This document shows positions 1-64,000 of a stretch of DNA of 64,000 nt, piece after piece. The notes below the pieces were generated by a model. That model did not search any database, was not told the origin of the DNA, and saw nothing but the letters and a program-made list of their open reading frames with translations. The DNA is from Gemmatimonas sp. GTDB taxonomy: Bacteria; Gemmatimonadota; Gemmatimonadetes; Gemmatimonadales; Gemmatimonadaceae. The DNA is taken from assembly GCA_025361705.1 (NCBI GenBank), contig JANYJW010000051.1, positions 1 through 64,000 of the forward strand. The letters are read 5' to 3'. Each line of letters begins with the position of its first letter. Positions within the stretch are counted from its first letter, which is position 1. Made by a program: the position numbers and the translations under genes.

Positions 1-859
<859 letters not shown>

Positions 860-1245
860 CGGAGACTCCCGTGAGATCGCGAATGACGGCGCGGAGCTCT
901 TCCGGCCGGAATGGTTTGTGGACGAACTCGGCGCCAAGGTCCTTGATGCGCCTGATGCGTGCCTCGCTGCCCTCGGTCGAGACGACGATCACCGCCACCG
1001 CCTGCGTGTCGGGGTGCGAGCGGATCTCGGCCAGCAGTTCCTCGCCGTTCATCTGCGGCATGTTGAGGTCGAGGAGGACCAGGTCGACCCAGTGGTCGCG
1101 CAGGCGTTCCAGTCCCTCCTCGCCGTTGGCCGCCTGGAAGACCTCTCCCACCGGCACGCCGGACAATCGGAGTGTCTTGATCACCATCGTGCGCATGACC
1201 GCGCTGTCGTCGACCACGAGTACGTTGAATGCCATGTTGGGTCTC

Positions 1246-1755
1246 CTAGAGCGCCTGTTCGACGCCGTTGCACTTCACGGTCACGCGGCCGCTTCCCACC
1301 GCCAGGGCCATCGTTCGTGACCGCTGTACATCACCGACGTCGGACGCCTTGATCATCACGCCGTTCTTCCACAGGAGCTTGCGCAGGGCGATGAAGTTGC
1401 GCTTGCCGATCTGGAACCGGTCCATCGACTCGTCCTCGCCCTGGTACGCCCCGCCCGCCACGCGCACCTCCATCCGCTCTTTCTTCGCTCCGAGCGCATA
1501 GCACTGCTTGAACAGCTGGGGGATGCCCGTGTCCACGAACATGTACGGGTTGGCCTCGGCCTTCTTCTTGTCGATCTCCGATTCAGGCATCATCACGTGC
1601 AGCATGCCGCCCACGCCGGCGACGGCATCGTAAGCCACGACGCCCAGGCACGACCCGAGCGCGTACGTGATGATCCGGTCGTCCGCCGATGACGAAACCT
1701 TCAGGTCGGCCATGCCGACCACCTGATCGACACGCGGAGCTGCGGCGGTGCTCAT
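1246..1755 (-). CDS. cheD: Receptor glutamine deamidase CheD
   Basis: The 169-residue protein has the CheD catalytic signature: C36 in YALGSCLGVVAYD and H53 in GMLHVMMPES. CheD deamidates receptor glutamines and in several bacteria is controlled by binding to CheC-type phosphatases, so its presence beside a CheX-like gene fits. Translation starts at the ATG at 1755, whose ATGA overlaps the TGA of cheR by four bases, a classic coupling arrangement. A longer open frame reaches 1962 but would overlap cheR by 200 bases and adds only low-complexity residues, so it was not used. Confidence 0.93.
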   Translation of the reverse strand: MSTAAAPRVDQVVGMADLKVSSSADDRIITYALGSCLGVVAYDAVAGVGGMLHVMMPESEIDKKKAEANPYMFVDTGIPQLFKQCYALGAKKERMEVRVAGGAYQGEDESMDRFQIGKRNFIALRKLLWKNGVMIKASDVGDVQRSRTMALAVGSGRVTVKCNGVEQAL

Positions 1756-2594
1756 TGCGCCGCCTTCGCGTACGCCGCCGGCGCCACGTACCGGAGGTCG
1801 TGCTTCATCGAATGCAGGGTCTCCGAGTGCCCGACAAACAGGAAACCGTCCGGCGCGAGCAGCCTGCTGAAGCGCTGCACCAGCCGCTCCTGCGTCTCCC
1901 GGTCGAAGTAGATCATGACGTTGCGGCAGAAGATGGCGTCGAACGGTCCGCGCATCGGCCACTCTTCCATCAGGTTCAGCTTGCCGAACTTGATGAGGTC
2001 ACGCAGGTGCTGTTTGGCCACCCACGTGTCGGTCGTGCCGTCACGCCGGCGGTCGAAATGCCGGGCAAGCGTCTGCGCCGGGATGTCCTTGACGGTCTCC
2101 GCGGCGTACACCCCCTCCTTCGCCTTCGCCAGCACGCGATGCGACAGGTCGGTGGCCAGGATGCGCCCGTTGGCCGCGCCGCCGCGCGCCGCGTCGCAGA
2201 GGATCGTCGCAATCGTGTACGGTTCCTCGCCCGACGAGCACCCCGCGCTCCAGATGGTGACCTCGCGGTCCCCCCACGAGGGCAGCGCCTTCGTGCGCAG
2301 GAACTCGAAGTGCGCCGACTCGCGGAAGAAGCTGGTCTTGTTGGTTGTCAGCCGGTCGATCATCTCGCGCATCTCGGAGGGATCCTCTTCGATGCGCGCG
2401 ACATACGCCGTGAAGCTGCTGACGCCGAGCTCGCGGATTCGCTTGCCCAGTCGGGAGACGACCAACCCCTCCTTGCCGTCGTTCAGCTTGATGCCGGCGA
2501 CGTCGTACAGTATCACGCAGATGCGGGCGTACTCCGAGGACGAAAGGGTCAGGTTCGTGAGGGAGACGTCGCCGGCCGTCCGGAGCGCGCTCAT
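1752..2594 (-). CDS. cheR: Chemotaxis receptor methyltransferase CheR
   Basis: The 280-residue protein has an N-terminal helical CheR domain (about 1-85) followed by a SAM-binding methyltransferase fold. Key motifs are TTNKTSFFRE (83-92) and the glycine-rich SAGCSSGEEPYTIA (116-129), with FCRNVMIYFD further on. CheR transfers methyl groups from S-adenosylmethionine to receptor glutamates, countering CheB. ATG at 2594 was chosen because it lies 7 bases after the cheW stop; the longer frame to 2693 adds only a Pro/Arg-rich stretch that overlaps cheW. Four-base overlap with cheD downstream. No pentapeptide-binding motif or TPR extension is present. Confidence 0.95.
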   Translation of the reverse strand: MSALRTAGDVSLTNLTLSSSEYARICVILYDVAGIKLNDGKEGLVVSRLGKRIRELGVSSFTAYVARIEEDPSEMREMIDRLTTNKTSFFRESAHFEFLRTKALPSWGDREVTIWSAGCSSGEEPYTIATILCDAARGGAANGRILATDLSHRVLAKAKEGVYAAETVKDIPAQTLARHFDRRRDGTTDTWVAKQHLRDLIKFGKLNLMEEWPMRGPFDAIFCRNVMIYFDRETQERLVQRFSRLLAPDGFLFVGHSETLHSMKHDLRYVAPAAYAKAAQ

Positions 2595-2601
2595 GCGGAC
2601 G

Positions 2602-3123
2602 TCACGCCTGCGGCGCGGCGGTCGCGTCGCTGGTGGAGGAGGCCGTGGCGGTCTCGTCGAGTTCCGTCGCGGAGAGCACATGGTCGATATCAAGCAGCAT
2701 CTTGACGCGGCCCTGCGACTTGCCGATGCCGAGCAGGAAGTCTGTCGGGACGTCGACGCCGAACGATGGCGCGGGCTCGATCTCGTCAGCGCCGATGTTC
2801 ACGACTTCGGACACGCGGTCCACGACGATGCCCATCTGGATGCCGCGCACCTGCACCACGATGATGCAGACGTCCTGCGTCTCCACGACGTTCATCGCAA
2901 ACCGGATGCGCAGATCCACCACCGGAATCACCTTGCCGCGCAGGTTCACCACGCCGCGGATGAACTCGGGCGTGCGCGGCACGCGCGTCACCGGCATCAT
3001 CCCGATGATCTCGTGCACGGTGAGGATCTTGAGTCCGTACTCCTCGTTGCCGAGGAAGAACGTGAGATACTTGCCGGCGTGCGCCTCCTGCTGGGCGGCG
3101 GTCTGCGGGGTTGCGGTGCTCAT
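2602..3123 (-). CDS. cheW: Chemotaxis adaptor CheW
   Basis: The 173-residue protein has the CheW/SH3-like fold over residues of about 18-150. Recognisable elements are the strand around YLTFFLGNEEYGLKI, the conserved NLRGKVIPVVDLR and the terminal LLDIDHVL. CheW couples receptors to CheA. The ATG at 3123 has a GGAG six bases upstream and is preferred over an in-frame TTG at 3135. The C-terminal 20 residues are a Ser/Thr/Ala-rich tail beyond the domain. The gene sits 45 bases after cheA and 7 before cheR. No methyl-accepting receptor gene is in the window, so the input to this array is unknown. Confidence 0.95.
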   Translation of the reverse strand: MSTATPQTAAQQEAHAGKYLTFFLGNEEYGLKILTVHEIIGMMPVTRVPRTPEFIRGVVNLRGKVIPVVDLRIRFAMNVVETQDVCIIVVQVRGIQMGIVVDRVSEVVNIGADEIEPAPSFGVDVPTDFLLGIGKSQGRVKMLLDIDHVLSATELDETATASSTSDATAAPQA

Positions 3124-3168
3124 GTCGTGCTCCAAAGGGTGATGAAGAGGGGTGCTGGAGGTGCGGAC

Positions 3169-5382
3169 TCAGGCGACCGTGCGCCGATCGCCGCGCGGGG
3201 AATCATCGGATGACAGCCCGTTGCGGCTCAGCTGGACGAGTTGCGCGACATCGATGATCAGGCCCACCCGCCCGTCGCCGAGAATGGCGCCGCCGGACAG
3301 GCCGTCCACTCGGCCAATGCCCTCGCCAAGCGACTTGGCGACCACCTGGTGCTGGCCCAGCAGATCGTCCACCATCAGCGCCACGCGCTTGTCGCCGTCG
3401 CCAACGAGCATCAGCAGCGACTCGTCTATCCGTTCGCGCGCATCGGCCACATTGAACAGCCGGTGGAGCCGGAGGATCGGCAGCGTCTCGCCGCGCAGCA
3501 CCACCATCTCGCCGCGCCCCGCCACCGTGCAGACCTGCTCGGGATTCGGGCGGAACGAGAGCTGGATGCTTGTCGTGGGCACGATGTAGCGTTCATGCCC
3601 GACGCGCACGAGCATGCCGTCCGTGATGGCCAGCGTGAGCGGCAGGCGCAGCCGGAACGTCGTTCCCACGCCGGCCTCCGACGTGATCTCGATGCGGCCA
3701 CGGATGCCCTCGATGTTGCGGCGCACCACGTCCATTCCGACGCCGCGGCCCGAGATGTCCGTCACCTGGTCGGCGGTCGAGAAGCCCGGCGCGAAGATCA
3801 GCGCGAAGACATCCTGGTCGGTCAGTGCCTTGGTGCTGTCAATCAACCCCTTGGCCAGCGCCTTGGCGATGATCTTGTCGCGGTTGAGGCCGCGGCCGTC
3901 GTCGTGCAACTCCACCACCACCGCGCCACCGGCGCGGTAGGCCGCCAGGCGCAGGACGCCGGCCGCGCGCTTGCCGGCCGCGGTGCGCTCGCCTGGCGTC
4001 TCGAGGCCGTGGTCGAGCGAGTTGCGCACCATATGCACCAGCGGGTCGGCGATGGCGTCGACCATGTTGCGGTCGAGTTCGGTCTCCTCGCCATGCGTCT
4101 GGAACTCCACCGACTTGCCGCTCTTCTGCGAGAGGTCGCGCACCAAACGCGCCAGCTTCTGGAAGACGGGCTTCAGCGGCACCATGCGCATCGACATCGA
4201 CAGGTCCTGCAGGTCGCGCACGATCTTGCCGGCCATCGACACCTTGCGCGACAGCGCCTGATGCCCGACCTGCACCACCGCGTCGTCCGCGTTGATCATC
4301 GCCTGGGCGATCACCAGTTCGCCCACCATGTCGATGAGCTTGTCCAGGCGGTCCGTGCGCACCCGGATCGAGTCGGCCGCGCCCGCCGACTCCTGGCGCA
4401 CCTGCTTCTGCTGCTGGCTCTGCTGGCGCAGCGCCTGCGCCACGTCCTTGAGCGGCGCCGCGTGTGCGTTGATGAGTGCCTGACCCAGCGGCACGGCCGG
4501 CTCGCCGGCGTGCACCGCCTCAAGCGTTGCCCGATCGATCACGCCGCGGTCGACGAGGATGTCGCCCAGTCGCGCAGTGGGGAGCGGCGCCGCGTCGGGC
4601 GCCTGCGCGGCGGGTGCCGTACCGGCGGCCGCGGCCTCCAGGTCGCGCGTCAATTCCTGCTTGCCTTCGGGCAGCAGCAGCGGCGAGCCGTCGGTCGCGA
4701 TCTCCACCGCGTCAAGGAACTCGCGCAGCATGTCGGCGCTCTGCAACGACAGGTCCGCGGTGTGGGCGCTGTACGTCACCACCCCGTCGCGCACCTGGCT
4801 CAGTAGCGACTCGGCCTTGTGGGCGAACGCCGAGAGCTGGCCAAGGCCCAGGAACGCCGCCGTACCCTTGACCGTGTGGAATGCGCGGAAGACGGTGTTG
4901 ATCGCCTCGTCGTTGGTGGGGTCCGTCTCGAGTTGCAGCAGCGACGCCTCGGCGCCGACGAGCATCTCGCGGCTCTCGTTGATGAAGTCGCGCAGCAGGT
5001 CGAGGTCGCAGTCGTCGGGCAGGGACTCGGGGATGCTGTCCACGACGTCGGGCGCGACGTCCGCTGCGGCCGCGACCGGCGCGGCAGCCGACGACGCCTG
5101 CGCACCCTTGGGCGGCGCGATGACCCACGTAAAGGACTCGCCCTTCATCCAGGCCTCGATCATCGTGCCGGCCGCAACGAGCACCGCCTCACGCTCCGCC
5201 GCAGGACAGTTTTCCACCGAGTCCGTGCACTTGAGCACGGCGATAATGGACGTGGGCGACAGGCCCGCCGAGGTGTCGGCCGCCTCGCGCATCGCGTCGG
5301 CGAATCGTCGCGCTCCCACCTCGTCGGTGGGGTCGAGTTGCATCAACAGCAGGGCAAGTTCGTCGAGCGACGGCTGCGGCAT
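3169..5382 (-). CDS. cheA: Chemotaxis histidine kinase CheA, with extra N-terminal region
   Basis: A 737-residue sensor kinase. Order: an unassigned region (1-115); HPt/P1 domain with phospho-acceptor H169 in FRAFHTVKGTAAFLG; a stretch (about 270-325) of two half-repeats, RLGDILVDRGVI and PLGQALI, resembling the MshEN domain of pilus and secretion ATPases; a Gln-rich linker; dimerisation helices; ATPase boxes MVRNSLDHGLE, HDDGRGLN and GRGVGMDVV; and a C-terminal CheW-like domain. CheA phosphorylates CheY and CheB. The canonical P1 usually starts at residue 1, so the first 115 residues are unusual, and no ordinary P2 CheY-docking domain is evident. It is the first gene of the operon and its promoter should lie in 5383-5745. 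Confidence 0.95.
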   Translation of the reverse strand: MPQPSLDELALLLMQLDPTDEVGARRFADAMREAADTSAGLSPTSIIAVLKCTDSVENCPAAEREAVLVAAGTMIEAWMKGESFTWVIAPPKGAQASSAAAPVAAAADVAPDVVDSIPESLPDDCDLDLLRDFINESREMLVGAEASLLQLETDPTNDEAINTVFRAFHTVKGTAAFLGLGQLSAFAHKAESLLSQVRDGVVTYSAHTADLSLQSADMLREFLDAVEIATDGSPLLLPEGKQELTRDLEAAAAGTAPAAQAPDAAPLPTARLGDILVDRGVIDRATLEAVHAGEPAVPLGQALINAHAAPLKDVAQALRQQSQQQKQVRQESAGAADSIRVRTDRLDKLIDMVGELVIAQAMINADDAVVQVGHQALSRKVSMAGKIVRDLQDLSMSMRMVPLKPVFQKLARLVRDLSQKSGKSVEFQTHGEETELDRNMVDAIADPLVHMVRNSLDHGLETPGERTAAGKRAAGVLRLAAYRAGGAVVVELHDDGRGLNRDKIIAKALAKGLIDSTKALTDQDVFALIFAPGFSTADQVTDISGRGVGMDVVRRNIEGIRGRIEITSEAGVGTTFRLRLPLTLAITDGMLVRVGHERYIVPTTSIQLSFRPNPEQVCTVAGRGEMVVLRGETLPILRLHRLFNVADARERIDESLLMLVGDGDKRVALMVDDLLGQHQVVAKSLGEGIGRVDGLSGGAILGDGRVGLIIDVAQLVQLSRNGLSSDDSPRGDRRTVA

Positions 5383-5745
5383 GTCAGTCGGGTCCAGTGG
5401 TGGAGGCGACCTAACCGCAGGTCGCGGACTCCGCGCGCCTGAGGCTGATCACAATTGGAGTGTCGGCCCACGGACTCCGGACTTGACCCTACCCCAAGTG
5501 CCCAAGGCCCTTGCGGGAATTCGCGTTACGGTGAATTCATTGGCGCGTCCTACTAACGAATGCCGGGTTCCCGCCAGGGAGCCCCGTCCTTGGAGGTCAA
5601 TGGCCGTTCCACTTGGACAGCCGATCCAGCGACGAATGCCGCGTCCAGCAGCTCCGGACGCGCGCTGCAGCCTCCTCCCCATTCGCCACGCCCCGCTCGG
5701 GACAGTCGTCCCCGAGCGGGGCGTCGTCTATTCAAGCGAGGTGCA
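5383..5745. other. Divergent intergenic region between cheA and the HNH gene
   Basis: This 363-base stretch holds no convincing gene. Open frames crossing it are low-complexity and lack a ribosome site. It must contain the promoter of the minus-strand che operon and probably that of the HNH gene. It includes a strong perfect hairpin at 5688-5724 and a short direct repeat, ACGAATGCCG, near 5557 and 5634. I could not identify a convincing sigma-70, sigma-28 or sigma-54 promoter by eye. Confidence 0.5.
5688..5724 (+). promoter_or_regulatory. Perfect 14-bp hairpin upstream of the HNH gene
   Basis: The arms 5688-5701 (ACGCCCCGCTCGGG) and 5711-5724 are exact reverse complements around a 9-base loop. 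The structure ends 21 bases before the ATG at 5746 and is not followed by a T-run on either strand. It could be a leader hairpin controlling the HNH gene, a protein-binding operator or a boundary element. It is too far from the end of any gene to be a simple terminator. Confidence 0.55.
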
Positions 5746-6147
5746 ATGTCTCATCAGAGCGTCCACCGGCTCTCGCTGCCCCGTTCCCCCCGTGGCATGG
5801 CCCGCCGTCACGACCACGGCGTTCCCCACCAGAAGCGGCACGTCAAGCGCGCCACCTTCCGTGACTGCGGTCGCCGCTGCGTCTATTGCGCTGCACAGCT
5901 GGGCTTGGAATCGGCGACGCTCGACCATGTGATTCCCCTGTCGCGCGGGGGCAATCACGCGCCAGGAAACCTCGTGGCGGCCTGCATCAGCTGCAATCAG
6001 CTGAAAGGGTCCATGCTGCCGGTGGAGTTCTTCAGCCGATACCCATGGGCCGGCCAGAACTTCATGCGCTACGCACGGGCGGCCCACCGGAGCATCAAGC
6101 GGGGCGCGCGGCGGGCGGTGAGTTTGGCCTTCGCCGAGGCAGCGTAA
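5746..6147 (+). CDS. Stand-alone HNH endonuclease
   Basis: The 133-residue protein is a compact HNH nuclease. It has two zinc-binding CxxC knuckles, C45-VY-C48 and C80-IS-C83, around the catalytic LDHVIPLSRGG (59-69), followed by NLVAAC and NQLKG. This is the HNH_5-like layout shared by many small nucleases of unknown biological role. N- and C-termini are very basic, consistent with DNA binding. ATG at 5746 is chosen because the longer frame runs back through the hairpin and lacks family similarity. No methyltransferase, transposase or phage gene neighbours it, so I cannot assign it to restriction or to a mobile element. Confidence 0.85.
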   Translation: MSHQSVHRLSLPRSPRGMARRHDHGVPHQKRHVKRATFRDCGRRCVYCAAQLGLESATLDHVIPLSRGGNHAPGNLVAACISCNQLKGSMLPVEFFSRYPWAGQNFMRYARAAHRSIKRGARRAVSLAFAEAA

Positions 6148-6153
6148 AGCGTA

Positions 6154-6197
6154 CGGCGTGCTGCGTACAGCAGCGGTGAGCGTTACGCTGTACGCCG
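6154..6197. terminator. Imperfect hairpin between convergent genes
   Basis: Arms 6154-6167 (CGGCGTGCTGCGTA) and 6184-6197 (TACGCTGTACGCCG) pair with two mismatches. They lie between the convergent ends of the HNH gene and the alkyltransferase gene, the expected place for a bidirectional terminator. There is no T-run. Confidence 0.4.
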
Positions 6198-6204
6198 AAT
6201 TCCC

Positions 6205-7047
6205 TCAGCCTACCGCGGACTCCGCGCGCAGGATGATCTCCTTTCGCGCCAACCCCCAGGCGTAGCCGCCCAGCCCGCCGCTCTTCCGGATCACCCGGTG
6301 GCAGGGAATGAGCAGGCTCACGGGATTCCGCCCCACGGCGCTGCCGACGGCGCGCATCGCTCGCGGCCGCCCAATGGCGCCGGCGACGTCCTCGTAAGTC
6401 GACACCGCCCCCGGCGCGATGTGCAGCAGCGCCGCCCACACCTTCAGCTGGAAGTTGGTGCCGCGCACGTGGACGGCCAGCGGACCGCTCGGCGCGCCCA
6501 ACGTTCCCAGCGCCTGTCGCGCCGAGGTGCGCGTGCGCGTTGCCGACTCCACGAGCGTGGCCGCCGGCCATTCGTCGCGCAGCCGCGCCACTGCGGCGCG
6601 CCCCTCGCCAGCGCTGTCGGCGAACTGCAGCGAGCAGATGCCCAGGGGCGTCACCGCCACCAGTGCCGTGCCCAGTGGGGACTCGTGAAAACCCCAGGCA
6701 ATTTCCACGCCCTCTCCGCCACGGCGTACCTGACCCGGCGTCATCGCTTCAGCATGCACAATCAGGTCGTGCAGGCGCGACGGATTCGACAGTCCGGCGT
6801 CAAACGTGGTGGACAGCGCCGCCCGGTGCTCGCGCAGCAGCGACCGCGCAAACTCGGCCGTCGCCTGCTGCAGGAACCGCTTGGGGCTGATGCCGGCCCA
6901 GCGGGTGAAGAGGCGCTGAAAGTGCGACTCGCTGAGCCCCACGTGCCGCGCCACCTCGGCCAGCGCGGGCTGTTTGCGCCAGTGCGCCTCGAGGTACGCG
7001 ATGGCGCGTGCCACGCGTGCATAGTCGGAAGCGCCCTGGGCGGTCAT
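6205..7047 (-). CDS. AraC-type DNA-binding domain fused to methylated-DNA-protein cysteine methyltransferase (Ada-like)
   Basis: A 280-residue two-domain protein. Residues of about 8-105 are an AraC-family helix-turn-helix (VARHVGLSESHFQRLFTRW), and residues of about 120-275 an O6-alkylguanine alkyltransferase. The alkyl-acceptor is C249 in LLIPCHRVIRKSG. The enzyme transfers alkyl groups from O6-alkylguanine to its own cysteine and may regulate repair genes. Unlike full-length Ada it lacks the N-terminal zinc domain that senses methylphosphotriesters, so the usual activating signal is absent. ATG at 7047 lies 11 bases after the nadE stop, so the two are probably co-transcribed; a longer frame to 7368 lies inside nadE and was rejected. 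Confidence 0.92.
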   Translation of the reverse strand: MTAQGASDYARVARAIAYLEAHWRKQPALAEVARHVGLSESHFQRLFTRWAGISPKRFLQQATAEFARSLLREHRAALSTTFDAGLSNPSRLHDLIVHAEAMTPGQVRRGGEGVEIAWGFHESPLGTALVAVTPLGICSLQFADSAGEGRAAVARLRDEWPAATLVESATRTRTSARQALGTLGAPSGPLAVHVRGTNFQLKVWAALLHIAPGAVSTYEDVAGAIGRPRAMRAVGSAVGRNPVSLLIPCHRVIRKSGGLGGYAWGLARKEIILRAESAVG

Positions 7048-7058
7048 GCGCCCGGCAA

Positions 7059-8903
7059 TCAGTAGTCGACGGGCCGCAGATAGCTCTCCCCGATGGCAGC
7101 GCCACTCAGCATGGCCACCGTCGGCAGGCGCCGCTTCCAGTGCGTGCCGTCCAATCGCGCGCGCACCAACTCCACCTCGGCCGCGCTGAAGCCGCGCTGC
7201 GCCACCTCGGCCGGCGTCCATCCGTGCAGCAGCCAGTTGAGGATTTCGTCGGCCTTGGCATACGTGATGCCGAAGTCGCCCTCGTCGGTCTGCCCCTGCA
7301 CGAGGTCGGCGCTGGCGGGCTTGTCCACGATCTCCGCGGGCACGCCAAGGTGGCGCGCCAAGGCCCATACCTGCGTCTTGTAGAGGTCGCCGAGCGGATT
7401 CACCGGCGGCGAGTCGTCGGCGTGCCAGGTGAAGTATCCCAGCAGCCGCTCGCTCTTGTTGCCGGTGCCCAGCGGGAGCGCGCGATGCCTTGCGCTCAAG
7501 TCGAACAGCGCAATCATGCGCATGCGCGCCATGACGTTGCCGCGGCGTGCCGCATCAGCGTCGGGTTCGTTGGCCAAATAGCCGTCGACGCCGGCGCTGA
7601 TGTCGATGGTCCGCGCGTCGAGGCCCAGTAGATCGATGACGCGCTGCGCGTGCGCCAGGCTGTCGGGGCTCGACGTGCGGTAGGGAAGTCGCACGCCAAT
7701 GACGTTGTCCGCGCCAAGCGCGCGTGCGGCGAGCGCTGCCGTGACGGCGGAGTCGACGCCACCCGACACGCCGACGATGGCCTTGGTGAAGCCGCGACGA
7801 CCCATCTCGTCGCGCAGGAACTGCACGAGCCATCGTTCGACCATCGGCGCGTCGAGCATCAGCGGCGGCGGCGCGGCGCGCCCGCCATCGGCGGGAACCA
7901 CCACCGGCAGGCCCGTGCCTTCGGGCGAAGCGGCAGCGCGGGGCGGGGCCACATCGGGGTGCGTCGGGCGCGTCACGACGCGTGGCTTGGGCGACAGGCG
8001 TGGCGCGTACACGGCGCGCTTCAACTCGGCGGCCAGATACGGCATGGCGACCTTGAGGTCGCTCAACATCGGCGCATCGGCGCGGCTGCGCGCCAAGTCG
8101 TCGAGGTCGATGTCGGTGACCAGCAGCGCCTCGTCCCAGATGGGCGCGCGGGCGCGGATGTCGCCCCGCGGCCCCGCCACGAGCGAGGCGCCCTGAAACA
8201 TCTTGCCGCCCTCGCTGCCCACGAGGTTGGCGAGCGTGCAGAAGACGCCGTGCTCCTCGGCGATGTCCTTGATGAGCCGTTCCCAGCGCGTCACCGTGCC
8301 CGGTCCATCCACGCCGTCGCCGCGCGGGTGCGTGCCGCGCGCCACGGCCGCCGCGCTCACGAAAATCACCTGCGCGCCATCGAGCGCCGCAATGGTGCCG
8401 GTAAGCGAGTGCCATGCATCTTCGCACACCAGCATCGCGGCGCGCCCCCACACCGTGTCAAAGGCGCGGACGTCGTAGCCGCGCTCCATGAAGCGCTCCT
8501 CGTCGAAGAGCGAGTAGGTGGGGAGAAAATTCTTGCGGTGCACGTGCAGCAGCACGGGCTCGGGTCCGCCCAGCCGGGCGTAGAGCGCGCTGTTGTACAG
8601 CGTCCCGTCGTGCCGCTCGTAAAAGCCCACCATCACGTCAATCGCCGATCCGGGCCTCGCGGCAGCGCGCCAATAGCCGTCGAGCGCGCGCACCACATCG
8701 TCGGCCGTCATCGCGTTCTCGCGAATGCCGCCCTCCACGAAGTAGCCCGAGAGGATGGCCTCGGGGAACTGGACGATCTGCGGGTGCGGGTCCAGCGCGG
8801 CGGCCTGCGCCAGCACTTCCCCGGCCCGGGCGAGATTGGCCGGCACGTCGCCCTTGCGGGGACGGAATTGCGCGATGGCGAGGCGGAGAGTGGGCATCGC
8901 CAT
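7059..8903 (-). CDS. nadE: Glutamine-dependent NAD+ synthetase
   Basis: A 614-residue fusion of a nitrilase-type glutaminase and an NAD synthetase. The glutaminase has the Glu-Lys-Cys triad: E48 in FPEAILSG, K124 in HRKNFLP and C160 in LVCEDAW. The synthetase has the ATP pyrophosphatase loop SGGVDS (380-385) and GTGNKSERLLGYFTWHAD. It converts deamido-NAD+ to NAD+ using ammonia channelled from glutamine, the last step of NAD biosynthesis. A Pro/Ala-rich linker of about 50 residues joins the halves. Start at ATG 8903 or a second ATG at 8897; neither has a clear ribosome site. It precedes the Ada-like gene, with no obvious functional link. Confidence 0.96.
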   Translation of the reverse strand: MAMPTLRLAIAQFRPRKGDVPANLARAGEVLAQAAALDPHPQIVQFPEAILSGYFVEGGIRENAMTADDVVRALDGYWRAAARPGSAIDVMVGFYERHDGTLYNSALYARLGGPEPVLLHVHRKNFLPTYSLFDEERFMERGYDVRAFDTVWGRAAMLVCEDAWHSLTGTIAALDGAQVIFVSAAAVARGTHPRGDGVDGPGTVTRWERLIKDIAEEHGVFCTLANLVGSEGGKMFQGASLVAGPRGDIRARAPIWDEALLVTDIDLDDLARSRADAPMLSDLKVAMPYLAAELKRAVYAPRLSPKPRVVTRPTHPDVAPPRAAASPEGTGLPVVVPADGGRAAPPPLMLDAPMVERWLVQFLRDEMGRRGFTKAIVGVSGGVDSAVTAALAARALGADNVIGVRLPYRTSSPDSLAHAQRVIDLLGLDARTIDISAGVDGYLANEPDADAARRGNVMARMRMIALFDLSARHRALPLGTGNKSERLLGYFTWHADDSPPVNPLGDLYKTQVWALARHLGVPAEIVDKPASADLVQGQTDEGDFGITYAKADEILNWLLHGWTPAEVAQRGFSAAEVELVRARLDGTHWKRRLPTVAMLSGAAIGESYLRPVDY

Positions 8904-8956
8904 AAAGGTCGCATCCCTTCACCAGAGGGGCAACATGATGCGGGCGTGCAGGGCGG

Positions 8957-9073
8957 GGTGCGGGGGTCAAGGAGGGGTGATGCGTGAGGCACGGAGGGCG
9001 AGGCGGAGGCCTCGCGTCCCCACCCCTGCGCTCCACGCATCACCCCTGGCCAACCCCCCGCACTCCGCACCCC
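8957..9073. repeat. Imperfect palindromic intergenic element
   Basis: Within the 207-base gap between nadE and the penicillin-binding protein gene, perfect 14-bp arms occur at 8973-8986 (AGGGGTGATGCGTG) and 9034-9047. Partial complementarity extends outward to G-rich and C-rich flanks; the right flank reads CCGCACTCCGCACCCC (9058-9073). The same CGCACTC-type words recur in the gap before 34140 and near 52217. It may be a dispersed intergenic repeat or a transcription-stop structure. The rest of the gap shows nothing recognisable. Confidence 0.55.
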
Positions 9074-9110
9074 TTCCCATTTCCCCGGGAGCCGGGTATC
9101 AACTCAACCA

Positions 9111-11111
9111 ATGCGTCGCGCCCTCCACGTGCTCCTCCTCGCGGCCCCGCTCACCGCGCAGCAGCCTGCCCCGGCCAAGCCGTCCACCGGCGAGGCGTGG
9201 CAACTCACGCCGCTCGCGCAGTCGTCGCTGGTCTATGCGCGCGACGGGTCGCTGATTGGTGAAATCGGCAGTCAATGGCGCACGTCGGTCTCCATCCGGT
9301 CGCTGCCGCGCTACCTCCCGCAGGCCTTCGTCGCGGTGGAAGATCAGCGCTTCTATCAGCACGACGGCGTCGACCTGGTGGGCATTGCCGGTGCCGTCAA
9401 GGACAACCTGCTCGGCGGCCACCGCGGCGCGTCGACCATCACGCAGCAGCTGGTGGGCAACCTGCATCCCGACCTCGTCGACCGGCGCGATCCGGGCCTC
9501 GGGCGCAAGCTGCGCGAGCAACGCGCCGCGCGCGAAATGGAGCGCCACTACAGCAAGGAACAGATCCTCGAGGGGTACCTCAACGCCATCTTGTTCGGGC
9601 ACAACTGGTACGGCATCGAGGCTGCGGCGCGGCACTACTTCGGAAAGAACGCCGTCCACCTCACGCTTGCCGAGGCGGCGTCGCTCGCCGCGCTGCCCAA
9701 GGGCCCTGCGCTCTACGACCCCGCCCGCTTTCCCGACCGCAATCGCGCCCGGCGCGACGTGATCCTCGACCTGATGGTGGTGCAGGGCTTCGTGAGTCGC
9801 CCGCAGGCACAGCTCGCCAAGGCACAGCCGGTGACCACCGTTGCCACCAGCGGCGTGTCGGCCTCGTCGCCGTGGTTTGTTGACGTCGTCCGCACGCAGC
9901 TCGAACGCGCCGGCATTCCCGTGTCGCAGGGCGGCTATCGCGTCACGACAACCCTCGATCCGTTGTTGCAACGCGCGGCAACGGCCGCGCTGGTCGAGGG
10001 AACGGCCGCCGTCGAGGCGCGGCCGGGCTACCGCAACCCGACCTACGCCAACCATCCCAAGGGAAGCACCGACTACCTGCAGGGCATGGTGGTTGCCATG
10101 GACCCGGCCACCGGCGACGTGCGCGCGCTGGTGGGAGGCCGCAACTACACCGATGGCCCGTTCAATCGTGCCGTCAACGCGGTGCGCCAGCCGGGGTCGG
10201 CGTTCAAGCCCATCGTGTATGCGCGGGCCATCCTGGACTCGATTCCCGCCAACACCATTGTTCCGGATACGTCGCTGGAGATCGTGATGGACCGTGGCGC
10301 GCTCTACCGCCCGCGGAACGCGGACGGCGAGTTCCTTGGCAACATCACGCTGCGCGAGGCGCTGACGCGCTCGCGCAACCCGGTGGCCGTGCAGCTGTGG
10401 CAGCGCGTCACCGGCGATTCGGTCATCGCGCTCGCGCGCCGCCTCGGCATCCGCTCCTACATCGCGCCGTGGCCGTCGAGCGCCATCGGTGCGTCAGCCG
10501 TGCAGCCGCTCGACCTGGTCGCGGCCTTCACCGCCATTCCCAACCTCGGCACCGCAGCCGAGCCGCGGTTCGTGGTGCGCGCCGACGATCCCTCGGGCCG
10601 CACCGTCTACAGCCAGAGCGTGCGCATGCTGCCGCCGGCGATGCCGGCCGAGGTGGCGTTCATCGTGCGCGACGTGATGCGCGACGTGGTCGATCGCGGT
10701 ACCGCGACCGCCGTGCGGCGCTACGTCCCCTATGCGGTGCCCGTCGCAGGCAAGACCGGCACCACCGACGACAACACCGACGTCTGGTTCATTGGCGCCA
10801 CCACCGACCTCGTGGCCGGCGTCTGGTTGGGCTTCGACCGTCCCAGGTCCATCATGCCCGGCGCGGCTGGCGGCACGCTGGCGGCGCCGATCTTCGGCCA
10901 GATGCTGGCGCGCTCGGCCTATGGCCGCGGCGCGCCGTGGACGCCGCTGCCGACACTCGTCACGGCCGAACTCGACCGCACCACCGGCAAACTCGCCGAT
11001 GCATCGACGCCTACGGACCGGCGGTATTCGGAGTATTTTCTGGCAGGAACCGAGCCGGGGGCGTTGCGCGTTGATGCGCGGCGCCTCTTCGGCTGGGGCC
11101 CGATTCCCTGA
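9111..11111 (+). CDS. Class A penicillin-binding protein (transglycosylase/transpeptidase)
   Basis: A 666-residue PBP1-type enzyme. After a signal-like N-terminus comes the GT51 glycosyltransferase, with catalytic E77 in VAVEDQRFYQHDGVD and the GASTITQQL motif (107-115). The transpeptidase follows with S363-x-x-K366 (GSAFKP), S421-R-N423 and K548-T-G-T. It polymerises lipid II and cross-links peptidoglycan in the periplasm. The N-terminal hydrophobic stretch is short (about 15 residues) and followed by Gln/Pro/Ala, so it may be cleaved rather than act as a membrane anchor. It ends 15 bases before the next gene. No strong ribosome site precedes the ATG. Confidence 0.95.
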   Translation: MRRALHVLLLAAPLTAQQPAPAKPSTGEAWQLTPLAQSSLVYARDGSLIGEIGSQWRTSVSIRSLPRYLPQAFVAVEDQRFYQHDGVDLVGIAGAVKDNLLGGHRGASTITQQLVGNLHPDLVDRRDPGLGRKLREQRAAREMERHYSKEQILEGYLNAILFGHNWYGIEAAARHYFGKNAVHLTLAEAASLAALPKGPALYDPARFPDRNRARRDVILDLMVVQGFVSRPQAQLAKAQPVTTVATSGVSASSPWFVDVVRTQLERAGIPVSQGGYRVTTTLDPLLQRAATAALVEGTAAVEARPGYRNPTYANHPKGSTDYLQGMVVAMDPATGDVRALVGGRNYTDGPFNRAVNAVRQPGSAFKPIVYARAILDSIPANTIVPDTSLEIVMDRGALYRPRNADGEFLGNITLREALTRSRNPVAVQLWQRVTGDSVIALARRLGIRSYIAPWPSSAIGASAVQPLDLVAAFTAIPNLGTAAEPRFVVRADDPSGRTVYSQSVRMLPPAMPAEVAFIVRDVMRDVVDRGTATAVRRYVPYAVPVAGKTGTTDDNTDVWFIGATTDLVAGVWLGFDRPRSIMPGAAGGTLAAPIFGQMLARSAYGRGAPWTPLPTLVTAELDRTTGKLADASTPTDRRYSEYFLAGTEPGALRVDARRLFGWGPIP

Positions 11112-11126
11112 GTGCGGGAGCTGCAC

Positions 11127-12314
11127 ATGCCACTGACACCACTTCAGAAGCTCTCCATGACCGGCGGTGCCGCGCTCGTGGTCGTCGGCCTGTTCGGCGC
11201 CGTGTCGTTCTACTATTCCTCGCGCCTCGTCGCTGCCGACCGAGCCGTCGAGCGCGCCAACAGCACCATGTCGGCGGCCCTGCACATCATGGCGAGCACC
11301 ACGGATGGGGAGCGCGCCACCAAGGCGTACGTGGTGCGCGGTGATTCCTCCGCGAGCGCCGCACTGCGCGATGCACAGTCCCGTGTGGAGGACGCCGTGG
11401 ATGCCATCGGCGTGAACAGCGAGGACAATCCCCACCAGCGGGACTTGCTGCTCGCGCTGGCGCGTCAGGTGTCGGTCAGCTTCGAGGAATACCGGACCAC
11501 CGTGGCCCTGCGCGACCGCTTTGGCGCAGATTCGGCGCGGCGTTTCCTGATGCACGGCATGCCGCCTGCCGAGGTCGACTCGCTGATGCGCATTGTGACC
11601 CACATGCGTGCGGAGGAGCTGCGCGTGCTCGCCGAGCAGTCGCGCGAGCAGAGCGCGCATGGAGTGAACGCGCAGCGCATCATCCTCATCGGCATGGTGT
11701 TCACGTTCCTGCTGGCCGGCCTGGTGTTGCAGCCCATGCGCGCCGACGTGAACCGGCGCCTGACATCGCGCATTGCGCGCGGGTATATCGGGACAACCGA
11801 ACGGGCGGCGACGGCGCACGCACAAACGGCCCGCGAGCAATTGGGTGCGCTGCATGATGCGGTCGCCGCGCTGAACGAGGCGCGCGAGCCGGCGGCGGTG
11901 GCCCGGGCGCTCGTGGAGCATGGCGTGGAATCGTTGGCCGCGTCCTTTGCGGCGGTGTTCGTGACGAATGGAGCCGGCGGGTTCTCCGTGCTGGCGTCAT
12001 CGGATGCCCGCTTTGATGCAGCGCCCCCTGAACTGGCGCAGCCGATGGCTGACGCACTGCGCACCGGGGAGATTGGCGTGGCCGCTTCGCGCGCCGAGCG
12101 CGAGCGCCGCTACGGCATTTTGGCGGCGCTCGACACGCATGGCGCGCGCGGTGCCACACTGTTTGTGCCGCTGCGCAGCGATGCAGCGCTCGGTGGGGTG
12201 CTTGTGGCAGCCCGCGACGAAGATCTCCCGTTTAGCGATGATGAACTGCGCTTCGCATCCACGCTCGGATGCCTCGGCGGTCCCGCGCTGGCATCCCGCC
12301 CCCTTACCTACTGA
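11127..12314 (+). CDS. Membrane sensor protein with CHASE3-like periplasmic region and GAF-like domain
   Basis: The 395-residue protein has a transmembrane helix (about 11-32) and a periplasmic helical region of about 150 residues. That region contains TKAYVVRGDSSA and ARQVSVSFEEYR, resembling CHASE3 sensors. A second helix (IILIGMVFTFLLAGLVL) follows, then a coiled linker and a C-terminal GAF-like domain. No histidine kinase, cyclase or methyl-accepting domain is attached, so output is unknown and could be a partner protein. ATG at 11127 is chosen because GGGAG lies six bases upstream; a GTG at 11112 directly after the preceding stop is also in frame. It probably forms an operon with the PBP gene and the peptidase gene 4 bases downstream. 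Confidence 0.75.
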   Translation: MPLTPLQKLSMTGGAALVVVGLFGAVSFYYSSRLVAADRAVERANSTMSAALHIMASTTDGERATKAYVVRGDSSASAALRDAQSRVEDAVDAIGVNSEDNPHQRDLLLALARQVSVSFEEYRTTVALRDRFGADSARRFLMHGMPPAEVDSLMRIVTHMRAEELRVLAEQSREQSAHGVNAQRIILIGMVFTFLLAGLVLQPMRADVNRRLTSRIARGYIGTTERAATAHAQTAREQLGALHDAVAALNEAREPAAVARALVEHGVESLAASFAAVFVTNGAGGFSVLASSDARFDAAPPELAQPMADALRTGEIGVAASRAERERRYGILAALDTHGARGATLFVPLRSDAALGGVLVAARDEDLPFSDDELRFASTLGCLGGPALASRPLTY

Positions 12315-12318
12315 CCGA

Positions 12319-13908
12319 ATGACGATGATGAGCCCCCGCGTGTCGCGTCGCGTAGTCTCGCTGACGTTCCTGATTGCCGTGGTCGCCGCGTCCGCATGCG
12401 GCGGGGGCGACAAGGGCGTGGCGCCGGTCAAGCCGACCGCGGTGCAGGCGCTGCAGGCGACCGCACCCACGGCGAGCGTCGGCGCGGCCCTCGCCACGGC
12501 GCCCACCTTTTCGGTGACCGACGCCGCCGGCAACGCACTCGCCAACATCGCCGTCACGGTCACTGTGGCGAGCGGCGGTGGGTCGATCGTCGGCGCGCCC
12601 ACCCGGACCAGCGCGGGCGCGACGTCCGTGGGCACGTGGACGTTGGGCACCACCGCGGGAGCCAACACGCTGACGGTCAGCGTCTCAGGCCTCACTCCGC
12701 TGACCATCTCGGCGACTGGAACTCCGGGGCCCGCCTCGCAGGTCGTCGTCAGCGCCGGGAACTCGCAAACCGCGCTGGCGGGAGCGCAGGTCGCGACACC
12801 CCTCGCTGCCGCGGTGAAGGACCAGTACGGCAACGGCATCGCCAACGTGCCGGTGACGTTTCAATCGTCGTCCGGCGGCGGCGTGGTCACGCCGGGCGTG
12901 CTCACCACCAATGCGAGTGGCATCGCAGCGGGCGCCACGTGGCGCCTGGGCAACAAGGGCGGCACGCAGAGCGCCACCGCGAGCGCCAACGGCTTCTCGG
13001 CCGCGTACACCGCCAGCATCCAATCGACGTTCACGCTCGACCTGCGCTTCTACGGTCCTGCGATGTCGCCCGAAGCGACGGCGGCGTTCACCAACGCCGC
13101 CAACCGCATTCGCGCCGCGATCATCGCAAATCCTGGCCCGGTGCAATTGCTCAACGCCGACATGTCGAAGTGCGACGGCGGACCCACGGTGACGCTCAAC
13201 GAGGTCACCAACGGCGTCATCATCTACGCCTCGGTGGCTCCCATTGACGGGGCGGGCAAGATCCTCGCCCAGGCTGGCCCGTGCTTCCAGCGGGGCAGCA
13301 ACTCGCTGCCGGCTGCAGGAGTGATGCTGTTCGACTCGGCCGATATCCAGAACTACATCAACACCGGCCGGTTCGAGTCCATCGTGTTGCACGAGATGAA
13401 CCATGTGGTCGGCTTCGGCACGATCTGGTTCGACAAGAATCTCCTGCAAAATTCGGCGTGGACCGTGGACGGATCGTCGCAGACCGGGAGCACCAACCCG
13501 CGCTACACCGGCGCCGCCGGCGTCAGCAACTGCCTTGCGGCGGGCGGCACCGCCACCGCCTGCACGCTGAGCGTCGGTGTCGCCGTCGAGGCCACCGGCG
13601 GCTATGGCACCGCCGACGGCCACTGGCGCGAGTCGGTGTTTGACGCCGAGATGATGACGGGCTTCGTGGAAGCCACGGGCATCAGCATGCCGTGGAGCGC
13701 GATGAGCATCGGGCAATTCCAGGACCTCGGCTATGCCGTCAACCTGCTCGCCGCCGACAGCTACACCGTCCCCAGCCTGCTCGCGATGGCGCGTGCGAGC
13801 CTGCAGGCGGCGTCGGCCGACCAGCCTGCCGAAGTGCTGCACCAGCCGCGGTTCGTCATTGGCAGCGGTGGCCAGATAACGCCCGTCAAGCGGGAGATCC
13901 CACGATGA
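12319..13908 (+). CDS. Leishmanolysin-like (M8) zinc metallopeptidase lipoprotein with Ig-like domains
   Basis: The 529-residue protein starts with a lipoprotein signal, with lipobox cysteine C27 in VVAASAC. Two bacterial Ig-like (Big-1-type) repeats follow over about 40-235, recognisable by repeated DAAGNALANIAVTV and DQYGNGIANVPVTF. A metallopeptidase domain comes last, with H358-E-x-x-H362 in VLHEMNHVVGFG; the fold continues with GHWRESVFDAEMMTG and MSIGQFQDLGY, typical of leishmanolysin relatives. It is probably anchored outside the inner membrane or on the cell surface and degrades unknown proteins. Start at ATG 12319; alternative ATGs at 12325 and 12328 change little. The stop overlaps the next start (ATGA). 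Confidence 0.88.
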   Translation: MTMMSPRVSRRVVSLTFLIAVVAASACGGGDKGVAPVKPTAVQALQATAPTASVGAALATAPTFSVTDAAGNALANIAVTVTVASGGGSIVGAPTRTSAGATSVGTWTLGTTAGANTLTVSVSGLTPLTISATGTPGPASQVVVSAGNSQTALAGAQVATPLAAAVKDQYGNGIANVPVTFQSSSGGGVVTPGVLTTNASGIAAGATWRLGNKGGTQSATASANGFSAAYTASIQSTFTLDLRFYGPAMSPEATAAFTNAANRIRAAIIANPGPVQLLNADMSKCDGGPTVTLNEVTNGVIIYASVAPIDGAGKILAQAGPCFQRGSNSLPAAGVMLFDSADIQNYINTGRFESIVLHEMNHVVGFGTIWFDKNLLQNSAWTVDGSSQTGSTNPRYTGAAGVSNCLAAGGTATACTLSVGVAVEATGGYGTADGHWRESVFDAEMMTGFVEATGISMPWSAMSIGQFQDLGYAVNLLAADSYTVPSLLAMARASLQAASADQPAEVLHQPRFVIGSGGQITPVKREIPR

Positions 13909-14213
13909 ACCGCCACGCGATCGTCGGACTCGCACCGCTTTGCCTCGCGCTCGCCGCGTGCGGCGGATCAAAGCCGCAACGCGACGCGAAGGCCATCCCG
14001 GATTCCACGATGGTGACCCCGGCGCCGGAACCCACGGTGAAGGCGGACACCACCATGCCCACCGCCGCAAAGTCCGCCGCGCCAGCAACGCGGCCCGCAG
14101 CGACCACATCTGGCCTGACCAAGAAGGACTCCGCCGGCTTCGACCGCGCCATCAAGGCGAAGTTCAAGATCGACGAGAAGACGGGGAAGATTGATACGAT
14201 CAAGAGGCCGTGA
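13905..14213 (+). CDS. Small lipoprotein of unknown function
   Basis: A 102-residue predicted lipoprotein with lipobox LALAAC and the cysteine near residue 19. The mature part is low-complexity and rich in Ala, Thr, Pro and Lys, ending in a short conserved-looking lysine-rich segment (FDRAIKAKFKIDEKTGKID). The start codon overlaps the stop of the M8 peptidase gene, so the two are translationally coupled and may work together, for example as a protease and its anchor or inhibitor. That is inference only; no domain is recognisable. Confidence 0.75.
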   Translation: MNRHAIVGLAPLCLALAACGGSKPQRDAKAIPDSTMVTPAPEPTVKADTTMPTAAKSAAPATRPAATTSGLTKKDSAGFDRAIKAKFKIDEKTGKIDTIKRP

Positions 14214-14224
14214 ATCGGGTGTGA

Positions 14225-14274
14225 GTGCAGCGTGCGGGGGTTTGGTATCTCTACCAAGCCCCCGCACGTTGCAC
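14225..14274. terminator. Strong bidirectional terminator hairpin
   Basis: Arms 14225-14247 and 14252-14274 pair at 21 of 23 positions around a 4-base loop (TCTC). The structure lies between the convergent ends of the small lipoprotein gene and lon, so it can stop transcription from both sides. Confidence 0.8.
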
Positions 14275-14291
14275 TCGAAGCCGTCTCGGAA

Positions 14292-16847
14292 CTACACCCC
14301 GACGAGGTCCGCCGCCTTCGCGGCGGCCTCCGGCTCTTCCACCAATGCCAGTGTGAGCACTTCCTGCAGCGATTCCACAAAGTGGAACGTGAGCACGGCC
14401 TTGGCCTCGTCGGGCACGTCCTCCATGTCCGCTTCGTTGTCCTTGGGCAGGATGATGTGCGTGATGCCGGCGCGCAGCGCGCCGAGCACCTTTTCCTTGA
14501 CGCCGCCGATGGGCAGTACGCGCCCGCGCAGCGTGATCTCGCCGGTCATCGCGAGATCCTTGCGCACGGGGCGGCCGCTCAGTTCGCTGGCCAGCGCGGT
14601 CGCAATCGATACGCCGGCTGACGGGCCGTCCTTGGGAATTGCGCCGGCCGGCACGTGGATGTGCGTCTCCAGGGCACCCAGTCGCGCCCGCGGAATGCCG
14701 AGCAGCTCGGCGTTCTTGGTAACAAACGAGAACGCCGCGCGCGCCGATTCCTTCATCACATCGCCCAGTTGACCGGTGAGGATCAGCGACACCGGCACAC
14801 CGCCGCCGCTACCATCGATGGGCGGCTGCGTCGACAGTGCGCGCGTCGACGCTTCCACGAACATGATGTCGCCACCCATCGGCGTGTAGTACATGCCGGT
14901 GGCCACGCCCACCTCGTGCGTGGCGGCCGCCTTCTCGGGGTGTACGCGCGGCCGGCCGAGAAGCTCGCGCACCTCGTCCGCCGTGATGACGCCGTCGCCC
15001 TCGATCATCGTGCGCGCGTCCCCTGAGGCAATGCGCCGCGCCACCTTGCGCGCCACCTTGCCGATTTCGCGCTCGAGCTGCCGCACGCCGCTTTCGCGCG
15101 TGTAGTTGGTCACCAGCTGCGCAATGGCCGCGTCCTCCAGCTTCACATGCTTGCCGGCGAGCCCGTTCTCCTCGATCTGCCGGGGAATCAGGTACGCTTT
15201 GGCAATCTCCGATTTCTCACGTTCGGTGTAGCCAGAGAACTCCACCTCTTCCATGCGGTCGCGCAGCGGGCCCGGGATGTTCTGCACGAAGTTGGCGGTC
15301 GCAATGAACAACACTTCGCTGAGGTCAAACGGCACGCCGAGGTAGTGGTCGGTGAAGGTGTCGTTCTGGGCCGGATCGAGCACCTCGAGCAGCGCGGCCG
15401 ACGGGTCGCCCTGGAATGAGACGCCCAGCTTGTCCACTTCGTCGAGCAGGAAGACGGGGTTCTTGGTGCCGGCCTGCTTCATCCCCTGAATCACGCGTCC
15501 GGGCATGGCGCCCACGTAGGTGCGGCGATGGCCGCGGATGTCGGCCTCGTCGCGCGCGCCGCCCAGCGACACGCGCACGTACTCGCGGCCCAGCGCCCGC
15601 GCGATCGACTTGGCAATCGACGTCTTGCCCACGCCCGGCGGCCCCGAGAACAGCAGGATGGGCCCCTTGGCCATCGCGCGCGCCTTGGCCTCGCGCTTGT
15701 CGGTGATGGTGCGGTCGTCGTCGCCATTTCCCTTGGCGAGCGACGGCGTGGCGTCCTCCTTCTTCTCCTTCAGCTTGGCCACGGGAAACTCGCCCGTGCG
15801 GTCCATCTCGTCGGCCATCTGCTGCGCGCGCAACTGGCGCACCGCGAGGAACTCGATGACGCGATCCTTCACGTCCTTCAGGCCGTAGTGATCCTCGTCG
15901 AGCACCGTGATGGCGCGCAGGAGGTCGAGCTGATCGTCGGACCGCGTGTTCCACGGCAACTCGGCGATCCACTCGAGGTACGTGCGGATCACCTGCGCCT
16001 CCATCGACTCGCGCCCGGCGCGCTCCAGCCGGCCCAGCTCGCGTTCCACCTCGGCGCGCGCGTCCTTGGGCAGCGTGAGCTTCATCAGCTTGGCGCGCAG
16101 CTCCTCGATTTCCTTGGAGCTGTCCTCCTCGCCGAGTTCTTTCTGGATGGCCTTCATCTGCTCGCGCAGGAACATCTCGCGCTGGCGCTCGCCCAGCTCC
16201 TCCTGCACCTGCGACTTGATGTCGTCCTGCGCCTCGAGCAGTGAGAGGTACCGCTGCACGAGCACGAGCACGCGGCGCAGCCGGTCCTCCACCGACAGGT
16301 TCTCCAGCAGCCCCTGCTTCTCCGGCACCGTCAACTCGAGATATCCCGCCACGAGGTCGGCAAAGCGTCCCGGCTCGGTGACCGAGTCGAGCACCTGGTG
16401 CACCACTTCCTCGGGAAGGCCACGCCGTTCGCCCAGCTCGCCCGACCGCTCGCGGATCTCCTTGTACAGCGCCTCAAACGCCGGGTCGTTCGCGTTCAGC
16501 GGAGCCTGCTCCTCGACGTGCGTCACCACCGCCGACAGGTATCCTTCGGTGGTGGAGTACTGCAGGGCCGTGGCGCGCTGTTCGCCCTGCAGCAGCAGTT
16601 GCACGCCGCCCAGCCCGCGCTGGATCTGCCCGATGCGGGCAATCACGCCCATCGAGTAGAGAATCTCGGGCGACGGTTCGTCGGTGTTGTCCTTCTGCGC
16701 CACCGCGAACACCAGCCGGTCGCCCTTGAGGGCGGACTCGATGGCGCGCAGCGTGCCCGGCCGTCCCGCCGCGATGGGCGCGGTGAGTCCCGGGAAGATG
16801 ACCGTGCCTCGCAAGGGGAGGACGGGGAGTGTCTGTCGAGTGCTCAT
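14292..16847 (-). CDS. lon: ATP-dependent protease Lon, with a charged insertion before Walker A
   Basis: An 851-residue Lon protease: N-terminal substrate-binding domain (about 8-200), coiled region, AAA+ ATPase with Walker A SGPPGVGKTS (401-410) and Walker B VFLLDEVDKL, and a C-terminal serine protease with catalytic dyad S743 (PKDGPSAG) and K786 (GGVKEK). It degrades misfolded and regulatory cytoplasmic proteins. About 50 charged residues (342-393, including KLKEKKEDATPSLAKGNGDD) sit between the AVRQL helix and the usual GPILLF strand, where typical Lon has only a few residues. ATG at 16847 has AGGA six bases upstream. The heat-shock element CIRCE was not seen upstream. Confidence 0.96.
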   Translation of the reverse strand: MSTRQTLPVLPLRGTVIFPGLTAPIAAGRPGTLRAIESALKGDRLVFAVAQKDNTDEPSPEILYSMGVIARIGQIQRGLGGVQLLLQGEQRATALQYSTTEGYLSAVVTHVEEQAPLNANDPAFEALYKEIRERSGELGERRGLPEEVVHQVLDSVTEPGRFADLVAGYLELTVPEKQGLLENLSVEDRLRRVLVLVQRYLSLLEAQDDIKSQVQEELGERQREMFLREQMKAIQKELGEEDSSKEIEELRAKLMKLTLPKDARAEVERELGRLERAGRESMEAQVIRTYLEWIAELPWNTRSDDQLDLLRAITVLDEDHYGLKDVKDRVIEFLAVRQLRAQQMADEMDRTGEFPVAKLKEKKEDATPSLAKGNGDDDRTITDKREAKARAMAKGPILLFSGPPGVGKTSIAKSIARALGREYVRVSLGGARDEADIRGHRRTYVGAMPGRVIQGMKQAGTKNPVFLLDEVDKLGVSFQGDPSAALLEVLDPAQNDTFTDHYLGVPFDLSEVLFIATANFVQNIPGPLRDRMEEVEFSGYTEREKSEIAKAYLIPRQIEENGLAGKHVKLEDAAIAQLVTNYTRESGVRQLEREIGKVARKVARRIASGDARTMIEGDGVITADEVRELLGRPRVHPEKAAATHEVGVATGMYYTPMGGDIMFVEASTRALSTQPPIDGSGGGVPVSLILTGQLGDVMKESARAAFSFVTKNAELLGIPRARLGALETHIHVPAGAIPKDGPSAGVSIATALASELSGRPVRKDLAMTGEITLRGRVLPIGGVKEKVLGALRAGITHIILPKDNEADMEDVPDEAKAVLTFHFVESLQEVLTLALVEEPEAAAKAADLVGV

Positions 16848-17147
16848 GAAGCGTCCTGGATGCTCGCGCACCCGTATGGGGGGCTGAGGGAGCGTGGTGC
16901 CTCACCTACAGCAACTGGCGTACCACATGCCGCCACATCGAGGGCGCCGACTGTAGCGTCCCGAACGGCGTGATACCCCACGAGTGGAAATACGACATAA
17001 CGGCGGGTCCTGCAACTTTCCCCTGCCTCCCTGACGTAGGGGGCCTGACAAAACGTTTGCCTGCCGTTGGCTGGGCGCGCGTCCGCTCGTGGCGCGCGCG
17101 CCAACTCGCGCGTTGGCGTTGCGTTTCTTACCTTTCCGCCACCCCCT
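16848..17147. other. Divergent promoter region between lon and the kinase pair
   Basis: Three hundred bases with no supported gene. Promoters for lon (minus) and the kinases (plus) must lie here. A weak lon candidate on the minus strand is TTGCAG, a 17-base spacer and TATTTC, ending near 16985. Toward the kinase, TTACCTTT at 17128-17135 lies 12 bases before the GTG start and could be a -10 element for a very short leader. Both are by-eye guesses. Confidence 0.35.
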
Positions 17148-19112
17148 GTGGAAGACTCTCTCCTCTCCAAGTCCGAGGCCGAACTTCGTTCGCATATTGC
17201 GAGCGTGCTCGACCACGCCTACGAGCTGGACCGGGAGATCGGGCGCGGCGGCATGGGCATCGTCTACAAGGCGCGCGACCGGCGCCTCAAGCGCACGGTG
17301 GCCGTCAAGCTGCTGCCGCCGGAGCTCGCGTTCCGTTCGGAAATCCGCACGCGCTTCCTGCGCGAGGCCGAGACTGCCGCGCAGCTGAGCCACCCGAACA
17401 TCGTCCCCATCTACTCGGTGGACGAACAGGGCGGGCTGGTCTTCTTCGTCATGGGCTTCATCGACGGCGACAATCTCGCCAAGCGCATTCGCGACGGCGG
17501 GCCGATGAGTCCCGACGACGTGCGGCGCATTCTGCGCGAAGTGGCCGACGCCCTCGCCTACGCGCACGCCAACAAGGTCGTGCACCGCGACATCAAGCCC
17601 GACAACATCCTGCTCGACCTGGCGTCGCAGCGGCCGATGGTCACCGACTTCGGCATTGCGCGCGCCATCAGCGAGGGGAACGACGCGCGCCTCACCGCCA
17701 CGGGCATCGCCATTGGCACGCCGGCGTTCATGAGCCCCGAGCAGTCGGCCGGTGACCGCGATGTGGATGGGCGCAGCGACCTGTACTCGCTGGGCGTCGT
17801 CGCGTACCAGATGCTGTGCGGCGACCTCCCGTTCAACGCCAGCAGCACGCCGGCGCTGCTGGTCAAGCACCTCTCCGAACGCCCGGTGCCCATCGACCAG
17901 CGCGCCAACGTGCCGCCCGACCTGGCGCGTGCCGTCATGCTGCTGCTCGAAAAGGACCCGGCCAACCGCTTCCAGACTGCCGCAGAACTCAAGGTGGCGC
18001 TCGAATCGGGGCAGGTGCCCGCGTTGCCGACCAACGCGGGGCAGGCGTACCCGCAGCCGCCGTCGCCGTACGACACGGCGCAGGCGATGATGGCAGGGTC
18101 GATGTCGTCGGCCTTCACGCCGCAACCGCTCACCACCATGCCCGATGGCGAGCGCCTGCCGACCACCGACGAGCTCTCCCGGTGGAACGCGCCGATGGTC
18201 GTCGACTTCCGCCGCCGCATGGCGCCGTACATCTGGGTCAACGGCGCCATCGTGGCCGTCAACGTGCTCGGCGGGCCGAACATGTTGTTCGTCACCGCGT
18301 TCTGGAGCATCGCCGTGGCGTACAAGTACGCCAAGCTCTGGAGCGAGGGCTACGACTGGCACGACGTGTTCCGCCAGCCGCGCGAGCGCATGGTGGGTGA
18401 CGTGCTGCAGGAGCTGGGCGAGGACGTGCGGTCGCTCTTCGACCGCACCACGCGCGAACGCGTGCGCACCCGCCATCGCCTGCGCGCGGCGCGCCCCGAC
18501 CTGCTGCGCTCGCCCGCCGCACCCGCCGCGCTCACGGCGCGCGACGCGGCCGCGCTGGGCAGCGGCCCCTATGCCGCCGCGGCGCGCGATGCGCTGATGG
18601 ATCGCGACGAGATTGTCCGCCTCATCGAGGGGATGTCACGCGCCGACCGCGCGCGCCTGCCCGACGTCACGGGAAGCGCTGCCACGCTGGCCGACACCGT
18701 GATGTCGCTGGCCGCGCAGCTCGCCGAACTCGAACGCTCCTCGGCGGGCCTGTCGGCCGTCGCGATGGACAAGGAGATCGGCGTGCTCGAGGCGGCGGCC
18801 AACCCGCTCGACCGCGTGGCCAGCGAGGAGCGCGTGCGCCGCCTCGCGCTGCTCAAGCGTCAGCGCCGCACGGTGGTCGACGTCACGCGCCGCCGCGAGG
18901 CGCTGGCTGGCCGGCTCGACAGCTGCTCGCTGGCGCTCAAGAACATGCGCTTCGACGTCCTGCGCCTGAAGACCGGCGCCCAGACGCACCAGCACGTGAC
19001 GACCATCGCCGAACAGGCGCTGCTGCTGGCGCGCGAGGTCGACAGCGCCGTCTACGTCGCTGACGAAATGGCACGCCTGCGTCCGCGCGACAGCGCGCCG
19101 GGCCGCCCGTGA
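17148..19112 (+). CDS. Membrane Ser/Thr protein kinase with novel C-terminal helical module (first of a pair)
   Basis: A 654-residue eukaryotic-type kinase. Residues of about 25-285 form the kinase: glycine loop IGRGGMGIVY, K54 in VAVKLLPPE, catalytic D148 in VVHRDIKPDN, D167 in TDFGIA, and GTPAFMSPEQ. A Pro-rich linker follows, then two hydrophobic helices (about 360-393) and a cytoplasmic helical, probably coiled-coil region of about 240 residues. That C-terminal region is shared with the next gene's product, for example ERVRRLALLKRQRRTV here. No PASTA or other extracellular sensor is present. GTG at 17148 is chosen as it begins the conserved part; a GTGA overlap joins it to the second kinase. 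Confidence 0.9.
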   Translation: MEDSLLSKSEAELRSHIASVLDHAYELDREIGRGGMGIVYKARDRRLKRTVAVKLLPPELAFRSEIRTRFLREAETAAQLSHPNIVPIYSVDEQGGLVFFVMGFIDGDNLAKRIRDGGPMSPDDVRRILREVADALAYAHANKVVHRDIKPDNILLDLASQRPMVTDFGIARAISEGNDARLTATGIAIGTPAFMSPEQSAGDRDVDGRSDLYSLGVVAYQMLCGDLPFNASSTPALLVKHLSERPVPIDQRANVPPDLARAVMLLLEKDPANRFQTAAELKVALESGQVPALPTNAGQAYPQPPSPYDTAQAMMAGSMSSAFTPQPLTTMPDGERLPTTDELSRWNAPMVVDFRRRMAPYIWVNGAIVAVNVLGGPNMLFVTAFWSIAVAYKYAKLWSEGYDWHDVFRQPRERMVGDVLQELGEDVRSLFDRTTRERVRTRHRLRAARPDLLRSPAAPAALTARDAAALGSGPYAAAARDALMDRDEIVRLIEGMSRADRARLPDVTGSAATLADTVMSLAAQLAELERSSAGLSAVAMDKEIGVLEAAANPLDRVASEERVRRLALLKRQRRTVVDVTRRREALAGRLDSCSLALKNMRFDVLRLKTGAQTHQHVTTIAEQALLLAREVDSAVYVADEMARLRPRDSAPGRP

Positions 19113-21091
19113 CCGACGCCCTCCGCGAGCGGGTCAACGCCGCGGTCGGATCGCTCTATCAGGTCGAGGCCGAGATTGGCCGCGGCGGCATGGCCGTGGT
19201 CTATCGCGCACTCGACACGCGCCTGCGCCGCCGCGTGGCGCTCAAGGTGCTGCCGCCCGAGCTGGCCTTCCGCGAGGAGGTCCGCAAGCGCTTTCTGCGC
19301 GAGGCGCAGATGGCCGCGCAGCTCAGCCACCCGAACATCGTCCCCATCTACTCGGTGGACGAAGCCTCGGGTCTCGTCTACTTCGCCATGGGCCTCGTCG
19401 ACGGCGAACCGCTGGCCAAGCTGCTCTTTGCCGAACCGCGCCCGCCCATCGCGCGCGTGCGGCAGGTGCTGCGCGAAGTGGCCGACGCGCTGCACTACGC
19501 GCACCAGCAGGGGCTCGTGCATCGCGACATCAAGCCCGATAACATCCTCATCGACGCGTCCACGGGCCGGGCGATGGTCACCGACTTCGGCATCGCGCGC
19601 GCCGCCGAGGCCGACATGCGACTCACCGCCACGGGCATTGCCGTGGGCACGCCGGCATACATGAGTCCCGAGCAGGCCATGGGTGAGCGCGACGTCGATG
19701 GGCGCGCCGACATCTACGCGCTGGGCATCGTCGGCTACCAGATGCTCGCCGGGGAGCTGCCGTTCCAGGCCACCAACACGCCGTCGATGCTGATGAAGCA
19801 CCTCAGCGAACCGCTGCGGCCGCTGCTGCAGCTGCGCCCCGACCTGCCCGCCAATCTCGCGTCGGCCGTCGAGCGCGCGCTGTGCAAGGCGCCGGGCGAC
19901 CGCTGGCCCGATGCGGCGGCGTTTCGTGAGGCGCTCGCCGAGAGTGCGCCGGTGACGCTCGTCGCTACGCCGGCCGCACCGCGCCCGGCGTCGGCCGTTG
20001 CTGCCCCGGCGTATCCGAGCACGCCGTCGTCCGCGCCGCATCGCCTGGCGCCCGACCCGCTGATGGCGTTCGGCGTCTTTCGCGCCGGACGCACGCGTGG
20101 CGATGACGACAGCGAAATCCGTTCGTGGCGCGAACAGCAGCACGCGTATCGCGAACAGCTGCGCGCGGCGCGCCGCGAACTGCGCCACGGCGACCCGGCG
20201 CTTGGCGCGCAGCTGCTGCAGGGCATCGTGGCGCCGGCGCCGCTCAGTGATGAGGAGCGCGCGCGGCGTGTGCGACGCAGGGCGGTCAACTATCTGGCCA
20301 CCGTTGCCGTCCTGTTCGGCATCAACGTGACGGTGACCGTCCACGCCGGACCATGGTTCCTCATTCCCGCGATCATCATGGGCGTGGGCCTGGCACGTTC
20401 CGTCGCCTCCCTCTGGGCCGACGGAATTCCGCTGCGCAAGGTGTTCAGCCGGCCGCCGCGCGGCGTCGAGGCGGCGTCGGGGACGGCGCGCGTCGCGGGG
20501 CCGGGCGTCGGCGTGCCGGCGCTCCCCGCGCCGGGCACCGATGCGCTGCTCGCCGGCGCGCCGCGCGACGCGCTCGACGGGCGGCACGGCCACGTCATTC
20601 GCGACGCCGTCGAGGCGCGCCGCAGCGCACTCGACGTGCTGGCCAGGTTGCCGGCGAGCGAAAAGCAGCTGCTCCCCGACATCGCGCCCACGCTCACGGG
20701 CCTGGTGGAGCGCATCATCGCGCTTGCCAGCGCGCTGCACCAGCTCGATCAGGATGCGTCGCCCGAAGCGCTCGCGCGGCTCGACCAGCGGTTGGTGGAC
20801 GTGCGTGCGCTCGCCGCCGACGCCCCCGACAAGGAACGCCGCGTGGGCTTGCTTGAGCGCCAGCGCCAGACGCTGGCTGACCTCGCGGCGCGCCGCGAAA
20901 CGGTGGCTGCCCAGCTCGACAATGCCTCGTTGGTGCTCGGCACCATGAAGCTCGACCTGCTCAAGCTGCGCTCCAGCGGCCTGCAGTCGCAGATGGCCGA
21001 TTCCAACTTCCAGACGCAGGACGCGCGTGCCGTGGTGGCCGAGATTGAGCGCGCGCTCGAGGTGGCCGAGGAAGTGCAGAAGATCAGGTAG
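19109..21091 (+). CDS. Membrane Ser/Thr protein kinase, paralogue of the preceding one
   Basis: A 660-residue kinase with the same plan as its neighbour. The glycine loop is IGRGGMAVVY, with K46, catalytic D140 in LVHRDIKPDN and D159 in TDFGIAR. A variable linker is followed by two hydrophobic helices (LATVAVLFGINVTV and PWFLIPAIIMGVGL) and a long helical C-terminus. The sequences LLERQRQTLADLAARRETV and LVLGTMKLDLLKLR match LLKRQRRTVVDVTRRREAL and LALKNMRFDVLRLK of the first kinase. Both kinases look active. GTG at 19109 overlaps the first gene's TGA, so equal amounts are likely made and hetero-oligomers are plausible. Substrates are unknown. Confidence 0.9.
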   Translation: MTDALRERVNAAVGSLYQVEAEIGRGGMAVVYRALDTRLRRRVALKVLPPELAFREEVRKRFLREAQMAAQLSHPNIVPIYSVDEASGLVYFAMGLVDGEPLAKLLFAEPRPPIARVRQVLREVADALHYAHQQGLVHRDIKPDNILIDASTGRAMVTDFGIARAAEADMRLTATGIAVGTPAYMSPEQAMGERDVDGRADIYALGIVGYQMLAGELPFQATNTPSMLMKHLSEPLRPLLQLRPDLPANLASAVERALCKAPGDRWPDAAAFREALAESAPVTLVATPAAPRPASAVAAPAYPSTPSSAPHRLAPDPLMAFGVFRAGRTRGDDDSEIRSWREQQHAYREQLRAARRELRHGDPALGAQLLQGIVAPAPLSDEERARRVRRRAVNYLATVAVLFGINVTVTVHAGPWFLIPAIIMGVGLARSVASLWADGIPLRKVFSRPPRGVEAASGTARVAGPGVGVPALPAPGTDALLAGAPRDALDGRHGHVIRDAVEARRSALDVLARLPASEKQLLPDIAPTLTGLVERIIALASALHQLDQDASPEALARLDQRLVDVRALAADAPDKERRVGLLERQRQTLADLAARRETVAAQLDNASLVLGTMKLDLLKLRSSGLQSQMADSNFQTQDARAVVAEIERALEVAEEVQKIR

Positions 21092-21194
21092 CAACGGGGC
21101 GCGATCGTGTACGACCGTCGTGCTGACAGCATGTGAGGAACCGGCGTCCACGGCCGTGGTACCAGCACACAGCGCATTCTCCGGAGGCTGGGCC

Positions 21195-21992
21195 ATGTCC
21201 ATCGTTGCACGCACGCGCCACCTCGCCGTCACGTTCGCCTTCTTCGGCGTGCCGTGGCTGGCCTCGGCGCAGCAAGCCCCGGCCAGATCCGAAGTCGCCG
21301 TCCCGCCTGCCGTCGTGATGGGCAAGATCACCGGGCCCGACAAGAAGGCGCTTGAGGACGCCGAGGTGCGGCTCGGGGATGCGCCGGCCACGCACACCGA
21401 TCGCAAGGGACACTTCGAGTTCGATCCCGTGAGCCCCGGACTGCACGAGGTGTTCGTGCGCAAGATCGGCTACGTCCCCGTGCGCTTTCGCGTGGCGGTC
21501 ACTGCCGGCGACCTCTGGGATGGCACCATCGCGATGGAGCGCACCGCGCAGTCGCTCCCCGAAGTCGTCGTGCTCGACTCGGCCAGGTCACTCAGAAACT
21601 ACCGGCTGCGCTGGATCGACGGGTTCATCGAACGCCGCCGCGCGGGACTCGGCACCTTCCTCGACCGCGTCGACATCGAGAACGCGCGGGCCTTCAACAC
21701 CGCCAAGCTCGTCGCGACGGCGCCCGGCGTCATGGCCCGCACCGCCTCCGGGTGGGATGAGCTGAACGTCAACCGGTGCGGCAACGGCTTCGGCACCGAC
21801 AGCAAGGCCATCGTGTACGTCGATGGATTCAAGACGGAGACGTCCACGACGGGAAGGTTCGTGACCTTCCACGACTACTCGCCTGAGCGGCTCGCGGCGA
21901 TCGAGGTCTACAAGGGACGAGGCACCATCCCGCCGGCGTACGACGATCCGCAGGCTTGCCTTGTGGTGTTGCTCTGGACCAATCGGCGGTAG
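21195..21992 (+). CDS. Exported carboxypeptidase-regulatory-like plus TonB-plug-like protein without a barrel
   Basis: A 265-residue protein with a signal peptide ending around ASAQQ. A carboxypeptidase regulatory-like beta-sandwich (about 35-115) includes GKITGPDKKALEDAEVRL, FDPVSPGLHEVFV and KIGYVPV. A segment resembling the plug of TonB-dependent receptors follows (IVYVDGFKTE, LAAIEVYKGRGTIPPAY). The approximately 500-residue outer-membrane barrel normally following these domains is absent and the protein ends naturally. It may bind ligand or receptors in the periplasm. ATG at 21195 has GGAGG seven bases upstream. Its stop abuts the stop of the convergent hydrolase gene. Confidence 0.8.
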   Translation: MSIVARTRHLAVTFAFFGVPWLASAQQAPARSEVAVPPAVVMGKITGPDKKALEDAEVRLGDAPATHTDRKGHFEFDPVSPGLHEVFVRKIGYVPVRFRVAVTAGDLWDGTIAMERTAQSLPEVVVLDSARSLRNYRLRWIDGFIERRRAGLGTFLDRVDIENARAFNTAKLVATAPGVMARTASGWDELNVNRCGNGFGTDSKAIVYVDGFKTETSTTGRFVTFHDYSPERLAAIEVYKGRGTIPPAYDDPQACLVVLLWTNRR

Positions 21993-22808
21993 CTACCGCG
22001 CGAGCAATGCCCCCACCGCGGCGGCCACGCGGTCGGGCGCATCGAGCGGGGTGAAGTGCGCCGCGCCGTCCAGCACGTCGAGCGTGGCGCCGGGAATCGC
22101 TGCGGCCAGCCGGCGCGCCAGCGACACCGGCACAAACGGATCGCGCGCGCCGTGCAGGATGGCCGTCGGCGTGCGCACATCGCCAAGTGCCATCGCCGCC
22201 GTGTCGTCGGGGCGCTGCGCGTCGAGATGCGCGAGCAGCGCGTCGCGGCCGACCCGTGTTGCGAACGGGCGCAGGAAGAGATCGAGTGCGCGTCGCCCCT
22301 CGTCGCGATCGGCAAAGCCGCGCATGAGCGCCGCATACGCCTCACCCGCCACGAGCGGCGCGGGAACACGCCGGGCGAGTGGCGCCAGCCTTTGTGCCAC
22401 GCGTGTGCGCCAGCGCGGCCAGCCGTCGAGCCCCACACTGTTCACCAAGGCAAGTCGCGTGACGCGCTCGGGTGCATGCAGCGCCATCCATTGCGCCACG
22501 GCGCCGCCCAGGTCGTGCCCGACCACGCATGCGTTGAAGACGTTGAGTGCGTCGAGCACCGCCAGCGCGCGCTGCGCGTGTGCCGCAACAGTCACCGGCG
22601 CGCCGTTCGGCGGGTCGCTGCGCCCATACCCCAGCTGGTCGAGGACGATCAGGCGATGTCCCACGGGCATGCAGCGCACCACGCCGCTCCAGAGAAACGA
22701 CGACGTAGGGTACCCGTGCAGAAAGAGCACCGGCTCGCCGGCGCCCCGCGTGCCGGCGGCAAAGTAGTAGAGCCGGTGGCCGTTCAGGTCGAGGAATTCT
22801 CCGCGCAT
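21993..22808 (-). CDS. Alpha/beta hydrolase with aspartate nucleophile (epoxide hydrolase/dehalogenase type)
   Basis: A 271-residue alpha/beta hydrolase. It has the HGYP oxyanion motif after strand 3 and the nucleophile elbow GHDLGG with D99 in place of Ser. An aspartate nucleophile is typical of epoxide hydrolases and haloalkane dehalogenases. The charge relay is completed by an acid in GARDPF and a histidine in GAAHFTP. Halide-binding tryptophans cannot be assigned, so substrate class is open. The stop codons of this and the convergent upstream gene abut exactly (TAGCTA at 21990-21995), leaving no room for a separate terminator. Confidence 0.85.
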   Translation of the reverse strand: MRGEFLDLNGHRLYYFAAGTRGAGEPVLFLHGYPTSSFLWSGVVRCMPVGHRLIVLDQLGYGRSDPPNGAPVTVAAHAQRALAVLDALNVFNACVVGHDLGGAVAQWMALHAPERVTRLALVNSVGLDGWPRWRTRVAQRLAPLARRVPAPLVAGEAYAALMRGFADRDEGRRALDLFLRPFATRVGRDALLAHLDAQRPDDTAAMALGDVRTPTAILHGARDPFVPVSLARRLAAAIPGATLDVLDGAAHFTPLDAPDRVAAAVGALLAR

Positions 22809-22975
22809 TTCGGCAATTCCTCCCCAAAACAGATCGAATTCAAGGCGGTCCAGATGTGCGACAAACTCTGGCGCTTTTCGTCAAAAGAAGTATAGTTACC
22901 CGATATTGGACAGACCATCTGCGGGTGTGATTCTATCCCGTTGCCTGCCAACAAGTTAGCAAGAGGTTTCGCGAC

Positions 22976-24115
22976 TTGACTCCACCTGTGATTCCGACTG
23001 TTCCGCTCTTCGCTCCGCCGCCACCGCCGCCATCAGCGGTGGTATTTCCGCTGAGCTGGCTGCTGGAACACGCGGCATTACCGATACAGTATCGCGCCAT
23101 CATAGAGGTAGCGAAGCTGGGTGACCAGCTTCCGGCTTCCTATGCGAACACGCCGTACTACTGTCGGTCGGCCGTCGAAATTGCTGTGCGCCAGTCCTAC
23201 GACGGCACCTGGAACAACGCGATGCTTGCCCTGCCGACCAAGAGCGGCTCGGTCGACGGCATCGGCAGCATTCACGCCGTGCGCCGTCTATTGGAGTTCG
23301 GCTGGGACAAGGATTCGCCCGCCGTTGCCCAGGCGCGGCGATCGCTCTTCCGCCTGCTGGCGGAGGACGAGGATTCCGCGCAACTCTATGAACTGCAGCC
23401 CAAGCCGGGCAAGACGTACGAGCCCGAACTGAAGTCGCACCTGCGCCAGTTGCTGCGTGAGGCGGCCGGCGCAACGCTGGCGCAGGCAGGCTTCGAGTCC
23501 GATCCGCGCGTGCGCGGCATCGCTCGGCGCACGCTCGAACGCATCACCGATTATCTGGCGTCGCCGCTGGCGGAAAAGCCATGGATTCGGGTCGGCAACC
23601 AGCAGGTGCTGGCCGCCGAGGCGTCGCCGCCGTCATTGTACGCGCTGCAGATGCTGGCGCACATGCCGTTGTTCCGCAACGAGAACTACACGGCCATGGA
23701 GTCGCTGTACGAGTATCTCACGCGCCCGCTGCCGCGCCAGGATCCTATCCAGATCGTGGGCAAGAAGCAGGTGTCGGTGCCGCTGCTGGTGCTTGGCGAC
23801 ATGCTGCCGCACCGCAATGCGGTGGATGCGGACATTCCGATGGCGCTGGCGTGGCTCGAGACGATGGCGCGGCTCGGCTTTTTGCGCCGCAACGACAACT
23901 GGTCCAAGATGTTCGAGCGGTTCGTGGATGACTGCGGCCGCGACGGCGTCTGGCATCCGCACAAGGGCACGACCACGCCCAGGTCCACCAACTCGTTCGT
24001 CTGGCCGTTCTTCCCCATCGAGCAGCACGCGGCGGGCGAAGAGCGCTGGACCGACGTCACCTTCCGCATCGGGCTGATCGCGCGGCTGTCGGGCCGCACC
24101 ATCCAGCTCGGCTGA
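22976..24115 (+). CDS. Conserved-looking protein of unknown function, all-helical
   Basis: A 379-residue protein I do not recognise. A Pro-rich start (about 1-20) precedes a body that reads as amphipathic helices with many aromatic and charged residues, for example NTPYYCRSAVEIAVRQSYDG, IHAVRRLLEFGWDKDSP and DGVWHPHKG. The layout is loosely reminiscent of helical-repeat toroids such as prenyltransferases, but no DxDD or similar catalytic motif was seen. There is no signal peptide or membrane helix. A TTG at 22976 with AGAGG upstream is used as start; an in-frame GTG lies 12 bases later. The 167-base upstream gap is locally AT-rich (TATAGTT near 22892), perhaps its promoter. Confidence 0.7.
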   Translation: MTPPVIPTVPLFAPPPPPPSAVVFPLSWLLEHAALPIQYRAIIEVAKLGDQLPASYANTPYYCRSAVEIAVRQSYDGTWNNAMLALPTKSGSVDGIGSIHAVRRLLEFGWDKDSPAVAQARRSLFRLLAEDEDSAQLYELQPKPGKTYEPELKSHLRQLLREAAGATLAQAGFESDPRVRGIARRTLERITDYLASPLAEKPWIRVGNQQVLAAEASPPSLYALQMLAHMPLFRNENYTAMESLYEYLTRPLPRQDPIQIVGKKQVSVPLLVLGDMLPHRNAVDADIPMALAWLETMARLGFLRRNDNWSKMFERFVDDCGRDGVWHPHKGTTTPRSTNSFVWPFFPIEQHAAGEERWTDVTFRIGLIARLSGRTIQLG

Positions 24116-24122
24116 CGCCAGT

Positions 24123-25049
24123 GTGGTCAGCGATGGTGCGTGGGGGCCGGTTCACGTGAACCGGCCCCCGCACTTTCCCGAGGGCTTTGCCGGCATTTCG
24201 GCGTGCGACGTCGTACTCGCCGATGGCACGCGGCTGCGGCTCACCGAATCCGGCGCCGCCGATGCGCCGCCGGTGCTGCTGGTGCATGGGTTTGGCGCCT
24301 CGGCGTACCAGTGGCGCTTTCTGATGCCGGCGCTGGCGCAGGCGGGCCTTCATGTGCTCGCGCCTGACTTGCCGGGACATGGCTTCAGTCAGCTGCGGTT
24401 GGACGACGGCCAATATGCGCGAGCGCCCTACGCGCGCCGCATGTGGATGCTGCTCGATGCCCTGGGCCTGCCGGCCGTGCCGATCGTCGGACACTCGATG
24501 GGCGGTGCCATTGCCGCCGAGATGGCGTGGCAGCAGCCGCAGCGCGTGGAACGGCTGGTGCTCATGTCGCCGGCGGGATTCGGCATGGTGCCGCAGCGCG
24601 CGAGGGCAGTGCGCTACATACCCGACGCCCTGGCGCCGCTCGCGCGGCCGTTCGCGTCGCGCGCGGCGGCGCACTTCATCCTTGGCGACGTCTATGGACC
24701 CGGTGGCTCGTGGTCGCGCCGCGACGAAGAGGAGTTGCTCGCGCCGTACGGCCAGCGCGACATCTACCGCGCGCTGCTGCGCACGATCAAGGAGTTCGAC
24801 TTTCGTCTGCATCCACCCGCACTCCTCGCGCGCCTGCCGGCGCGCACGCTGGTGGTGTTCGGCACGCACGATCGCGTGGTGCGACCCGTCGACATGGCCC
24901 GCCGGATCGAGGCAATGCACGACGCCCAGTTGGTGATGCTGCCGCGCGTCGGCCACCTGCCGCAGGTGGAGGCCGCTGCCGACGTGAGCGCGCTGGTGAT
25001 TGCGCATCTGCAGGCCGGTCGCGTGGCGGGGTCCTCCGGCGCCCATTAG
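24123..25049 (+). CDS. Alpha/beta hydrolase with serine nucleophile
   Basis: A 308-residue alpha/beta hydrolase: HGFGAS oxyanion motif, DLPGHGFS, nucleophile serine in VGHSMGGAIA, acid in GTHDRVV and histidine in RVGHLPQVE. No signal peptide is seen. Substrate unknown; the sequence is close to the general esterase/lyase-like hydrolases annotated only at superfamily level. The start is uncertain: GTG at 24123 runs through a terminator-like hairpin (24136-24173), and the first conserved residues begin after it. An in-frame GTG at 24156 lies in the hairpin itself. It ends 9 bases before the helicase gene, suggesting co-transcription. Confidence 0.85.
   Translation: MVSDGAWGPVHVNRPPHFPEGFAGISACDVVLADGTRLRLTESGAADAPPVLLVHGFGASAYQWRFLMPALAQAGLHVLAPDLPGHGFSQLRLDDGQYARAPYARRMWMLLDALGLPAVPIVGHSMGGAIAAEMAWQQPQRVERLVLMSPAGFGMVPQRARAVRYIPDALAPLARPFASRAAAHFILGDVYGPGGSWSRRDEEELLAPYGQRDIYRALLRTIKEFDFRLHPPALLARLPARTLVVFGTHDRVVRPVDMARRIEAMHDAQLVMLPRVGHLPQVEAAADVSALVIAHLQAGRVAGSSGAH
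24136..24173. terminator. Hairpin with 14-bp perfect arms just after the gene ending at 24115
   Basis: The core arms 24142-24155 and 24156-24169 are exact reverse complements with no spacer (centre GTTCACGTGAAC), and a bulged GTGC/GCAC extends the stem to 24136-24173. The G/C composition resembles the strong terminator at 14225. It overlaps the annotated N-terminus of the downstream hydrolase, so either termination is partial or that gene starts later. Confidence 0.6.
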
Positions 25050-25058
25050 GTTGCTCGT

Positions 25059-26378
25059 GTGACCACTGACAAGCTGAAGAAGAAGGCTCCCGTGCGGCGC
25101 GCTGCCGCGCCCGGGAAAGGCCGGGCCGTAAAGGGCGCCGCCAAGGCAGGTTTGCACGCCGCTCCGGAGGCTGCTGTCCCGGTTGCGACCACCGACGAGG
25201 GCGACGGCCTGAGCCTCGCGCAGGCCGAGGCCGTGGCAAGCGCCGCGGACGGCGGCGGGTTCGCGGAACTCGGTCTGCACGAGACCGTGCTGCACGCCAT
25301 AGCCGACGCTGGCTACACATTGCCGACGCCCATTCAGCGGCAGGCCATCCCGCTCGCGCTCAACGGGCGCGACATCATGGGGCTGGCGCAGACGGGCACG
25401 GGCAAGACCGCCGGCTTTTCCATTCCCATCATCGAGCGCCTGCTGGGCGGGCCGCATCGTACGCGCGCACTCATCCTCACGCCCACCCGCGAACTCTGTC
25501 AGCAGGTGGAGGAGAGCTTCCGCAAGTACGGCAAGTATGCGGGGCTTGAGGTGGTGTCGGTGTACGGCGGCGTGGGCTACGACATCCAGGTGACGGCGTT
25601 GCGCGGCGGTGTCGACGTGGTGGTGGCCACGCCGGGGCGACTCATCGACCACCTGGAAAAGCAGAACGTCAACTTTGACGAACTCGAGATCCTGGTGCTC
25701 GACGAAGCCGACCGGATGCTTGATATGGGATTTGCGCCGCAGATCCAGCGCATTGTGGCGGCCATCCATGCATACCGGCAGACCCTGCTGTTCAGCGCGA
25801 CGATGCCGCCCGAAGTGGAGGCGCTGGCGCGCAAGTATCTGCGCAAGCCGGTGGTGGTGCAGGTGGGGCGCAGGTCGAGCGCGGCAACAACGGTGAAGCA
25901 CTACGTCTATCCCGTGCCCAAGCAGCGCAAGGCGGAGTTGCTGGCCGAGCTGCTGAAGAGCAAGGAGATGGACTCGGTGCTCGTCTTCACGCGCACCAAG
26001 CACGGTGCCGACCGCGTGGTGCGGCCCCTCGAGCTTGAGGGGATCAACGCCGACGCGCTTCATGCCGACAAGACGCAGGGCCAGCGCGAATCGGCGCTGC
26101 TGCGCTTCAAGGAAGGGAAGACGCGCGTGCTGGTGGCCACCGACATCGCGCAGCGCGGGCTCGACATCTCGGGCATCTCGCACGTCATCAACTACGACGT
26201 GCCGCAGCAGGCCGAGGACTACGTGCACCGCATTGGGCGCACCGGGCGCGCCGCGCAGACGGGCGACGCGTACACGTTCATGTGCGCCGACGAGATTGCG
26301 ATGGTCAAGACCATCGAGCGGACGATCAATCAGGAAATTCCGCGGATCTCGGTGACGGGGTATGACTTCGGGACGTAG
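25059..26378 (+). CDS. DEAD-box ATP-dependent RNA helicase (RhlE-like)
   Basis: A 439-residue DEAD-box helicase: Q motif FAELGLHETVLHAIADAGY with PIQRQAIP, Walker A AQTGTGKT, PTRELCQQ, VLDEADRMLDMGF, SATMP, and the second RecA domain ending HRIGRTGRA. It unwinds RNA duplexes during ribosome assembly or RNA decay. The first 65 residues are a Lys/Ala-rich extension (KLKKKAPVRRAAAPGKGRAV) unlike the usual short N-terminus, and the usual basic C-terminal tail is missing, so the RNA-binding extension seems to have been placed in front. GTG start at 25059. Confidence 0.93.
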   Translation: MTTDKLKKKAPVRRAAAPGKGRAVKGAAKAGLHAAPEAAVPVATTDEGDGLSLAQAEAVASAADGGGFAELGLHETVLHAIADAGYTLPTPIQRQAIPLALNGRDIMGLAQTGTGKTAGFSIPIIERLLGGPHRTRALILTPTRELCQQVEESFRKYGKYAGLEVVSVYGGVGYDIQVTALRGGVDVVVATPGRLIDHLEKQNVNFDELEILVLDEADRMLDMGFAPQIQRIVAAIHAYRQTLLFSATMPPEVEALARKYLRKPVVVQVGRRSSAATTVKHYVYPVPKQRKAELLAELLKSKEMDSVLVFTRTKHGADRVVRPLELEGINADALHADKTQGQRESALLRFKEGKTRVLVATDIAQRGLDISGISHVINYDVPQQAEDYVHRIGRTGRAAQTGDAYTFMCADEIAMVKTIERTINQEIPRISVTGYDFGT

Positions 26379-26396
26379 TCTCCCGTCCCTCGTCTC

Positions 26397-26825
26397 TCAA
26401 CTTCCACTCCACCGGACCCTGCCGAGCCTCGACACCACGATCGAGTCCACCTGCGTGCCGTGCACCACGAGCACCGTGGTGTTGGAGACGCCGACCGCCA
26501 GGCCATCGGGAGCGTAGCGCACGGTGTCGCCGCTCGCGGCCAGCAACACGCCGTGCGTGGCGCCCACGGCGCGGCGCATCACCGTGTCGGTGCCGCACAT
26601 GACGCGCACTTCGCCGTGCAGGGCGTCGACCACGAAGGCGGCGGTAGTGCCGCGGGCGAGCGCGACGTCGCGCGCCAGCACGAGCGCGTTGACGATGTCG
26701 GACGACGCGGCGCGCAGGCGCCAGCGCGCCGTGGCGGCATTCAAGGTCGGCAGCGCGATGGCGGTGACGAGCGCGAGCAGCGTGACGGTGAGGGTGAGTT
26801 CGGGGAGCGTGTGGGCGGAACGCAT
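26397..26825 (-). CDS. Orphan type IV prepilin-like/GspH pseudopilin
   Basis: A 142-residue protein with a class III (prepilin) signal. A very short positive leader MRSAH is followed by the hydrophobic helix TLPELTLTVTLLALVTAIAL containing the conserved glutamate. The remaining residues form a small beta-rich domain (VMCGTDTVMRRAVGATHG). The residue expected at cleavage position -1, usually Gly, is Ala here, so processing may differ. GAGG lies six bases before the ATG. No other pilus or type II secretion gene neighbours it; the chemotaxis operon is 21 kb away. It diverges from a small lipoprotein gene across a 163-base gap. Confidence 0.75.
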   Translation of the reverse strand: MRSAHTLPELTLTVTLLALVTAIALPTLNAATARWRLRAASSDIVNALVLARDVALARGTTAAFVVDALHGEVRVMCGTDTVMRRAVGATHGVLLAASGDTVRYAPDGLAVGVSNTTVLVVHGTQVDSIVVSRLGRVRWSGS

Positions 26826-26988
26826 GCAGTGCCTCGGGGGTGCGGGCCGCGCGGGACGTGCGCGGCGCGTGAACCCCGCACATCTTGGGAGTGCCGCGCG
26901 GCGCTGCGTCACCGATCGAACGCCTGCATGGGCGCGCGATTGCCGCCGCCGGCACCACACGCGTGTTGTGCCACACCGGAGACTCGTC

Positions 26989-27234
26989 ATGTCACGCATT
27001 GCATCGCGCCGCCGCTGGGCGCTCGCCCTGCTCGTCCTTGCCGCCGGATGCCGATCACCTGCCGCCGACGCCGCAGTTGCCGAACAGCTCGCGCAGATGT
27101 CGGACGCATTGGTGGGCATCCACGATCAGCTGGCCGTCATGACTTCGACGGTCGATTCACTGGTGATCGTGGCCGCCAAGCAGGATACGCTGATCAAGAA
27201 ACTGGCGGCGGCGAGCGGCGTGCAGGCGCCCTAG
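26989..27234 (+). CDS. Small lipoprotein with coiled-coil heptads
   Basis: An 81-residue predicted lipoprotein. Lipobox LVLAAGC is followed by a helical stretch with regular hydrophobic spacing (AEQLAQMSDALVGIHDQLAV) that looks like a short coiled coil, as in murein-lipoprotein-like proteins. No known family assigned. ATG at 26989 has GGAG eight bases upstream. It is divergent from the prepilin gene; the 163-base gap between the starts holds no other recognisable feature. Confidence 0.7.
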   Translation: MSRIASRRRWALALLVLAAGCRSPAADAAVAEQLAQMSDALVGIHDQLAVMTSTVDSLVIVAAKQDTLIKKLAAASGVQAP

Positions 27235-27369
27235 CCCCCCGCCGCGCGGCAGGCGTTGCTGGCGGCCGCGCCGCCTGCGACCGATGCTCTGAAGGGTGGG
27301 TCGAGCACGGCCCGTGCACCCCCGGGGGCCGATCGTGCCTAGATTACTCGGCTTGGAGGAGCCATCACG

Positions 27370-27600
27370 ATGCGCGTCAACATCGAGTTCTGCGTCATTT
27401 GAAACTACGAACCACGAGCCGTCAGTTTGGCGGACGCGATTCGCGAGCATCATCCGGGCGTCGAGATATCGCTGCAACCCAGCAGCGGCGGCCGGTTTGA
27501 GGTGACCGTCGATGGCGTGGCGGTCTTCGAGAAGTCCGTGCTTGGGCGTCACGCCCTGCCGGGCGAGATCCTGACCCTGATCCAGCAGGCCGCACGCTGA
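27370..27600 (+). CDS. SelW/Rdx-like selenoprotein (in-frame TGA at 27400-27402)
   Basis: Reading the TGA at 27400 as selenocysteine gives a 76-residue protein with the redox motif C8-V-I-U11 followed by NYEPRA. Downstream are LADAIREHHPGVEI, the PSSGGRFEVTVDG core and FEKSVLGRHALPGEI, the pattern of bacterial SelW-like thioredoxin-fold selenoproteins with CxxU. GGAGGA at 27355-27360 precedes the ATG by 9 bases. Similarity continues evenly on both sides of the TGA, so it is neither a truncation nor a frameshift. A SECIS-like hairpin follows (27419-27433). The protein probably acts in thiol redox. Sec incorporation needs selA, selB, selC and selD, none of which is in view. A standard gene caller would miss it. 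Confidence 0.87.
27419..27433 (+). promoter_or_regulatory. Candidate bacterial SECIS hairpin
   Basis: Five base pairs, CCGUC (27419-27423) with GGCGG (27429-27433, one U-G pair), close a 5-base loop AGUUU that contains the GU expected for SelB recognition. The loop begins 22 bases after the UGA, inside the distance range known for bacterial SECIS elements. The stem is short and was drawn by eye. Confidence 0.55.
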
Positions 27601-27682
27601 TGGTGCAGGGTGGCCGGACGGCAGGGGCGCCCACGCGGGCGCCCTTCCGTCCCCTGTCAATCGTCTTCAGCTTCAGCTTCCT

Positions 27683-28759
27683 ATGAGAATCGCAATATCC
27701 ACCGGCGGCGGCGACGCCCCCGGCCTCAACGCCGTCATTCGCGCCGCCGTGCTCTCGGCCATCGACCGGGGCTGGCACGTGCTCGGCATCAAGCGCGGTT
27801 ACATGGGGCTGCTGGGCGAGGACGAGGTGATTCCGCTCACCCGCGACAGCGTGCGCGGCATCGGGCATCTGGGCGGCACGATCCTGCGGACGACCAACCG
27901 CGGCAATCCGTTCCACTATCCGGTGAAGCAGCCCGACGGATCGTTCATCGAGATCGACCGCACCGACGAGCTGATGGACAACGCGCGCAACCTCGGCATC
28001 GAAGCGCTGATCACCATCGGCGGCGACGGCTCGCTGGCCATTGCGCAGCAGCTCTTTGAAAAGGGCATGCGCGTGGTAGGCGTGCCCAAGACGATCGACA
28101 ACGACGTGAGCGGCACGATCACCACGTTCGGCTTCGACACGGCGGTGACGACGGCGATGGACGCCATCGACAAGCTGCACACGACGGCCGAGAGCCATGA
28201 CCGCGTGATCGTGCTCGAGGTGATGGGGCGCGATTCGGGGTTCATCGCGCTGCATTCGGGCGTGGCGGGCGCGGCGCACGTGATCCTGATTCCCGAGATC
28301 AAGTGGGACATCCAGAACGTGTGCGACCACATCATGATGCGCGACGGGCTGGGCAAGAAGTTCGCCATCGTGGTGGTGGCCGAGGGCGTGCCGTTCGACG
28401 GCGAGGTGGGCACGATGGGCGAGTCGATGCCCGGGCAGGCCAAGCGCGTTGGCGGCGTGGCTGAGCGCATTGCGCGGGCCATCCAGGCGCGCACGGGCAA
28501 GGAGTGCCGGTCGCTGGTGCTCGGCCACCTGCAGCGCGGCGGCATGCCCACCGGCTATGACCGCCTGCTAGCCACGCGATTCGGCGGCGCCGCCACCGAA
28601 GCCGTGGCCAACGCCAAGTGGGGGCACATGGTGGCGCTGCAGACGCCGCACATCGTGCCGATTCCCATTGTGGAAGCGCTCAAGGAGCACAGGGTCGTCG
28701 ACCCGTCGCACGACGTGGTGCGCACGGCGCGGCGCATCGGGATTTCGTTTGGAGATTGA
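27683..28759 (+). CDS. pfkA: 6-phosphofructokinase (PfkA family)
   Basis: A 358-residue phosphofructokinase of the PfkA family. The phosphoryl-donor loop is GGDGS (113-117) with Gly at the position where PPi-dependent enzymes have Asp, favouring ATP. The next motif, PKTIDND, has Lys (K136) where classical ATP enzymes have Gly. This mixed pattern occurs in a distinct subgroup and means donor choice cannot be assigned confidently. Substrate motifs MGRDSGF and LGHLQRGG are intact. It catalyses the committed step of glycolysis. It starts 82 bases after the selenoprotein gene and is followed by a palindrome at 28759-28774. Confidence 0.93.
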   Translation: MRIAISTGGGDAPGLNAVIRAAVLSAIDRGWHVLGIKRGYMGLLGEDEVIPLTRDSVRGIGHLGGTILRTTNRGNPFHYPVKQPDGSFIEIDRTDELMDNARNLGIEALITIGGDGSLAIAQQLFEKGMRVVGVPKTIDNDVSGTITTFGFDTAVTTAMDAIDKLHTTAESHDRVIVLEVMGRDSGFIALHSGVAGAAHVILIPEIKWDIQNVCDHIMMRDGLGKKFAIVVVAEGVPFDGEVGTMGESMPGQAKRVGGVAERIARAIQARTGKECRSLVLGHLQRGGMPTGYDRLLATRFGGAATEAVANAKWGHMVALQTPHIVPIPIVEALKEHRVVDPSHDVVRTARRIGISFGD

Positions 28760-28774
28760 CGGGGGCGCCCCCGT
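28759..28774. terminator. GC palindrome after pfkA
   Basis: ACGGGGGCGCCCCCGT is a perfect 16-base palindrome beginning at the last base of the pfkA stop codon. It may help terminate transcription; there is no T-run. Confidence 0.4.
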
Positions 28775-28885
28775 GGCGCCGCGAGGGATCAGGATCGCAC
28801 CCGCCGGGTATGATCCGCACACGGTGGCGCCGAGTGGGCGCCAATCGTCCGTAGGGCGGATCACCGCCTGTCGTGGAGGAAGTGC

Positions 28886-29302
28886 TTGACCCGTTTCCGC
28901 TGGATCGTGTCGATCGTGCTTTTGGCGCCCGCGGCGCATGTGCTGGCGGCGCAGGACACGCGCGAGCCGCAGTCGCGCGTGCCCACCTCGTTCACGCCAC
29001 CGGCCGGGCTGTGCCGCCTGTGGATCGACGGCGTGCCCGCGTCGCAGCAGCCTGCGCCCACCGACTGCGCAAACGCCATCCGGAACCGGCCCACCAACTC
29101 CACGGTCGTCTTCGGGGCGCAACGCCACAGCGAGGGCAGCGGACTGGGCTTCACGCGCCGCGGCGAACTGCCTGCTGCCCGAAAGCTGGTGCCCAACTCG
29201 TTTGCCGGTCGTGCCCGTGACGAAGCCCGTGACCGTGACCGCGACCGCGGCACCGACACCACGGCCAGGCCCGCCACACGCAAGCCGGAGAAACCGCAGT
29301 AA
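28886..29302 (+). CDS. Secreted protein of unknown function
   Basis: A 138-residue exported protein. The signal peptide (WIVSIVLLAPAAHVLAAQ) is followed by a conserved-looking core, GLCRLWIDGVPASQQPAPTD, with two Cys residues that may pair. The C-terminal third is charged and repetitive (RDEARDRDRDRGTDTTARP). TTG at 28886 has GGAGGA five bases upstream, a good ribosome site that decides the start. No function can be assigned. It precedes the DEIH helicase gene with about 9 bases between its stop and the likely helicase start. Confidence 0.7.
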   Translation: MTRFRWIVSIVLLAPAAHVLAAQDTREPQSRVPTSFTPPAGLCRLWIDGVPASQQPAPTDCANAIRNRPTNSTVVFGAQRHSEGSGLGFTRRGELPAARKLVPNSFAGRARDEARDRDRDRGTDTTARPATRKPEKPQ

Positions 29303-29310
29303 GCCAGCCC

Positions 29311-32046
29311 CTGCGCCCCGTCACCGATCCGTACCTCCCGCGCGATCGTGAACACTTCGTCACCAGCGGCACCGGTGGGCGCATCATCGTCATTGCCCCC
29401 ACGCGCGCGGCGTGCGAGACCATTGAGCTGGGCTTCACGCTCGACATCGAGACGGTGCTGTGGAAGTCGCAGGGCGAACGGCTGCGCGCACTTGCCGACC
29501 GACTGACGCGCGAGGGTGCGGTCAACGGCCGCCGTCCGGGCTTTGGCATCGTGGCCGGCACGGGCACGGGCAAGACGCTGAGCATCAAGCCCATCGCCCA
29601 GGTGATGCTGGCCACGGGCGACCTGCGTGTGGGCGTGATCAACCGCGAGCGCGAGGCGACGCCCGAGACGCCGACGTGGAACGTGATCATCGTGACCACG
29701 GGCATCGCGCGGCGCTGGTTCCAGGACGGCGACATCCGCCCGCAGGACACGCTGGTGGTGGACGAGATTCACCAGACATCTGCCGAGCTGGAACTCTGTC
29801 TGGCGTTGGGCAAGCGCGTGGGGTGCCGCTTCATCTGGCTGTCGGCCACGGTCGATCCGGCGTTCTACGCGCGCTACCTCGATGCCGCCGAGGTGATTGA
29901 GAGCAGCGCGTTCGACCCGGCCAAGGCGGCCGACGTGCAGGTGCTGCGCACCAAACCACTGGATTTTCTGGACGACAAGTTCCTGCAGCGCGTGACCAAG
30001 GACCGGCGCGGGGTCGGCGTCTTTCTGCCGACCCGCGCGGGCGTGGAGCAGGCGGCCGCGCTGGTGCAGAGCCGGTTCCCGAGGATGAACGTGGCGTTCT
30101 ATCACGGCGGCGAACCCATTCGCGTGATTCGCCCGTTCCTCGAGCAGCAGCAGCCCAAGCCGTTCCTGCTGACGATGACCGCGGCGGGGCAGAGCGCGCT
30201 CAATGTGCAGGGGCTCGACACGGTGGTCATTGACGACACGCGCTTCACCAACCTGGTGGAGCGCGGCAAGAACGTGTTGACGCGCCTGCACCTGGGGGCC
30301 AACGAAATTCTGCAGATGGCGGGGCGCGTGCACGGGCGCGTGGCCGGCGGGCGCGTCTTCATCCTGACCGATCGCGACATCCAGTTTGCCGCGCTGCGCC
30401 CGACAGCACCGGAGTTCCAGCTGGCGGGCGACAGCGAGCGCGTGGCGCTCACCTGCGCCGCGCTCGGCGTGCGCGCCGACGCGCTCGACTTGCCAGTGCC
30501 GCTCGACAAGCTGAGCTACCACCGCGCGCTGGAGTTTCTCGACAGCCGCGGCATCGTGGACGACGGCAAGCTGACGTCGTACGGCAAGAAGGTGGAGGCG
30601 ATGCCGGTGGACCGGCCGTGGGCCGAACTGCTGGTGCACTGCGACGACGAACTGTTGGCGTACGTGGCGGTCATGGCGAGCATCGAGAGCCTGCATCGGA
30701 TGACGCGCGACGATCGCGACCTCAGCGGGCTCATTGTGCCGGGCAGCGACAACCTGACGGCGTACAATGTGTACGCCGAAGCGTTCACCAAGTGCGGCTT
30801 CCTGGGCGAGGTGTACGGCCTGCCGCGGCAGATGTTCGATGACAGCGTGCAGACGTGGGCCGAGCATCGCGGCGTGCTGGTGAAGGCACTTGAAGACGCA
30901 GCGCTGGCGATGGCGAGCATCTACCGCGCCACCGGTCTGGCCCTTCCGTCGGTGATGCCCAAGGTGGGCCCGTCGGTGGACAAGCGCTTCCGCGAACTGC
31001 TCGCCGAGGTGATGCCGTTCGATCTCGTGATCGACGAACAGACGGCGACGGGCGACGAGGCGCGCGTGTCGAAGACGAGCGTCTGCGGTACGTGGGGGGC
31101 GATTGCGGGGACGCTGCGCTACTTCGCCGACCGCTGGGGCGTGCCGCGCGCCGCGGTGGAGGGCACGCAGCTGCCCAAGGAGCTGGTGCGCCGCAACGCC
31201 ACCGTGCACGCGCCGGCGCTGACGTTCGACGGCAAACACCGGCAGTCGCCGCTGGCGCTAGAGCGTCGCGTCTCATACTTCGGTTTTGAACTTTCGCGCG
31301 AGCGCGAACCGGTGGACGTCTTTCCTGCCGGCCTCGAGGGCGAGGCACGCCACGTGCTTGCCGAAGCGATGGCGCGCGGCGAGGCGCATCATCAGTCGGT
31401 GCAGCGGAACCGGCAGGGCGTGGAAGAGGTGCGCGAGGCGTACCGGCGCAGCGGCGGCAAGACGCCGCGCCTGGGGCTCGTCGAGCTGACCGCGTGGTAT
31501 GAGCGCGCCATGGCGAGCGTGCACGATGTGTCGTCGTGGCGCGATGCGCGCGCGCTGCTGGAACCCGATGCCTTCGTGCCGCGTGCGCAGCGACTGCAGC
31601 TGATGGCGCTGCCAGGCGCGGTGGAGGTGCGCGACCGGGCGGTGACGATCGACTACGACGTGGAGGAGACACCGGCCGGAGTGAGCGGTGTGGCGCGACT
31701 CCGGCTGCCGGAAAAGGTCGCGCGCTCGCTCGTTGCCGAAGAACTGCCTGTGCTCGACCGCCCGCTCCGGTTCACGGTGATGCGCGGCGCGCGCGGGTCG
31801 GTGAAGGCGGCAACGCTCGGCGAGTTGCAGGATCGGCTGGACGAGCCGTACACCGACGACGAAAAGTCGCGGAGCTCCGACCAGGGCAAGAAGCGCGGCC
31901 GGGAATTCGACGGTGATCGGCGCGGAAAGCCGGGGGGCGGTGGCGGGCGGGGCGGCAAGCCTGGTGGGTTCCGCGGGGGCGACAAGCGCGGTGGCGGTCG
32001 TCCGGGAGCGCCGCCCGGTCGTGGAAAGAAACGTCGCGGTAAGTGA
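29311..32046 (+). CDS. DEIH-box helicase with RGG-like tail; start codon unusual
   Basis: A superfamily 2 helicase of over 860 residues: Walker A VAGTGTGKT, DEIH box LVVDEIHQT, SATVD, and a second RecA domain with QMAGRVHGR. The family resembles HrpA/HrpB-type DEAH proteins, although long C-terminal parts are unlike either. The last 45 residues are Gly/Arg/Lys-rich, likely RNA binding. The frame has no ATG, GTG or TTG between an in-frame stop at 29236 and GTG 29455. Yet codons from about 29320 encode plausible conserved sequence (TDPYLPRDREHFVTSG, IIVIAPTRAACETIEL). CTG at 29311 is therefore proposed; a start at 29455 would delete about 48 residues. Confidence 0.85.
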   Translation: MRPVTDPYLPRDREHFVTSGTGGRIIVIAPTRAACETIELGFTLDIETVLWKSQGERLRALADRLTREGAVNGRRPGFGIVAGTGTGKTLSIKPIAQVMLATGDLRVGVINREREATPETPTWNVIIVTTGIARRWFQDGDIRPQDTLVVDEIHQTSAELELCLALGKRVGCRFIWLSATVDPAFYARYLDAAEVIESSAFDPAKAADVQVLRTKPLDFLDDKFLQRVTKDRRGVGVFLPTRAGVEQAAALVQSRFPRMNVAFYHGGEPIRVIRPFLEQQQPKPFLLTMTAAGQSALNVQGLDTVVIDDTRFTNLVERGKNVLTRLHLGANEILQMAGRVHGRVAGGRVFILTDRDIQFAALRPTAPEFQLAGDSERVALTCAALGVRADALDLPVPLDKLSYHRALEFLDSRGIVDDGKLTSYGKKVEAMPVDRPWAELLVHCDDELLAYVAVMASIESLHRMTRDDRDLSGLIVPGSDNLTAYNVYAEAFTKCGFLGEVYGLPRQMFDDSVQTWAEHRGVLVKALEDAALAMASIYRATGLALPSVMPKVGPSVDKRFRELLAEVMPFDLVIDEQTATGDEARVSKTSVCGTWGAIAGTLRYFADRWGVPRAAVEGTQLPKELVRRNATVHAPALTFDGKHRQSPLALERRVSYFGFELSREREPVDVFPAGLEGEARHVLAEAMARGEAHHQSVQRNRQGVEEVREAYRRSGGKTPRLGLVELTAWYERAMASVHDVSSWRDARALLEPDAFVPRAQRLQLMALPGAVEVRDRAVTIDYDVEETPAGVSGVARLRLPEKVARSLVAEELPVLDRPLRFTVMRGARGSVKAATLGELQDRLDEPYTDDEKSRSSDQGKKRGREFDGDRRGKPGGGGGRGGKPGGFRGGDKRGGGRPGAPPGRGKKRRGK

Positions 32047-32054
32047 GACAATAG

Positions 32055-32071
32055 TCGGTCAATCTGACCGA
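32055..32071 (+). terminator. Inverted repeat after the helicase gene
   Basis: TCGGTCA (32055-32061) and TGACCGA (32065-32071) form a 7-bp stem with a 3-base loop, followed by TTACTT. It lies 9 bases after the helicase stop and may terminate it. Confidence 0.45.
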
Positions 32072-32081
32072 TTACTTAAAC

Positions 32082-32114
32082 TTGTCTAGAAAATCATATA
32101 GAAATCCTAGACAA
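32082..32114. promoter_or_regulatory. Operator-like inverted repeat before the sigma-factor promoter
   Basis: TTGTCTAG (32082-32089) and CTAGACAA (32107-32114) are perfect 8-bp arms separated by 17 AT-rich bases. The right arm ends 4 bases before a candidate -35 box. The spacing suits binding by a dimeric regulator; which one is unknown. Confidence 0.5.
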
Positions 32115-32118
32115 TCTC

Positions 32119-32148
32119 TTGACAACAATCGCATTGCTTTGCTAGGTT
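32119..32148 (+). promoter_or_regulatory. Candidate sigma-70 promoter of the ECF sigma gene
   Basis: A perfect TTGACA at 32119-32124 and TAGGTT at 32143-32148 are separated by 18 bases in an unusually AT-rich 130-base gap. Transcription would start near 32155, about 23 bases before the GTG of the sigma gene. Confidence 0.5.
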
Positions 32149-32177
32149 CCACTCCGTAACAACGCACCGGAGAGAAC

Positions 32178-32807
32178 GTGGCGACGATGGTAGCGACTGA
32201 CATGATCGAGAGTGACGCGGACATGGCCCCCCTGGCCCCCCTGGCCCCCCTGGCTGAGCGGCCGGCGCGCTTTGATCGGGAGGCGATGGCGCAGATGGAT
32301 GCGCTGTACAGCTTCGCCTTCAAGCTCACCCGGGTCCGCGAAGAGGCGGAGGACCTGGTGAGCGACACGCTGCTCCGTGCGTTTGATCGTTGGCGGCAGT
32401 TCCAGGTGGGCTCCAACATGCGCGCCTGGCTCTTCACGATCCTCTACCACGGGTTCGTGAGTCGCAAGCGCCGCATCGATGCGCGCGAAGTGCCGATGCC
32501 CGAAACCGAGGACGGCTTCAACTACCGTGAGCCCGTTGCCGACGAGGACCCCGTCGCCACGTTCTTCGATTCGTTCATCGACGAGACGGTCGTGCGCGCC
32601 ATCGGCGACCTGCCCGAGGAATACCGCAGTGCGCTGGTGATGAGTGATGTGCACGGCCTGCGGTACGCCGAGATCGCCAAGGTGCTCAGCGTGCCTGAGG
32701 GCACGGTGAAGTCGCGCCTGTTCCGCGGGCGCCGCCTGCTGCAGGGTCGCCTGCGCGGCTACGCCGAGGACATGGGGTACATCACGCCGGCGGCGGTCGC
32801 CGCCTGA
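32178..32807 (+). CDS. ECF-type RNA polymerase sigma factor
   Basis: A 209-residue sigma-70 family protein of the extracytoplasmic-function class. Region 2 lies at about 38-105 (ALYSFAFKLTRVREEAEDLV and AWLFTILYHGFVSRKRR). Region 4 lies at about 140-195 (LPEEYRSALVMSDVHGLRYA, VPEGTVKSRLFRGR). The first 30 residues contain an unusual APLAPLAPLA run encoded by a 9-base tandem repeat. No zinc-binding anti-sigma gene is adjacent; the downstream gene is on the other strand and overlaps by 26 bases. GTG at 32178 has GGAGAG upstream; ATG at 32187 is an alternative. It should be controlled by the promoter and inverted repeat described upstream. Confidence 0.92.
   Translation: MATMVATDMIESDADMAPLAPLAPLAERPARFDREAMAQMDALYSFAFKLTRVREEAEDLVSDTLLRAFDRWRQFQVGSNMRAWLFTILYHGFVSRKRRIDAREVPMPETEDGFNYREPVADEDPVATFFDSFIDETVVRAIGDLPEEYRSALVMSDVHGLRYAEIAKVLSVPEGTVKSRLFRGRRLLQGRLRGYAEDMGYITPAAVAA
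32226..32252 (+). repeat. Three tandem 9-base units in the sigma-factor gene
   Basis: The unit GCCCCCCTG occurs three times in frame and encodes Ala-Pro-Leu repeats. Each unit carries a run of six C residues, a potential slippage site. Confidence 0.8.
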
Positions 32808-33417
32808 CGCGCACGGCCGTCCGGTGACGGGCGGCCTTGGTGCGGTTGCCGCAGCGGCGCATGTCGCACCAGCGGCGGCGTCCGCTGCGGCTGGTATCGA
32901 GAAAGACGCGCGGGCACGGCGGTTCGGCGGCGCAGCGTCGCACATGCGTCAGTTCGCCCGTGACCAGCGCGTCGGCGGCGCTCTCCACCACCGGGATCAC
33001 GAGTGCCGCGAAGGCGTCGCCCGAGGGCACGAACGTGCGAACAAACGAGCCGTCGCGGGCGTCCTGTGCCACGCGCCGCACGCCGGTGGAGCGGCCGAGC
33101 ACGCGGTTGATTTCGAGCAGCGCGGCCTGCGTCACGCGCTCCGAGGCGTGGACACCGCGCTCGGCCAGCGGACGGAGTGCGCTGCGGACGCGCCGCGCCT
33201 CGTGCAGCGTGGCGGTGGCGCTGGCCGGCTGCTCGACGGCGCGGCGCTCGAGGGCGGCGCGGCGCGGCGCGTCGATGAGCGCGGCCGATTCGAGCCAGGC
33301 GAGATAGCCGTCGAACGACGCCAGCGCGTCGCCCTGCGCGTGACGCGGCGCTTCGTCGGTGTTGACGAAGTCGAGCCACAGCCGACCGGCCGTGAACGGA
33401 ACTCTCGCGCGGGGCAT
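32782..33417 (-). CDS. CGNR zinc-finger (ABATE) domain protein
   Basis: A 211-residue protein with an N-terminal ABATE-type region starting at GRLWLDFVNT and a C-terminal CGNR zinc finger, WCDMRRCGNRTKAARHR, with a further Cys in PPCPRVF. Members are believed to be stress-related transcriptional regulators; targets are unknown. It converges on the ECF sigma gene with a 26-base overlap of 3' ends. Its ATG at 33417 is only 21 bases from the start of the divergent NTPase gene, so promoters must overlap or lie in coding sequence. Confidence 0.85.
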   Translation of the reverse strand: MPRARVPFTAGRLWLDFVNTDEAPRHAQGDALASFDGYLAWLESAALIDAPRRAALERRAVEQPASATATLHEARRVRSALRPLAERGVHASERVTQAALLEINRVLGRSTGVRRVAQDARDGSFVRTFVPSGDAFAALVIPVVESAADALVTGELTHVRRCAAEPPCPRVFLDTSRSGRRRWCDMRRCGNRTKAARHRTAVRVRRRPPPA

Positions 33418-33438
33418 CGTGCGCCTAAGTTACATCCC

Positions 33439-34032
33439 GTGCCTCTCCCCACCATCCATCGCGTCGCGGTCGGCTCCACCAACCCCGTGAAGCTGGGCGC
33501 CGTGCGCGCCGTGCTGGCGCGCATCGCGCCGTCCGCCACGGTCGACGGTGTGGCGGCTTCATCGGGCGTTCCCGACCAGCCCATGGGTGACGCGCAGACC
33601 ATCGAGGGGGCGACGCATCGCGCGCACGCTGCGCGCCTTGCCCTCGACGCAGACCTCGGCGTGGGCATCGAGGGGGGCGTGGTAGAGACGCCGCACGGCA
33701 TGCGCACCTGCGCGTGGGCGGTGGTCGCAACGCGCGACGGTGCGGCGCACGTGGGCGGCTCGCTGTCGATGCCGCTCCCCGACGCGGTGGCGGCGCTGAT
33801 TCGAGAGGGCGTTGAGCTGGGGCACGCGATTGACCGCCTGATAGGGACGTCGAACATCAAGCACGGGGCGGGTGCCGTGGGGATACTCACGGAGGGGCTC
33901 GTGAGTCGGCAGGATGCGTACGAGGTGATACTCGCGTACGCGTTGGCGCCGGTGCTGGGGACGGAGATGTATGCGGGGAGGCGTGCAGGGGACGGGGGGG
34001 CAGTGCGGGGAGACGAGCGAAGTTCGGGGTGA
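33439..34032 (+). CDS. Non-canonical purine NTPase (inosine/xanthosine triphosphatase, DUF84/YjjX type)
   Basis: A 197-residue protein of the YjjX/DUF84 family: AVGSTNPVKLGAVRAVL at the N-terminus, GVPDQPMGDAQTIEGA, DLGVGIEGGVVE and the SNIKHGAGAVGILTEG segment. The family hydrolyses ITP and XTP to keep damaged purines out of nucleic acids. Its last 20 residues run into a low-complexity intergenic repeat (33990-34140), so the C-terminal tail may be acquired. Start is GTG at 33439 with no space for a leader: the divergent gene begins at 33417. Confidence 0.85.
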   Translation: MPLPTIHRVAVGSTNPVKLGAVRAVLARIAPSATVDGVAASSGVPDQPMGDAQTIEGATHRAHAARLALDADLGVGIEGGVVETPHGMRTCAWAVVATRDGAAHVGGSLSMPLPDAVAALIREGVELGHAIDRLIGTSNIKHGAGAVGILTEGLVSRQDAYEVILAYALAPVLGTEMYAGRRAGDGGAVRGDERSSG

Positions 34033-34108
34033 CGGGGGACGAGTTGGTGCAGGGCACTCCCGCTTCCCGCCCTCCGCGCTCCACTCTTCATTCAGAACCA
34101 AACCCCGT

Positions 34109-34126
34109 ACTCCGCACTCCGCACTC
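34109..34126 (+). repeat. Short tandem ACTCCGC repeat
   Basis: Two and a half copies of ACTCCGC precede the thioesterase start by 14 bases. Related words occur at 9058-9073 and, reversed, at 52217-52240, always at gene ends. The surrounding 33990-34140 stretch is G-rich then C-rich, giving an imperfect palindrome. Confidence 0.5.
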
Positions 34127-34139
34127 ACACCCCGCCACC

Positions 34140-34556
34140 ATGCCCCGCTTTGCGATCCAGGATCGCGTCCGCTGGTCCGACTGCGACCCACTCGGCATCA
34201 TCCACTACTCCGCCTACCTGCGGCTCTTCGAAGTGGCGGAGCACGAGATGTTCCGTGCGTGCGGCCTGCCCTACGAAGTGCTGCGCAGGGCGGGCGGCGT
34301 GTGGCTGCCGCGCAAGGCGCTGCAGCTCGAGTTCCACTCACCGGCGGCGATGGACGAGCTCGTGCTCATCGAGGCATGGTTTGCGCGCATCGGCGACACG
34401 TCGCTCACGATGCAGTTCGAGGTGTATCGCGAGAGCGACCGTGCCCACCGGGCGTCGGGCACGCTGACCGTGGTCTGCGTGCAGAAAGACACGATGGGCA
34501 AGTATCCTGTGCCGGCGGACGTGAAGGAGAAGATCGGCCAGTTCACGGGGGCGTGA
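34140..34556 (+). CDS. Hot-dog acyl-CoA thioesterase (YbgC/FadM type)
   Basis: A 138-residue single hot-dog protein. The signature is RVRWSDCDPLGIIHYSAYL, with the acidic residue in DPLG aligning with the catalytic aspartate of 4-hydroxybenzoyl-CoA thioesterases, followed by RLFEVAEHEMFRACG. It hydrolyses acyl-CoA thioesters; chain specificity unknown. ATG at 34140 directly opens the domain; the longer frame starting at 34029 translates the preceding repeat and was rejected. Confidence 0.9.
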   Translation: MPRFAIQDRVRWSDCDPLGIIHYSAYLRLFEVAEHEMFRACGLPYEVLRRAGGVWLPRKALQLEFHSPAAMDELVLIEAWFARIGDTSLTMQFEVYRESDRAHRASGTLTVVCVQKDTMGKYPVPADVKEKIGQFTGA

Positions 34557-34596
34557 GGTGCCGGGAGACGGTAGACGATCAGCCCTTGGACTGCCG

Positions 34597-36039
34597 TCAG
34601 GCGTCCGCTGTCTGTTGTCCTGCCATTCCACCGGACGCCCCGATGGACTTCTGCACGCGCTGCAGGCCATCGTACGCCGCGTACTTGTACGCCTCGCTCA
34701 GTGACGGGAAGCTGAAGACGGCCTGGATGAAGTAGTCGATGGTGCCCTGATGGGCGAGCACGGCGCTGGCGATGTGGATGATCTCGCATGCGCCCTCACC
34801 CACAATGGTGGCGCCGAGCAGCCGCTGATCATCGCGTTGGAAGATGAGCTTCACGAAACCCGTGGTTTCCCCAAGCAGCTGGCCGCGCGCATTGTGCCGC
34901 AGGCTGGCCATGCCGATCTCGCACGACAGGCCGCGCGCGCGCGCTTCCTGCTCCGAGAGCCCGACGGTCGCGATCTCGGGAATGGTCCAGACGCCGTACG
35001 GGATGATGGCCGACACGGACTGCTTGTAGCGCAGGCCAAAGGCGTGGCACATCGCCACGCGCGCCTGTTCCATGGACGTCGATGCGCGCCCGGGCGCCCC
35101 GATGACATCGCCCGCTGCGTAGATGTGCGTGGTGCTTGTGCGGTACTTCTCGTCGACGGTGATGAAGCCGCGCGTGTTGGTGGCGACACCGGCGTTTTCG
35201 AGGCCGAGGCCGGACGTGGCGCCCTCGCGGCCAGCGCAATAGAGCACGCAGTCGGCCACGAGCGTCGTGCCGTCGGCGATGGTCACGTAGCCAAGACCAG
35301 CCTGGGCGTCGATGCGCGTCACCTGCGCATCGAGATGCACGTGGATGCCGAGGCGGCGCGTGAACTCCTGGCGCACGGCATCGCTCACCTCGGGCTCGAA
35401 CTGCGCAAGCAGCCGCGCCCGGGGATTGACGATGGTGACGATGGAGCCGAGTGCGGCGAAGATGCAGGCGTAGGTGGAGCCGATGGTGCCACCGCCGACG
35501 ACGATCAGCCGCTGGGGCACGCGGGGCATCGTCGGCACGTCGGTGCTGTCGATGACCACATGGCCGTCGAACGGCACATGCGCCGGGCGCCACGGATGCG
35601 TGCCGGTGGCGACGAGAAAGATGTCACCCGAGACACTGCGGGTGTCCTTGCCGTGCCGCGCCACCTCGATGGCCTGCGGCCCGGTGAAGCGGGCCGTGCC
35701 CTGCATCGTGACGATGTGGTGGCGGGCGAAATTCTCCTCGATGTCATGCCACGCCGACTCGATGACCTGGCGTTCGCGCTGCATGAAGTCGGCCACCGAC
35801 AAGTCGGGCTGCAGGTGGAACTCGACGCCGTACAGGCCCTTGCGTCGCAGGCCTGAGAGCACGAGCGCCGATTCGCGCAGTGTGGCGGCGGGAATGGTGC
35901 CCGTGTTGACGGCCGCGCCGCCCGGTTTGGGAGAGCGCTCGATGAGGCAGACCTTCTTGCCGAAGTACGCGGCTTGCGCCGCCCCCTTTTCTCCCGCGGG
36001 GCCGGCGCCTACGACCACGAGATCGAAGTGCTCGCTCAT
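34597..36039 (-). CDS. sthA: Soluble (Si-specific) NAD(P)+ transhydrogenase
   Basis: A 480-residue flavoprotein of the disulfide-reductase superfamily. The FAD site is VVVGAGPAGEKGA, the NAD(P) site VVGGGTIGSTYA, and FAD closure is IYAAGDVIGAPG. The usual redox CxxxxC is replaced by GGAAVNTGTIPA, so this is neither a lipoamide nor a mercuric reductase; absence of the disulfide with the GTIP motif is the hallmark of SthA. It transfers hydride between NADPH and NAD+. It diverges from ispH with 30 bases between starts. Confidence 0.9.
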   Translation of the reverse strand: MSEHFDLVVVGAGPAGEKGAAQAAYFGKKVCLIERSPKPGGAAVNTGTIPAATLRESALVLSGLRRKGLYGVEFHLQPDLSVADFMQRERQVIESAWHDIEENFARHHIVTMQGTARFTGPQAIEVARHGKDTRSVSGDIFLVATGTHPWRPAHVPFDGHVVIDSTDVPTMPRVPQRLIVVGGGTIGSTYACIFAALGSIVTIVNPRARLLAQFEPEVSDAVRQEFTRRLGIHVHLDAQVTRIDAQAGLGYVTIADGTTLVADCVLYCAGREGATSGLGLENAGVATNTRGFITVDEKYRTSTTHIYAAGDVIGAPGRASTSMEQARVAMCHAFGLRYKQSVSAIIPYGVWTIPEIATVGLSEQEARARGLSCEIGMASLRHNARGQLLGETTGFVKLIFQRDDQRLLGATIVGEGACEIIHIASAVLAHQGTIDYFIQAVFSFPSLSEAYKYAAYDGLQRVQKSIGASGGMAGQQTADA

Positions 36040-36069
36040 CCCCTAGACTCTATCCCCACGAACCACCGG

Positions 36070-37299
36070 ATGTCCACTAGATTTCCCCAGATGGCTCCCC
36101 CTGAATCGACCTATTTCCGCAAGGGATTTGGCCTCAAGCAGGATGTCGAGGCGACGCTGTCGGCCGACTATGCCGGCCAGATCGTCGACCTCCTGCGTGC
36201 GCACGACTATCGCCTGACGGCCGACGGCGTCACGGTGCTGCTCGCCCGGGAGTTCGGCTTCTGCTATGGCGTGGAGCGGGCGGTCGAGTACGCCTACCAG
36301 ACGCGCCACAAGTTTCCGGCCCGCCGTGTCTTTCTCGTCGGCGAGATCATCCACAACCCGCACGTCAACGCGCGACTGCGCGACATGGGCATCGAAATCC
36401 TGATGCCCGTCGACGGTGTCTTCGACTACTCGGTGATCTCGGCCGATGACGTGGTGATCCTCCCTGCCTTTGGCGTGAGCATCACCGATTTCCAGACGCT
36501 GCGCGGCAAGGGGTGCGTGGTGGTGGACACGACGTGCGGATCGGTGCTCAACGTGTGGAAGCGCGTGGAGGCGTACGCGCGCGACGGGTACACAGCGCTC
36601 ATTCACGGCAAGTACTACCACGAGGAGACGCGCGCCACGGTGTCGCAGGTGGAGAAGTTTCCGGGCGGCACGTGCCTCGTCGTGCGTACGATGGACGAGG
36701 CGCACGACGTCACGGAGTACATCGCGGGGCGCGGCGACCGCACGGCGTTTCTCGCCAAGTACGCCAAGGCGGCCAGCGCGCACTTCGATCCCGACGTGCA
36801 CCTGGCACGCATAGGCGTGGCCAACCAGACGACGATGCTGGCGCGCGAGTCGCTGGCCATCGGCGACGTGGTGGGCACGGCGATGGCGGCCGCGAAGGGC
36901 GACGACTACCGACGGGAGAACTTCCGCACGTTCGACACGATCTGCAGCGCCACCCAGGACCGGCAGGATGCGGTGAACGCCCTGCTGCTGGATCCGCCCG
37001 ACGTGATGCTTGTGGTGGGTGGCTATAACTCGAGCAACACGCTCTCGCTGGCGGCGATGTGCGCCGAGCGGGTGCGGACGTTCCATGTGGAGGACGCGCT
37101 GTGCATCGACCCGGCGCGCGGGACGATTCGGGCGCGCAATCCCGTGACGGGCGTCGAGGGCGAAACGGCGGGCTGGCTGGGGAGTGGCCCGGTGCGTGTT
37201 GGGCTCACGGCAGGGGCAAGCACGCCCAACAACAAGATCGGCGATGCCATTGCGCGCGTCTTCGCGACGCGCGGCGTCGATCTGCTGGCGTTGCCGTAG
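36070..37299 (+). CDS. ispH: 4-hydroxy-3-methylbut-2-enyl diphosphate reductase (long form)
   Basis: A 409-residue IspH. The three iron-sulfur cysteines are visible: C65 (EFGFCYGVERAV), C156 (DTTCGSVL) and C292 (DTICSATQDRQ). The C-terminal VVGGYNSSNTLSLA is conserved. It reduces HMBPP to IPP and DMAPP, the last MEP-pathway step. It is about 90 residues longer than the E. coli enzyme owing to an N-terminal extension and internal segments, as in the cyanobacterial-type long form. ATG at 36070 or 36091. Followed after 4 bases by the epimerase-like gene. Confidence 0.95.
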   Translation: MSTRFPQMAPPESTYFRKGFGLKQDVEATLSADYAGQIVDLLRAHDYRLTADGVTVLLAREFGFCYGVERAVEYAYQTRHKFPARRVFLVGEIIHNPHVNARLRDMGIEILMPVDGVFDYSVISADDVVILPAFGVSITDFQTLRGKGCVVVDTTCGSVLNVWKRVEAYARDGYTALIHGKYYHEETRATVSQVEKFPGGTCLVVRTMDEAHDVTEYIAGRGDRTAFLAKYAKAASAHFDPDVHLARIGVANQTTMLARESLAIGDVVGTAMAAAKGDDYRRENFRTFDTICSATQDRQDAVNALLLDPPDVMLVVGGYNSSNTLSLAAMCAERVRTFHVEDALCIDPARGTIRARNPVTGVEGETAGWLGSGPVRVGLTAGASTPNNKIGDAIARVFATRGVDLLALP

Positions 37300-37303
37300 C
37301 CCG

Positions 37304-38320
37304 GTGGCCAGCGCCGCGCCTGCTCCCACGTTTGGCAGCGTCGAGCTGCGCGGTGGCAACGCGCGCGTGGTGCTCGTGCCGGCGCTTGGCGGCAAAGTTG
37401 CCGAGCTCTGGTTTGGCGAGCGGCAGTGGCTGTGGCACAATCCGCAACTGCCGTACCGCCTGCCCGTGGCTGGCGCGTCGTACGTGCTCACCGCCGACAG
37501 CGGCGGCTATGACGAGTGCTTTCCCACCGTTGGCGCGTGTACGCTGCCGTCGATCGTGCGCGGTCTGGGCGGGCGCGTGCTGCCCGACCACGGGGAGTTG
37601 TGGTCGCAGCAGCCGACCATGGCGCTCACCACCGATGTCGACGGACACCGTGCGCTCCTCACGTGGCAAGGCGAGCAGCTGCCGTACCGGTTTGAGCGCT
37701 CGCTGCTGGTGACACCGGCGGGTGAGGTGCGCTGCGAATACGCGGTCATCAATCTGGGCGAGCACAAGCTGCCGTTCCTCTGGTCGGCGCATCCGTTGCT
37801 GCCGCTGACGGGCGCGACGCGGCTGGAGCTGCCTGAGGGAGCGCGGGTGCGCGTCTGGGCGCAGGACGGCGTGGACCTCGGCGGCGAGGGGGCCGAGCAC
37901 CGGTGGCCGCGCGCGCGGTGCGGCGGGCAGCTGCTCGATCTGTCGGCGCCGGCGCGGGCGTGGAAGAAGCCGTTTGCGTGCAAGCTGTTTGTCGACCTGC
38001 CAGTCGGCGAGCAGGCGGTGCGCGTCATCGAGGGCGCCGACGCGCTCACGGCGCAGTTCGACGCGCTCGATGTACCGCACGTCGGCCTCTGGATCAACAA
38101 CGGCAAGTGGAACCCGCTGCCGCGCAGGTCCATCTTGCCGTGGCGGAAGCCGGCACCCTATCACAACCTCGCGTTCGAGCCGGCCATCGGCGCTCCCGAC
38201 ACGCTCAGCGATGCGTTGGGCGCGTGGGAGGCGGCCGCGTGGATGGAGCCGGGCGAGACGCGCCATTGGACGGTGACGTGGACCGGCGGCGCCGCTCCCG
38301 AGAGTCCCCCGGCGCGGTAG
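37304..38320 (+). CDS. Aldose 1-epimerase-like (galactose mutarotase-like) protein
   Basis: A 338-residue protein with the galactose mutarotase beta-sandwich pattern: GGKVAELWF near the N-terminus, GGYDECFPTVG, LPDHGELW with a probable active-site His, LWSAHPLLPL with the second His, and GLWINNGKW. These resemble uncharacterised epimerase-superfamily members rather than GalM itself. It may interconvert sugar anomers. GTG start at 37304, four bases after the ispH stop, implies co-transcription with ispH. Confidence 0.75.
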   Translation: MASAAPAPTFGSVELRGGNARVVLVPALGGKVAELWFGERQWLWHNPQLPYRLPVAGASYVLTADSGGYDECFPTVGACTLPSIVRGLGGRVLPDHGELWSQQPTMALTTDVDGHRALLTWQGEQLPYRFERSLLVTPAGEVRCEYAVINLGEHKLPFLWSAHPLLPLTGATRLELPEGARVRVWAQDGVDLGGEGAEHRWPRARCGGQLLDLSAPARAWKKPFACKLFVDLPVGEQAVRVIEGADALTAQFDALDVPHVGLWINNGKWNPLPRRSILPWRKPAPYHNLAFEPAIGAPDTLSDALGAWEAAAWMEPGETRHWTVTWTGGAAPESPPAR

Positions 38321-38403
38321 TTTAGAGGGCGGCGGGACGCGCGCGTGCCGCGCATTGCGTGTCGTTGGCCGCCGCACATCCCTTTCCATCACGTCGCGAC
38401 TTC

Positions 38404-39141
38404 ATGCTCTCCTGGCTAGCCGACCCGAATGCGTGGATCGGGCTCCTGACGCTGACTGCGCTCGAGCTCGTCCTCGGCATCGACAACATCATCTTCATCG
38501 CCGTCCTTGCCGCCAAGCTGCCCAAGGGCGAGCAGGCCAAGGCGCGCCGGCTGGGACTCATCGGAGCGCTGTTCACGCGCATCGCGTTCCTGCTGAGCAT
38601 CACATGGATCATGGGGCTCACGGGCAACCTGTTCAGCCTGATGGGGCGCGCGATCAGCGGGCGCGACCTGATCCTGATCGTCGGCGGCGTTTTCCTGATT
38701 GGCAAGGCGACCAATGAGATCCACGCCAAGCTCGAGGGCGATGAGCACGTGCGCGCCGTCAAGGCCAAGGCCGTGCTGCTGGCCGTGGTGGCGCAGATCA
38801 TGGTGATCGACATTGTCTTCTCGGTGGACTCGGTGATCACGGCCGTGGGCATGGTGCCGCAGGTCAGCATCATGATTGCGGCCAATGTGGTGGCGCTGCT
38901 GGTGATGCTCTGGGCCTCGACGCCGATTGCGGAGTTCGTCGAGCGGCATCCCACCATCAAGGTGCTGGCACTCGCGTTTCTGGTGATGATTGGCGGCAAC
39001 CTGATTGTCGAAGGGTTCGGCTATCAGGTGCCCAAGGGGTACACGTACTTCGCGATGGCGTTCTCGGTGGCCGTGGAGTTTGTCAACATCAAGGTGCGGG
39101 CGCGTTCGTCGGCGGTGAAGCTGCACGAGAACCTGCCATGA
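38404..39141 (+). CDS. TerC-family integral membrane protein
   Basis: A 245-residue membrane protein with about seven hydrophobic helices. The first contains ELVLGIDNIIFIAVLAAKLP, the TerC hallmark with acidic residues inside the helix, and a second copy follows as IDIVFSVDSVITAVGM. The family exports manganese or other metals and is linked to tellurite resistance; in some bacteria it supplies metal to secreted enzymes. ATG at 38404 begins immediately before the first helix and is preferred to GTG at 38359. Overlaps the cupin gene by four bases (ATGA). Confidence 0.92.
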   Translation: MLSWLADPNAWIGLLTLTALELVLGIDNIIFIAVLAAKLPKGEQAKARRLGLIGALFTRIAFLLSITWIMGLTGNLFSLMGRAISGRDLILIVGGVFLIGKATNEIHAKLEGDEHVRAVKAKAVLLAVVAQIMVIDIVFSVDSVITAVGMVPQVSIMIAANVVALLVMLWASTPIAEFVERHPTIKVLALAFLVMIGGNLIVEGFGYQVPKGYTYFAMAFSVAVEFVNIKVRARSSAVKLHENLP

Positions 39142-39623
39142 GCGACCGCGCTGACGTGCTCGTGCGCGACTTGCAGCTCGCCCCGCATCCCGAGGGTGGC
39201 TTCTATCGGGAGCTGTTCCGGTCGCGCCGGATGGTGCGCACGGACGACGGCCGCTCCGAGCGGTGGGCCGCCACCACCATCTACTACCTGCTGCGCGGCA
39301 GCGACACCAACCGCTGGCACCGCGTGGCGTCGGACGAAGTGTGGCACTGGTACGAAGGCGCACCCATCGAGCTGCACCTGCTCGATGCGCACCTGTCGCG
39401 CTCGCGCATGGAAGTGCTGGGCCCCGTCGGTGCGTCGAGCGCACCCGTGCGCGTGGTGCCCGCCGGTTGCTGGCAGGCGGTGCGCTGCACGGGGGAGTAC
39501 ACGCTGGCCGGATGCACGGTGGCGCCGGGGTTCGAGTTCTCGGACTTCCGGCTGCTGCGTGATGTGCCGGACCAGGCGGCGCGGCTTGCGCAGTCGTTTC
39601 CTGAACTTTCGTCGTTTCTCTGA
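39138..39623 (+). CDS. Cupin (DUF985/YML079-like) protein
   Basis: A 161-residue single-domain cupin: LAPHPEGGFYRELFRS, the metal-site strand with TNRWHRVASDEVWHWYEG, and VVPAGCWQAV. Proteins of this family are small beta-barrel cupins of unknown substrate, possibly sugar epimerases. Histidines for a metal site are present. Coupled to the TerC gene by an ATGA overlap, so a metal-related role is conceivable but unproven. Confidence 0.85.
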   Translation: MSDRADVLVRDLQLAPHPEGGFYRELFRSRRMVRTDDGRSERWAATTIYYLLRGSDTNRWHRVASDEVWHWYEGAPIELHLLDAHLSRSRMEVLGPVGASSAPVRVVPAGCWQAVRCTGEYTLAGCTVAPGFEFSDFRLLRDVPDQAARLAQSFPELSSFL

Positions 39624-39656
39624 GCCTGGGCGGCCCGCGGGCCGCAGGAGGTCTTG

Positions 39657-41734
<2,078 letters not shown>

Positions 41735-41735
<1 letters not shown>

Positions 41736-42934
41736 TGCGGGTGCCCACTCCACTGCTGGACGAGACGCACGACCCCTCCTGCGTCTCGTGGGTCGAGTCG
41801 GCGAATGCGTCCGACACGGACTTTCCGCTGGTCAACCTGCCGTTCGGGGTCTTTCGGCACGACTACGAGGAACGGCCGCGCGTCGGCATCGCGATTGGCG
41901 ACCGCGTGCTCGATTGCCTGGCCGCCATGCGCGCGGGGCTCTTTGGCGCGCTCGACCCAGCCGTGCGTGACGCGCTGGCGTCGTGGACGCTCACGCCGCT
42001 GATGGCGCTGGGGCGCGGTGACGCGCGTGACGCGCGGCGTGTCGTGCATCGCCTGCTGCGCGCCGACACGACTGAGGGGGCACGGGCACGGGAGCTGGCC
42101 GCAGACATTCTGGCGTCACCCGACGCCATCGGCATGCGCGTGCCAGCCGAGATTGGGGACTTTACGCAGTTCGATGGGTCGGGGGCCTCCGCATCGATGC
42201 CGGTGGGCGCCAACGGCCGCGCATCGAGCATCGTGGCCAATGGCACACCGGTGCGTCGTCCACGCGGGCACGCGGTGTCGGGCGCCGAGGGCGTGCCGCA
42301 GGTGGTGCCTGGCGAGGGCGTCACCTTTGCATTCGCGGTGGGGGCGTATGTGGCGCACGGCACGCGGCAGGGTGATGTGGTCGCGCTGTCGCGTGCGGAG
42401 GACTTTCTCTTCGGCCTCTGTCTCGTGACCGACTGGTCGGCGCGCGACCCGCTCGGGCCATCGCGGTCCCGAAGCTTCGCGACGACCGCCTCGCCGTGGG
42501 TGGTGACGCTCGATGCGCTCGAGCCGTTCCGCACCCCCGCGTTCGCGAGGCCCATCGGCGACCAGGCACTGCTGCCGTACCTCAGCGCTGCCGGCGACCG
42601 TGCGCGCGGCGGGCTCGGCATTGCGCTCGAGGCCTGGCTGGGCACGGCGGCGATGCGCGAGCAGGGCCTGCCGCCTCAGCGGGTGCGTCAGGGCGACCTT
42701 GGAACTATGCCCTGGACGTTTGCGCAGATGCTCGCGTACCAGGCGAGCAACGGCTGCCGCGTGCGGCCGGGCGACCTGATAGCGAGCCGCATGGCGTCGG
42801 GGGCGACGCACGGGACCGACGTGTTGCTGCACGATGGTGACGAGGTGACACTGCGCGCGTGGTGTGCGCGCGACGGGTTTCGGCGCATCGGGTTCGGCGA
42901 GTGCCGCGGTGCGCTGCTGCCGGCGCTTGCGTAA
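41735..42934 (+). CDS. Fumarylacetoacetase homologue lacking metal ligands
   Basis: A 399-residue protein with the full FAH layout: N-terminal domain LPFGVFRHDYEERPRVG, then GRASSIVANGTPVRRPRG, DWSARD, FATTASPWVV, NGCRVRPGDLIAS and FGECRGALLPAL. Compared with the mammalian enzyme as I recall it, metal ligand D126 aligns with Q145, E199 with G195, E201 with T197, and K253 with R246. H133 lies in a segment that is missing (about 18 residues shortened after GDFTQF). Only the DWSARD aspartate survives. It may be a non-catalytic or repurposed relative. No homogentisate or tyrosine pathway gene is nearby. Starts inside the S9 peptidase stop. Confidence 0.8.
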
Positions 42935-42986
42935 TGGTGCGGCACGACACGGAATTGACCAACGAACTTCTCGCGGGAGTCGGCAG

Positions 42987-43898
42987 ATGATCGGACGCAG
43001 CGTAATGATCAGCGTGTTCAGCGTGGCCGCGCCGCTGGCCGAAGTGCTGGCGCAGGGGCGTCCGTCCACCGACGTGTGGATGGTGTCGCTCGAGGGGCAC
43101 GGCGTGCCGCGTGTGGGGCGCGCGGAAAACCTCACACACCGCGTGGGCTACGACAACCAGCCGGCATTCACGCTGGACGGCACCGCCATCCTGTACACCG
43201 TCATCGAGGGCAACGGGCCATCCGACATTTGGCGCCTCGATCTCGCCACGAAGGAACGGGCGAACGTCACGCGCACCCCCGTGGAGAGCGAGTACTCGGC
43301 GACGCCGATGCCCGACGGCGCGCATTTCTCGAGTGTGCGGGTGGAAGCTGACAGCACCCAGCGCCTGTGGCGATTTGCGCTGCGGGGTGCCGAGGCGCCG
43401 GCGCTGCTGCTCGAGGGCATCAAGCCTGTGGGCTACCACGTCTGGGCCAGCGACGCGATGCTCGCGCTGTACGTGCTGGGCGCGCCACTCGGCACGCCAA
43501 ATGGTCCGCCGGCCACGCTGCAGTTGGCCGACGTGCGCATCGGCACCGGTACGGTGATGGCGCGCGATATCGGACGGGCGCTGCAGAAGATCCCGGGGCG
43601 TTCGGCCATCAGCTACCTGCAGAACGGCAGCACCGGCGGCTGGATTACGGCGCTCGACCTGCGCACCGGCGAGTCGACGCCGATTGCCAAGGCCCCCGAC
43701 CGGTCGGACTACCATGTGTGGACGCGCGACGGCGTGCTCTTGGCTGGCAGCGGCTCGCGCATCCTCGCCTGGGTGGACGGTCGATGGGATGTGGTGGCCG
43801 ACCTCGCCGTCGACGGCGTGCGCAACATCTCGCGCTTGGCGATCAGTCCGAAGGGCGATCGGCTGGCATTCGTGGCGGAGGACCGTGCCGCCCCCTGA
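42987..43898 (+). CDS. Exported TolB-like beta-propeller protein
   Basis: A 303-residue secreted protein. The signal peptide (VMISVFSVAAPLAEVLAQ) precedes repeated propeller blades with GYDNQPAFTLDGTAILYT, SEYSATPMPDGAHFSSV and ISRLAISPKGDRLAFVAE, the PD40/TolB-type pattern. No enzymatic domain; likely a binding scaffold. GGGAG lies 8 bases before ATG 42987. The last 14 bases overlap the methyltransferase gene. Confidence 0.75.
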   Translation: MIGRSVMISVFSVAAPLAEVLAQGRPSTDVWMVSLEGHGVPRVGRAENLTHRVGYDNQPAFTLDGTAILYTVIEGNGPSDIWRLDLATKERANVTRTPVESEYSATPMPDGAHFSSVRVEADSTQRLWRFALRGAEAPALLLEGIKPVGYHVWASDAMLALYVLGAPLGTPNGPPATLQLADVRIGTGTVMARDIGRALQKIPGRSAISYLQNGSTGGWITALDLRTGESTPIAKAPDRSDYHVWTRDGVLLAGSGSRILAWVDGRWDVVADLAVDGVRNISRLAISPKGDRLAFVAEDRAAP

Positions 43899-44652
43899 CG
43901 CCGGCGCGCGCGCCTTCGCTGACCACTTCTCGTCACAGGCGCCGGGCTACGCCAAGTACCGTCCGCGCTATCCAACGGCGCTGTTTCACTACCTCGCGCT
44001 GCACGCGCCCGGCACGGCGCTGGCGTGGGACTGCGGCACCGGCAACGGGCAGGCGGCGGTCGGACTTGCCGAGCGGTTCTTCCAGGTGTTGGCCACCGAT
44101 CCGAGTGCCGCGCAGATCGCGAGTGCGCGACCGCATCCGCGCGTGGAGTATCGCGTGGCGGGGTTCGACACGGGCCTCGCACCGGCCAGTGCGCAGTTGG
44201 TCACCGTGGCCCAAGCGCTGCACTGGATGGACGTCGACGCCCTGGTGCGCGAGGCGCGCCGTATCCTGCAGCCCGGTGGCGTGCTCGCCGCCTGGTGCTA
44301 TTCGCTCTGCCGCATCGAAGCGCCCATCGATGAACTGGTGGAGTTCTTCTACCGCGTGACGGTCGGGGCGTACTGGCCGCCCGAACGGCGGCTCGTGGAA
44401 GACGGCTACCGGACGGTGGCGCTGCCTATCGACGAGCTCATGGTGCCGCCCTTCGACATCGTCACCGAGATGACGCTCCCCCAGTTTCTGGGCTATGTCG
44501 AGACGTGGTCGGCGGTGCAGCGCTGTCTTGCCGCGCGCGGCCGGGACTCCCTGGACGCCTTCGCCCGGTCGATCGGGGAGCGCTGGGGGGCGCCGTCGAT
44601 CTCCCGGCGGGTGACCTTTCCCCTACATACCCGGGTTGGGGAGTTGCGCTAG
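43885..44652 (+). CDS. Class I SAM-dependent methyltransferase
   Basis: A 255-residue methyltransferase of the Methyltransf_11 type: SAM motif I LAWDCGTGNGQAAVGLAERF, acidic VLATDPSAAQI, VAQALHWMD and LQPGGVLAAWCYS. The family includes enzymes similar to trans-aconitate methyltransferase; substrate here unknown. GTG at 43885 lies inside the preceding gene's last codons, implying coupling. No membrane segment. Confidence 0.85.
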   Translation: MPPPDAGARAFADHFSSQAPGYAKYRPRYPTALFHYLALHAPGTALAWDCGTGNGQAAVGLAERFFQVLATDPSAAQIASARPHPRVEYRVAGFDTGLAPASAQLVTVAQALHWMDVDALVREARRILQPGGVLAAWCYSLCRIEAPIDELVEFFYRVTVGAYWPPERRLVEDGYRTVALPIDELMVPPFDIVTEMTLPQFLGYVETWSAVQRCLAARGRDSLDAFARSIGERWGAPSISRRVTFPLHTRVGELR

Positions 44653-44721
44653 GGCGCTTGTTTCGCGGCGGTGACGCAGACAATTGTTCACTGTCCCACC
44701 TCCCCCGGATCAAAACGCTCC

Positions 44722-45204
44722 ATGCCGAACACCACGCGTACCCCGTCCAAGGCCGCCGTCGCGCTCGCCCTGCACGAACCACCGGCACTGCAGTGCGCGG
44801 CCGACGGCCTTTACCGCGCTGCCGCCGAGTGCTGCAGGCAGCAGGCGCGGATTTCGAGCGTCCTGGACCTCCACTGTGCTCAAGAGGAATTGGAGGCGGT
44901 CATCGAGGCTTCGGTGCTGAGCGTCAAGACGCTGGCTGACGCAGGCGCGCGGTATTCGGCGCTCGGCTCCGAGTCGCACGACGGGCTCGGCGAGGCCTGC
45001 TGGCACGCGGCCAACACGCTCTGGCATGCGAGCCGCGAATACGCACGCCGGCACCAGTCGTGCAACGTGAAGTCGGCCAAGATGAGCCGGCACTCCGCCA
45101 CGCAGCTTGGCGAACTGGCCATCGAGTACGAACTCAAGGCATCGGCGGTGCTGGCGTTGCGCTATGCCGTGGAGCTGTACCACAAGGCGCGTCCCGAGGC
45201 GTAA
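44722..45204 (+). CDS. Unrecognised helical protein
   Basis: A 160-residue protein with no family I recognise. It is mostly helical, with alanine-rich amphipathic stretches (LGELAIEYELKASAVLALRYA), and has five Cys residues, two of them in AECCRQQ. No signal peptide. ATG at 44722 follows a GATCAAAACGCTCC leader without a clear ribosome site; an upstream GTG in frame at 44671 is possible. It converges on the ABC-F gene across a terminator-like hairpin (45230-45256). Confidence 0.65.
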   Translation: MPNTTRTPSKAAVALALHEPPALQCAADGLYRAAAECCRQQARISSVLDLHCAQEELEAVIEASVLSVKTLADAGARYSALGSESHDGLGEACWHAANTLWHASREYARRHQSCNVKSAKMSRHSATQLGELAIEYELKASAVLALRYAVELYHKARPEA

Positions 45205-45229
45205 CCTCCGGATGGCCGCTGCACCCCGC

Positions 45230-45256
45230 GCCTCGCTCGCACCCGTCGAGCGGGGC
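45230..45256. terminator. Bidirectional terminator-like hairpin
   Basis: GCCTCGCTCG (45230-45239) pairs with 45247-45256 (one T-G wobble) around a 7-base loop, between the convergent ends of the helical-protein gene and the ABC-F gene. Confidence 0.6.
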
Positions 45257-45270
45257 GCAATCGTTGCAGG

Positions 45271-47223
45271 CTATGCGTCGTCCGCGGCGGCGGTAGCCTC
45301 AGCCCAGCGGTGCATGGCGCCGTCGAGCGCCGCTTCGGCGTCCTTGAGGGCGCGCGTGAGCTCGGTGGCACGGCGGGCGGCGGATGCGCTGCCGTCGTAC
45401 AGCGCGGGGTCCTGCAGTTCGGTGCGGCAGGACTCGACGCGGCGTTCGCACTCGGCCACCGCACGCTCGGCGGCACCCACCGCTTCGGTGGCACGGCGCT
45501 TCTCGCGGCGCGCCGACTGATCCTTGCCCTGGGCGCTGGCGCCGCGCTGGGCCAGCTTCTTCTCCGATTCTCGGCGCGTGATGGAGGCCCGCACCGCCTC
45601 GGCGGCCGCATCGGCCGCGCGCGCCTTCTGGCGCTCCTCCCACTCCACGAACGTGCCGCCAAAGTCCTCCACCCGCGTGCCGTCAAACGCCCACACGCGC
45701 GTGGCCAGCTCGCGCAGGAATGCGCGGTCGTGGCTGACCAGCAGCACCGTGCCCTCGTAGCCGTCGAGCGCGTCCTCAATGGACTCGATGGACTCCACGT
45801 CGAGGTGATTGGTCGGTTCGTCGAGCACCAGCAGGTTGGCGCGCGACAGCGTGATCATGGCGAGCGCCATGCGCGACCGTTCGCCGCCTGAGCACACGTC
45901 GGTGCGTCGCTGCACGGTGTCGCCCGAGAAGCCGAAGGCGCCGAGCAGTCCCTGAATCTGCCCGCGTGTCCACAGCGGGCGCAGGTCGTTGATGACATCG
46001 TACACGGTCGTGCCCATCGGCACCTGCGCGAGGTCCTGCCGAAAGTGCGCCGGCGTGATGGAGCCGCCCAGCCGGCATTCGCCCGCGGTGGGTTCGCGCT
46101 CACCAAGGATGGTGCGCAGGAGCGTGGACTTGCCGGCGCCGTTGGGGCCGACGATGGCCACGACGTCGCCGCGCATCGCGGTCGCGTGAAAGCCCTTCAC
46201 GAGCGTGCGTCCCTCGACGGCCACGTCGAGCTTGTCGCAGTAGACCACGCGATCGCCGCCGCGCTCGCCAATGTCGAGCGAGAACGCCATCGCGTCGCTC
46301 TCGCCCGGCGGCGGCGTGAGGCGCGGCAAGCGGGACAGCAGCTTGCGGCGCCCCTGGGCCTGCTTGGTGTTCTGCCCCGCGAGGTTGCGCCGGATGAAGT
46401 CCTCTTCCTTGGCGATGAACTTGCGCTGCTGGTCCACCTGGCGTTCGAGCGACAATCGGCGCTCGGCGCGCTGGTTCGCGAAGGCCGTGTAGCCACCGCG
46501 GTACGTGACGGTGGTGCCGGCCTCGACGTGCAGCACGTGGTCGACCACCACATCGAGAAAGGCGCGGTCGTGGCTGACGATGAGTGCGGTGCCGCGCCGC
46601 TCGAGGAGATACTGCTGCAGCCAGTCGGTGGTCTCGAGGTCCAAGTGGTTGGTGGGCTCGTCGAGCAGCAGCACGTCGGCCGGCGCGACGAGTTGCGCGG
46701 CCAGCCCCACACGGCCGCGCTCGCCGCCGCTGAGCACGGCCACCCGCTTCACCTTGGACTCCTCGGCGTCGAAGCCGAGTCCCTGCAGGACGGCGTCCAC
46801 CTTGGCGTGGAAGTCGTAGCCGCCGTCGTGGGCGAAGCGCTCCATGTCGTGACCGTACCGATCGAGCACGGCCGGGTCGGGGTGGTTGCCCATGTCGGCG
46901 AGCCGGTTGGCCTGCTCGGCGAGGGATGCCTCGAGCGCGATGAGCGGCGCAAAGGGCAGCGCGGCTGCTTCCCACACCGTCACCGCGTCGCCGAAGTCGC
47001 GATGCTGGTCGAGCAGGGACATCCGAAGGCCGCCAACGCGAGACACCGCGCCGCTGGAGGGGCGCTGATCGCCGGTCAGCAGGCGGAAGATGGTGGTCTT
47101 GCCAGCGCCATTGCGGCCGATGATCCCCCAACGTTCGCCTTCGGCGACTGTAAAGGAGACATCGCGGAGCAGGGTGGTGGCGCCGAACTCGACGCTCACG
47201 CCAGCGAGTGAAATCTGGGTCAC
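45271..47223 (-). CDS. ABC-F family ATPase
   Basis: A 650-residue protein with two ABC ATPase domains and no membrane segment. First half: Walker A GRNGAGKTT, signature LSGGERGRVGLA, Walker B LLLDEPTNHLDLE. Second half: GPNGAGKST, CSGGERSRMALA, LVLDEPTNHLDVE. The linker with RLSLERQVDQQRKFIAKEE is the P-site tRNA interaction motif region. A C-terminal coiled coil (about 540-650) resembles Uup/YdiF-type members. These proteins bind the ribosomal E site and rescue stalled translation or protect against antibiotics. It converges on the 160-residue helical-protein gene ending at 45204. Confidence 0.93.
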   Translation of the reverse strand: MTQISLAGVSVEFGATTLLRDVSFTVAEGERWGIIGRNGAGKTTIFRLLTGDQRPSSGAVSRVGGLRMSLLDQHRDFGDAVTVWEAAALPFAPLIALEASLAEQANRLADMGNHPDPAVLDRYGHDMERFAHDGGYDFHAKVDAVLQGLGFDAEESKVKRVAVLSGGERGRVGLAAQLVAPADVLLLDEPTNHLDLETTDWLQQYLLERRGTALIVSHDRAFLDVVVDHVLHVEAGTTVTYRGGYTAFANQRAERRLSLERQVDQQRKFIAKEEDFIRRNLAGQNTKQAQGRRKLLSRLPRLTPPPGESDAMAFSLDIGERGGDRVVYCDKLDVAVEGRTLVKGFHATAMRGDVVAIVGPNGAGKSTLLRTILGEREPTAGECRLGGSITPAHFRQDLAQVPMGTTVYDVINDLRPLWTRGQIQGLLGAFGFSGDTVQRRTDVCSGGERSRMALAMITLSRANLLVLDEPTNHLDVESIESIEDALDGYEGTVLLVSHDRAFLRELATRVWAFDGTRVEDFGGTFVEWEERQKARAADAAAEAVRASITRRESEKKLAQRGASAQGKDQSARREKRRATEAVGAAERAVAECERRVESCRTELQDPALYDGSASAARRATELTRALKDAEAALDGAMHRWAEATAAADDA

Positions 47224-47392
47224 GCGCGAAATCTAACCCGGCAACCGGCGGTTCCGGCCGGTGCGGCCTGGGGTGGTTATCTTTATTCCGTGCCCTCGTG
47301 GGGCACGCGGCGGAACACGGCAGGCGTCGCTCAGGTACCAGCAGGAAGTGCTTCGCCCGCTCGCGCACTCTCTTCAATACGTGGAGCTTCAA

Positions 47393-48031
47393 ATGGTCGC
47401 AGGGGCGGCAATGGCGCTCATCCTGGCTCTCGGCGTCGGCGGTCAGGGTGCGAATGACCCTGCGCCGGCTGGCTTGGGCCCACGCAATGCGGCGACGCGC
47501 GTCGGCGTGGCACGTCACGTGGAGACGAATGCCCCGGCCATGGGTGCTCTGGCGGACGATGCGTCCGCCGACACTGTGCGCGTGCGTCGCCGCGCCGTGC
47601 GGTTGAGCGAGGCGTATTACACGCGGGCGAAGATCCACAAGTACTCGTCGTATCTCATGCTGCCGACCTTTGCCTTCATGTACGCCGGGGGCCAGCAGCT
47701 GATGACCAAAGGACGCAATGCGCCGAGTTGGGCGGTCAACGGCCACGGCATCGCTGCCGGCGTGGTGACCGGGTTGTTCGCGGTCAACACCGCGACCGGG
47801 GCGCTGAACTGGTACGAGACGCGCAACCAGAGCGACGGCTTTGCCTGGCGCACGACGCACGCCGCGCTGATGCTCGCGTCGGACGTGGGGTTTGCCGTCG
47901 TGGGCAGCCTGGCGACGCCGGCCGAGAACTCGCTGTCCAAGCGTCGGCTGCACAAGACGCTCGCCGTCACCTCCATCTCCGCCGCAACGGTGTCGTACTT
48001 GATGATGCTCCTGCCGTTTGGGGGGAAGTGA
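47393..48031 (+). CDS. Four-helix membrane protein with four conserved histidines (b-type-cytochrome-like), paralogue A
   Basis: A 212-residue protein. After a signal-like helix come four membrane helices, each with one histidine: H82 (KIHKYSSYLMLP), H118 (NGHGIAAGVVTGLF), H156 (RTTHAALMLASDVGF) and H187 (RLHKTLAVTSISA). The last gene of the cluster encodes a paralogue with all four in the same places. Four membrane histidines in four helices is the di-haem arrangement of cytochrome b561-type proteins, so haem binding is likely but inferred. ATG 47393 has GGAG upstream and begins the signal peptide. It heads a set of five co-directional genes containing two Rieske proteins. TTATCTTT at 47277 may be promoter sequence. 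Confidence 0.75.
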   Translation: MVAGAAMALILALGVGGQGANDPAPAGLGPRNAATRVGVARHVETNAPAMGALADDASADTVRVRRRAVRLSEAYYTRAKIHKYSSYLMLPTFAFMYAGGQQLMTKGRNAPSWAVNGHGIAAGVVTGLFAVNTATGALNWYETRNQSDGFAWRTTHAALMLASDVGFAVVGSLATPAENSLSKRRLHKTLAVTSISAATVSYLMMLLPFGGK

Positions 48032-48032
48032 G

Positions 48033-48530
48033 ATGCCGGACATCGAAACGCTCGTGGCGTTCGCCAAGCCGTGGGCGAAGTTCTATTCCAAGTCGTCGCC
48101 CACGCAGGCCGTGCTGATGTTCATGCACCTGGCCGGCGTGCTGGGCGGTGGTGGACTAGCCATTGCCGCGGATCGCGCGATGTGGAAAGCCCGCTCGGCG
48201 ACGGATGAGGTGCGCGCGCGCCTGCTGGCAGAGGTGGATGCGATCCACCGTCCCGTGCTCATCGGCCTCGCGATGGCCGTGGTGTCGGGGCTCATCATGA
48301 CGAGCGCCGACATCGGGACGTTCCTGACATCGCCCATCTGGTGGGGCAAGATGGTTGCGTTTGCCCTGCTGCTCGCCAATGGCGCGTGGCTGCAGTCGGT
48401 CGAGTGCGGCATGCAGCGCTCGCCGTCGGCGGCCTCCTCTGCGTGGGCGAAGCTCGTCCTGTCGTCCCGCTTCAGCTACACGCTGTGGTTCGCCGTGGTG
48501 CTGGGCGGCGTACTCCTGAAGAACGCCTGA
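48033..48530 (+). CDS. Four-helix membrane protein of unknown function
   Basis: A 165-residue membrane protein with four hydrophobic segments: AVLMFMHLAGVLGGGGLAIA, PVLIGLAMAVVSGLIMTSAD, WWGKMVAFALLLANGAWLQS and SYTLWFAVVLGGVLL. One His lies in the first helix (FMHLAGV) and another just before the second (AIHRPVL). It resembles small uncharacterised CopD/DUF2269-like membrane proteins in shape only. The start is one base after the preceding stop, so it is translationally tied to the paralogue-A gene. A membrane partner for the neighbouring Rieske proteins is a reasonable inference. Confidence 0.7.
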   Translation: MPDIETLVAFAKPWAKFYSKSSPTQAVLMFMHLAGVLGGGGLAIAADRAMWKARSATDEVRARLLAEVDAIHRPVLIGLAMAVVSGLIMTSADIGTFLTSPIWWGKMVAFALLLANGAWLQSVECGMQRSPSAASSAWAKLVLSSRFSYTLWFAVVLGGVLLKNA

Positions 48531-48553
48531 TTCCCCTGATCCCCCCTGTTGCC

Positions 48554-49051
48554 ATGAGCTCCCACGATTGCGCGGGTGACTGTCCCGTCGCTCGCCGCAC
48601 CTTCCTGAAGGACGTGTCCATCTTTACCGCGGCGCTGGTCGCGGCGGGGCTTGCCCCGCGCGGGGCGTTGGCTGCGCCGAGTCCCATTCGCGCGCTTTCG
48701 CGCGTGGCGGCTGACGTGCGCTATCCGATTCCGGCGAAGGACGGCGTGCAGTTCGACGACAAGAATGAAGTGATCCTCGTGCGCAACGCGGGGCATGTGT
48801 ACGCGTTCGCGCTGTCGTGCCCGCACCAGAACACGGCGCTCAAGGCGGATCCTGCCGGCGGCGGATTCTGGTGCTCCAAGCATGAATCGCGATACAAGTT
48901 CGATGGCCAGTTCATATCGGGGCGCGCAACGCGCAACATGGACCGTCTGGTGATTCGCAGGGACGGCGCTTCGGTGGTAGTGAACGTGGACAAGTGGTAC
49001 GAGTCCGACTCCGAGCCCACGCAGTGGGCCGGTGCGCAAGTCACGGTTTGA
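48554..49051 (+). CDS. Tat-exported Rieske [2Fe-2S] protein 1
   Basis: A 165-residue Rieske protein. A twin-arginine signal (RRTFLKDVSIF, R14-R15) precedes a hydrophobic stretch that may remain as an anchor. The cluster ligands are C89-P-H91 (SCPHQN) and C107-S-K-H110 (WCSKHES), the classical CxH...CxxH pattern. It carries one-electron chemistry at the periplasmic face. No cysteine pair for the disulfide of respiratory bc1 Rieske proteins is visible, suggesting the low-potential type. It lies 23 bases after the membrane-protein gene and 11 before the second Rieske gene. Confidence 0.88.
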   Translation: MSSHDCAGDCPVARRTFLKDVSIFTAALVAAGLAPRGALAAPSPIRALSRVAADVRYPIPAKDGVQFDDKNEVILVRNAGHVYAFALSCPHQNTALKADPAGGGFWCSKHESRYKFDGQFISGRATRNMDRLVIRRDGASVVVNVDKWYESDSEPTQWAGAQVTV

Positions 49052-49062
49052 CCGGAGCTTCC

Positions 49063-49542
49063 ATGGCGGACGAGCATGTCTGTGATCCAGGCTGCGCACT
49101 GCGACGGCGGGACTTTCTTGGCGCCGCGGCGCTGGCGGCACTGGCGTTGCTCGACACGGCGTGCGGCAATGGCATCATCGGTCCGGCAGACGCGGGCGTG
49201 CAGGCGGGCGGGTCAACGACCACCGCCAACGGCGGCCTGCTGGTGACGCTGTCGGCGTTCTCGGCGCTCTCCAGCACCGGCGGCATCGCGCGCGTCGATG
49301 GCGGCCGTGGCCGTCCCGTGGCGCTGGTGCGCACCGGCGCGACATCGTTCATCGCCTACTCGCTCGTCTGTCCGCATCAGGGTTACACGGTCGACGTCAA
49401 CGGCAGCTCGTTCTACTGTCCGGCGCACGGTGCGCGCTTTTCGAGCACCGGCGTGAACAACGGGGGCCAGCGGACCGGCAACCTCGCGGTGCGCCAGACG
49501 GTCTATGATGCCGTCGCGGGGACCGTGACGATCAATCCGTAG
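49063..49542 (+). CDS. Tat-exported Rieske [2Fe-2S] lipoprotein 2
   Basis: A 159-residue Rieske protein with a combined signal: twin-arginine RRRDFLGAA and a lipobox at LDTAC (C34). It is therefore probably exported folded and then lipidated. Cluster ligands are C103-P-H105 (VCPHQGY) and C119-P-A-H122 (YCPAHGARF). It is distinct from its neighbour in sequence and signal. Two Rieske proteins in one operon, both exported, suggest a chain or two alternative partners for the flanking membrane proteins. Confidence 0.88.
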   Translation: MADEHVCDPGCALRRRDFLGAAALAALALLDTACGNGIIGPADAGVQAGGSTTTANGGLLVTLSAFSALSSTGGIARVDGGRGRPVALVRTGATSFIAYSLVCPHQGYTVDVNGSSFYCPAHGARFSSTGVNNGGQRTGNLAVRQTVYDAVAGTVTINP

Positions 49543-49599
49543 CAGCTGCCGTTCACGCTTCCCGCGAGTCGGCCAGATCCTCTCATCGTTGGTGTGCTC

Positions 49600-50229
49600 A
49601 TGAAAGCAGGTGTCGTCCTCGCGTTGCTCGTGGCATCCGGAGCAGGCGCTCAGGGAACCGTCGCAGCGGACAATAGCGGAAGCCTCGTCGGGCCTGGGCC
49701 CCGCGTCGAGGCATTGCGCGTCGGCGTCGGCGCCATGGAGCTCGACACCGTCAGGGTCCGTCGCAAGGCCGTGCGGCTGAGTGAGGCATATGATTTCCGC
49801 CGAAAGGTGCACAAGCTGGCGTCCTACGCCACGCTTCCCCTGTTTGTCGCCGAGTATGCGGCCGGCGACCAGTTGATCAAGAAAGGTCGCAACGCGTCGG
49901 GTTGGGCGCGTGACTTCCACGGTGTCGGTGCGGGAGTCATTGCCGGGCTCTTTGGCATCAACACGGTGACGGGCGGGCTCAACTGGTGGGAAACGCGCAA
50001 TCAGACCGAGGGTCGCACGTGGCGCACCGTGCACTCGGCGCTGATGCTGCTGGCGGACGCGGGATTCGTGGCGACCGGCGCGCTGGCCGACGGCGAGGGG
50101 GGTGACTATCCCTATGCAGGCAACACGGGCAATGTGGGCACCCGGAACACGGCCCACCGGAATATGGCGGTCGCCTCGATGTCGGTGGCGACGATCTCGT
50201 ACCTGATGATGCTGCTACCCGGGAAATAG
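49600..50229 (+). CDS. Four-helix membrane protein with four conserved histidines, paralogue B
   Basis: A 209-residue paralogue of the protein encoded at 47393. Shared segments include TVRVRRKAVRLSEAY, KGRNASGWARDFHGVGAG, NTVTGGLNWWETRNQ and ATISYLMMLLPGK. Histidines H71, H107, H145 and H186 align with H82, H118, H156 and H187 of paralogue A, one per helix. A signal peptide precedes the helices. ATG at 49600; GTG at 49594 is also possible. Duplication of this gene around the Rieske pair suggests a heterodimer or two complexes. It ends the cluster before a terminator-like hairpin (50287-50313). Confidence 0.75.
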   Translation: MKAGVVLALLVASGAGAQGTVAADNSGSLVGPGPRVEALRVGVGAMELDTVRVRRKAVRLSEAYDFRRKVHKLASYATLPLFVAEYAAGDQLIKKGRNASGWARDFHGVGAGVIAGLFGINTVTGGLNWWETRNQTEGRTWRTVHSALMLLADAGFVATGALADGEGGDYPYAGNTGNVGTRNTAHRNMAVASMSVATISYLMMLLPGK

Positions 50230-50286
50230 GGCGGTGCAAGGGAAGGGTGTGGCGCGCGGGCCCAGATAGAGTGTGCTCCAAGGAAT

Positions 50287-50313
50287 GGGGTGAGTCAGCA
50301 AGCGACTCGCCCC
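50287..50313. terminator. Bidirectional terminator hairpin
   Basis: GGGGTGAGTC (50287-50296) pairs with 50304-50313 (one T-G wobble) around a 7-base loop, followed by CTTTCTCT on the plus strand. It closes the Rieske cluster and the convergent acyl-CoA dehydrogenase gene. Broader complementarity extends through the 131-base gap. Confidence 0.7.
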
Positions 50314-50360
50314 CTTTCTCTGCACCACACCCGGCCCCTGCCTTGTCCCCTGAGCGGGAC

Positions 50361-52127
50361 TCAGCCGATCGACAGCTCCGGGCACAACTCGCCGCTCTCC
50401 AGCGCCCGTTGGGCGACGGCCTTCTGCCGCGCATCCTGATTGCGGCTGAGCGCGCGCACGGCGCGGCGGGCGCGCCGTGCAGCGGACGACACGAACAACC
50501 GCGCGCAGTCGAGGTCCGGCGCAGCCTTGGCCTCGTCGTCGCCAGCAGCCGTGAGGGCCGCACTCGCGCGCGACAGCGTGCAGATGGACATGTAGATGTC
50601 GATGGCCGCGTTGGCGAGGCGCTCCTGATGGAACTGCTTTTCGATGATCGCCTTGCCCTCGGCCATCAGCAGGCTCTCGACGCCCTTCGCCAGGTTGTGG
50701 ATCACGTCGGACACCTGATCGGCTTCTTCCTTGAGCGCCGGGTGCACCTTGGTGAACTCGGCCTTCGTGAGTGCCCGCGTGGCACGTCCCGCGATGTAAC
50801 CGCCGATGGCGCCCAGTGAGTGCAGCGGGTCCTTGAATGCCTTGCCGATCTGCTTGAGGCGTTCGCCCGGCTGCTGCAGGGCCGTGAGCGCGATGAGGGC
50901 ACGCAGAATCTCGTTGGTGCCTTCGAAGATCATGTTGATGCGCGAGTCGCGCACGAACTGCTCGTACGGGTACTCCTTGGAGTAGCCGATGCCGCCCGCA
51001 ATCTGCAGCGTCTCGTGTGCCGTGCGGTTGGCGAGCTCCGACGCGAAGATCTTGCAGCACGCCGTCTCGAGCGAGAAGTCGATGCCGCCGCGGTCGACCA
51101 TCGACGACGTCAGCATCCACGCCGCCTCGGACGCATAGCAGTCGGCGGCGGCCGACGCGAACTTGCGCTGGATCATCTCGAACGTGCCAATGGCGCGGCC
51201 AAACTGCTCGCGCTGCCTGGCGTACTCGAGCGCGTGGCGCATCATGATGCGCGTCCCGCGCGTGGAACCGGCCGCCAGGCCGAGGCGGCCCGAGTTGAGG
51301 ATCTCGAGCGCAATCTTGAACCCGCTGCCCACCTCACCAAGGCGGTCGTCCATCGGCACCTGCACGTTCTCGAACGTGAACGTGCGCGTGTCGGACGCCT
51401 TGATGCCCATCTTCTGCTCTGGCTGCCCCATGGAGACGCCGGCCGCATGCGCGTCGACGATGAATGCCGTCACGCGGTGCTTCTTCTTGCCGTCAATTTC
51501 CACGGGCACCTTGGCGAAGACCGTGAGCAGTCCTGCGTAGCCGGCGTTGGAAATCCAGATCTTGGTGCCGTTGAGCACGTAGTGCGTGCCGTCCGCACTG
51601 GGCACGGCGGTGGAGAGCATCGCCTGTGCGTCCGAACCCGAGCCAGGTTCCGTGAGGCAGAAGGCGGCAATCAATTCGCCGGATGCGCACTTGGGCAGGT
51701 ACTTGTGCCTCTGCGCCTCGGTGCCGAACAGCGTGATGCCCTTGCAGCCGATCGACTGGTGCGCGCCGAAGTAGACGGCGAGGGCCGCGTCGGTGGCGCC
51801 CACTTCGCCGAAAATGCGGTTGAAGACCATCGCGCTTGCGCCGAAGCCGCCGTATTCCTCGGGGATGTTGAGTCCCATCAGGCCCAGCTCGGCCATGCCG
51901 GCGCGCGTGGCGTCGGTGAACTTGCCGTCATGATCGTGCTGGCGCGGATCCACCGTTTCCTTGGCCCAGCCGCCGAACGAATCGAGGATGGCGGCCGCCG
52001 CCTCGCGGTCGGCGTCCGTCGGTACAGGGAATGGGAAGACCAGGTCCTCGCGAATCTCCCCAGAGAAAATGGCCTTGGTGAACGACGGGTTGTGGTCGGG
52101 ATCGGCGAGATGCGGCGTGTTGGACAC
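50361..52127 (-). CDS. Acyl-CoA dehydrogenase with C-terminal extension (VLCAD/ACAD9-like)
   Basis: A 588-residue FAD enzyme. Motifs: NIPEEYGG, AFCLTEPGSGSDA, TKIWISNAG, RIMMRHALEYARQREQFGR, QIAGGIGYSKEYP and the catalytic-glutamate segment MIFEGTNEILR. A C-terminal helical extension of about 180 residues (from PGERLKQIGKAF) is what makes it like very-long-chain dehydrogenases. It introduces the alpha-beta double bond in fatty acyl-CoA. GTG at 52127 has AGGA seven bases upstream and is preferred to GTG 52163. No other beta-oxidation gene adjoins. Confidence 0.9.
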   Translation of the reverse strand: MSNTPHLADPDHNPSFTKAIFSGEIREDLVFPFPVPTDADREAAAAILDSFGGWAKETVDPRQHDHDGKFTDATRAGMAELGLMGLNIPEEYGGFGASAMVFNRIFGEVGATDAALAVYFGAHQSIGCKGITLFGTEAQRHKYLPKCASGELIAAFCLTEPGSGSDAQAMLSTAVPSADGTHYVLNGTKIWISNAGYAGLLTVFAKVPVEIDGKKKHRVTAFIVDAHAAGVSMGQPEQKMGIKASDTRTFTFENVQVPMDDRLGEVGSGFKIALEILNSGRLGLAAGSTRGTRIMMRHALEYARQREQFGRAIGTFEMIQRKFASAAADCYASEAAWMLTSSMVDRGGIDFSLETACCKIFASELANRTAHETLQIAGGIGYSKEYPYEQFVRDSRINMIFEGTNEILRALIALTALQQPGERLKQIGKAFKDPLHSLGAIGGYIAGRATRALTKAEFTKVHPALKEEADQVSDVIHNLAKGVESLLMAEGKAIIEKQFHQERLANAAIDIYMSICTLSRASAALTAAGDDEAKAAPDLDCARLFVSSAARRARRAVRALSRNQDARQKAVAQRALESGELCPELSIG

Positions 52128-52200
52128 GGTTGGTTCCTGGCGCGGGCGTGAGACGTTCGGCACAGCGAGTTGCGTGGAAGCAGGGCCGCCACGACTTGCT

Positions 52201-52671
52201 TCAAGGTACTGGTTTTGAGTGCGGGGTGCGGGGCGCAGAGTCTTGTGCGGAAGGGACGCGTGGAGGGTGGGGCTCGACGAGCGGGCCCTGTGCCTCGTGC
52301 ACCGTGTGGCCTGCCGTGCGGAGCGCGTCGATAGCCGCGGCCAGGCTTGCGTGCTTCACGAGCACGTAGTCGGTGTTGAACGTGCTGACCGCCAAAATGC
52401 CGACATTGGCGGCGGCGAGCGGCGTGAGCACCGACGCGAGGATGCCCGTCAGGTCGAACGGGAACGGCCCGACCATCCGCAGCAGGCGCCAGCCCGCCTC
52501 GTGCGACGCGTCGAAGGGCACATCGTCGGCGCGGCAGAACACCGACAGTTCATCGTCGGCTCGCGTGACTGTCCAGAATGAGGCCGTTGGCAGCCACGCG
52601 GGCAACGCGTCGCCGGGGTCGAGCTGCACGACGGCGTATTCGCCGGGTTCCACGATGAGTGACAGGGTCAT
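52201..52671 (-). CDS. ACT-domain protein (CASTOR-like)
   Basis: A 156-residue protein with two ACT-like parts: an N-terminal one (LSLIVEPGEYAVVQLDPGDA) and a clear C-terminal one (GPFPFDLTGILASVLTPLAA, ILAVSTFNTDYVLV). Members probably bind amino acids and regulate, but the partner is unknown. The C-terminal 20 residues are encoded by a low-complexity repeat (52217-52240) and are probably not part of the fold. Confidence 0.8.
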   Translation of the reverse strand: MTLSLIVEPGEYAVVQLDPGDALPAWLPTASFWTVTRADDELSVFCRADDVPFDASHEAGWRLLRMVGPFPFDLTGILASVLTPLAAANVGILAVSTFNTDYVLVKHASLAAAIDALRTAGHTVHEAQGPLVEPHPPRVPSAQDSAPRTPHSKPVP

Positions 52672-52700
52672 GGGATGCGCCGGGTGCGAAAACAAACGTG

Positions 52701-53180
52701 TCAGGCCGAGGGAACGAAACTACTCCACGGGCCGATGGATTTTCGGTACAGCAGTTCGTCACGGCCGTCGACGAGGAAGTTCCTGAGCGTCCCGACATAC
52801 TCAAATCCCAGCCGCTCGTACAGCCGCAAGGCGCCGGTGTTGAACGACGAGACGCACAGGAAGACGTTGGGGGACTCGCGGTGAATGCGCTGCTCGGCGT
52901 ACGTCACGAGCTGGCTTCCGATGCCGGCTCCCCGCGCCGAGGCCGCCACGCAGACGCTGGTGATGTAGCCGGGCAGCTGTCCTTTCATCGTGAGCAGGAT
53001 GAATCCCGCCACGCCGGCGTTGGCCCGGGCCACATGGAGCTCGCGGCTGGGGTCCGAGACCGCCGCCAGGCAGCGCTCGTAGCTGCGGCCGAGCGTGATC
53101 CACGGTTCCGATGCGGCCATCATGCGGGCGCATGCCTCGTGGTCGGCGGCGTCGCGGGCGGGTACGATGGTGACGGGCAT
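52701..53180 (-). CDS. GNAT-family N-acetyltransferase
   Basis: A 159-residue GNAT enzyme. The acetyl-CoA loop motif is SVCVAASARGAGIGSQLVTY and the fold ends with NTGALRLYERLGFEYVGTL. It acetylates a small molecule or protein amine; the substrate cannot be named. ATG at 53180; 29 bases separate its stop from the start of the downstream ACT-domain gene. Divergent from the lipoprotein gene at 53293 across a 112-base gap. Confidence 0.88.
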   Translation of the reverse strand: MPVTIVPARDAADHEACARMMAASEPWITLGRSYERCLAAVSDPSRELHVARANAGVAGFILLTMKGQLPGYITSVCVAASARGAGIGSQLVTYAEQRIHRESPNVFLCVSSFNTGALRLYERLGFEYVGTLRNFLVDGRDELLYRKSIGPWSSFVPSA

Positions 53181-53292
53181 GGTGCTCGCGGGGTTGTCGG
53201 GGCTGCTGAACGTAATATGCTGCAAGAAACCTGTCGGAACCCCCCTCCCGGCGGTACGTTTTCGCGGTTGCCCACCCTCCTGATTCCGGACG

Positions 53293-53982
53293 ATGACCCG
53301 CCTATTCCGACACCTGCGGCGCGCCCTCCCCGTCGGCGCCCTGCTCCTCGCGTCCTGCGCCCCCCTGCGCACGCATTCTCAGGGCGGCTGGAAGCCTCTC
53401 TTTGACGGCACCTCGACGGCCGCGTGGCGCGGGTACCACGCGCAGGACTTTCCCAAGGGATGGGAGATCGTCGACGGCGTGCTCTTCAAGAAAGGCACGG
53501 CGCTCGACATCATGACGCGCGAGACGTTTGGCGACTTCGAACTCGAGTTGGAGTGGAAGCTCGAGACGGGCGGCAATTCGGGCGTCTTCTACCGCGCCAC
53601 CGAGGAATACGACAAGATCTATTGGAGCGGCACGGAGTATCAGCTGCTCGACGACGCCAACGCGCCGGACGGCCGCACCCGGCTGACCTCGGCGGGCGCC
53701 GCCTATGGGCTCTACCCGGCGGCCGAAGGGGCGCTCAAGCCCGCCGGCGAGTGGCAGAAGACGCGCATCGTCCTGCAGAAGAATCACGTGGAGCATTGGC
53801 TCAACGGCATTAAGGTCGATGAGTACACGCTGTGGAGCGACGACTGGAAGGCCAAGGTGAAGGCCAGCAAGTTCGGCAAGTACCCCAACTACGGCCTCGC
53901 CGCACGCGGCGCCATCGGCATCCAGGGCGACCACAACGGCGCGCTCTCGCTTCGCAACATCCGCATCCGCCCGCTCGACTGA
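53293..53982 (+). CDS. DUF1080 (3-keto-disaccharide hydrolase-like) lipoprotein
   Basis: A 229-residue secreted lipoprotein (lipobox LLLASC). The DUF1080 lectin-like fold is shown by [57 protein letters not shown] and [18 protein letters not shown]. Some members cleave 3-keto-glucosides outside the cytoplasm. Its neighbours are a nucleoside/sugar-type MFS transporter, a Gfo/Idh-type oxidoreductase and further exported proteins, consistent with an oxidative sugar-use pathway. Confidence 0.9.
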
Positions 53983-54013
53983 CCCCGGCGTTTCCAGCCC
54001 CACCGGAGCCTCG

Positions 54014-55246
54014 ATGACCGCCACACGCGCCAAGCTGATGACGATGATGTTCCTCCAGTACTTCATCTGGGGGGTCTGGTTCGTGACGATGGGCACCTAC
54101 CTCGGCACGACGCTGCAGTTCACCGGCACGCAGATCGGTTCGGCGTACGGCGCAACGGCCATCGCCGCGCTCGTATCGCCGTTCTTCGTCGGGATGATCG
54201 CGGACCGCTTCTTCTCGTCCGAGAAGCTGCTCTCCATCCTGCACCTGCTTGGCGCGGCGTTGATGTACGTGGCGTCCACGCGCACGACGTTCGCCACGTT
54301 CTACCCGGTGCTCATCGGCTACGCGCTGTGCTACATGCCGACGCTGTCGCTCACCAACAGCATCAGCTTTCACCACGTCAAGGATCCGGCGCGCGAGTTC
54401 CCGGCCATCCGGGTGCTCGGCACCATCGGCTGGATCGTGGCCGGCATCATCGTGGGGAAGGTGCTGAAGGCCGACGCGCAGGCGTTGCCGATGCAGCTGG
54501 CCGCGTACGCGTCGGTGGTGATGGCGGCCTTCTCGCTGGTGCTGCCGCACACGCCGCCCAAGGCGGCGGGGACGCCGTTCAACTGGCACGACGCCATCGG
54601 CTTTGACGCGCTGCAGCTGCTGCGACAGTGGGACTTCCTGCTGTTCGTCGTCGGCTCGTTCCTGCTCTGCGTGCCGCTGCAGTTCTATTACTCGTTCGCC
54701 AATCTCTTCCTCAACGAGATTGGCGCGCCCGAGCCGGCATTCATCCAGTCGTTCGGGCAGATGAGCGAGATCTTCTTCATGCTCCTGCTGCCGTTCTTTC
54801 TGCGGAAGCTGGGCATCAAGTGGATCATGGTCGGTGGCATGGCCGCGTGGGCGCTGCGCTACTTCGCCTTTGCGCACGGCAACACCGGCGCCGGCATGTG
54901 GATGATCTACGGCGGCATCCTGCTGCATGGCGTCTGCTACGACTTCTTCTTCGTCGCCGGCCAGATCTATACCGACGAACGGGCCGGGGAGAAGATCCGC
55001 GGCGCCGCGCAGGGGCTGATCAACTTCGTGACCAACGGCGTCGGCTATTTCATCGGCGCATCGGTGTCCGGCGCCGTGGTGCAACGTTACACCGTGACCG
55101 CGGCGACAAGCGGCGCGGCGGCGTCGCACAACTGGCCCGCCATCTGGCTGCACCCGGCCGTCGCGGCCGCCGTGGTGATGGTGCTCTTCGCCTTCCTGTT
55201 CCGTCCCAAGACGACTGGCGCCACCGCGCCGTCTGCCTCCCACTGA
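54014..55246 (+). CDS. MFS transporter, nucleoside:H+ symporter-like
   Basis: A 410-residue membrane transporter with about 12 helices. It belongs to the NHS-type MFS family: [20 protein letters not shown] at the start, [18 protein letters not shown] in the first half, and [20 protein letters not shown] with [16 protein letters not shown] in the second. The family imports nucleosides or sugars with protons. It lies between the DUF1080 lipoprotein and the Gfo/Idh gene, so it may import the hydrolysis product. ATG at 54014 with GGAG upstream. Confidence 0.9.
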
Positions 55247-55257
55247 GGACCCCGACG

Positions 55258-56670
55258 ATGACGATCAACGAAAACGATTCCACGCCCGCCGCACCCGAAA
55301 GCGCCAGCGTGTCCCGCCGCGAGTTCGTGGAAAAGGCGTCGATGGCCGGCATGGCGTTCACCATCGTGCAGCCGCACGTCCTCGGCAGCCGCGGCGGGCG
55401 CCACGTCGCGCCCAGCGACAAGCTGAACGTCGCGTGCATTGGTGCCGGCGGCATGGGCGGCAGCGATGTGCGCGGGTTCGGCGCCAACGCCGACTGCAAC
55501 ATCTACGCGCTCTGCGACGTGGATGACGTGGCCGCCGAGCGCAGCTATCGCCTGCAGCCGCAGGCCAGGAAGTACAAGGACTACCGCGAGATGATCGACA
55601 AGGAGGCCAAGCACATCGATATCGTGACGGTCTCAACGCCCGATCATCATCACGCGGCAGCCTCGATGCTCGGCCTCAAGGCCGGCAAGCACGTCTACTG
55701 CCAGAAGCCGCTGGCCCGCACGGTGGCCGAGGTGCGTGCAATGAAGGCAGAGGCTGCGCGGCGCCCCAAACAGGCGACGCAGATGGGCAACCAGGGACAC
55801 GCCGCCGAGGGGACGCGCCTGGTGCGCGAGTGGGTGGAGGCGGGCCTTGTTGGCAAGATCGTGTCGGTGGATTTCTACACCAACCGTCCCATCTGGCCGC
55901 AGGGCATCCGGCGGCCGAGCGAAGCGCACAACGTGCCGCCGACGCTCGACTGGGAACTCTGGCTTGGCCCTGCGCAGTTCCGTCCGTACAACCCGGCGTA
56001 CGCGCCGTTCAACTGGCGCGGCTGGTGGGATTACGGCACCGGCGCCATGGGCGACATGGCCTGCCACATCATGGACTGCGCCGTGTGGACGCTGGGGCTC
56101 AAATTCCCGGGGCGCGTGATTCCCGAGACGTCGACGCTCTTCACCGAGACGGCGCCCAAGATGTCGCGTATCACGTACGAGTTCCCGGTGGCGGGGACGA
56201 TGAACGCCATCGGCAAGAACGGCACACTCACGCTGACGTGGCGCGACGGCGGCATCATCCCGGCGCGCCCCGAGGGGTGGACGGCGCTCGACGCGTGGCC
56301 GGCCTTTGAGGACGGATTCCAGCAGTGGACCGGCGAGAAGGGCACGATCATCGCCGGGACGTACGGCGAGAACCCGCGCCTGCTCGACGCGGAACTCGAC
56401 AAGACGGTGAAGGCGACCCCGATCGCGGTGAAGTACCCGCGCACCAAGGGTGTGTACGGCGAGTTCATCGAGGCCATCAAGGCCGGAACGCAGCCCGGCT
56501 CGAACATCGCGGGCCACGCGGGTCCGCTCACCGAGATGATCGTGCTCGGCAACCTCGCGGTGCGCGCGGGGCGCGCCATCGACCTCAACCCGACGACGGG
56601 CGAACTGCTCACCAAGGGGATCAACGAGGAGTGGATCACGCCGGTGTACCGGGCGGGGTACTCGTACTGA
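55258..56670 (+). CDS. Tat-exported Gfo/Idh/MocA-family oxidoreductase
   Basis: A 470-residue oxidoreductase. A twin-arginine signal (SRREFVEKASMAGMAF) precedes a Rossmann fold with LNVACIGAGGMGGSDVRG, STPDHHHAAASMLGLKAG and the EKP-like HVYCQKPLARTVAEV. The rest matches exported Gfo/Idh enzymes (GYHVPPT-like region replaced by HNVPPTLDWELWLGPAQF). The Tat signal means NAD(P) is loaded before export. It probably oxidises or isomerises a sugar or glycoside. GAGGA lies 8 bases before the ATG. Its TGA overlaps the next ATG by one base. Confidence 0.9.
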   Translation: MTINENDSTPAAPESASVSRREFVEKASMAGMAFTIVQPHVLGSRGGRHVAPSDKLNVACIGAGGMGGSDVRGFGANADCNIYALCDVDDVAAERSYRLQPQARKYKDYREMIDKEAKHIDIVTVSTPDHHHAAASMLGLKAGKHVYCQKPLARTVAEVRAMKAEAARRPKQATQMGNQGHAAEGTRLVREWVEAGLVGKIVSVDFYTNRPIWPQGIRRPSEAHNVPPTLDWELWLGPAQFRPYNPAYAPFNWRGWWDYGTGAMGDMACHIMDCAVWTLGLKFPGRVIPETSTLFTETAPKMSRITYEFPVAGTMNAIGKNGTLTLTWRDGGIIPARPEGWTALDAWPAFEDGFQQWTGEKGTIIAGTYGENPRLLDAELDKTVKATPIAVKYPRTKGVYGEFIEAIKAGTQPGSNIAGHAGPLTEMIVLGNLAVRAGRAIDLNPTTGELLTKGINEEWITPVYRAGYSY

Positions 56671-58508
56671 TGCGGCGACACGGCTTCGTTCTGGCGGCAG
56701 TCTTCGGTGGCCTGAGTGCCGCCGCATCAGGGGAACAGGCACAGGCACAGAAGGCGCCTGCGCCGGCGGCGACGAAGCACGTGCAGGTGCAGCCGGTCGT
56801 GTACGCGCCCGACGCCAATGCGCTGATCGCCGACCGCGGCAGCGAGATGCGCGGCGTCGTGGAGCGCTACTCTGCCGACCGCGGGGTGCTGCTGCGGCGC
56901 TATCCGCAGCAGTACTCCGCCCCGCAGCGCGACGTGCTCACCAGGTTCTATGATGCGTGGACCGCGCAGCTCACGGCCATCGACTTCAGTAAGCTGGGCC
57001 TCGATGCCAAGGCCGACCATGTGCTGCTGCGCAATCGCATCGAGGAAGCCAAGGAGGAGTTGCAGCGCGAGGCAAAGGTCTATGCCGAGCTCGGCGCGCT
57101 GCTGCCGTTCGGCGATTCGGTGTTCGCGCTCGAGGATGCGCGCCGCCGCATGGAAACCGTGGACGGCGCGCGCTCAGCCAAGACGCTGACGTTCATCGGT
57201 GCCAACGTGAACGCGCTGCGCGCCAAGCTTGAAAACCCGCCCAAGGGCGACTCGTCGGCCGCCAGGATCACCAAGGTGGCGGCGTATCGCGCCGCCGAGG
57301 TGACGGCGACGCTGCGCACCACGCTGCGCAGCTGGTACCAGTTCTACAACGGCTACGATCCACTTTTCTCGTGGTGGACGGGCGCGCCGTATCGCTCGGC
57401 CGATTCCGCACTGACCAACTACCAGCGCGTGCTGCGCGAGAAGATCGTCGGCTGGAAGCGCGGCGACGACGAGCCCATTGTCGGCTTGCCCATCGGGCGT
57501 GCGGCCATCGAGACGAGCATCCGGCATGAGATGCTGCCGTATTCGCCCGAGGAGCTCATCGCCATCGCCCAGAAGGAGCTCGACTGGGGCGAAAGCGAGA
57601 TGAAGAAGGCGTCGCGAGAGATGGGTTTCGGCGATGACTGGAAGGCCGCGATGGAGAAGGTGAAGCAGAGCGCGGTGGCGCCCGGTGAGCAAGTGAACCT
57701 TGTGCGCGACCTCGAATTCGAGGCGCTGGCGTGGTTCAAGGCGCACGACATGATCACCGTGCCGCCACTCGCGCAGGACGTGTGGCGCATCGAGATGATT
57801 CCGCCCGAGCGGCAGAAGGTGTCGCCGTTCTTCCTTGGCGGCGAAGTGCTGCAGGTGGCGTATCCCACCGACAGCATGTCGGACGACGACAAGATGATGG
57901 CGATGCGCGGCAACAACCCGCACTTCTCGCACGCCACCGTCTTTCACGAGATGATCCCCGGGCACCACATGCAGGGATTCATGAATGCGCGATACTATCC
58001 GTACCGCCGTGAATTCGGCACGCCGTTCTGGAGTGAGGGGAGCGCGTTCTACTGGGAGACCATCGCCTGGGACAACGGCTTCCACAGCTCTCCCGAGGAT
58101 CGCATCGGGGCGCTGTTCTGGCGCATGCACCGCTCGGCGCGGATCATCTTCTCGCTCAACTTCCATCTCGGCAACTGGACGCCGCAGCAGTGCATCGAGT
58201 TCCTCATCGACCGGGTGGGACACGAGCGGGCCAACGCCACGGCCGAGGTGCGTCGTTCGTTCAACGGGTCATACGGGCCGTTGTACCAGGTGGCGTACAT
58301 GATGGGCGGGCTGCAGTTCCGCGCGCTGCATCACGAGGTGGTGGACGGCGGCCAGTTGACGAATCGGCAATTTCATGACTTCATCTATACGCACGGCACG
58401 ATGCCCGTGGAGATGGTGCGGGTGCTGATGCTCAAGCAGCCGCTGACGCGGGACTTCAGCACGCAGTGGAAGTTCGCTGCGACTCTTCCGCCCCCCGGAG
58501 GCAAGTAG
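56670..58508 (+). CDS. Exported DUF885 zinc metallopeptidase-like protein
   Basis: A 612-residue secreted protein with a signal peptide (VLAAVFGGLSAAASG). The DUF885 region contains a zinc-type motif HEMIPGHHMQG, followed by FWSEGSAFYWE with a probable third ligand. Members are presumed metallopeptidases with unknown substrates. Start ATG overlaps the preceding stop, implying coupled translation with the oxidoreductase. Its linkage to a sugar cluster is unexplained; a glycopeptide substrate is one possibility. Confidence 0.88.
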   Translation: MRRHGFVLAAVFGGLSAAASGEQAQAQKAPAPAATKHVQVQPVVYAPDANALIADRGSEMRGVVERYSADRGVLLRRYPQQYSAPQRDVLTRFYDAWTAQLTAIDFSKLGLDAKADHVLLRNRIEEAKEELQREAKVYAELGALLPFGDSVFALEDARRRMETVDGARSAKTLTFIGANVNALRAKLENPPKGDSSAARITKVAAYRAAEVTATLRTTLRSWYQFYNGYDPLFSWWTGAPYRSADSALTNYQRVLREKIVGWKRGDDEPIVGLPIGRAAIETSIRHEMLPYSPEELIAIAQKELDWGESEMKKASREMGFGDDWKAAMEKVKQSAVAPGEQVNLVRDLEFEALAWFKAHDMITVPPLAQDVWRIEMIPPERQKVSPFFLGGEVLQVAYPTDSMSDDDKMMAMRGNNPHFSHATVFHEMIPGHHMQGFMNARYYPYRREFGTPFWSEGSAFYWETIAWDNGFHSSPEDRIGALFWRMHRSARIIFSLNFHLGNWTPQQCIEFLIDRVGHERANATAEVRRSFNGSYGPLYQVAYMMGGLQFRALHHEVVDGGQLTNRQFHDFIYTHGTMPVEMVRVLMLKQPLTRDFSTQWKFAATLPPPGGK

Positions 58509-58511
58509 GCC

Positions 58512-59153
58512 ATGACGGTGCGCGTGGAAGCGGCGGTCGACTCCTTTGCGGGGGCGCTGGCGGCGCAGGAAGCCGGGGTGCACCGCATTGAGCTGTGCGG
58601 CCCGCTGCATGAGGGTGGAACAACGCCGAGTGCCGGGCTCATTGCCCGGTGCCTCGAGCGGCTGCTTGTGTCGGTGCACGTGCTCGTGCGCCCGCGCGTC
58701 GGTGACTTTGTCTACACCGACGACGAGTTCGAGATCATGAAGCGCGACGTCGCGGTAGCCAAGGAACTGGGCGCCGACGGCGTGGTGATCGGCATCCTCA
58801 CTCCCGACGGCGAAGTAGACGCTGACCGGCTGGCTGAACTGCACGCCGTGGCGAGCCCGCTGCGCGTGGGCTTCCACCGCGCGTTCGACGTGGTGAAGGA
58901 TCAGGACGAAGCGCTCGAGCTGCTCGTGTCGCTGCAGTTCGACTGCATCCTGACGAGCGGCGCGGCGAAGACTGCGGCAAAGGGCGCCGGGCGCATTAAG
59001 CATCTCGTCGAGCGGGCGGGCGATCGCATCAGCGTCATTGCGGGCGGGTCGATCACGCCGGACAATGTCGTGGCGCTCGTGACGGAGACCGGCGTGCGGA
59101 ACGTGCACGGGCGGGTGTATGCGGGAATGGCGGGGGTGGTGGAGGGATTGTAG
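58512..59153 (+). CDS. cutC: CutC family protein
   Basis: A 213-residue TIM-barrel protein: VEAAVDSFAGALAAQEAGVH, RIELCGPLHEGGTTPSAG, VLVRPRVGDFVYTDDE, DGVVIGILTPDGEVD, GFHRAFDVVKD and LTSGAAKTAAKG are all CutC signatures. It was named for copper homeostasis but the role is disputed and its position at the end of a carbohydrate cluster argues for a metabolic function. Starts 3 bases after the DUF885 stop. Followed by a clear terminator (59176-59197). Confidence 0.92.
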   Translation: MTVRVEAAVDSFAGALAAQEAGVHRIELCGPLHEGGTTPSAGLIARCLERLLVSVHVLVRPRVGDFVYTDDEFEIMKRDVAVAKELGADGVVIGILTPDGEVDADRLAELHAVASPLRVGFHRAFDVVKDQDEALELLVSLQFDCILTSGAAKTAAKGAGRIKHLVERAGDRISVIAGGSITPDNVVALVTETGVRNVHGRVYAGMAGVVEGL

Positions 59154-59175
59154 GTCACCTGATCCCTGAAAGCAC

Positions 59176-59197
59176 AACGGCGCCGTGAGGCGCCGTT
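59176..59197 (+). terminator. Terminator after cutC
   Basis: AACGGCGCC (59176-59184) and GGCGCCGTT (59189-59197) form a perfect 9-bp stem with a GTGA loop, followed by TTGCGTTCC. It closes the sugar cluster at 22 bases from the cutC stop. Confidence 0.8.
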
Positions 59198-59454
59198 TGC
59201 GTTCCTGCGGCCTGAAAACTTGCTCGCGTGGCAGTTTGCAGTGACCGTCCCTACAGAGCAGTAAGGGGGGGGCTTAGGGCAATGCCTGAATCTCGGCGTG
59301 GATGGCCTGACGTTACATAGCGTGATAGATAATGCCCCGTGCCACCTATACCATGTGACTGATGGAAGGACGCTGGCGGTACCTCTTGCCTTGAGGTTCA
59401 GATTCTGGAGTCCAAGTGCTATGACCTTGGTGGCCACCCGAACGCCACGTCAGC
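59198..59454. other. Intergenic region before the AraC gene
   Basis: About 257 bases without a supported gene. The sequence is visibly richer in A+T than the preceding 59 kb and starts a less GC-rich region to the window end. GATAAT at 59328-59333 is a possible -10 box, but no good -35 lies 16-18 bases upstream. Confidence 0.4.
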
Positions 59455-60369
59455 ATGACGGTGATTGACCATCCGTATCGGCAAACGCTCGCCCCCGGTG
59501 CAACTGACCAACTGCCGAGCGTCTTCCTCGCATGCGGGGATGGGAGCGGACGTGCGTTCTGGGTTGATGATTGCAGGGACGCACAACGGCTTCGCGCCGC
59601 CGTGGCCTTTCGGGAGCATCGTGGCCGTCGCGTGCTGGTCGTCGTGCCAGCGCAGTTCGATGCAGAACTGACACCACTTGAGTTCGCTGCCGTGCCCGTC
59701 ACTCTCCTGCGCGACATCAGTGTGCTGACCATCGGGAAGCGGGGCGGCGCTGCCGGCGACTGGAGTCAGTTGCGCAACCTTGTACCGGTGCGGGAGATCG
59801 ACGATAGGTCCCTGCCATATGTCGGGGACTGTGCGGCAGCCCATTTGGCCGACGGAATCGACGGGGATGCCTATCTGAGGGCGATGTGTGCCGTGAATGG
59901 TCACTACGGCGAGGTCACTCGGCGCCTTGCGGCGCACGTCCTCGCCGGTGGGTGCCGCGAAGCCAATCTGCCAGCGCTTGCAGGTGCTCTCTGCCTGAGT
60001 CGAGCGACGATGCGGCGACGCGTGCTCGAGGAATGTAGGGTGCCGCCAGGTAGTGTCGTCGCCTTACTGCGTGTGATGCTTGCATGCTTGCTTTCGGAGC
60101 GTGGCGGCATGCCAACATCCCAACTCGCCGCGTGCATCGGCGTACGCGACTCGAGAACCGTGCGCGCGCTGGTCCGGCGTTACACGGGACTGTCCTTGGA
60201 GCAATTGCGTGCGACCCGGGCGCGGATAATCGACGACAGCGCGGTACTGCAGTGGCTCGTTGGTGAGGTGCGAAAGGAGAATCGTGTGTGCTGCGCGGAC
60301 ACCCAGCAACACCGGCCTATGCCAGTGATTGAATCATTCGTGCAGGTGAATGAACCGAATGCGCTGTAG
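59455..60369 (+). CDS. AraC-type transcriptional regulator
   Basis: A 304-residue protein. Its C-terminal part (about 170-270) has the paired helix-turn-helix of AraC regulators: LPALAGALCLSRATMRRRVLEE and SQLAACIGVRDSRTVRALVR followed by RYTGLSLEQLR. The N-terminal part is not a recognisable sugar-binding cupin; it may be a receiver-like or novel sensor. It starts the AT-richer cluster and is separated by 64 bases from the Cys-rich peptide gene, so it is a candidate regulator of that cluster. Confidence 0.7.
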   Translation: MTVIDHPYRQTLAPGATDQLPSVFLACGDGSGRAFWVDDCRDAQRLRAAVAFREHRGRRVLVVVPAQFDAELTPLEFAAVPVTLLRDISVLTIGKRGGAAGDWSQLRNLVPVREIDDRSLPYVGDCAAAHLADGIDGDAYLRAMCAVNGHYGEVTRRLAAHVLAGGCREANLPALAGALCLSRATMRRRVLEECRVPPGSVVALLRVMLACLLSERGGMPTSQLAACIGVRDSRTVRALVRRYTGLSLEQLRATRARIIDDSAVLQWLVGEVRKENRVCCADTQQHRPMPVIESFVQVNEPNAL

Positions 60370-60433
60370 CCGTAGCTGGCCATAGCGAGCATTCTCGCCG
60401 CTCGTAGGCATCACCCACCTGTAAGGAGGCTTG

Positions 60434-60688
60434 ATGAAAGCGTCGCGATTGATTGTGAGGGCAACCGCAGTAGCTGTGATGGCGATTGCAGCGGCCATCA
60501 CCACACCGAAGGCCGAGGCGGCCGTGCCGGCCAGGGAGGGGTGCGTCTATTGCATCGACATTTGCGCAACGGAGGCAGGTCAGCAGCTCGGCTGCATGCA
60601 ACAGTGTTACAGCAGCAAGAACACTTGCCACGAGGGTGAATGCGGCGGCAACATGGCGCGCCAACACTGCACAACCTACGATCAATAG
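60434..60688 (+). CDS. Cys-rich secreted peptide precursor
   Basis: An 84-residue precursor. A signal peptide (VRATAVAVMAIAAAITTPKAEA) precedes a mature part of about 55 residues with eight Cys residues: 37, 40, 44, 54, 58, 65, 70 and 79 (EGCVYCIDIC, CMQQCYSSKNTC, GECGG). AAGGAGG sits 6 bases before the ATG, the strongest ribosome site seen in this window. The length, leader and Cys pattern recall NVEALA-type peptide precursors of Bacteroidota, with TPKAEAA in place of the NVEALA motif. A terminator-like hairpin follows directly. Confidence 0.75.
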   Translation: MKASRLIVRATAVAVMAIAAAITTPKAEAAVPAREGCVYCIDICATEAGQQLGCMQQCYSSKNTCHEGECGGNMARQHCTTYDQ

Positions 60689-60699
60689 GCAATGTGGGT

Positions 60700-60730
60700 T
60701 GGGTGGCCGCCGCTGTCCGGCGGTCACCCA
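60700..60730 (+). terminator. Intra-cluster attenuator-type hairpin
   Basis: GGGTGGCCGCCG (60701-60712) pairs with CGGCGGTCACCC (60718-60729, one G-T wobble) around a 5-base loop, plus an outer T-A pair. It lies 12 bases after the peptide stop and before the thioredoxin-like gene. Partial termination here would favour the peptide message. Confidence 0.75.
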
Positions 60731-60778
60731 CCCGAGCAGGGCCTTGGCGAAGCATACCCTGAGCGATAGGACCATCCA

Positions 60779-61471
60779 ATGAACGATCGAATTGAAGGGC
60801 TCCTCTCCGTGGTACTGACAGTTGCGGCTCTTGGAATTGGTGCGTCTGTGGTACATCGCGAGTTCATCGCCAAGCCGCAAGAGGCAACCGTCGCGAGAGG
60901 TGCGGCACCCACGCGCGAAGCTCAATTCGCGCAGGCGAGAGCAGCAGGCGTGTTGATCGGCAAGGCGAGTGCGCGCGTGCAGATCGTCGAGTTCAGCGAT
61001 CTGGAGTGCCCGTCGTGCCGGGGTTTTCACGCCGAAATCGAACCCGTGCTGAAGGAATATCCTGACGACGTCGCCCTGACATTCGTCCACTTTCCGCTTT
61101 CACAGCATCGGTTCGCGCTTCCTGCCGCGCGTGCCGCGGATTGCGCCCTGTCATTTGGCCGATTTCATGAGTTCGTGCGCGCGGTCTTCGAGAAGCAGGA
61201 CTCCCTCGGTCTCAAGTCCTGGGGCAGCTATGCTACTGATGCGGCGATCGTGGATACCACGGCCATTAGCGCCTGCGCGAGTGCAAGCGCAAACCCTGGG
61301 CGCGTCGAACGGGGCCGAGCGTTGGGACGCCAGATGCAGATTGACGGAACCCCGACGGTGATGGTCAACGGATGGCGTTTCAATCGCACTCCAAGCGCCG
61401 CAGACCTGCGCGCCGCCGTCGCGCAGGTGCGGGCCGGAAAGGAGCCGATGGGCCTTCCCGCTGCGAACTAG
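60779..61471 (+). CDS. Membrane-anchored DsbA-like thioredoxin
   Basis: A 230-residue protein with one N-terminal helix (LLSVVLTVAALGIGASVV) and an extracytoplasmic thioredoxin fold. The redox motif is C77-P-S-C80 in SDLECPSCRGF, and the cis-proline segment is DGTPTVMVNG. This is the DsbA/Thioredoxin_4 layout that oxidises or isomerises disulfides. Two further Cys (ADCALSF, SACASAS) lie in the helical insertion. As the nearest downstream neighbour of an eight-Cys secreted peptide, it is the likely enzyme that folds that peptide. Confidence 0.88.
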   Translation: MNDRIEGLLSVVLTVAALGIGASVVHREFIAKPQEATVARGAAPTREAQFAQARAAGVLIGKASARVQIVEFSDLECPSCRGFHAEIEPVLKEYPDDVALTFVHFPLSQHRFALPAARAADCALSFGRFHEFVRAVFEKQDSLGLKSWGSYATDAAIVDTTAISACASASANPGRVERGRALGRQMQIDGTPTVMVNGWRFNRTPSAADLRAAVAQVRAGKEPMGLPAAN

Positions 61472-61558
61472 ATGGTTCACGATAGGCATCAGTCCCGCCC
61501 GCCCGCAGTCCAGACGGCTACGCTCGCCTACCTACACCTGTCAACTCGGGTAACCTGA

Positions 61559-62692
61559 ATGCGCGCTCTTCAATGGGGTCTCGGTAGTGTGGTTGGGGCA
61601 CTTCTGTGCAGCGCTGGCGGCACCTCATTGTGCGGTGCGCAATCGCTGTGGCCCAGCGAGAAGCAGCCATCTCTGTCTATCCCACAGAGCGCGACCGCTT
61701 TGATCGCGTCCGCCACCCGGCTGCCAGGAGGACAGATCGCCGTCGCGGACGCGGCGCGAGGCCTGAGCCTGTTTGACGCGCAGGGGAAGATGCGATGGTC
61801 AGCTGAACAACGGCCAGCATCAGGAATGCCGGCGGAGCCGACTTGGGTCGGGGCCTGTGGTCGCGATTCGCTGTACGTGTGGGACGCCGCAGAGAACAGG
61901 TTAGCCGTGTTGGATCGCGCTGGTGTGATGGTGCGTGAGGTGAAACTGGGCAGCGAACCGCTCATATGGACGGCGAGGTGCTCTGCAACGGGGGCGTTCG
62001 CATTTCAGGGATGGCAGCGACTGGCTCCGCGGGCGCGCAGCATGATGGACCGCACGCGCCCGTATCAGTTCGCGCCGACGGTGATCTCCATCGTCGTTAC
62101 TGATGCATCGGGCCGCCAGACGGGAATACTTCGGGACGTGAGTGCCGGTGAGATTGTGCTCGTAAAACCGACAAGTGGGGGTGCGCTAGGCGGACCGCGG
62201 CCGTTTGGGTCAGGTGCATCTGTCTCCTTCACCGGGACCCAGTTGGTGGTCGGCGTACCTGATTCAGGGAGAGTCGGGCTCTTTGATGCTACTGCGAAAC
62301 AGCAAGCATGGTTGGCGGTGTCGGCGCGTCCAGTGCGCCTAGACCGCGCAGTCTATTTTCGTGAAATCCGATGGCTCGTGCCGACGTTTGGCGGGATTGC
62401 GCGCGACCGGACGATGGCGCTGTTCGATTCGCTCCCGTTCGTAGCGCAGGCGCCACCGTTTACTGCGGTGTTCGGCGATCCCGCAGGTCTCGTCTGGAGA
62501 AGTGTCCTCGATGCAAACGCGGATGTCACGGTCTTGCGCGGGATGACGAATGATGGCCAAGACGTTGCGGAACTGCGGCTGCCGGAAGCGATGCGAGTGT
62601 TCGAAGTGGGCACTGACTACGTACTTGGCTGGACGATCCCGACGGCTGGTGGATCGCGGATCGTGATGTTCAAGTTCACGCGCATGCGGTAG
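61559..62692 (+). CDS. Exported six-bladed beta-propeller-like protein
   Basis: A 377-residue exported protein (signal VVGALLCSAGGTSLCGAQ). Repeats such as PGGQIAVADAARGLSLFDAQ, DSLYVWDAAENRLAVLDRAG and GTQLVVGVPDSGRVGLFDAT show NHL/six-bladed propeller blades. No catalytic domain. In Bacteroidota similar propellers accompany NVEALA-type peptides and thioredoxin-like proteins. It lies 87 bases after the DsbA-like gene and 4 before the receptor-like gene. Confidence 0.75.
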   Translation: MRALQWGLGSVVGALLCSAGGTSLCGAQSLWPSEKQPSLSIPQSATALIASATRLPGGQIAVADAARGLSLFDAQGKMRWSAEQRPASGMPAEPTWVGACGRDSLYVWDAAENRLAVLDRAGVMVREVKLGSEPLIWTARCSATGAFAFQGWQRLAPRARSMMDRTRPYQFAPTVISIVVTDASGRQTGILRDVSAGEIVLVKPTSGGALGGPRPFGSGASVSFTGTQLVVGVPDSGRVGLFDATAKQQAWLAVSARPVRLDRAVYFREIRWLVPTFGGIARDRTMALFDSLPFVAQAPPFTAVFGDPAGLVWRSVLDANADVTVLRGMTNDGQDVAELRLPEAMRVFEVGTDYVLGWTIPTAGGSRIVMFKFTRMR

Positions 62693-62696
62693 AAAT

Positions 62697-64000
62697 ATGA
62701 GGTTCGCCAGCCGATGGCTTGGGGTATTGGCGTCGTGCACCGCGCTCGCTGGAACGATGCATGGGCAGGAGATTGCGCTCCGGGGGCGTGTGACCGATGT
62801 CGCCGGACGCCCATTGGCTAACGCGACGATTGTGTTTACGACTTCGACAGGTGAAGCCCCAGTCGTAACAGCATCCGCTGATTCCGGTGATTTCGTTGCG
62901 CGTGTGCGCCGGCAGGACGGGACTGTGGTGATGCTGGTATCGCTCTCGGGGTACCAGAATGCGCAACGACCCGTCGTGTTATCAGGCACGGGAGAAGCGC
63001 TCATTCTGCAGGATGTGCAGCTCCTTCGGCGCGTGCAGTCCATGAAGGCGGTTACGACGTATGGCGTGCAACCGCGCCCCTACCGCGAAGGGCCGGGGTC
63101 ACAGCGGTTGCCAGGCAGCAACGCCGTTCGGCTTTCGAGGGGCGATGGTACACTGGGGGATGTGGACGGCAGCCTTGCTACGTCGCTCGCATTGGTGCCA
63201 GGTGTTTCCATCACCGATGGATCGGTGGAGGGGATAGCCGGTGCATCCGCCTTTGGGCTTGGGTCTGATCAGAACGTGATGACGCTTAATGGCGCGACGG
63301 CGAACGGCCTGACGCTTCCGCGCGATGGCCTCATTAGTACCGTGCGAGTCGCGACCTATGATCCGAAATACGGACGCACCGGCGGTCTCGAAGTGTCCTC
63401 TGAACTGAGAAGTGGCACCACGATCCAATACCAGGTTGCGCGCGTCACGCTTGAGCGCCCCGGACTGCTTGCACCGGCGATGTCTGCGTCGAGCCTCAGT
63501 CCTAGGTATTCTGCAATCGTCAGTTCGGCGACGTCTGGAGCGTTCTCAGGGCAGCGACGATTCTACAACATCGCCGCACAGCTGTCGGAGCTGGCGGGTA
63601 ACTCGCGAAGTCTCTCAGCGCTCCCGGCCGGCACATTGTCGCTGCTGGGCACGTCTCCCGCGGCGATAGCAAGTCTGTTGGCGGCAGGAGCCGCGGTGGG
63701 CCTTCCAATGGGAGTTGGTACGCCTGAGAAGACGGTCTCGGCGGCGTCTGTGGTGGCGCGTGTCGACTTGACGCCCGCAGCGCAGGAGTTCGCAAGCGTA
63801 AACGGTAGCGTGCTCTACCTTCTGACGTCTGCGGCATTCAGGCGTTCGACCGGCGTGGGACTGTCGCCGTTAGGGCTGTCGACGCGCCAGGCGGCGAGCG
63901 ACAGCTACCAAGGGCTGCTCGGCGTCTCCTGGTCACCATACTTCAGGAGCACCCTGGCTGAGACGCGAGCGACGCTCGCGACGGATGCCGATCTGTCCGC
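62697..64000 (+). CDS. Outer-membrane receptor-like protein, carboxypeptidase-regulatory plus plug (3' end outside window)
   Basis: The frame is open from ATG 62697 to the window end: 434 codons with no stop. A signal peptide is followed by a carboxypeptidase regulatory-like repeat (EIALRGRVTDVAGRPLANAT), then a plug-like part with SLALVPGVSITDGSV and FGLGSDQNVMTLNGATANG. After this come beta-strand-rich stretches (GLEVSSELRSGTTIQYQVAR) typical of a TonB-dependent receptor barrel. It probably imports or exports a ligand across the outer membrane, possibly the Cys-rich peptide. Only one gene frame is sensible here. Confidence 0.8.
   Translation, partial: MRFASRWLGVLASCTALAGTMHGQEIALRGRVTDVAGRPLANATIVFTTSTGEAPVVTASADSGDFVARVRRQDGTVVMLVSLSGYQNAQRPVVLSGTGEALILQDVQLLRRVQSMKAVTTYGVQPRPYREGPGSQRLPGSNAVRLSRGDGTLGDVDGSLATSLALVPGVSITDGSVEGIAGASAFGLGSDQNVMTLNGATANGLTLPRDGLISTVRVATYDPKYGRTGGLEVSSELRSGTTIQYQVARVTLERPGLLAPAMSASSLSPRYSAIVSSATSGAFSGQRRFYNIAAQLSELAGNSRSLSALPAGTLSLLGTSPAAIASLLAAGAAVGLPMGVGTPEKTVSAASVVARVDLTPAAQEFASVNGSVLYLLTSAAFRRSTGVGLSPLGLSTRQAASDSYQGLLGVSWSPYFRSTLAETRATLATDADLS

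Follow-up and report, generated by a model that had tools for sequence, protein, structure and literature searches.

Background

To our knowledge, the only quinone-linked Rieske proteins described are those that act with the cytochrome b of the bc1 and b6f complexes. Each of the two cluster-binding motifs of bc-type Rieske proteins carries a disulphide cysteine. A survey of energy metabolism in Gemmatimonadota reports petB in only 23% and alternative complex III (ACIII) in under 10% of the genomes, leaves complex III open and holds that novel complex III modules may exist in the phylum (PMC9426454). Other arrangements come close to the subject of this work. Sco3746-type proteins are described as polytopic and combine a Tat-exported domain with four membrane histidines for which haem b binding has been proposed (PMC5449189), and hucE is described as encoding a Rieske-type protein (PMC7784904).

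Here we analyze a gene cluster in a stretch of 64,000 nucleotides from Gemmatimonas sp. (contig JANYJW010000051.1), referred to as the window, in which a preliminary description had proposed a minimal Rieske/cytochrome-b-like membrane complex. Our literature search found no description of such a cluster.

Layout of the cluster

The cluster consists of five genes in the order A, C, R1, R2, B, all on the + strand and separated by intergenic gaps of 1–57 bases. Gene A (47393..48031) encodes a four-helix membrane protein of 212 residues with four invariant histidines (codons at 47636, 47744, 47858, and 47951), a putative di-haem-b protein. It is followed by gene C (48033..48530), encoding a predicted four-helix membrane protein, by genes R1 (48554..49051) and R2 (49063..49542), both encoding Rieske proteins with a Tat signal, and by gene B (49600..50229), which encodes a second A-family protein with the same four histidines (codons at 49810, 49918, 50032, and 50155). 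An in-frame GTG is located at 49594, upstream of the gene B start. A and B share 57% identity, with each histidine at a corresponding site close to where a predicted helix begins. The preliminary description had listed the same components, namely five co-directional genes with two paralogues carrying four membrane histidines in matching positions, a four-helix membrane protein, and two Tat-type Rieske proteins of which one is a lipoprotein, and our analysis agrees with it on each, the helices of C being a prediction. No c-type cytochrome was found among the five genes by profile matches. The flanking genes in the window encode an ABC-F ATPase, an acyl-CoA dehydrogenase, and an ACT protein. The cluster is probably a small membrane device in which electrons pass between membrane-buried haems and two external iron-sulphur proteins.

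The membrane proteins A, B, and C

In the A family, His1 to His4 are kept in 112, 111, 112, and 112 of 112 members, the sole exception being a Met in place of His2 in one member; relatives without the four histidines, which the preliminary description had named as evidence against its reading, were thus looked for, and the histidines proved to be conserved. Each histidine lies on the conserved face of its helix (angles of 16, −10, 9, and 33 degrees, with the histidine itself left out), and the spacing from His2 to His3 is exactly 38 residues in all 111 members measured. The predicted structure is a four-helix bundle with pLDDT of about 90, residues 1–65 having no confident model. Invariance of the histidines combined with their placing on the helix faces is the pattern expected for two bis-histidine b-haems, and conservation and helix faces thus make the reading of A as a putative four-histidine, two-haem protein well supported. 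The K+R content per segment is highest in the N-terminal segment (5.39, compared with 2.38, 4.06, and 2.59 in loops 1–3), which favors placing that segment inside. The N-terminus is hydrophobic in 101 of 111 family members and could be a signal peptide, which would be at odds with the inside placing.

The preliminary description had likened the two haems of A to those of cytochrome b561. Among ten A-family members, eight match DUF4079 (PF13301; best 3.1e-5), five match PF01292 (prokaryotic b561; best 4.1e-4), and one matches PF03188 (E 0.13), all under the curated cut-offs; these single-sequence matches lend the two-haem reading weak support. A itself yields no curated-cut-off match to b561 families and gives only PF06965 (NhaA), discussed below. 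A DUF4079 match over the cut-off occurs in 0 of 101 genomes. In a profile–profile comparison by hhalign, the A family showed no significant similarity (E 0.16) to 10 b561 rows of the same phylum, which remained from 12 loci after two fragments of 15 and 20 residues at contig ends were dropped. Because this comparison yields nothing, we set aside membership of A in a b561 family as unsupported and take the resemblance as a functional likeness. A does have four helices and, if the histidines pair as we suppose, two pairs of them; the two-haem part of the earlier claim is thus upheld by histidine conservation and helix faces, while the b561 membership is not. The host genome also encodes two proper PF01292 proteins elsewhere. 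Foldseek comparisons with the PDB at E ≤ 0.001 found no match for either A or C, with best values of 0.095 and 0.38, respectively, and a PDB sequence-profile search found no relative of A (best E 0.8); the best result for C (0.041) was to designed repeat proteins. PHROGs contained no match for A or C, and the plasmid collection none for A.

A tree built from 28 rows joins A to L004/L005 (95/93) and B to L017 (95/92). Since A and B fall into separate groups, the possibility that B is a fresh tandem copy of A was rejected. Among 10 genomes sampled from the genus, eight have one A-family match and one (G115) has a second, more distant match; the close pair A+B occurs only in the present genome, and B is absent from its place in the relatives examined.

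Four long helices are also predicted for C, with low model confidence (mean pLDDT 65). In the C family, His28 is kept in 82 of 83 members (with one gap), and His68, Lys102, Asp43, and Asn112 in 83 of 83. C is weakly DUF2214/CopD/HemJ-like. Five of seven members match DUF2214 (best 3.4e-4) and one of seven CopD (1.5e-4), with UPF0093 at 0.083; the C of the window scores 15.6 bits against a cut-off of 34.1.

The Rieske proteins and their export signals

R1 and R2 match PF00355 at about 1e-7, over the cut-off, and are the only PF00355 matches in the host genome, whose assembly is 93% complete. The CxH...CxxH cluster ligands (between 48818 and 48883 in R1, and between 49369 and 49428 in R2) are kept throughout the R1 family (84) and the R2 family (85), with one gap in each. 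The motifs read CPHQNT/CSKH in R1 and CPHQGY/CPAH in R2, and the disulphide cysteines of the bc Rieske motifs are absent from both sequences; two bc1-type Rieske ORFs of the same phylum do have them (CTHLNC/CACH). Near the cluster, R1 has Ser and Tyr at the positions that raise the potential in bc1 Rieske proteins, and R2 has Ala/Phe. Among solved structures, the best relatives of R2 are b6f Rieske subunits (1e-7), which also provide the first match of R1 (1.9e-5), and R1 matches AioB structures at 5e-4.

Both proteins carry a twin-arginine signal, and of the two only R2 has a lipobox (Cys at 49162–49164). A lipobox-like site is present in 66 of 78 R2 relatives, with G (57), S (8), or A (1) as the +2 residue. 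In E. coli lipoprotein sorting, a +2 residue such as G or S directs the protein to the outer membrane, and by that rule R2 would be located there, away from A.

The two signals share a further feature. A CX3C motif stands directly upstream of the twin arginines in the n-region of R1 (48569..48598; CX3C at 48569–48583, twin arginines at 48593–48598) and of R2 (49081..49110; CX3C at 49081–49095, twin arginines at 49105–49110). CX2-3C directly precedes the Tat motif in 83 of 84 R1-family ORFs and in 73 of 78 R2 ORFs with a Tat motif, in a scan of 40 residues upstream that may reach past the start codon. As a control we used the 24 TIGR01409 matches of the host genome. Of 21 with a recognizable RR motif, two have CX2-3C, namely R1 and R2, compared with 0 of the 19 others; three matches with no RR motif as defined here were left out, one of which (L146) has an upstream, perhaps untranslated, CX2-3C. 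A looser set with a 25-residue window gave 78 of 79 for R1, 47 of 53 for R2, and 1 of 36 for other ORFs, many of the latter being no true Tat proteins. Rieske ORFs of other loci with a Tat-like motif had CX2-3C in 0 of 3 cases, one of them doubtful. In the literature on twin-arginine n-regions and Rieske proteins, there was no CxxC among the matches listed. The shared motif suggests a common handling step of both proteins before export.

Distribution of the genes

The searches covered one phylum, with one additional strict-pattern scan of 84,980 species. Among 395 Gemmatimonadota genomes, counted regardless of kinship, A is present in 121 and C in 118; 108 have both, 13 have A alone, 10 have C alone, and 264 have neither. 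Conservation of the gene order in related genomes, which the preliminary description had proposed as a check, was borne out, as a Rieske gene is present in the fetched stretch at 98 of 110 A-centred loci and C at 82 of 110. At the remaining 12 A loci no Rieske gene was seen in the stretch. R1 accompanies A in 78 of the 82 loci with C, compared with 4 of the 28 loci without C, where R2 is found in 16 of 28. The gene after C is R1 in 76 of 84 cases, and among ten A-less genomes that we looked at, C occurs with R1 in 3 and without a Rieske neighbour in 7. The cluster thus splits into two separable pairs, A+R2 and C+R1. Rather than a single unit in which A and B are both required, it seems to be an additional module assembled from these two membrane/Rieske pairs.

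Proposed mechanism and alternative explanations

We consider it fairly probable that the cluster encodes two membrane/Rieske pairs which together act as an electron-transfer module in the cytoplasmic membrane; for this module, we infer haem binding, contacts, topology, potentials, the quinone, and the direction of transfer. A, and its second copy B, would hold two b-haems stacked across the membrane in a four-helix protein, ligated by His1 and His3 on one side and by His2 and His4 on the other, while C would be another four-helix protein that probably carries a single haem. The Tat system would export the finished Rieske proteins, with lipid-anchored R2 working with A and R1 with C. The most likely path would lead from menaquinol through the haems of A to R2, which its Ala/Phe would make the lower-potential protein, then to R1, of higher potential with its Ser/Tyr, and finally to a periplasmic acceptor; exchange of electrons between the membrane and R1 may occur through C.

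The cluster could instead stand in for bc1 as the missing quinol:cytochrome c reductase of the phylum. The host genome has no match to PF00033 (cytochrome b), which A, B, and C do not match either, and no further Rieske protein, and the scarcity of petB and ACIII with possible novel complex III modules (PMC9426454) fits this explanation. However, PF00033 is equally common with A (67 of 121 genomes) and without A (142 of 274; p = 0.58), so that the A family is unlinked to a missing cytochrome b. Moreover, NrfD matches occur in 386 of the 395 genomes, one NrfD match of the host genome lies in an ACIII-like cluster (multihaem c, molybdopterin/FeS protein, NrfD, and cytochrome c), and the five genes lack a c-type cytochrome. 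Consequently, the earlier claim that the complex acts without the standard bc1 cytochrome b holds for the host genome but not as a wider association, and we reject bc1 replacement, which we regard as unlikely; the cluster is most likely an extra quinone-to-periplasm electron route and no plain bc1 substitute. Coexistence with a probable complex III makes it plausible that the cluster has a side function, such as repair or reduction, where quinol electrons would pass outward via A and the Rieske proteins to a periplasmic substrate (an oxidized protein, a metal, or an oxygen species). MsrQ-type haem proteins serve MsrP in such a role. There are precedents for four-histidine, four-helix haem modules joined to periplasmic domains (Sco3746; PMC5449189), but no gene for a substrate enzyme was found among the five and the flanking genes suggest none, and we judge this scenario unlikely, with a modest chance of being right.

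Two further explanations dispense with haem in A or with electron transfer as the role of the membrane proteins. A shortened NhaA-type Na+/H+ antiporter is suggested by the PF06965 match of A (6e-6, 25.8 bits against a cut-off of 23.5), which recurs in 9 of 10 members. That match is limited to profile positions 241–373 of 374, B scores 16 bits, below the cut-off, and full-protein NCBIfam NhaA models reach 14–16 bits against cut-offs above 400; we suppose that the likeness rests on a short motif, LPxFAFxYAG, shared with NhaA sequences. With invariant histidines on four helices and Rieske neighbours, both foreign to NhaA, this identity was rejected on the partial profile coverage and is extremely improbable. 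It is also very unlikely that the four histidines bind a non-haem metal, or that A and C are maturation factors of the Rieske proteins (haem/FeS insertion or Tat quality control). The weak CopD and HemJ (UPF0093) likeness of C and the shared pre-export handling suggested by CX2-3C are consistent with such roles, but A and C at times occur without a Rieske neighbour, and the histidine spacing, with pairs at opposite ends of the bundle, fits bis-histidine haem.

Extending the preferred reading of an electron-transfer module, we tentatively entertain the possibility that the cluster represents Rieske/b-haem complexes of a new class that has no relation to cytochrome b. In it, the independent pairs A+R2 and C+R1 would provide a potential ladder with two steps between quinol and periplasm, and the cysteine pair of the Tat signals would check or hold the cofactor before export. 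If true, this would be a third link between quinones and periplasmic carriers, beside bc1/b6f and alternative complex III. A conserved cluster that couples Rieske proteins to an unrelated four-histidine membrane protein would probe which share of the bc1/b6f machine is essential, and the paired cysteines before the Tat motif raise a testable question about export clearance of iron-sulphur proteins.

Comparison with known systems

Like bc1/b6f, the cluster combines Rieske proteins with a membrane protein that would hold two b-haems, as predicted for A. It differs in having no PF00033 protein and no cytochrome c1/f gene, in its second membrane protein C, in the small size of A with its four histidines in four helices, and in R1 and R2 without disulphide cysteines. 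With b561-type di-haem proteins (PF01292, PF03188, DUF4079), A shares four helices and four histidines in two putative levels, whereas A is a putative partner of Rieske proteins and has no over-cut-off match. C resembles HemJ/CopD/DUF2214 proteins in a histidine in the first helix, a lysine in the third, and its weak matches, but falls under the DUF2214 cut-off and adjoins and co-occurs with a Rieske gene. Rieske proteins of Tat type or with an accessory role outside bc1 are also represented by AioB, the small subunit of arsenite oxidase, and by HucE, which belongs to group 2a hydrogenase, whereas neither an arsenite oxidase large subunit nor a hydrogenase gene is present among the genes scanned near the cluster in the window. 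Sco3746-type proteins share the four membrane histidines proposed for haem b and a Tat-dependent extracytoplasmic redox domain; there, a molybdenum-cofactor domain is fused to the membrane part, whereas here the redox partners are separate Rieske proteins.

Organization and spread of the cluster

Five co-directional forward-strand genes, A (47393–48031), C (48033–48530), R1 (48554–49051), R2 (49063–49542) and B (49600–50229), are separated by gaps of 1, 23, 11 and 57 bases. The ABC-F type ATPase gene upstream and the acyl-CoA dehydrogenase gene downstream both lie on the opposite strand, so that the cluster stands alone. R1 and R2 are the only Rieske matches in the host genome, a 93% complete assembly of 2.97 Mb in 71 contigs. 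On balance, we favor the interpretation that the cluster encodes a membrane haem–Rieske electron module.

A profile built from A and its paralogue B detects A-family members in 121 of the 395 Gemmatimonadota genomes; C occurs in 118, in 108 of them together with A (p = 3e-69 by Fisher’s exact test, uncorrected for kinship). A scan of 84,980 species genomes yielded eight named loci, seven titled Gemmatimonadetes or Gemmatimonas and one titled “bacterium”. Because the query consisted of two strict peptide patterns, more distant relatives may exist elsewhere.

Gene order was compared in 110 A-centred loci, comprising the window, 29 automatic loci and 80 hand-picked regions, the last chiefly better-scoring matches to the A-family profile. 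Within the stretch seen, which in some loci ends at a contig or fetch boundary, a Rieske gene is present on the same strand in 98 loci and a C gene in 82. The most frequent arrangements were A-C-R1-R2, in 46 loci, A-C-R1 in 18, A-R2 in 11, A alone in 11 and A-R2-C-R1 in 7. The gene directly after A (n = 113) is C in 70 cases, R2 in 22 and R1 in 6; for C, the next gene is R1 in 76 of 84. R1 is present in 78 of the 82 loci with C; in the 28 loci without C, R1 occurs in 4 and R2 in 16. We interpret the operon as two pairs, A+R2 and C+R1. Of ten genomes with C and no A, three have C and R1 adjoining, while no Rieske neighbour of C was found in the other seven (one near a contig end). C-family genes with neither Rieske nor A neighbour in the fetched stretch were seen at loci L160, L162–L166 and L172, some in A-less genomes. 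That the cluster is a wholly new class with a ladder of the two pairs A+R2 and C+R1 appears less likely than not.

Membrane proteins

The four histidines of A, His1 to His4, are kept in 112, 111, 112 and 112 of 112 non-identical family members, the sole exception having Met at His2, and the His2–His3 spacing is exactly 38 residues in all 111 members measured. With the histidines left out, the conserved face of the four helices deviates from the histidine by 16, −10, 9 and 33 degrees; the chance that four angles drawn independently at random all lie within 33 degrees is about 1 in 900. The AlphaFold model of A has high-confidence helices at residues 73–109, 112–142, 150–172 and 181–206, and an antiparallel arrangement of these would put His1 and His3 at one end and His2 and His4 at the opposite end. 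In C, His28 is kept in 82 of 83 sequences (one gap), and His68, Lys102, Asp43 and Asn112 in all 83; C bears a weak likeness to DUF2214, CopD and UPF0093.

Rieske proteins

The Rieske ligands are kept across both families, single gaps aside. In bc1 Rieske proteins, Ser and Tyr at set positions raise the redox potential. At these positions R1 has Ser in 83 and Tyr in 77 of 84 sequences, compared with Ala in 73 and Phe in 76 of 85 for R2, and the potential of R1 should therefore exceed that of R2. R2-type ORFs with two R2-profile matches (double Rieske domains) occur at L021, L022, L045, L049 and L114.

A lipobox-like site is present in 66 of 78 R2 relatives, with Gly, Ser or Ala, never Asp, after the Cys. 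By the E. coli sorting rule, these residues would favor the outer membrane. Unless that rule fails here, this speaks against R2 and A forming a tight complex.

Both signal n-regions carry a CX2-3C pair ahead of the twin arginines (48569–48598 in R1, 49081–49110 in R2, forward strand). The pair recurs in 83 of 84 R1 and 73 of 78 R2 ORFs with a Tat motif (families in loci L012–L120), compared with none of the 19 other Tat signals counted in the host genome, and is absent from two Rieske ORFs of the bc1 type from the same phylum. In R2 it would be removed together with the signal, so that any function should precede export; a guess would be that it serves for checking or holding, during either cluster insertion or Tat targeting.

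Place in metabolism and relation to known systems

The host genome has no match to cytochrome b (PF00033). It does contain a cluster (contig C28, L177:4965–12770) with the gene order of alternative complex III, encoding a multihaem cytochrome c, a molybdopterin/FeS protein, an NrfD protein and a cytochrome c; no Pfam match was obtained for the gene in the ActF position. KEGG-based surveys may miss such clusters in the phylum, where 386 of 395 genomes have an NrfD match. Because this cluster is present, and because absence of PF00033 shows no association with presence of the A family, alternative complex III probably carries the electrons from quinol to cytochrome c, with the Rieske cluster as an extra route.

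No description of such a Rieske/membrane cluster was found in the literature searched, and searches of the PDB by fold and by sequence gave no match to A. Single A members reach the DUF4079 (3.1e-5) and b561 (4.1e-4) models, both under the family cut-offs, and match the NhaA model above its cut-off (6e-6) with partial profile coverage. Gene A itself (47393–48031) exceeds the Pfam NhaA cut-off, and automatic annotation may label the family a Na+/H+ antiporter. Although profile–profile comparison of A with b561 proteins gave no significant match and thus does not support membership in b561, the putative way of working of A is like that of b561-type di-haem proteins.
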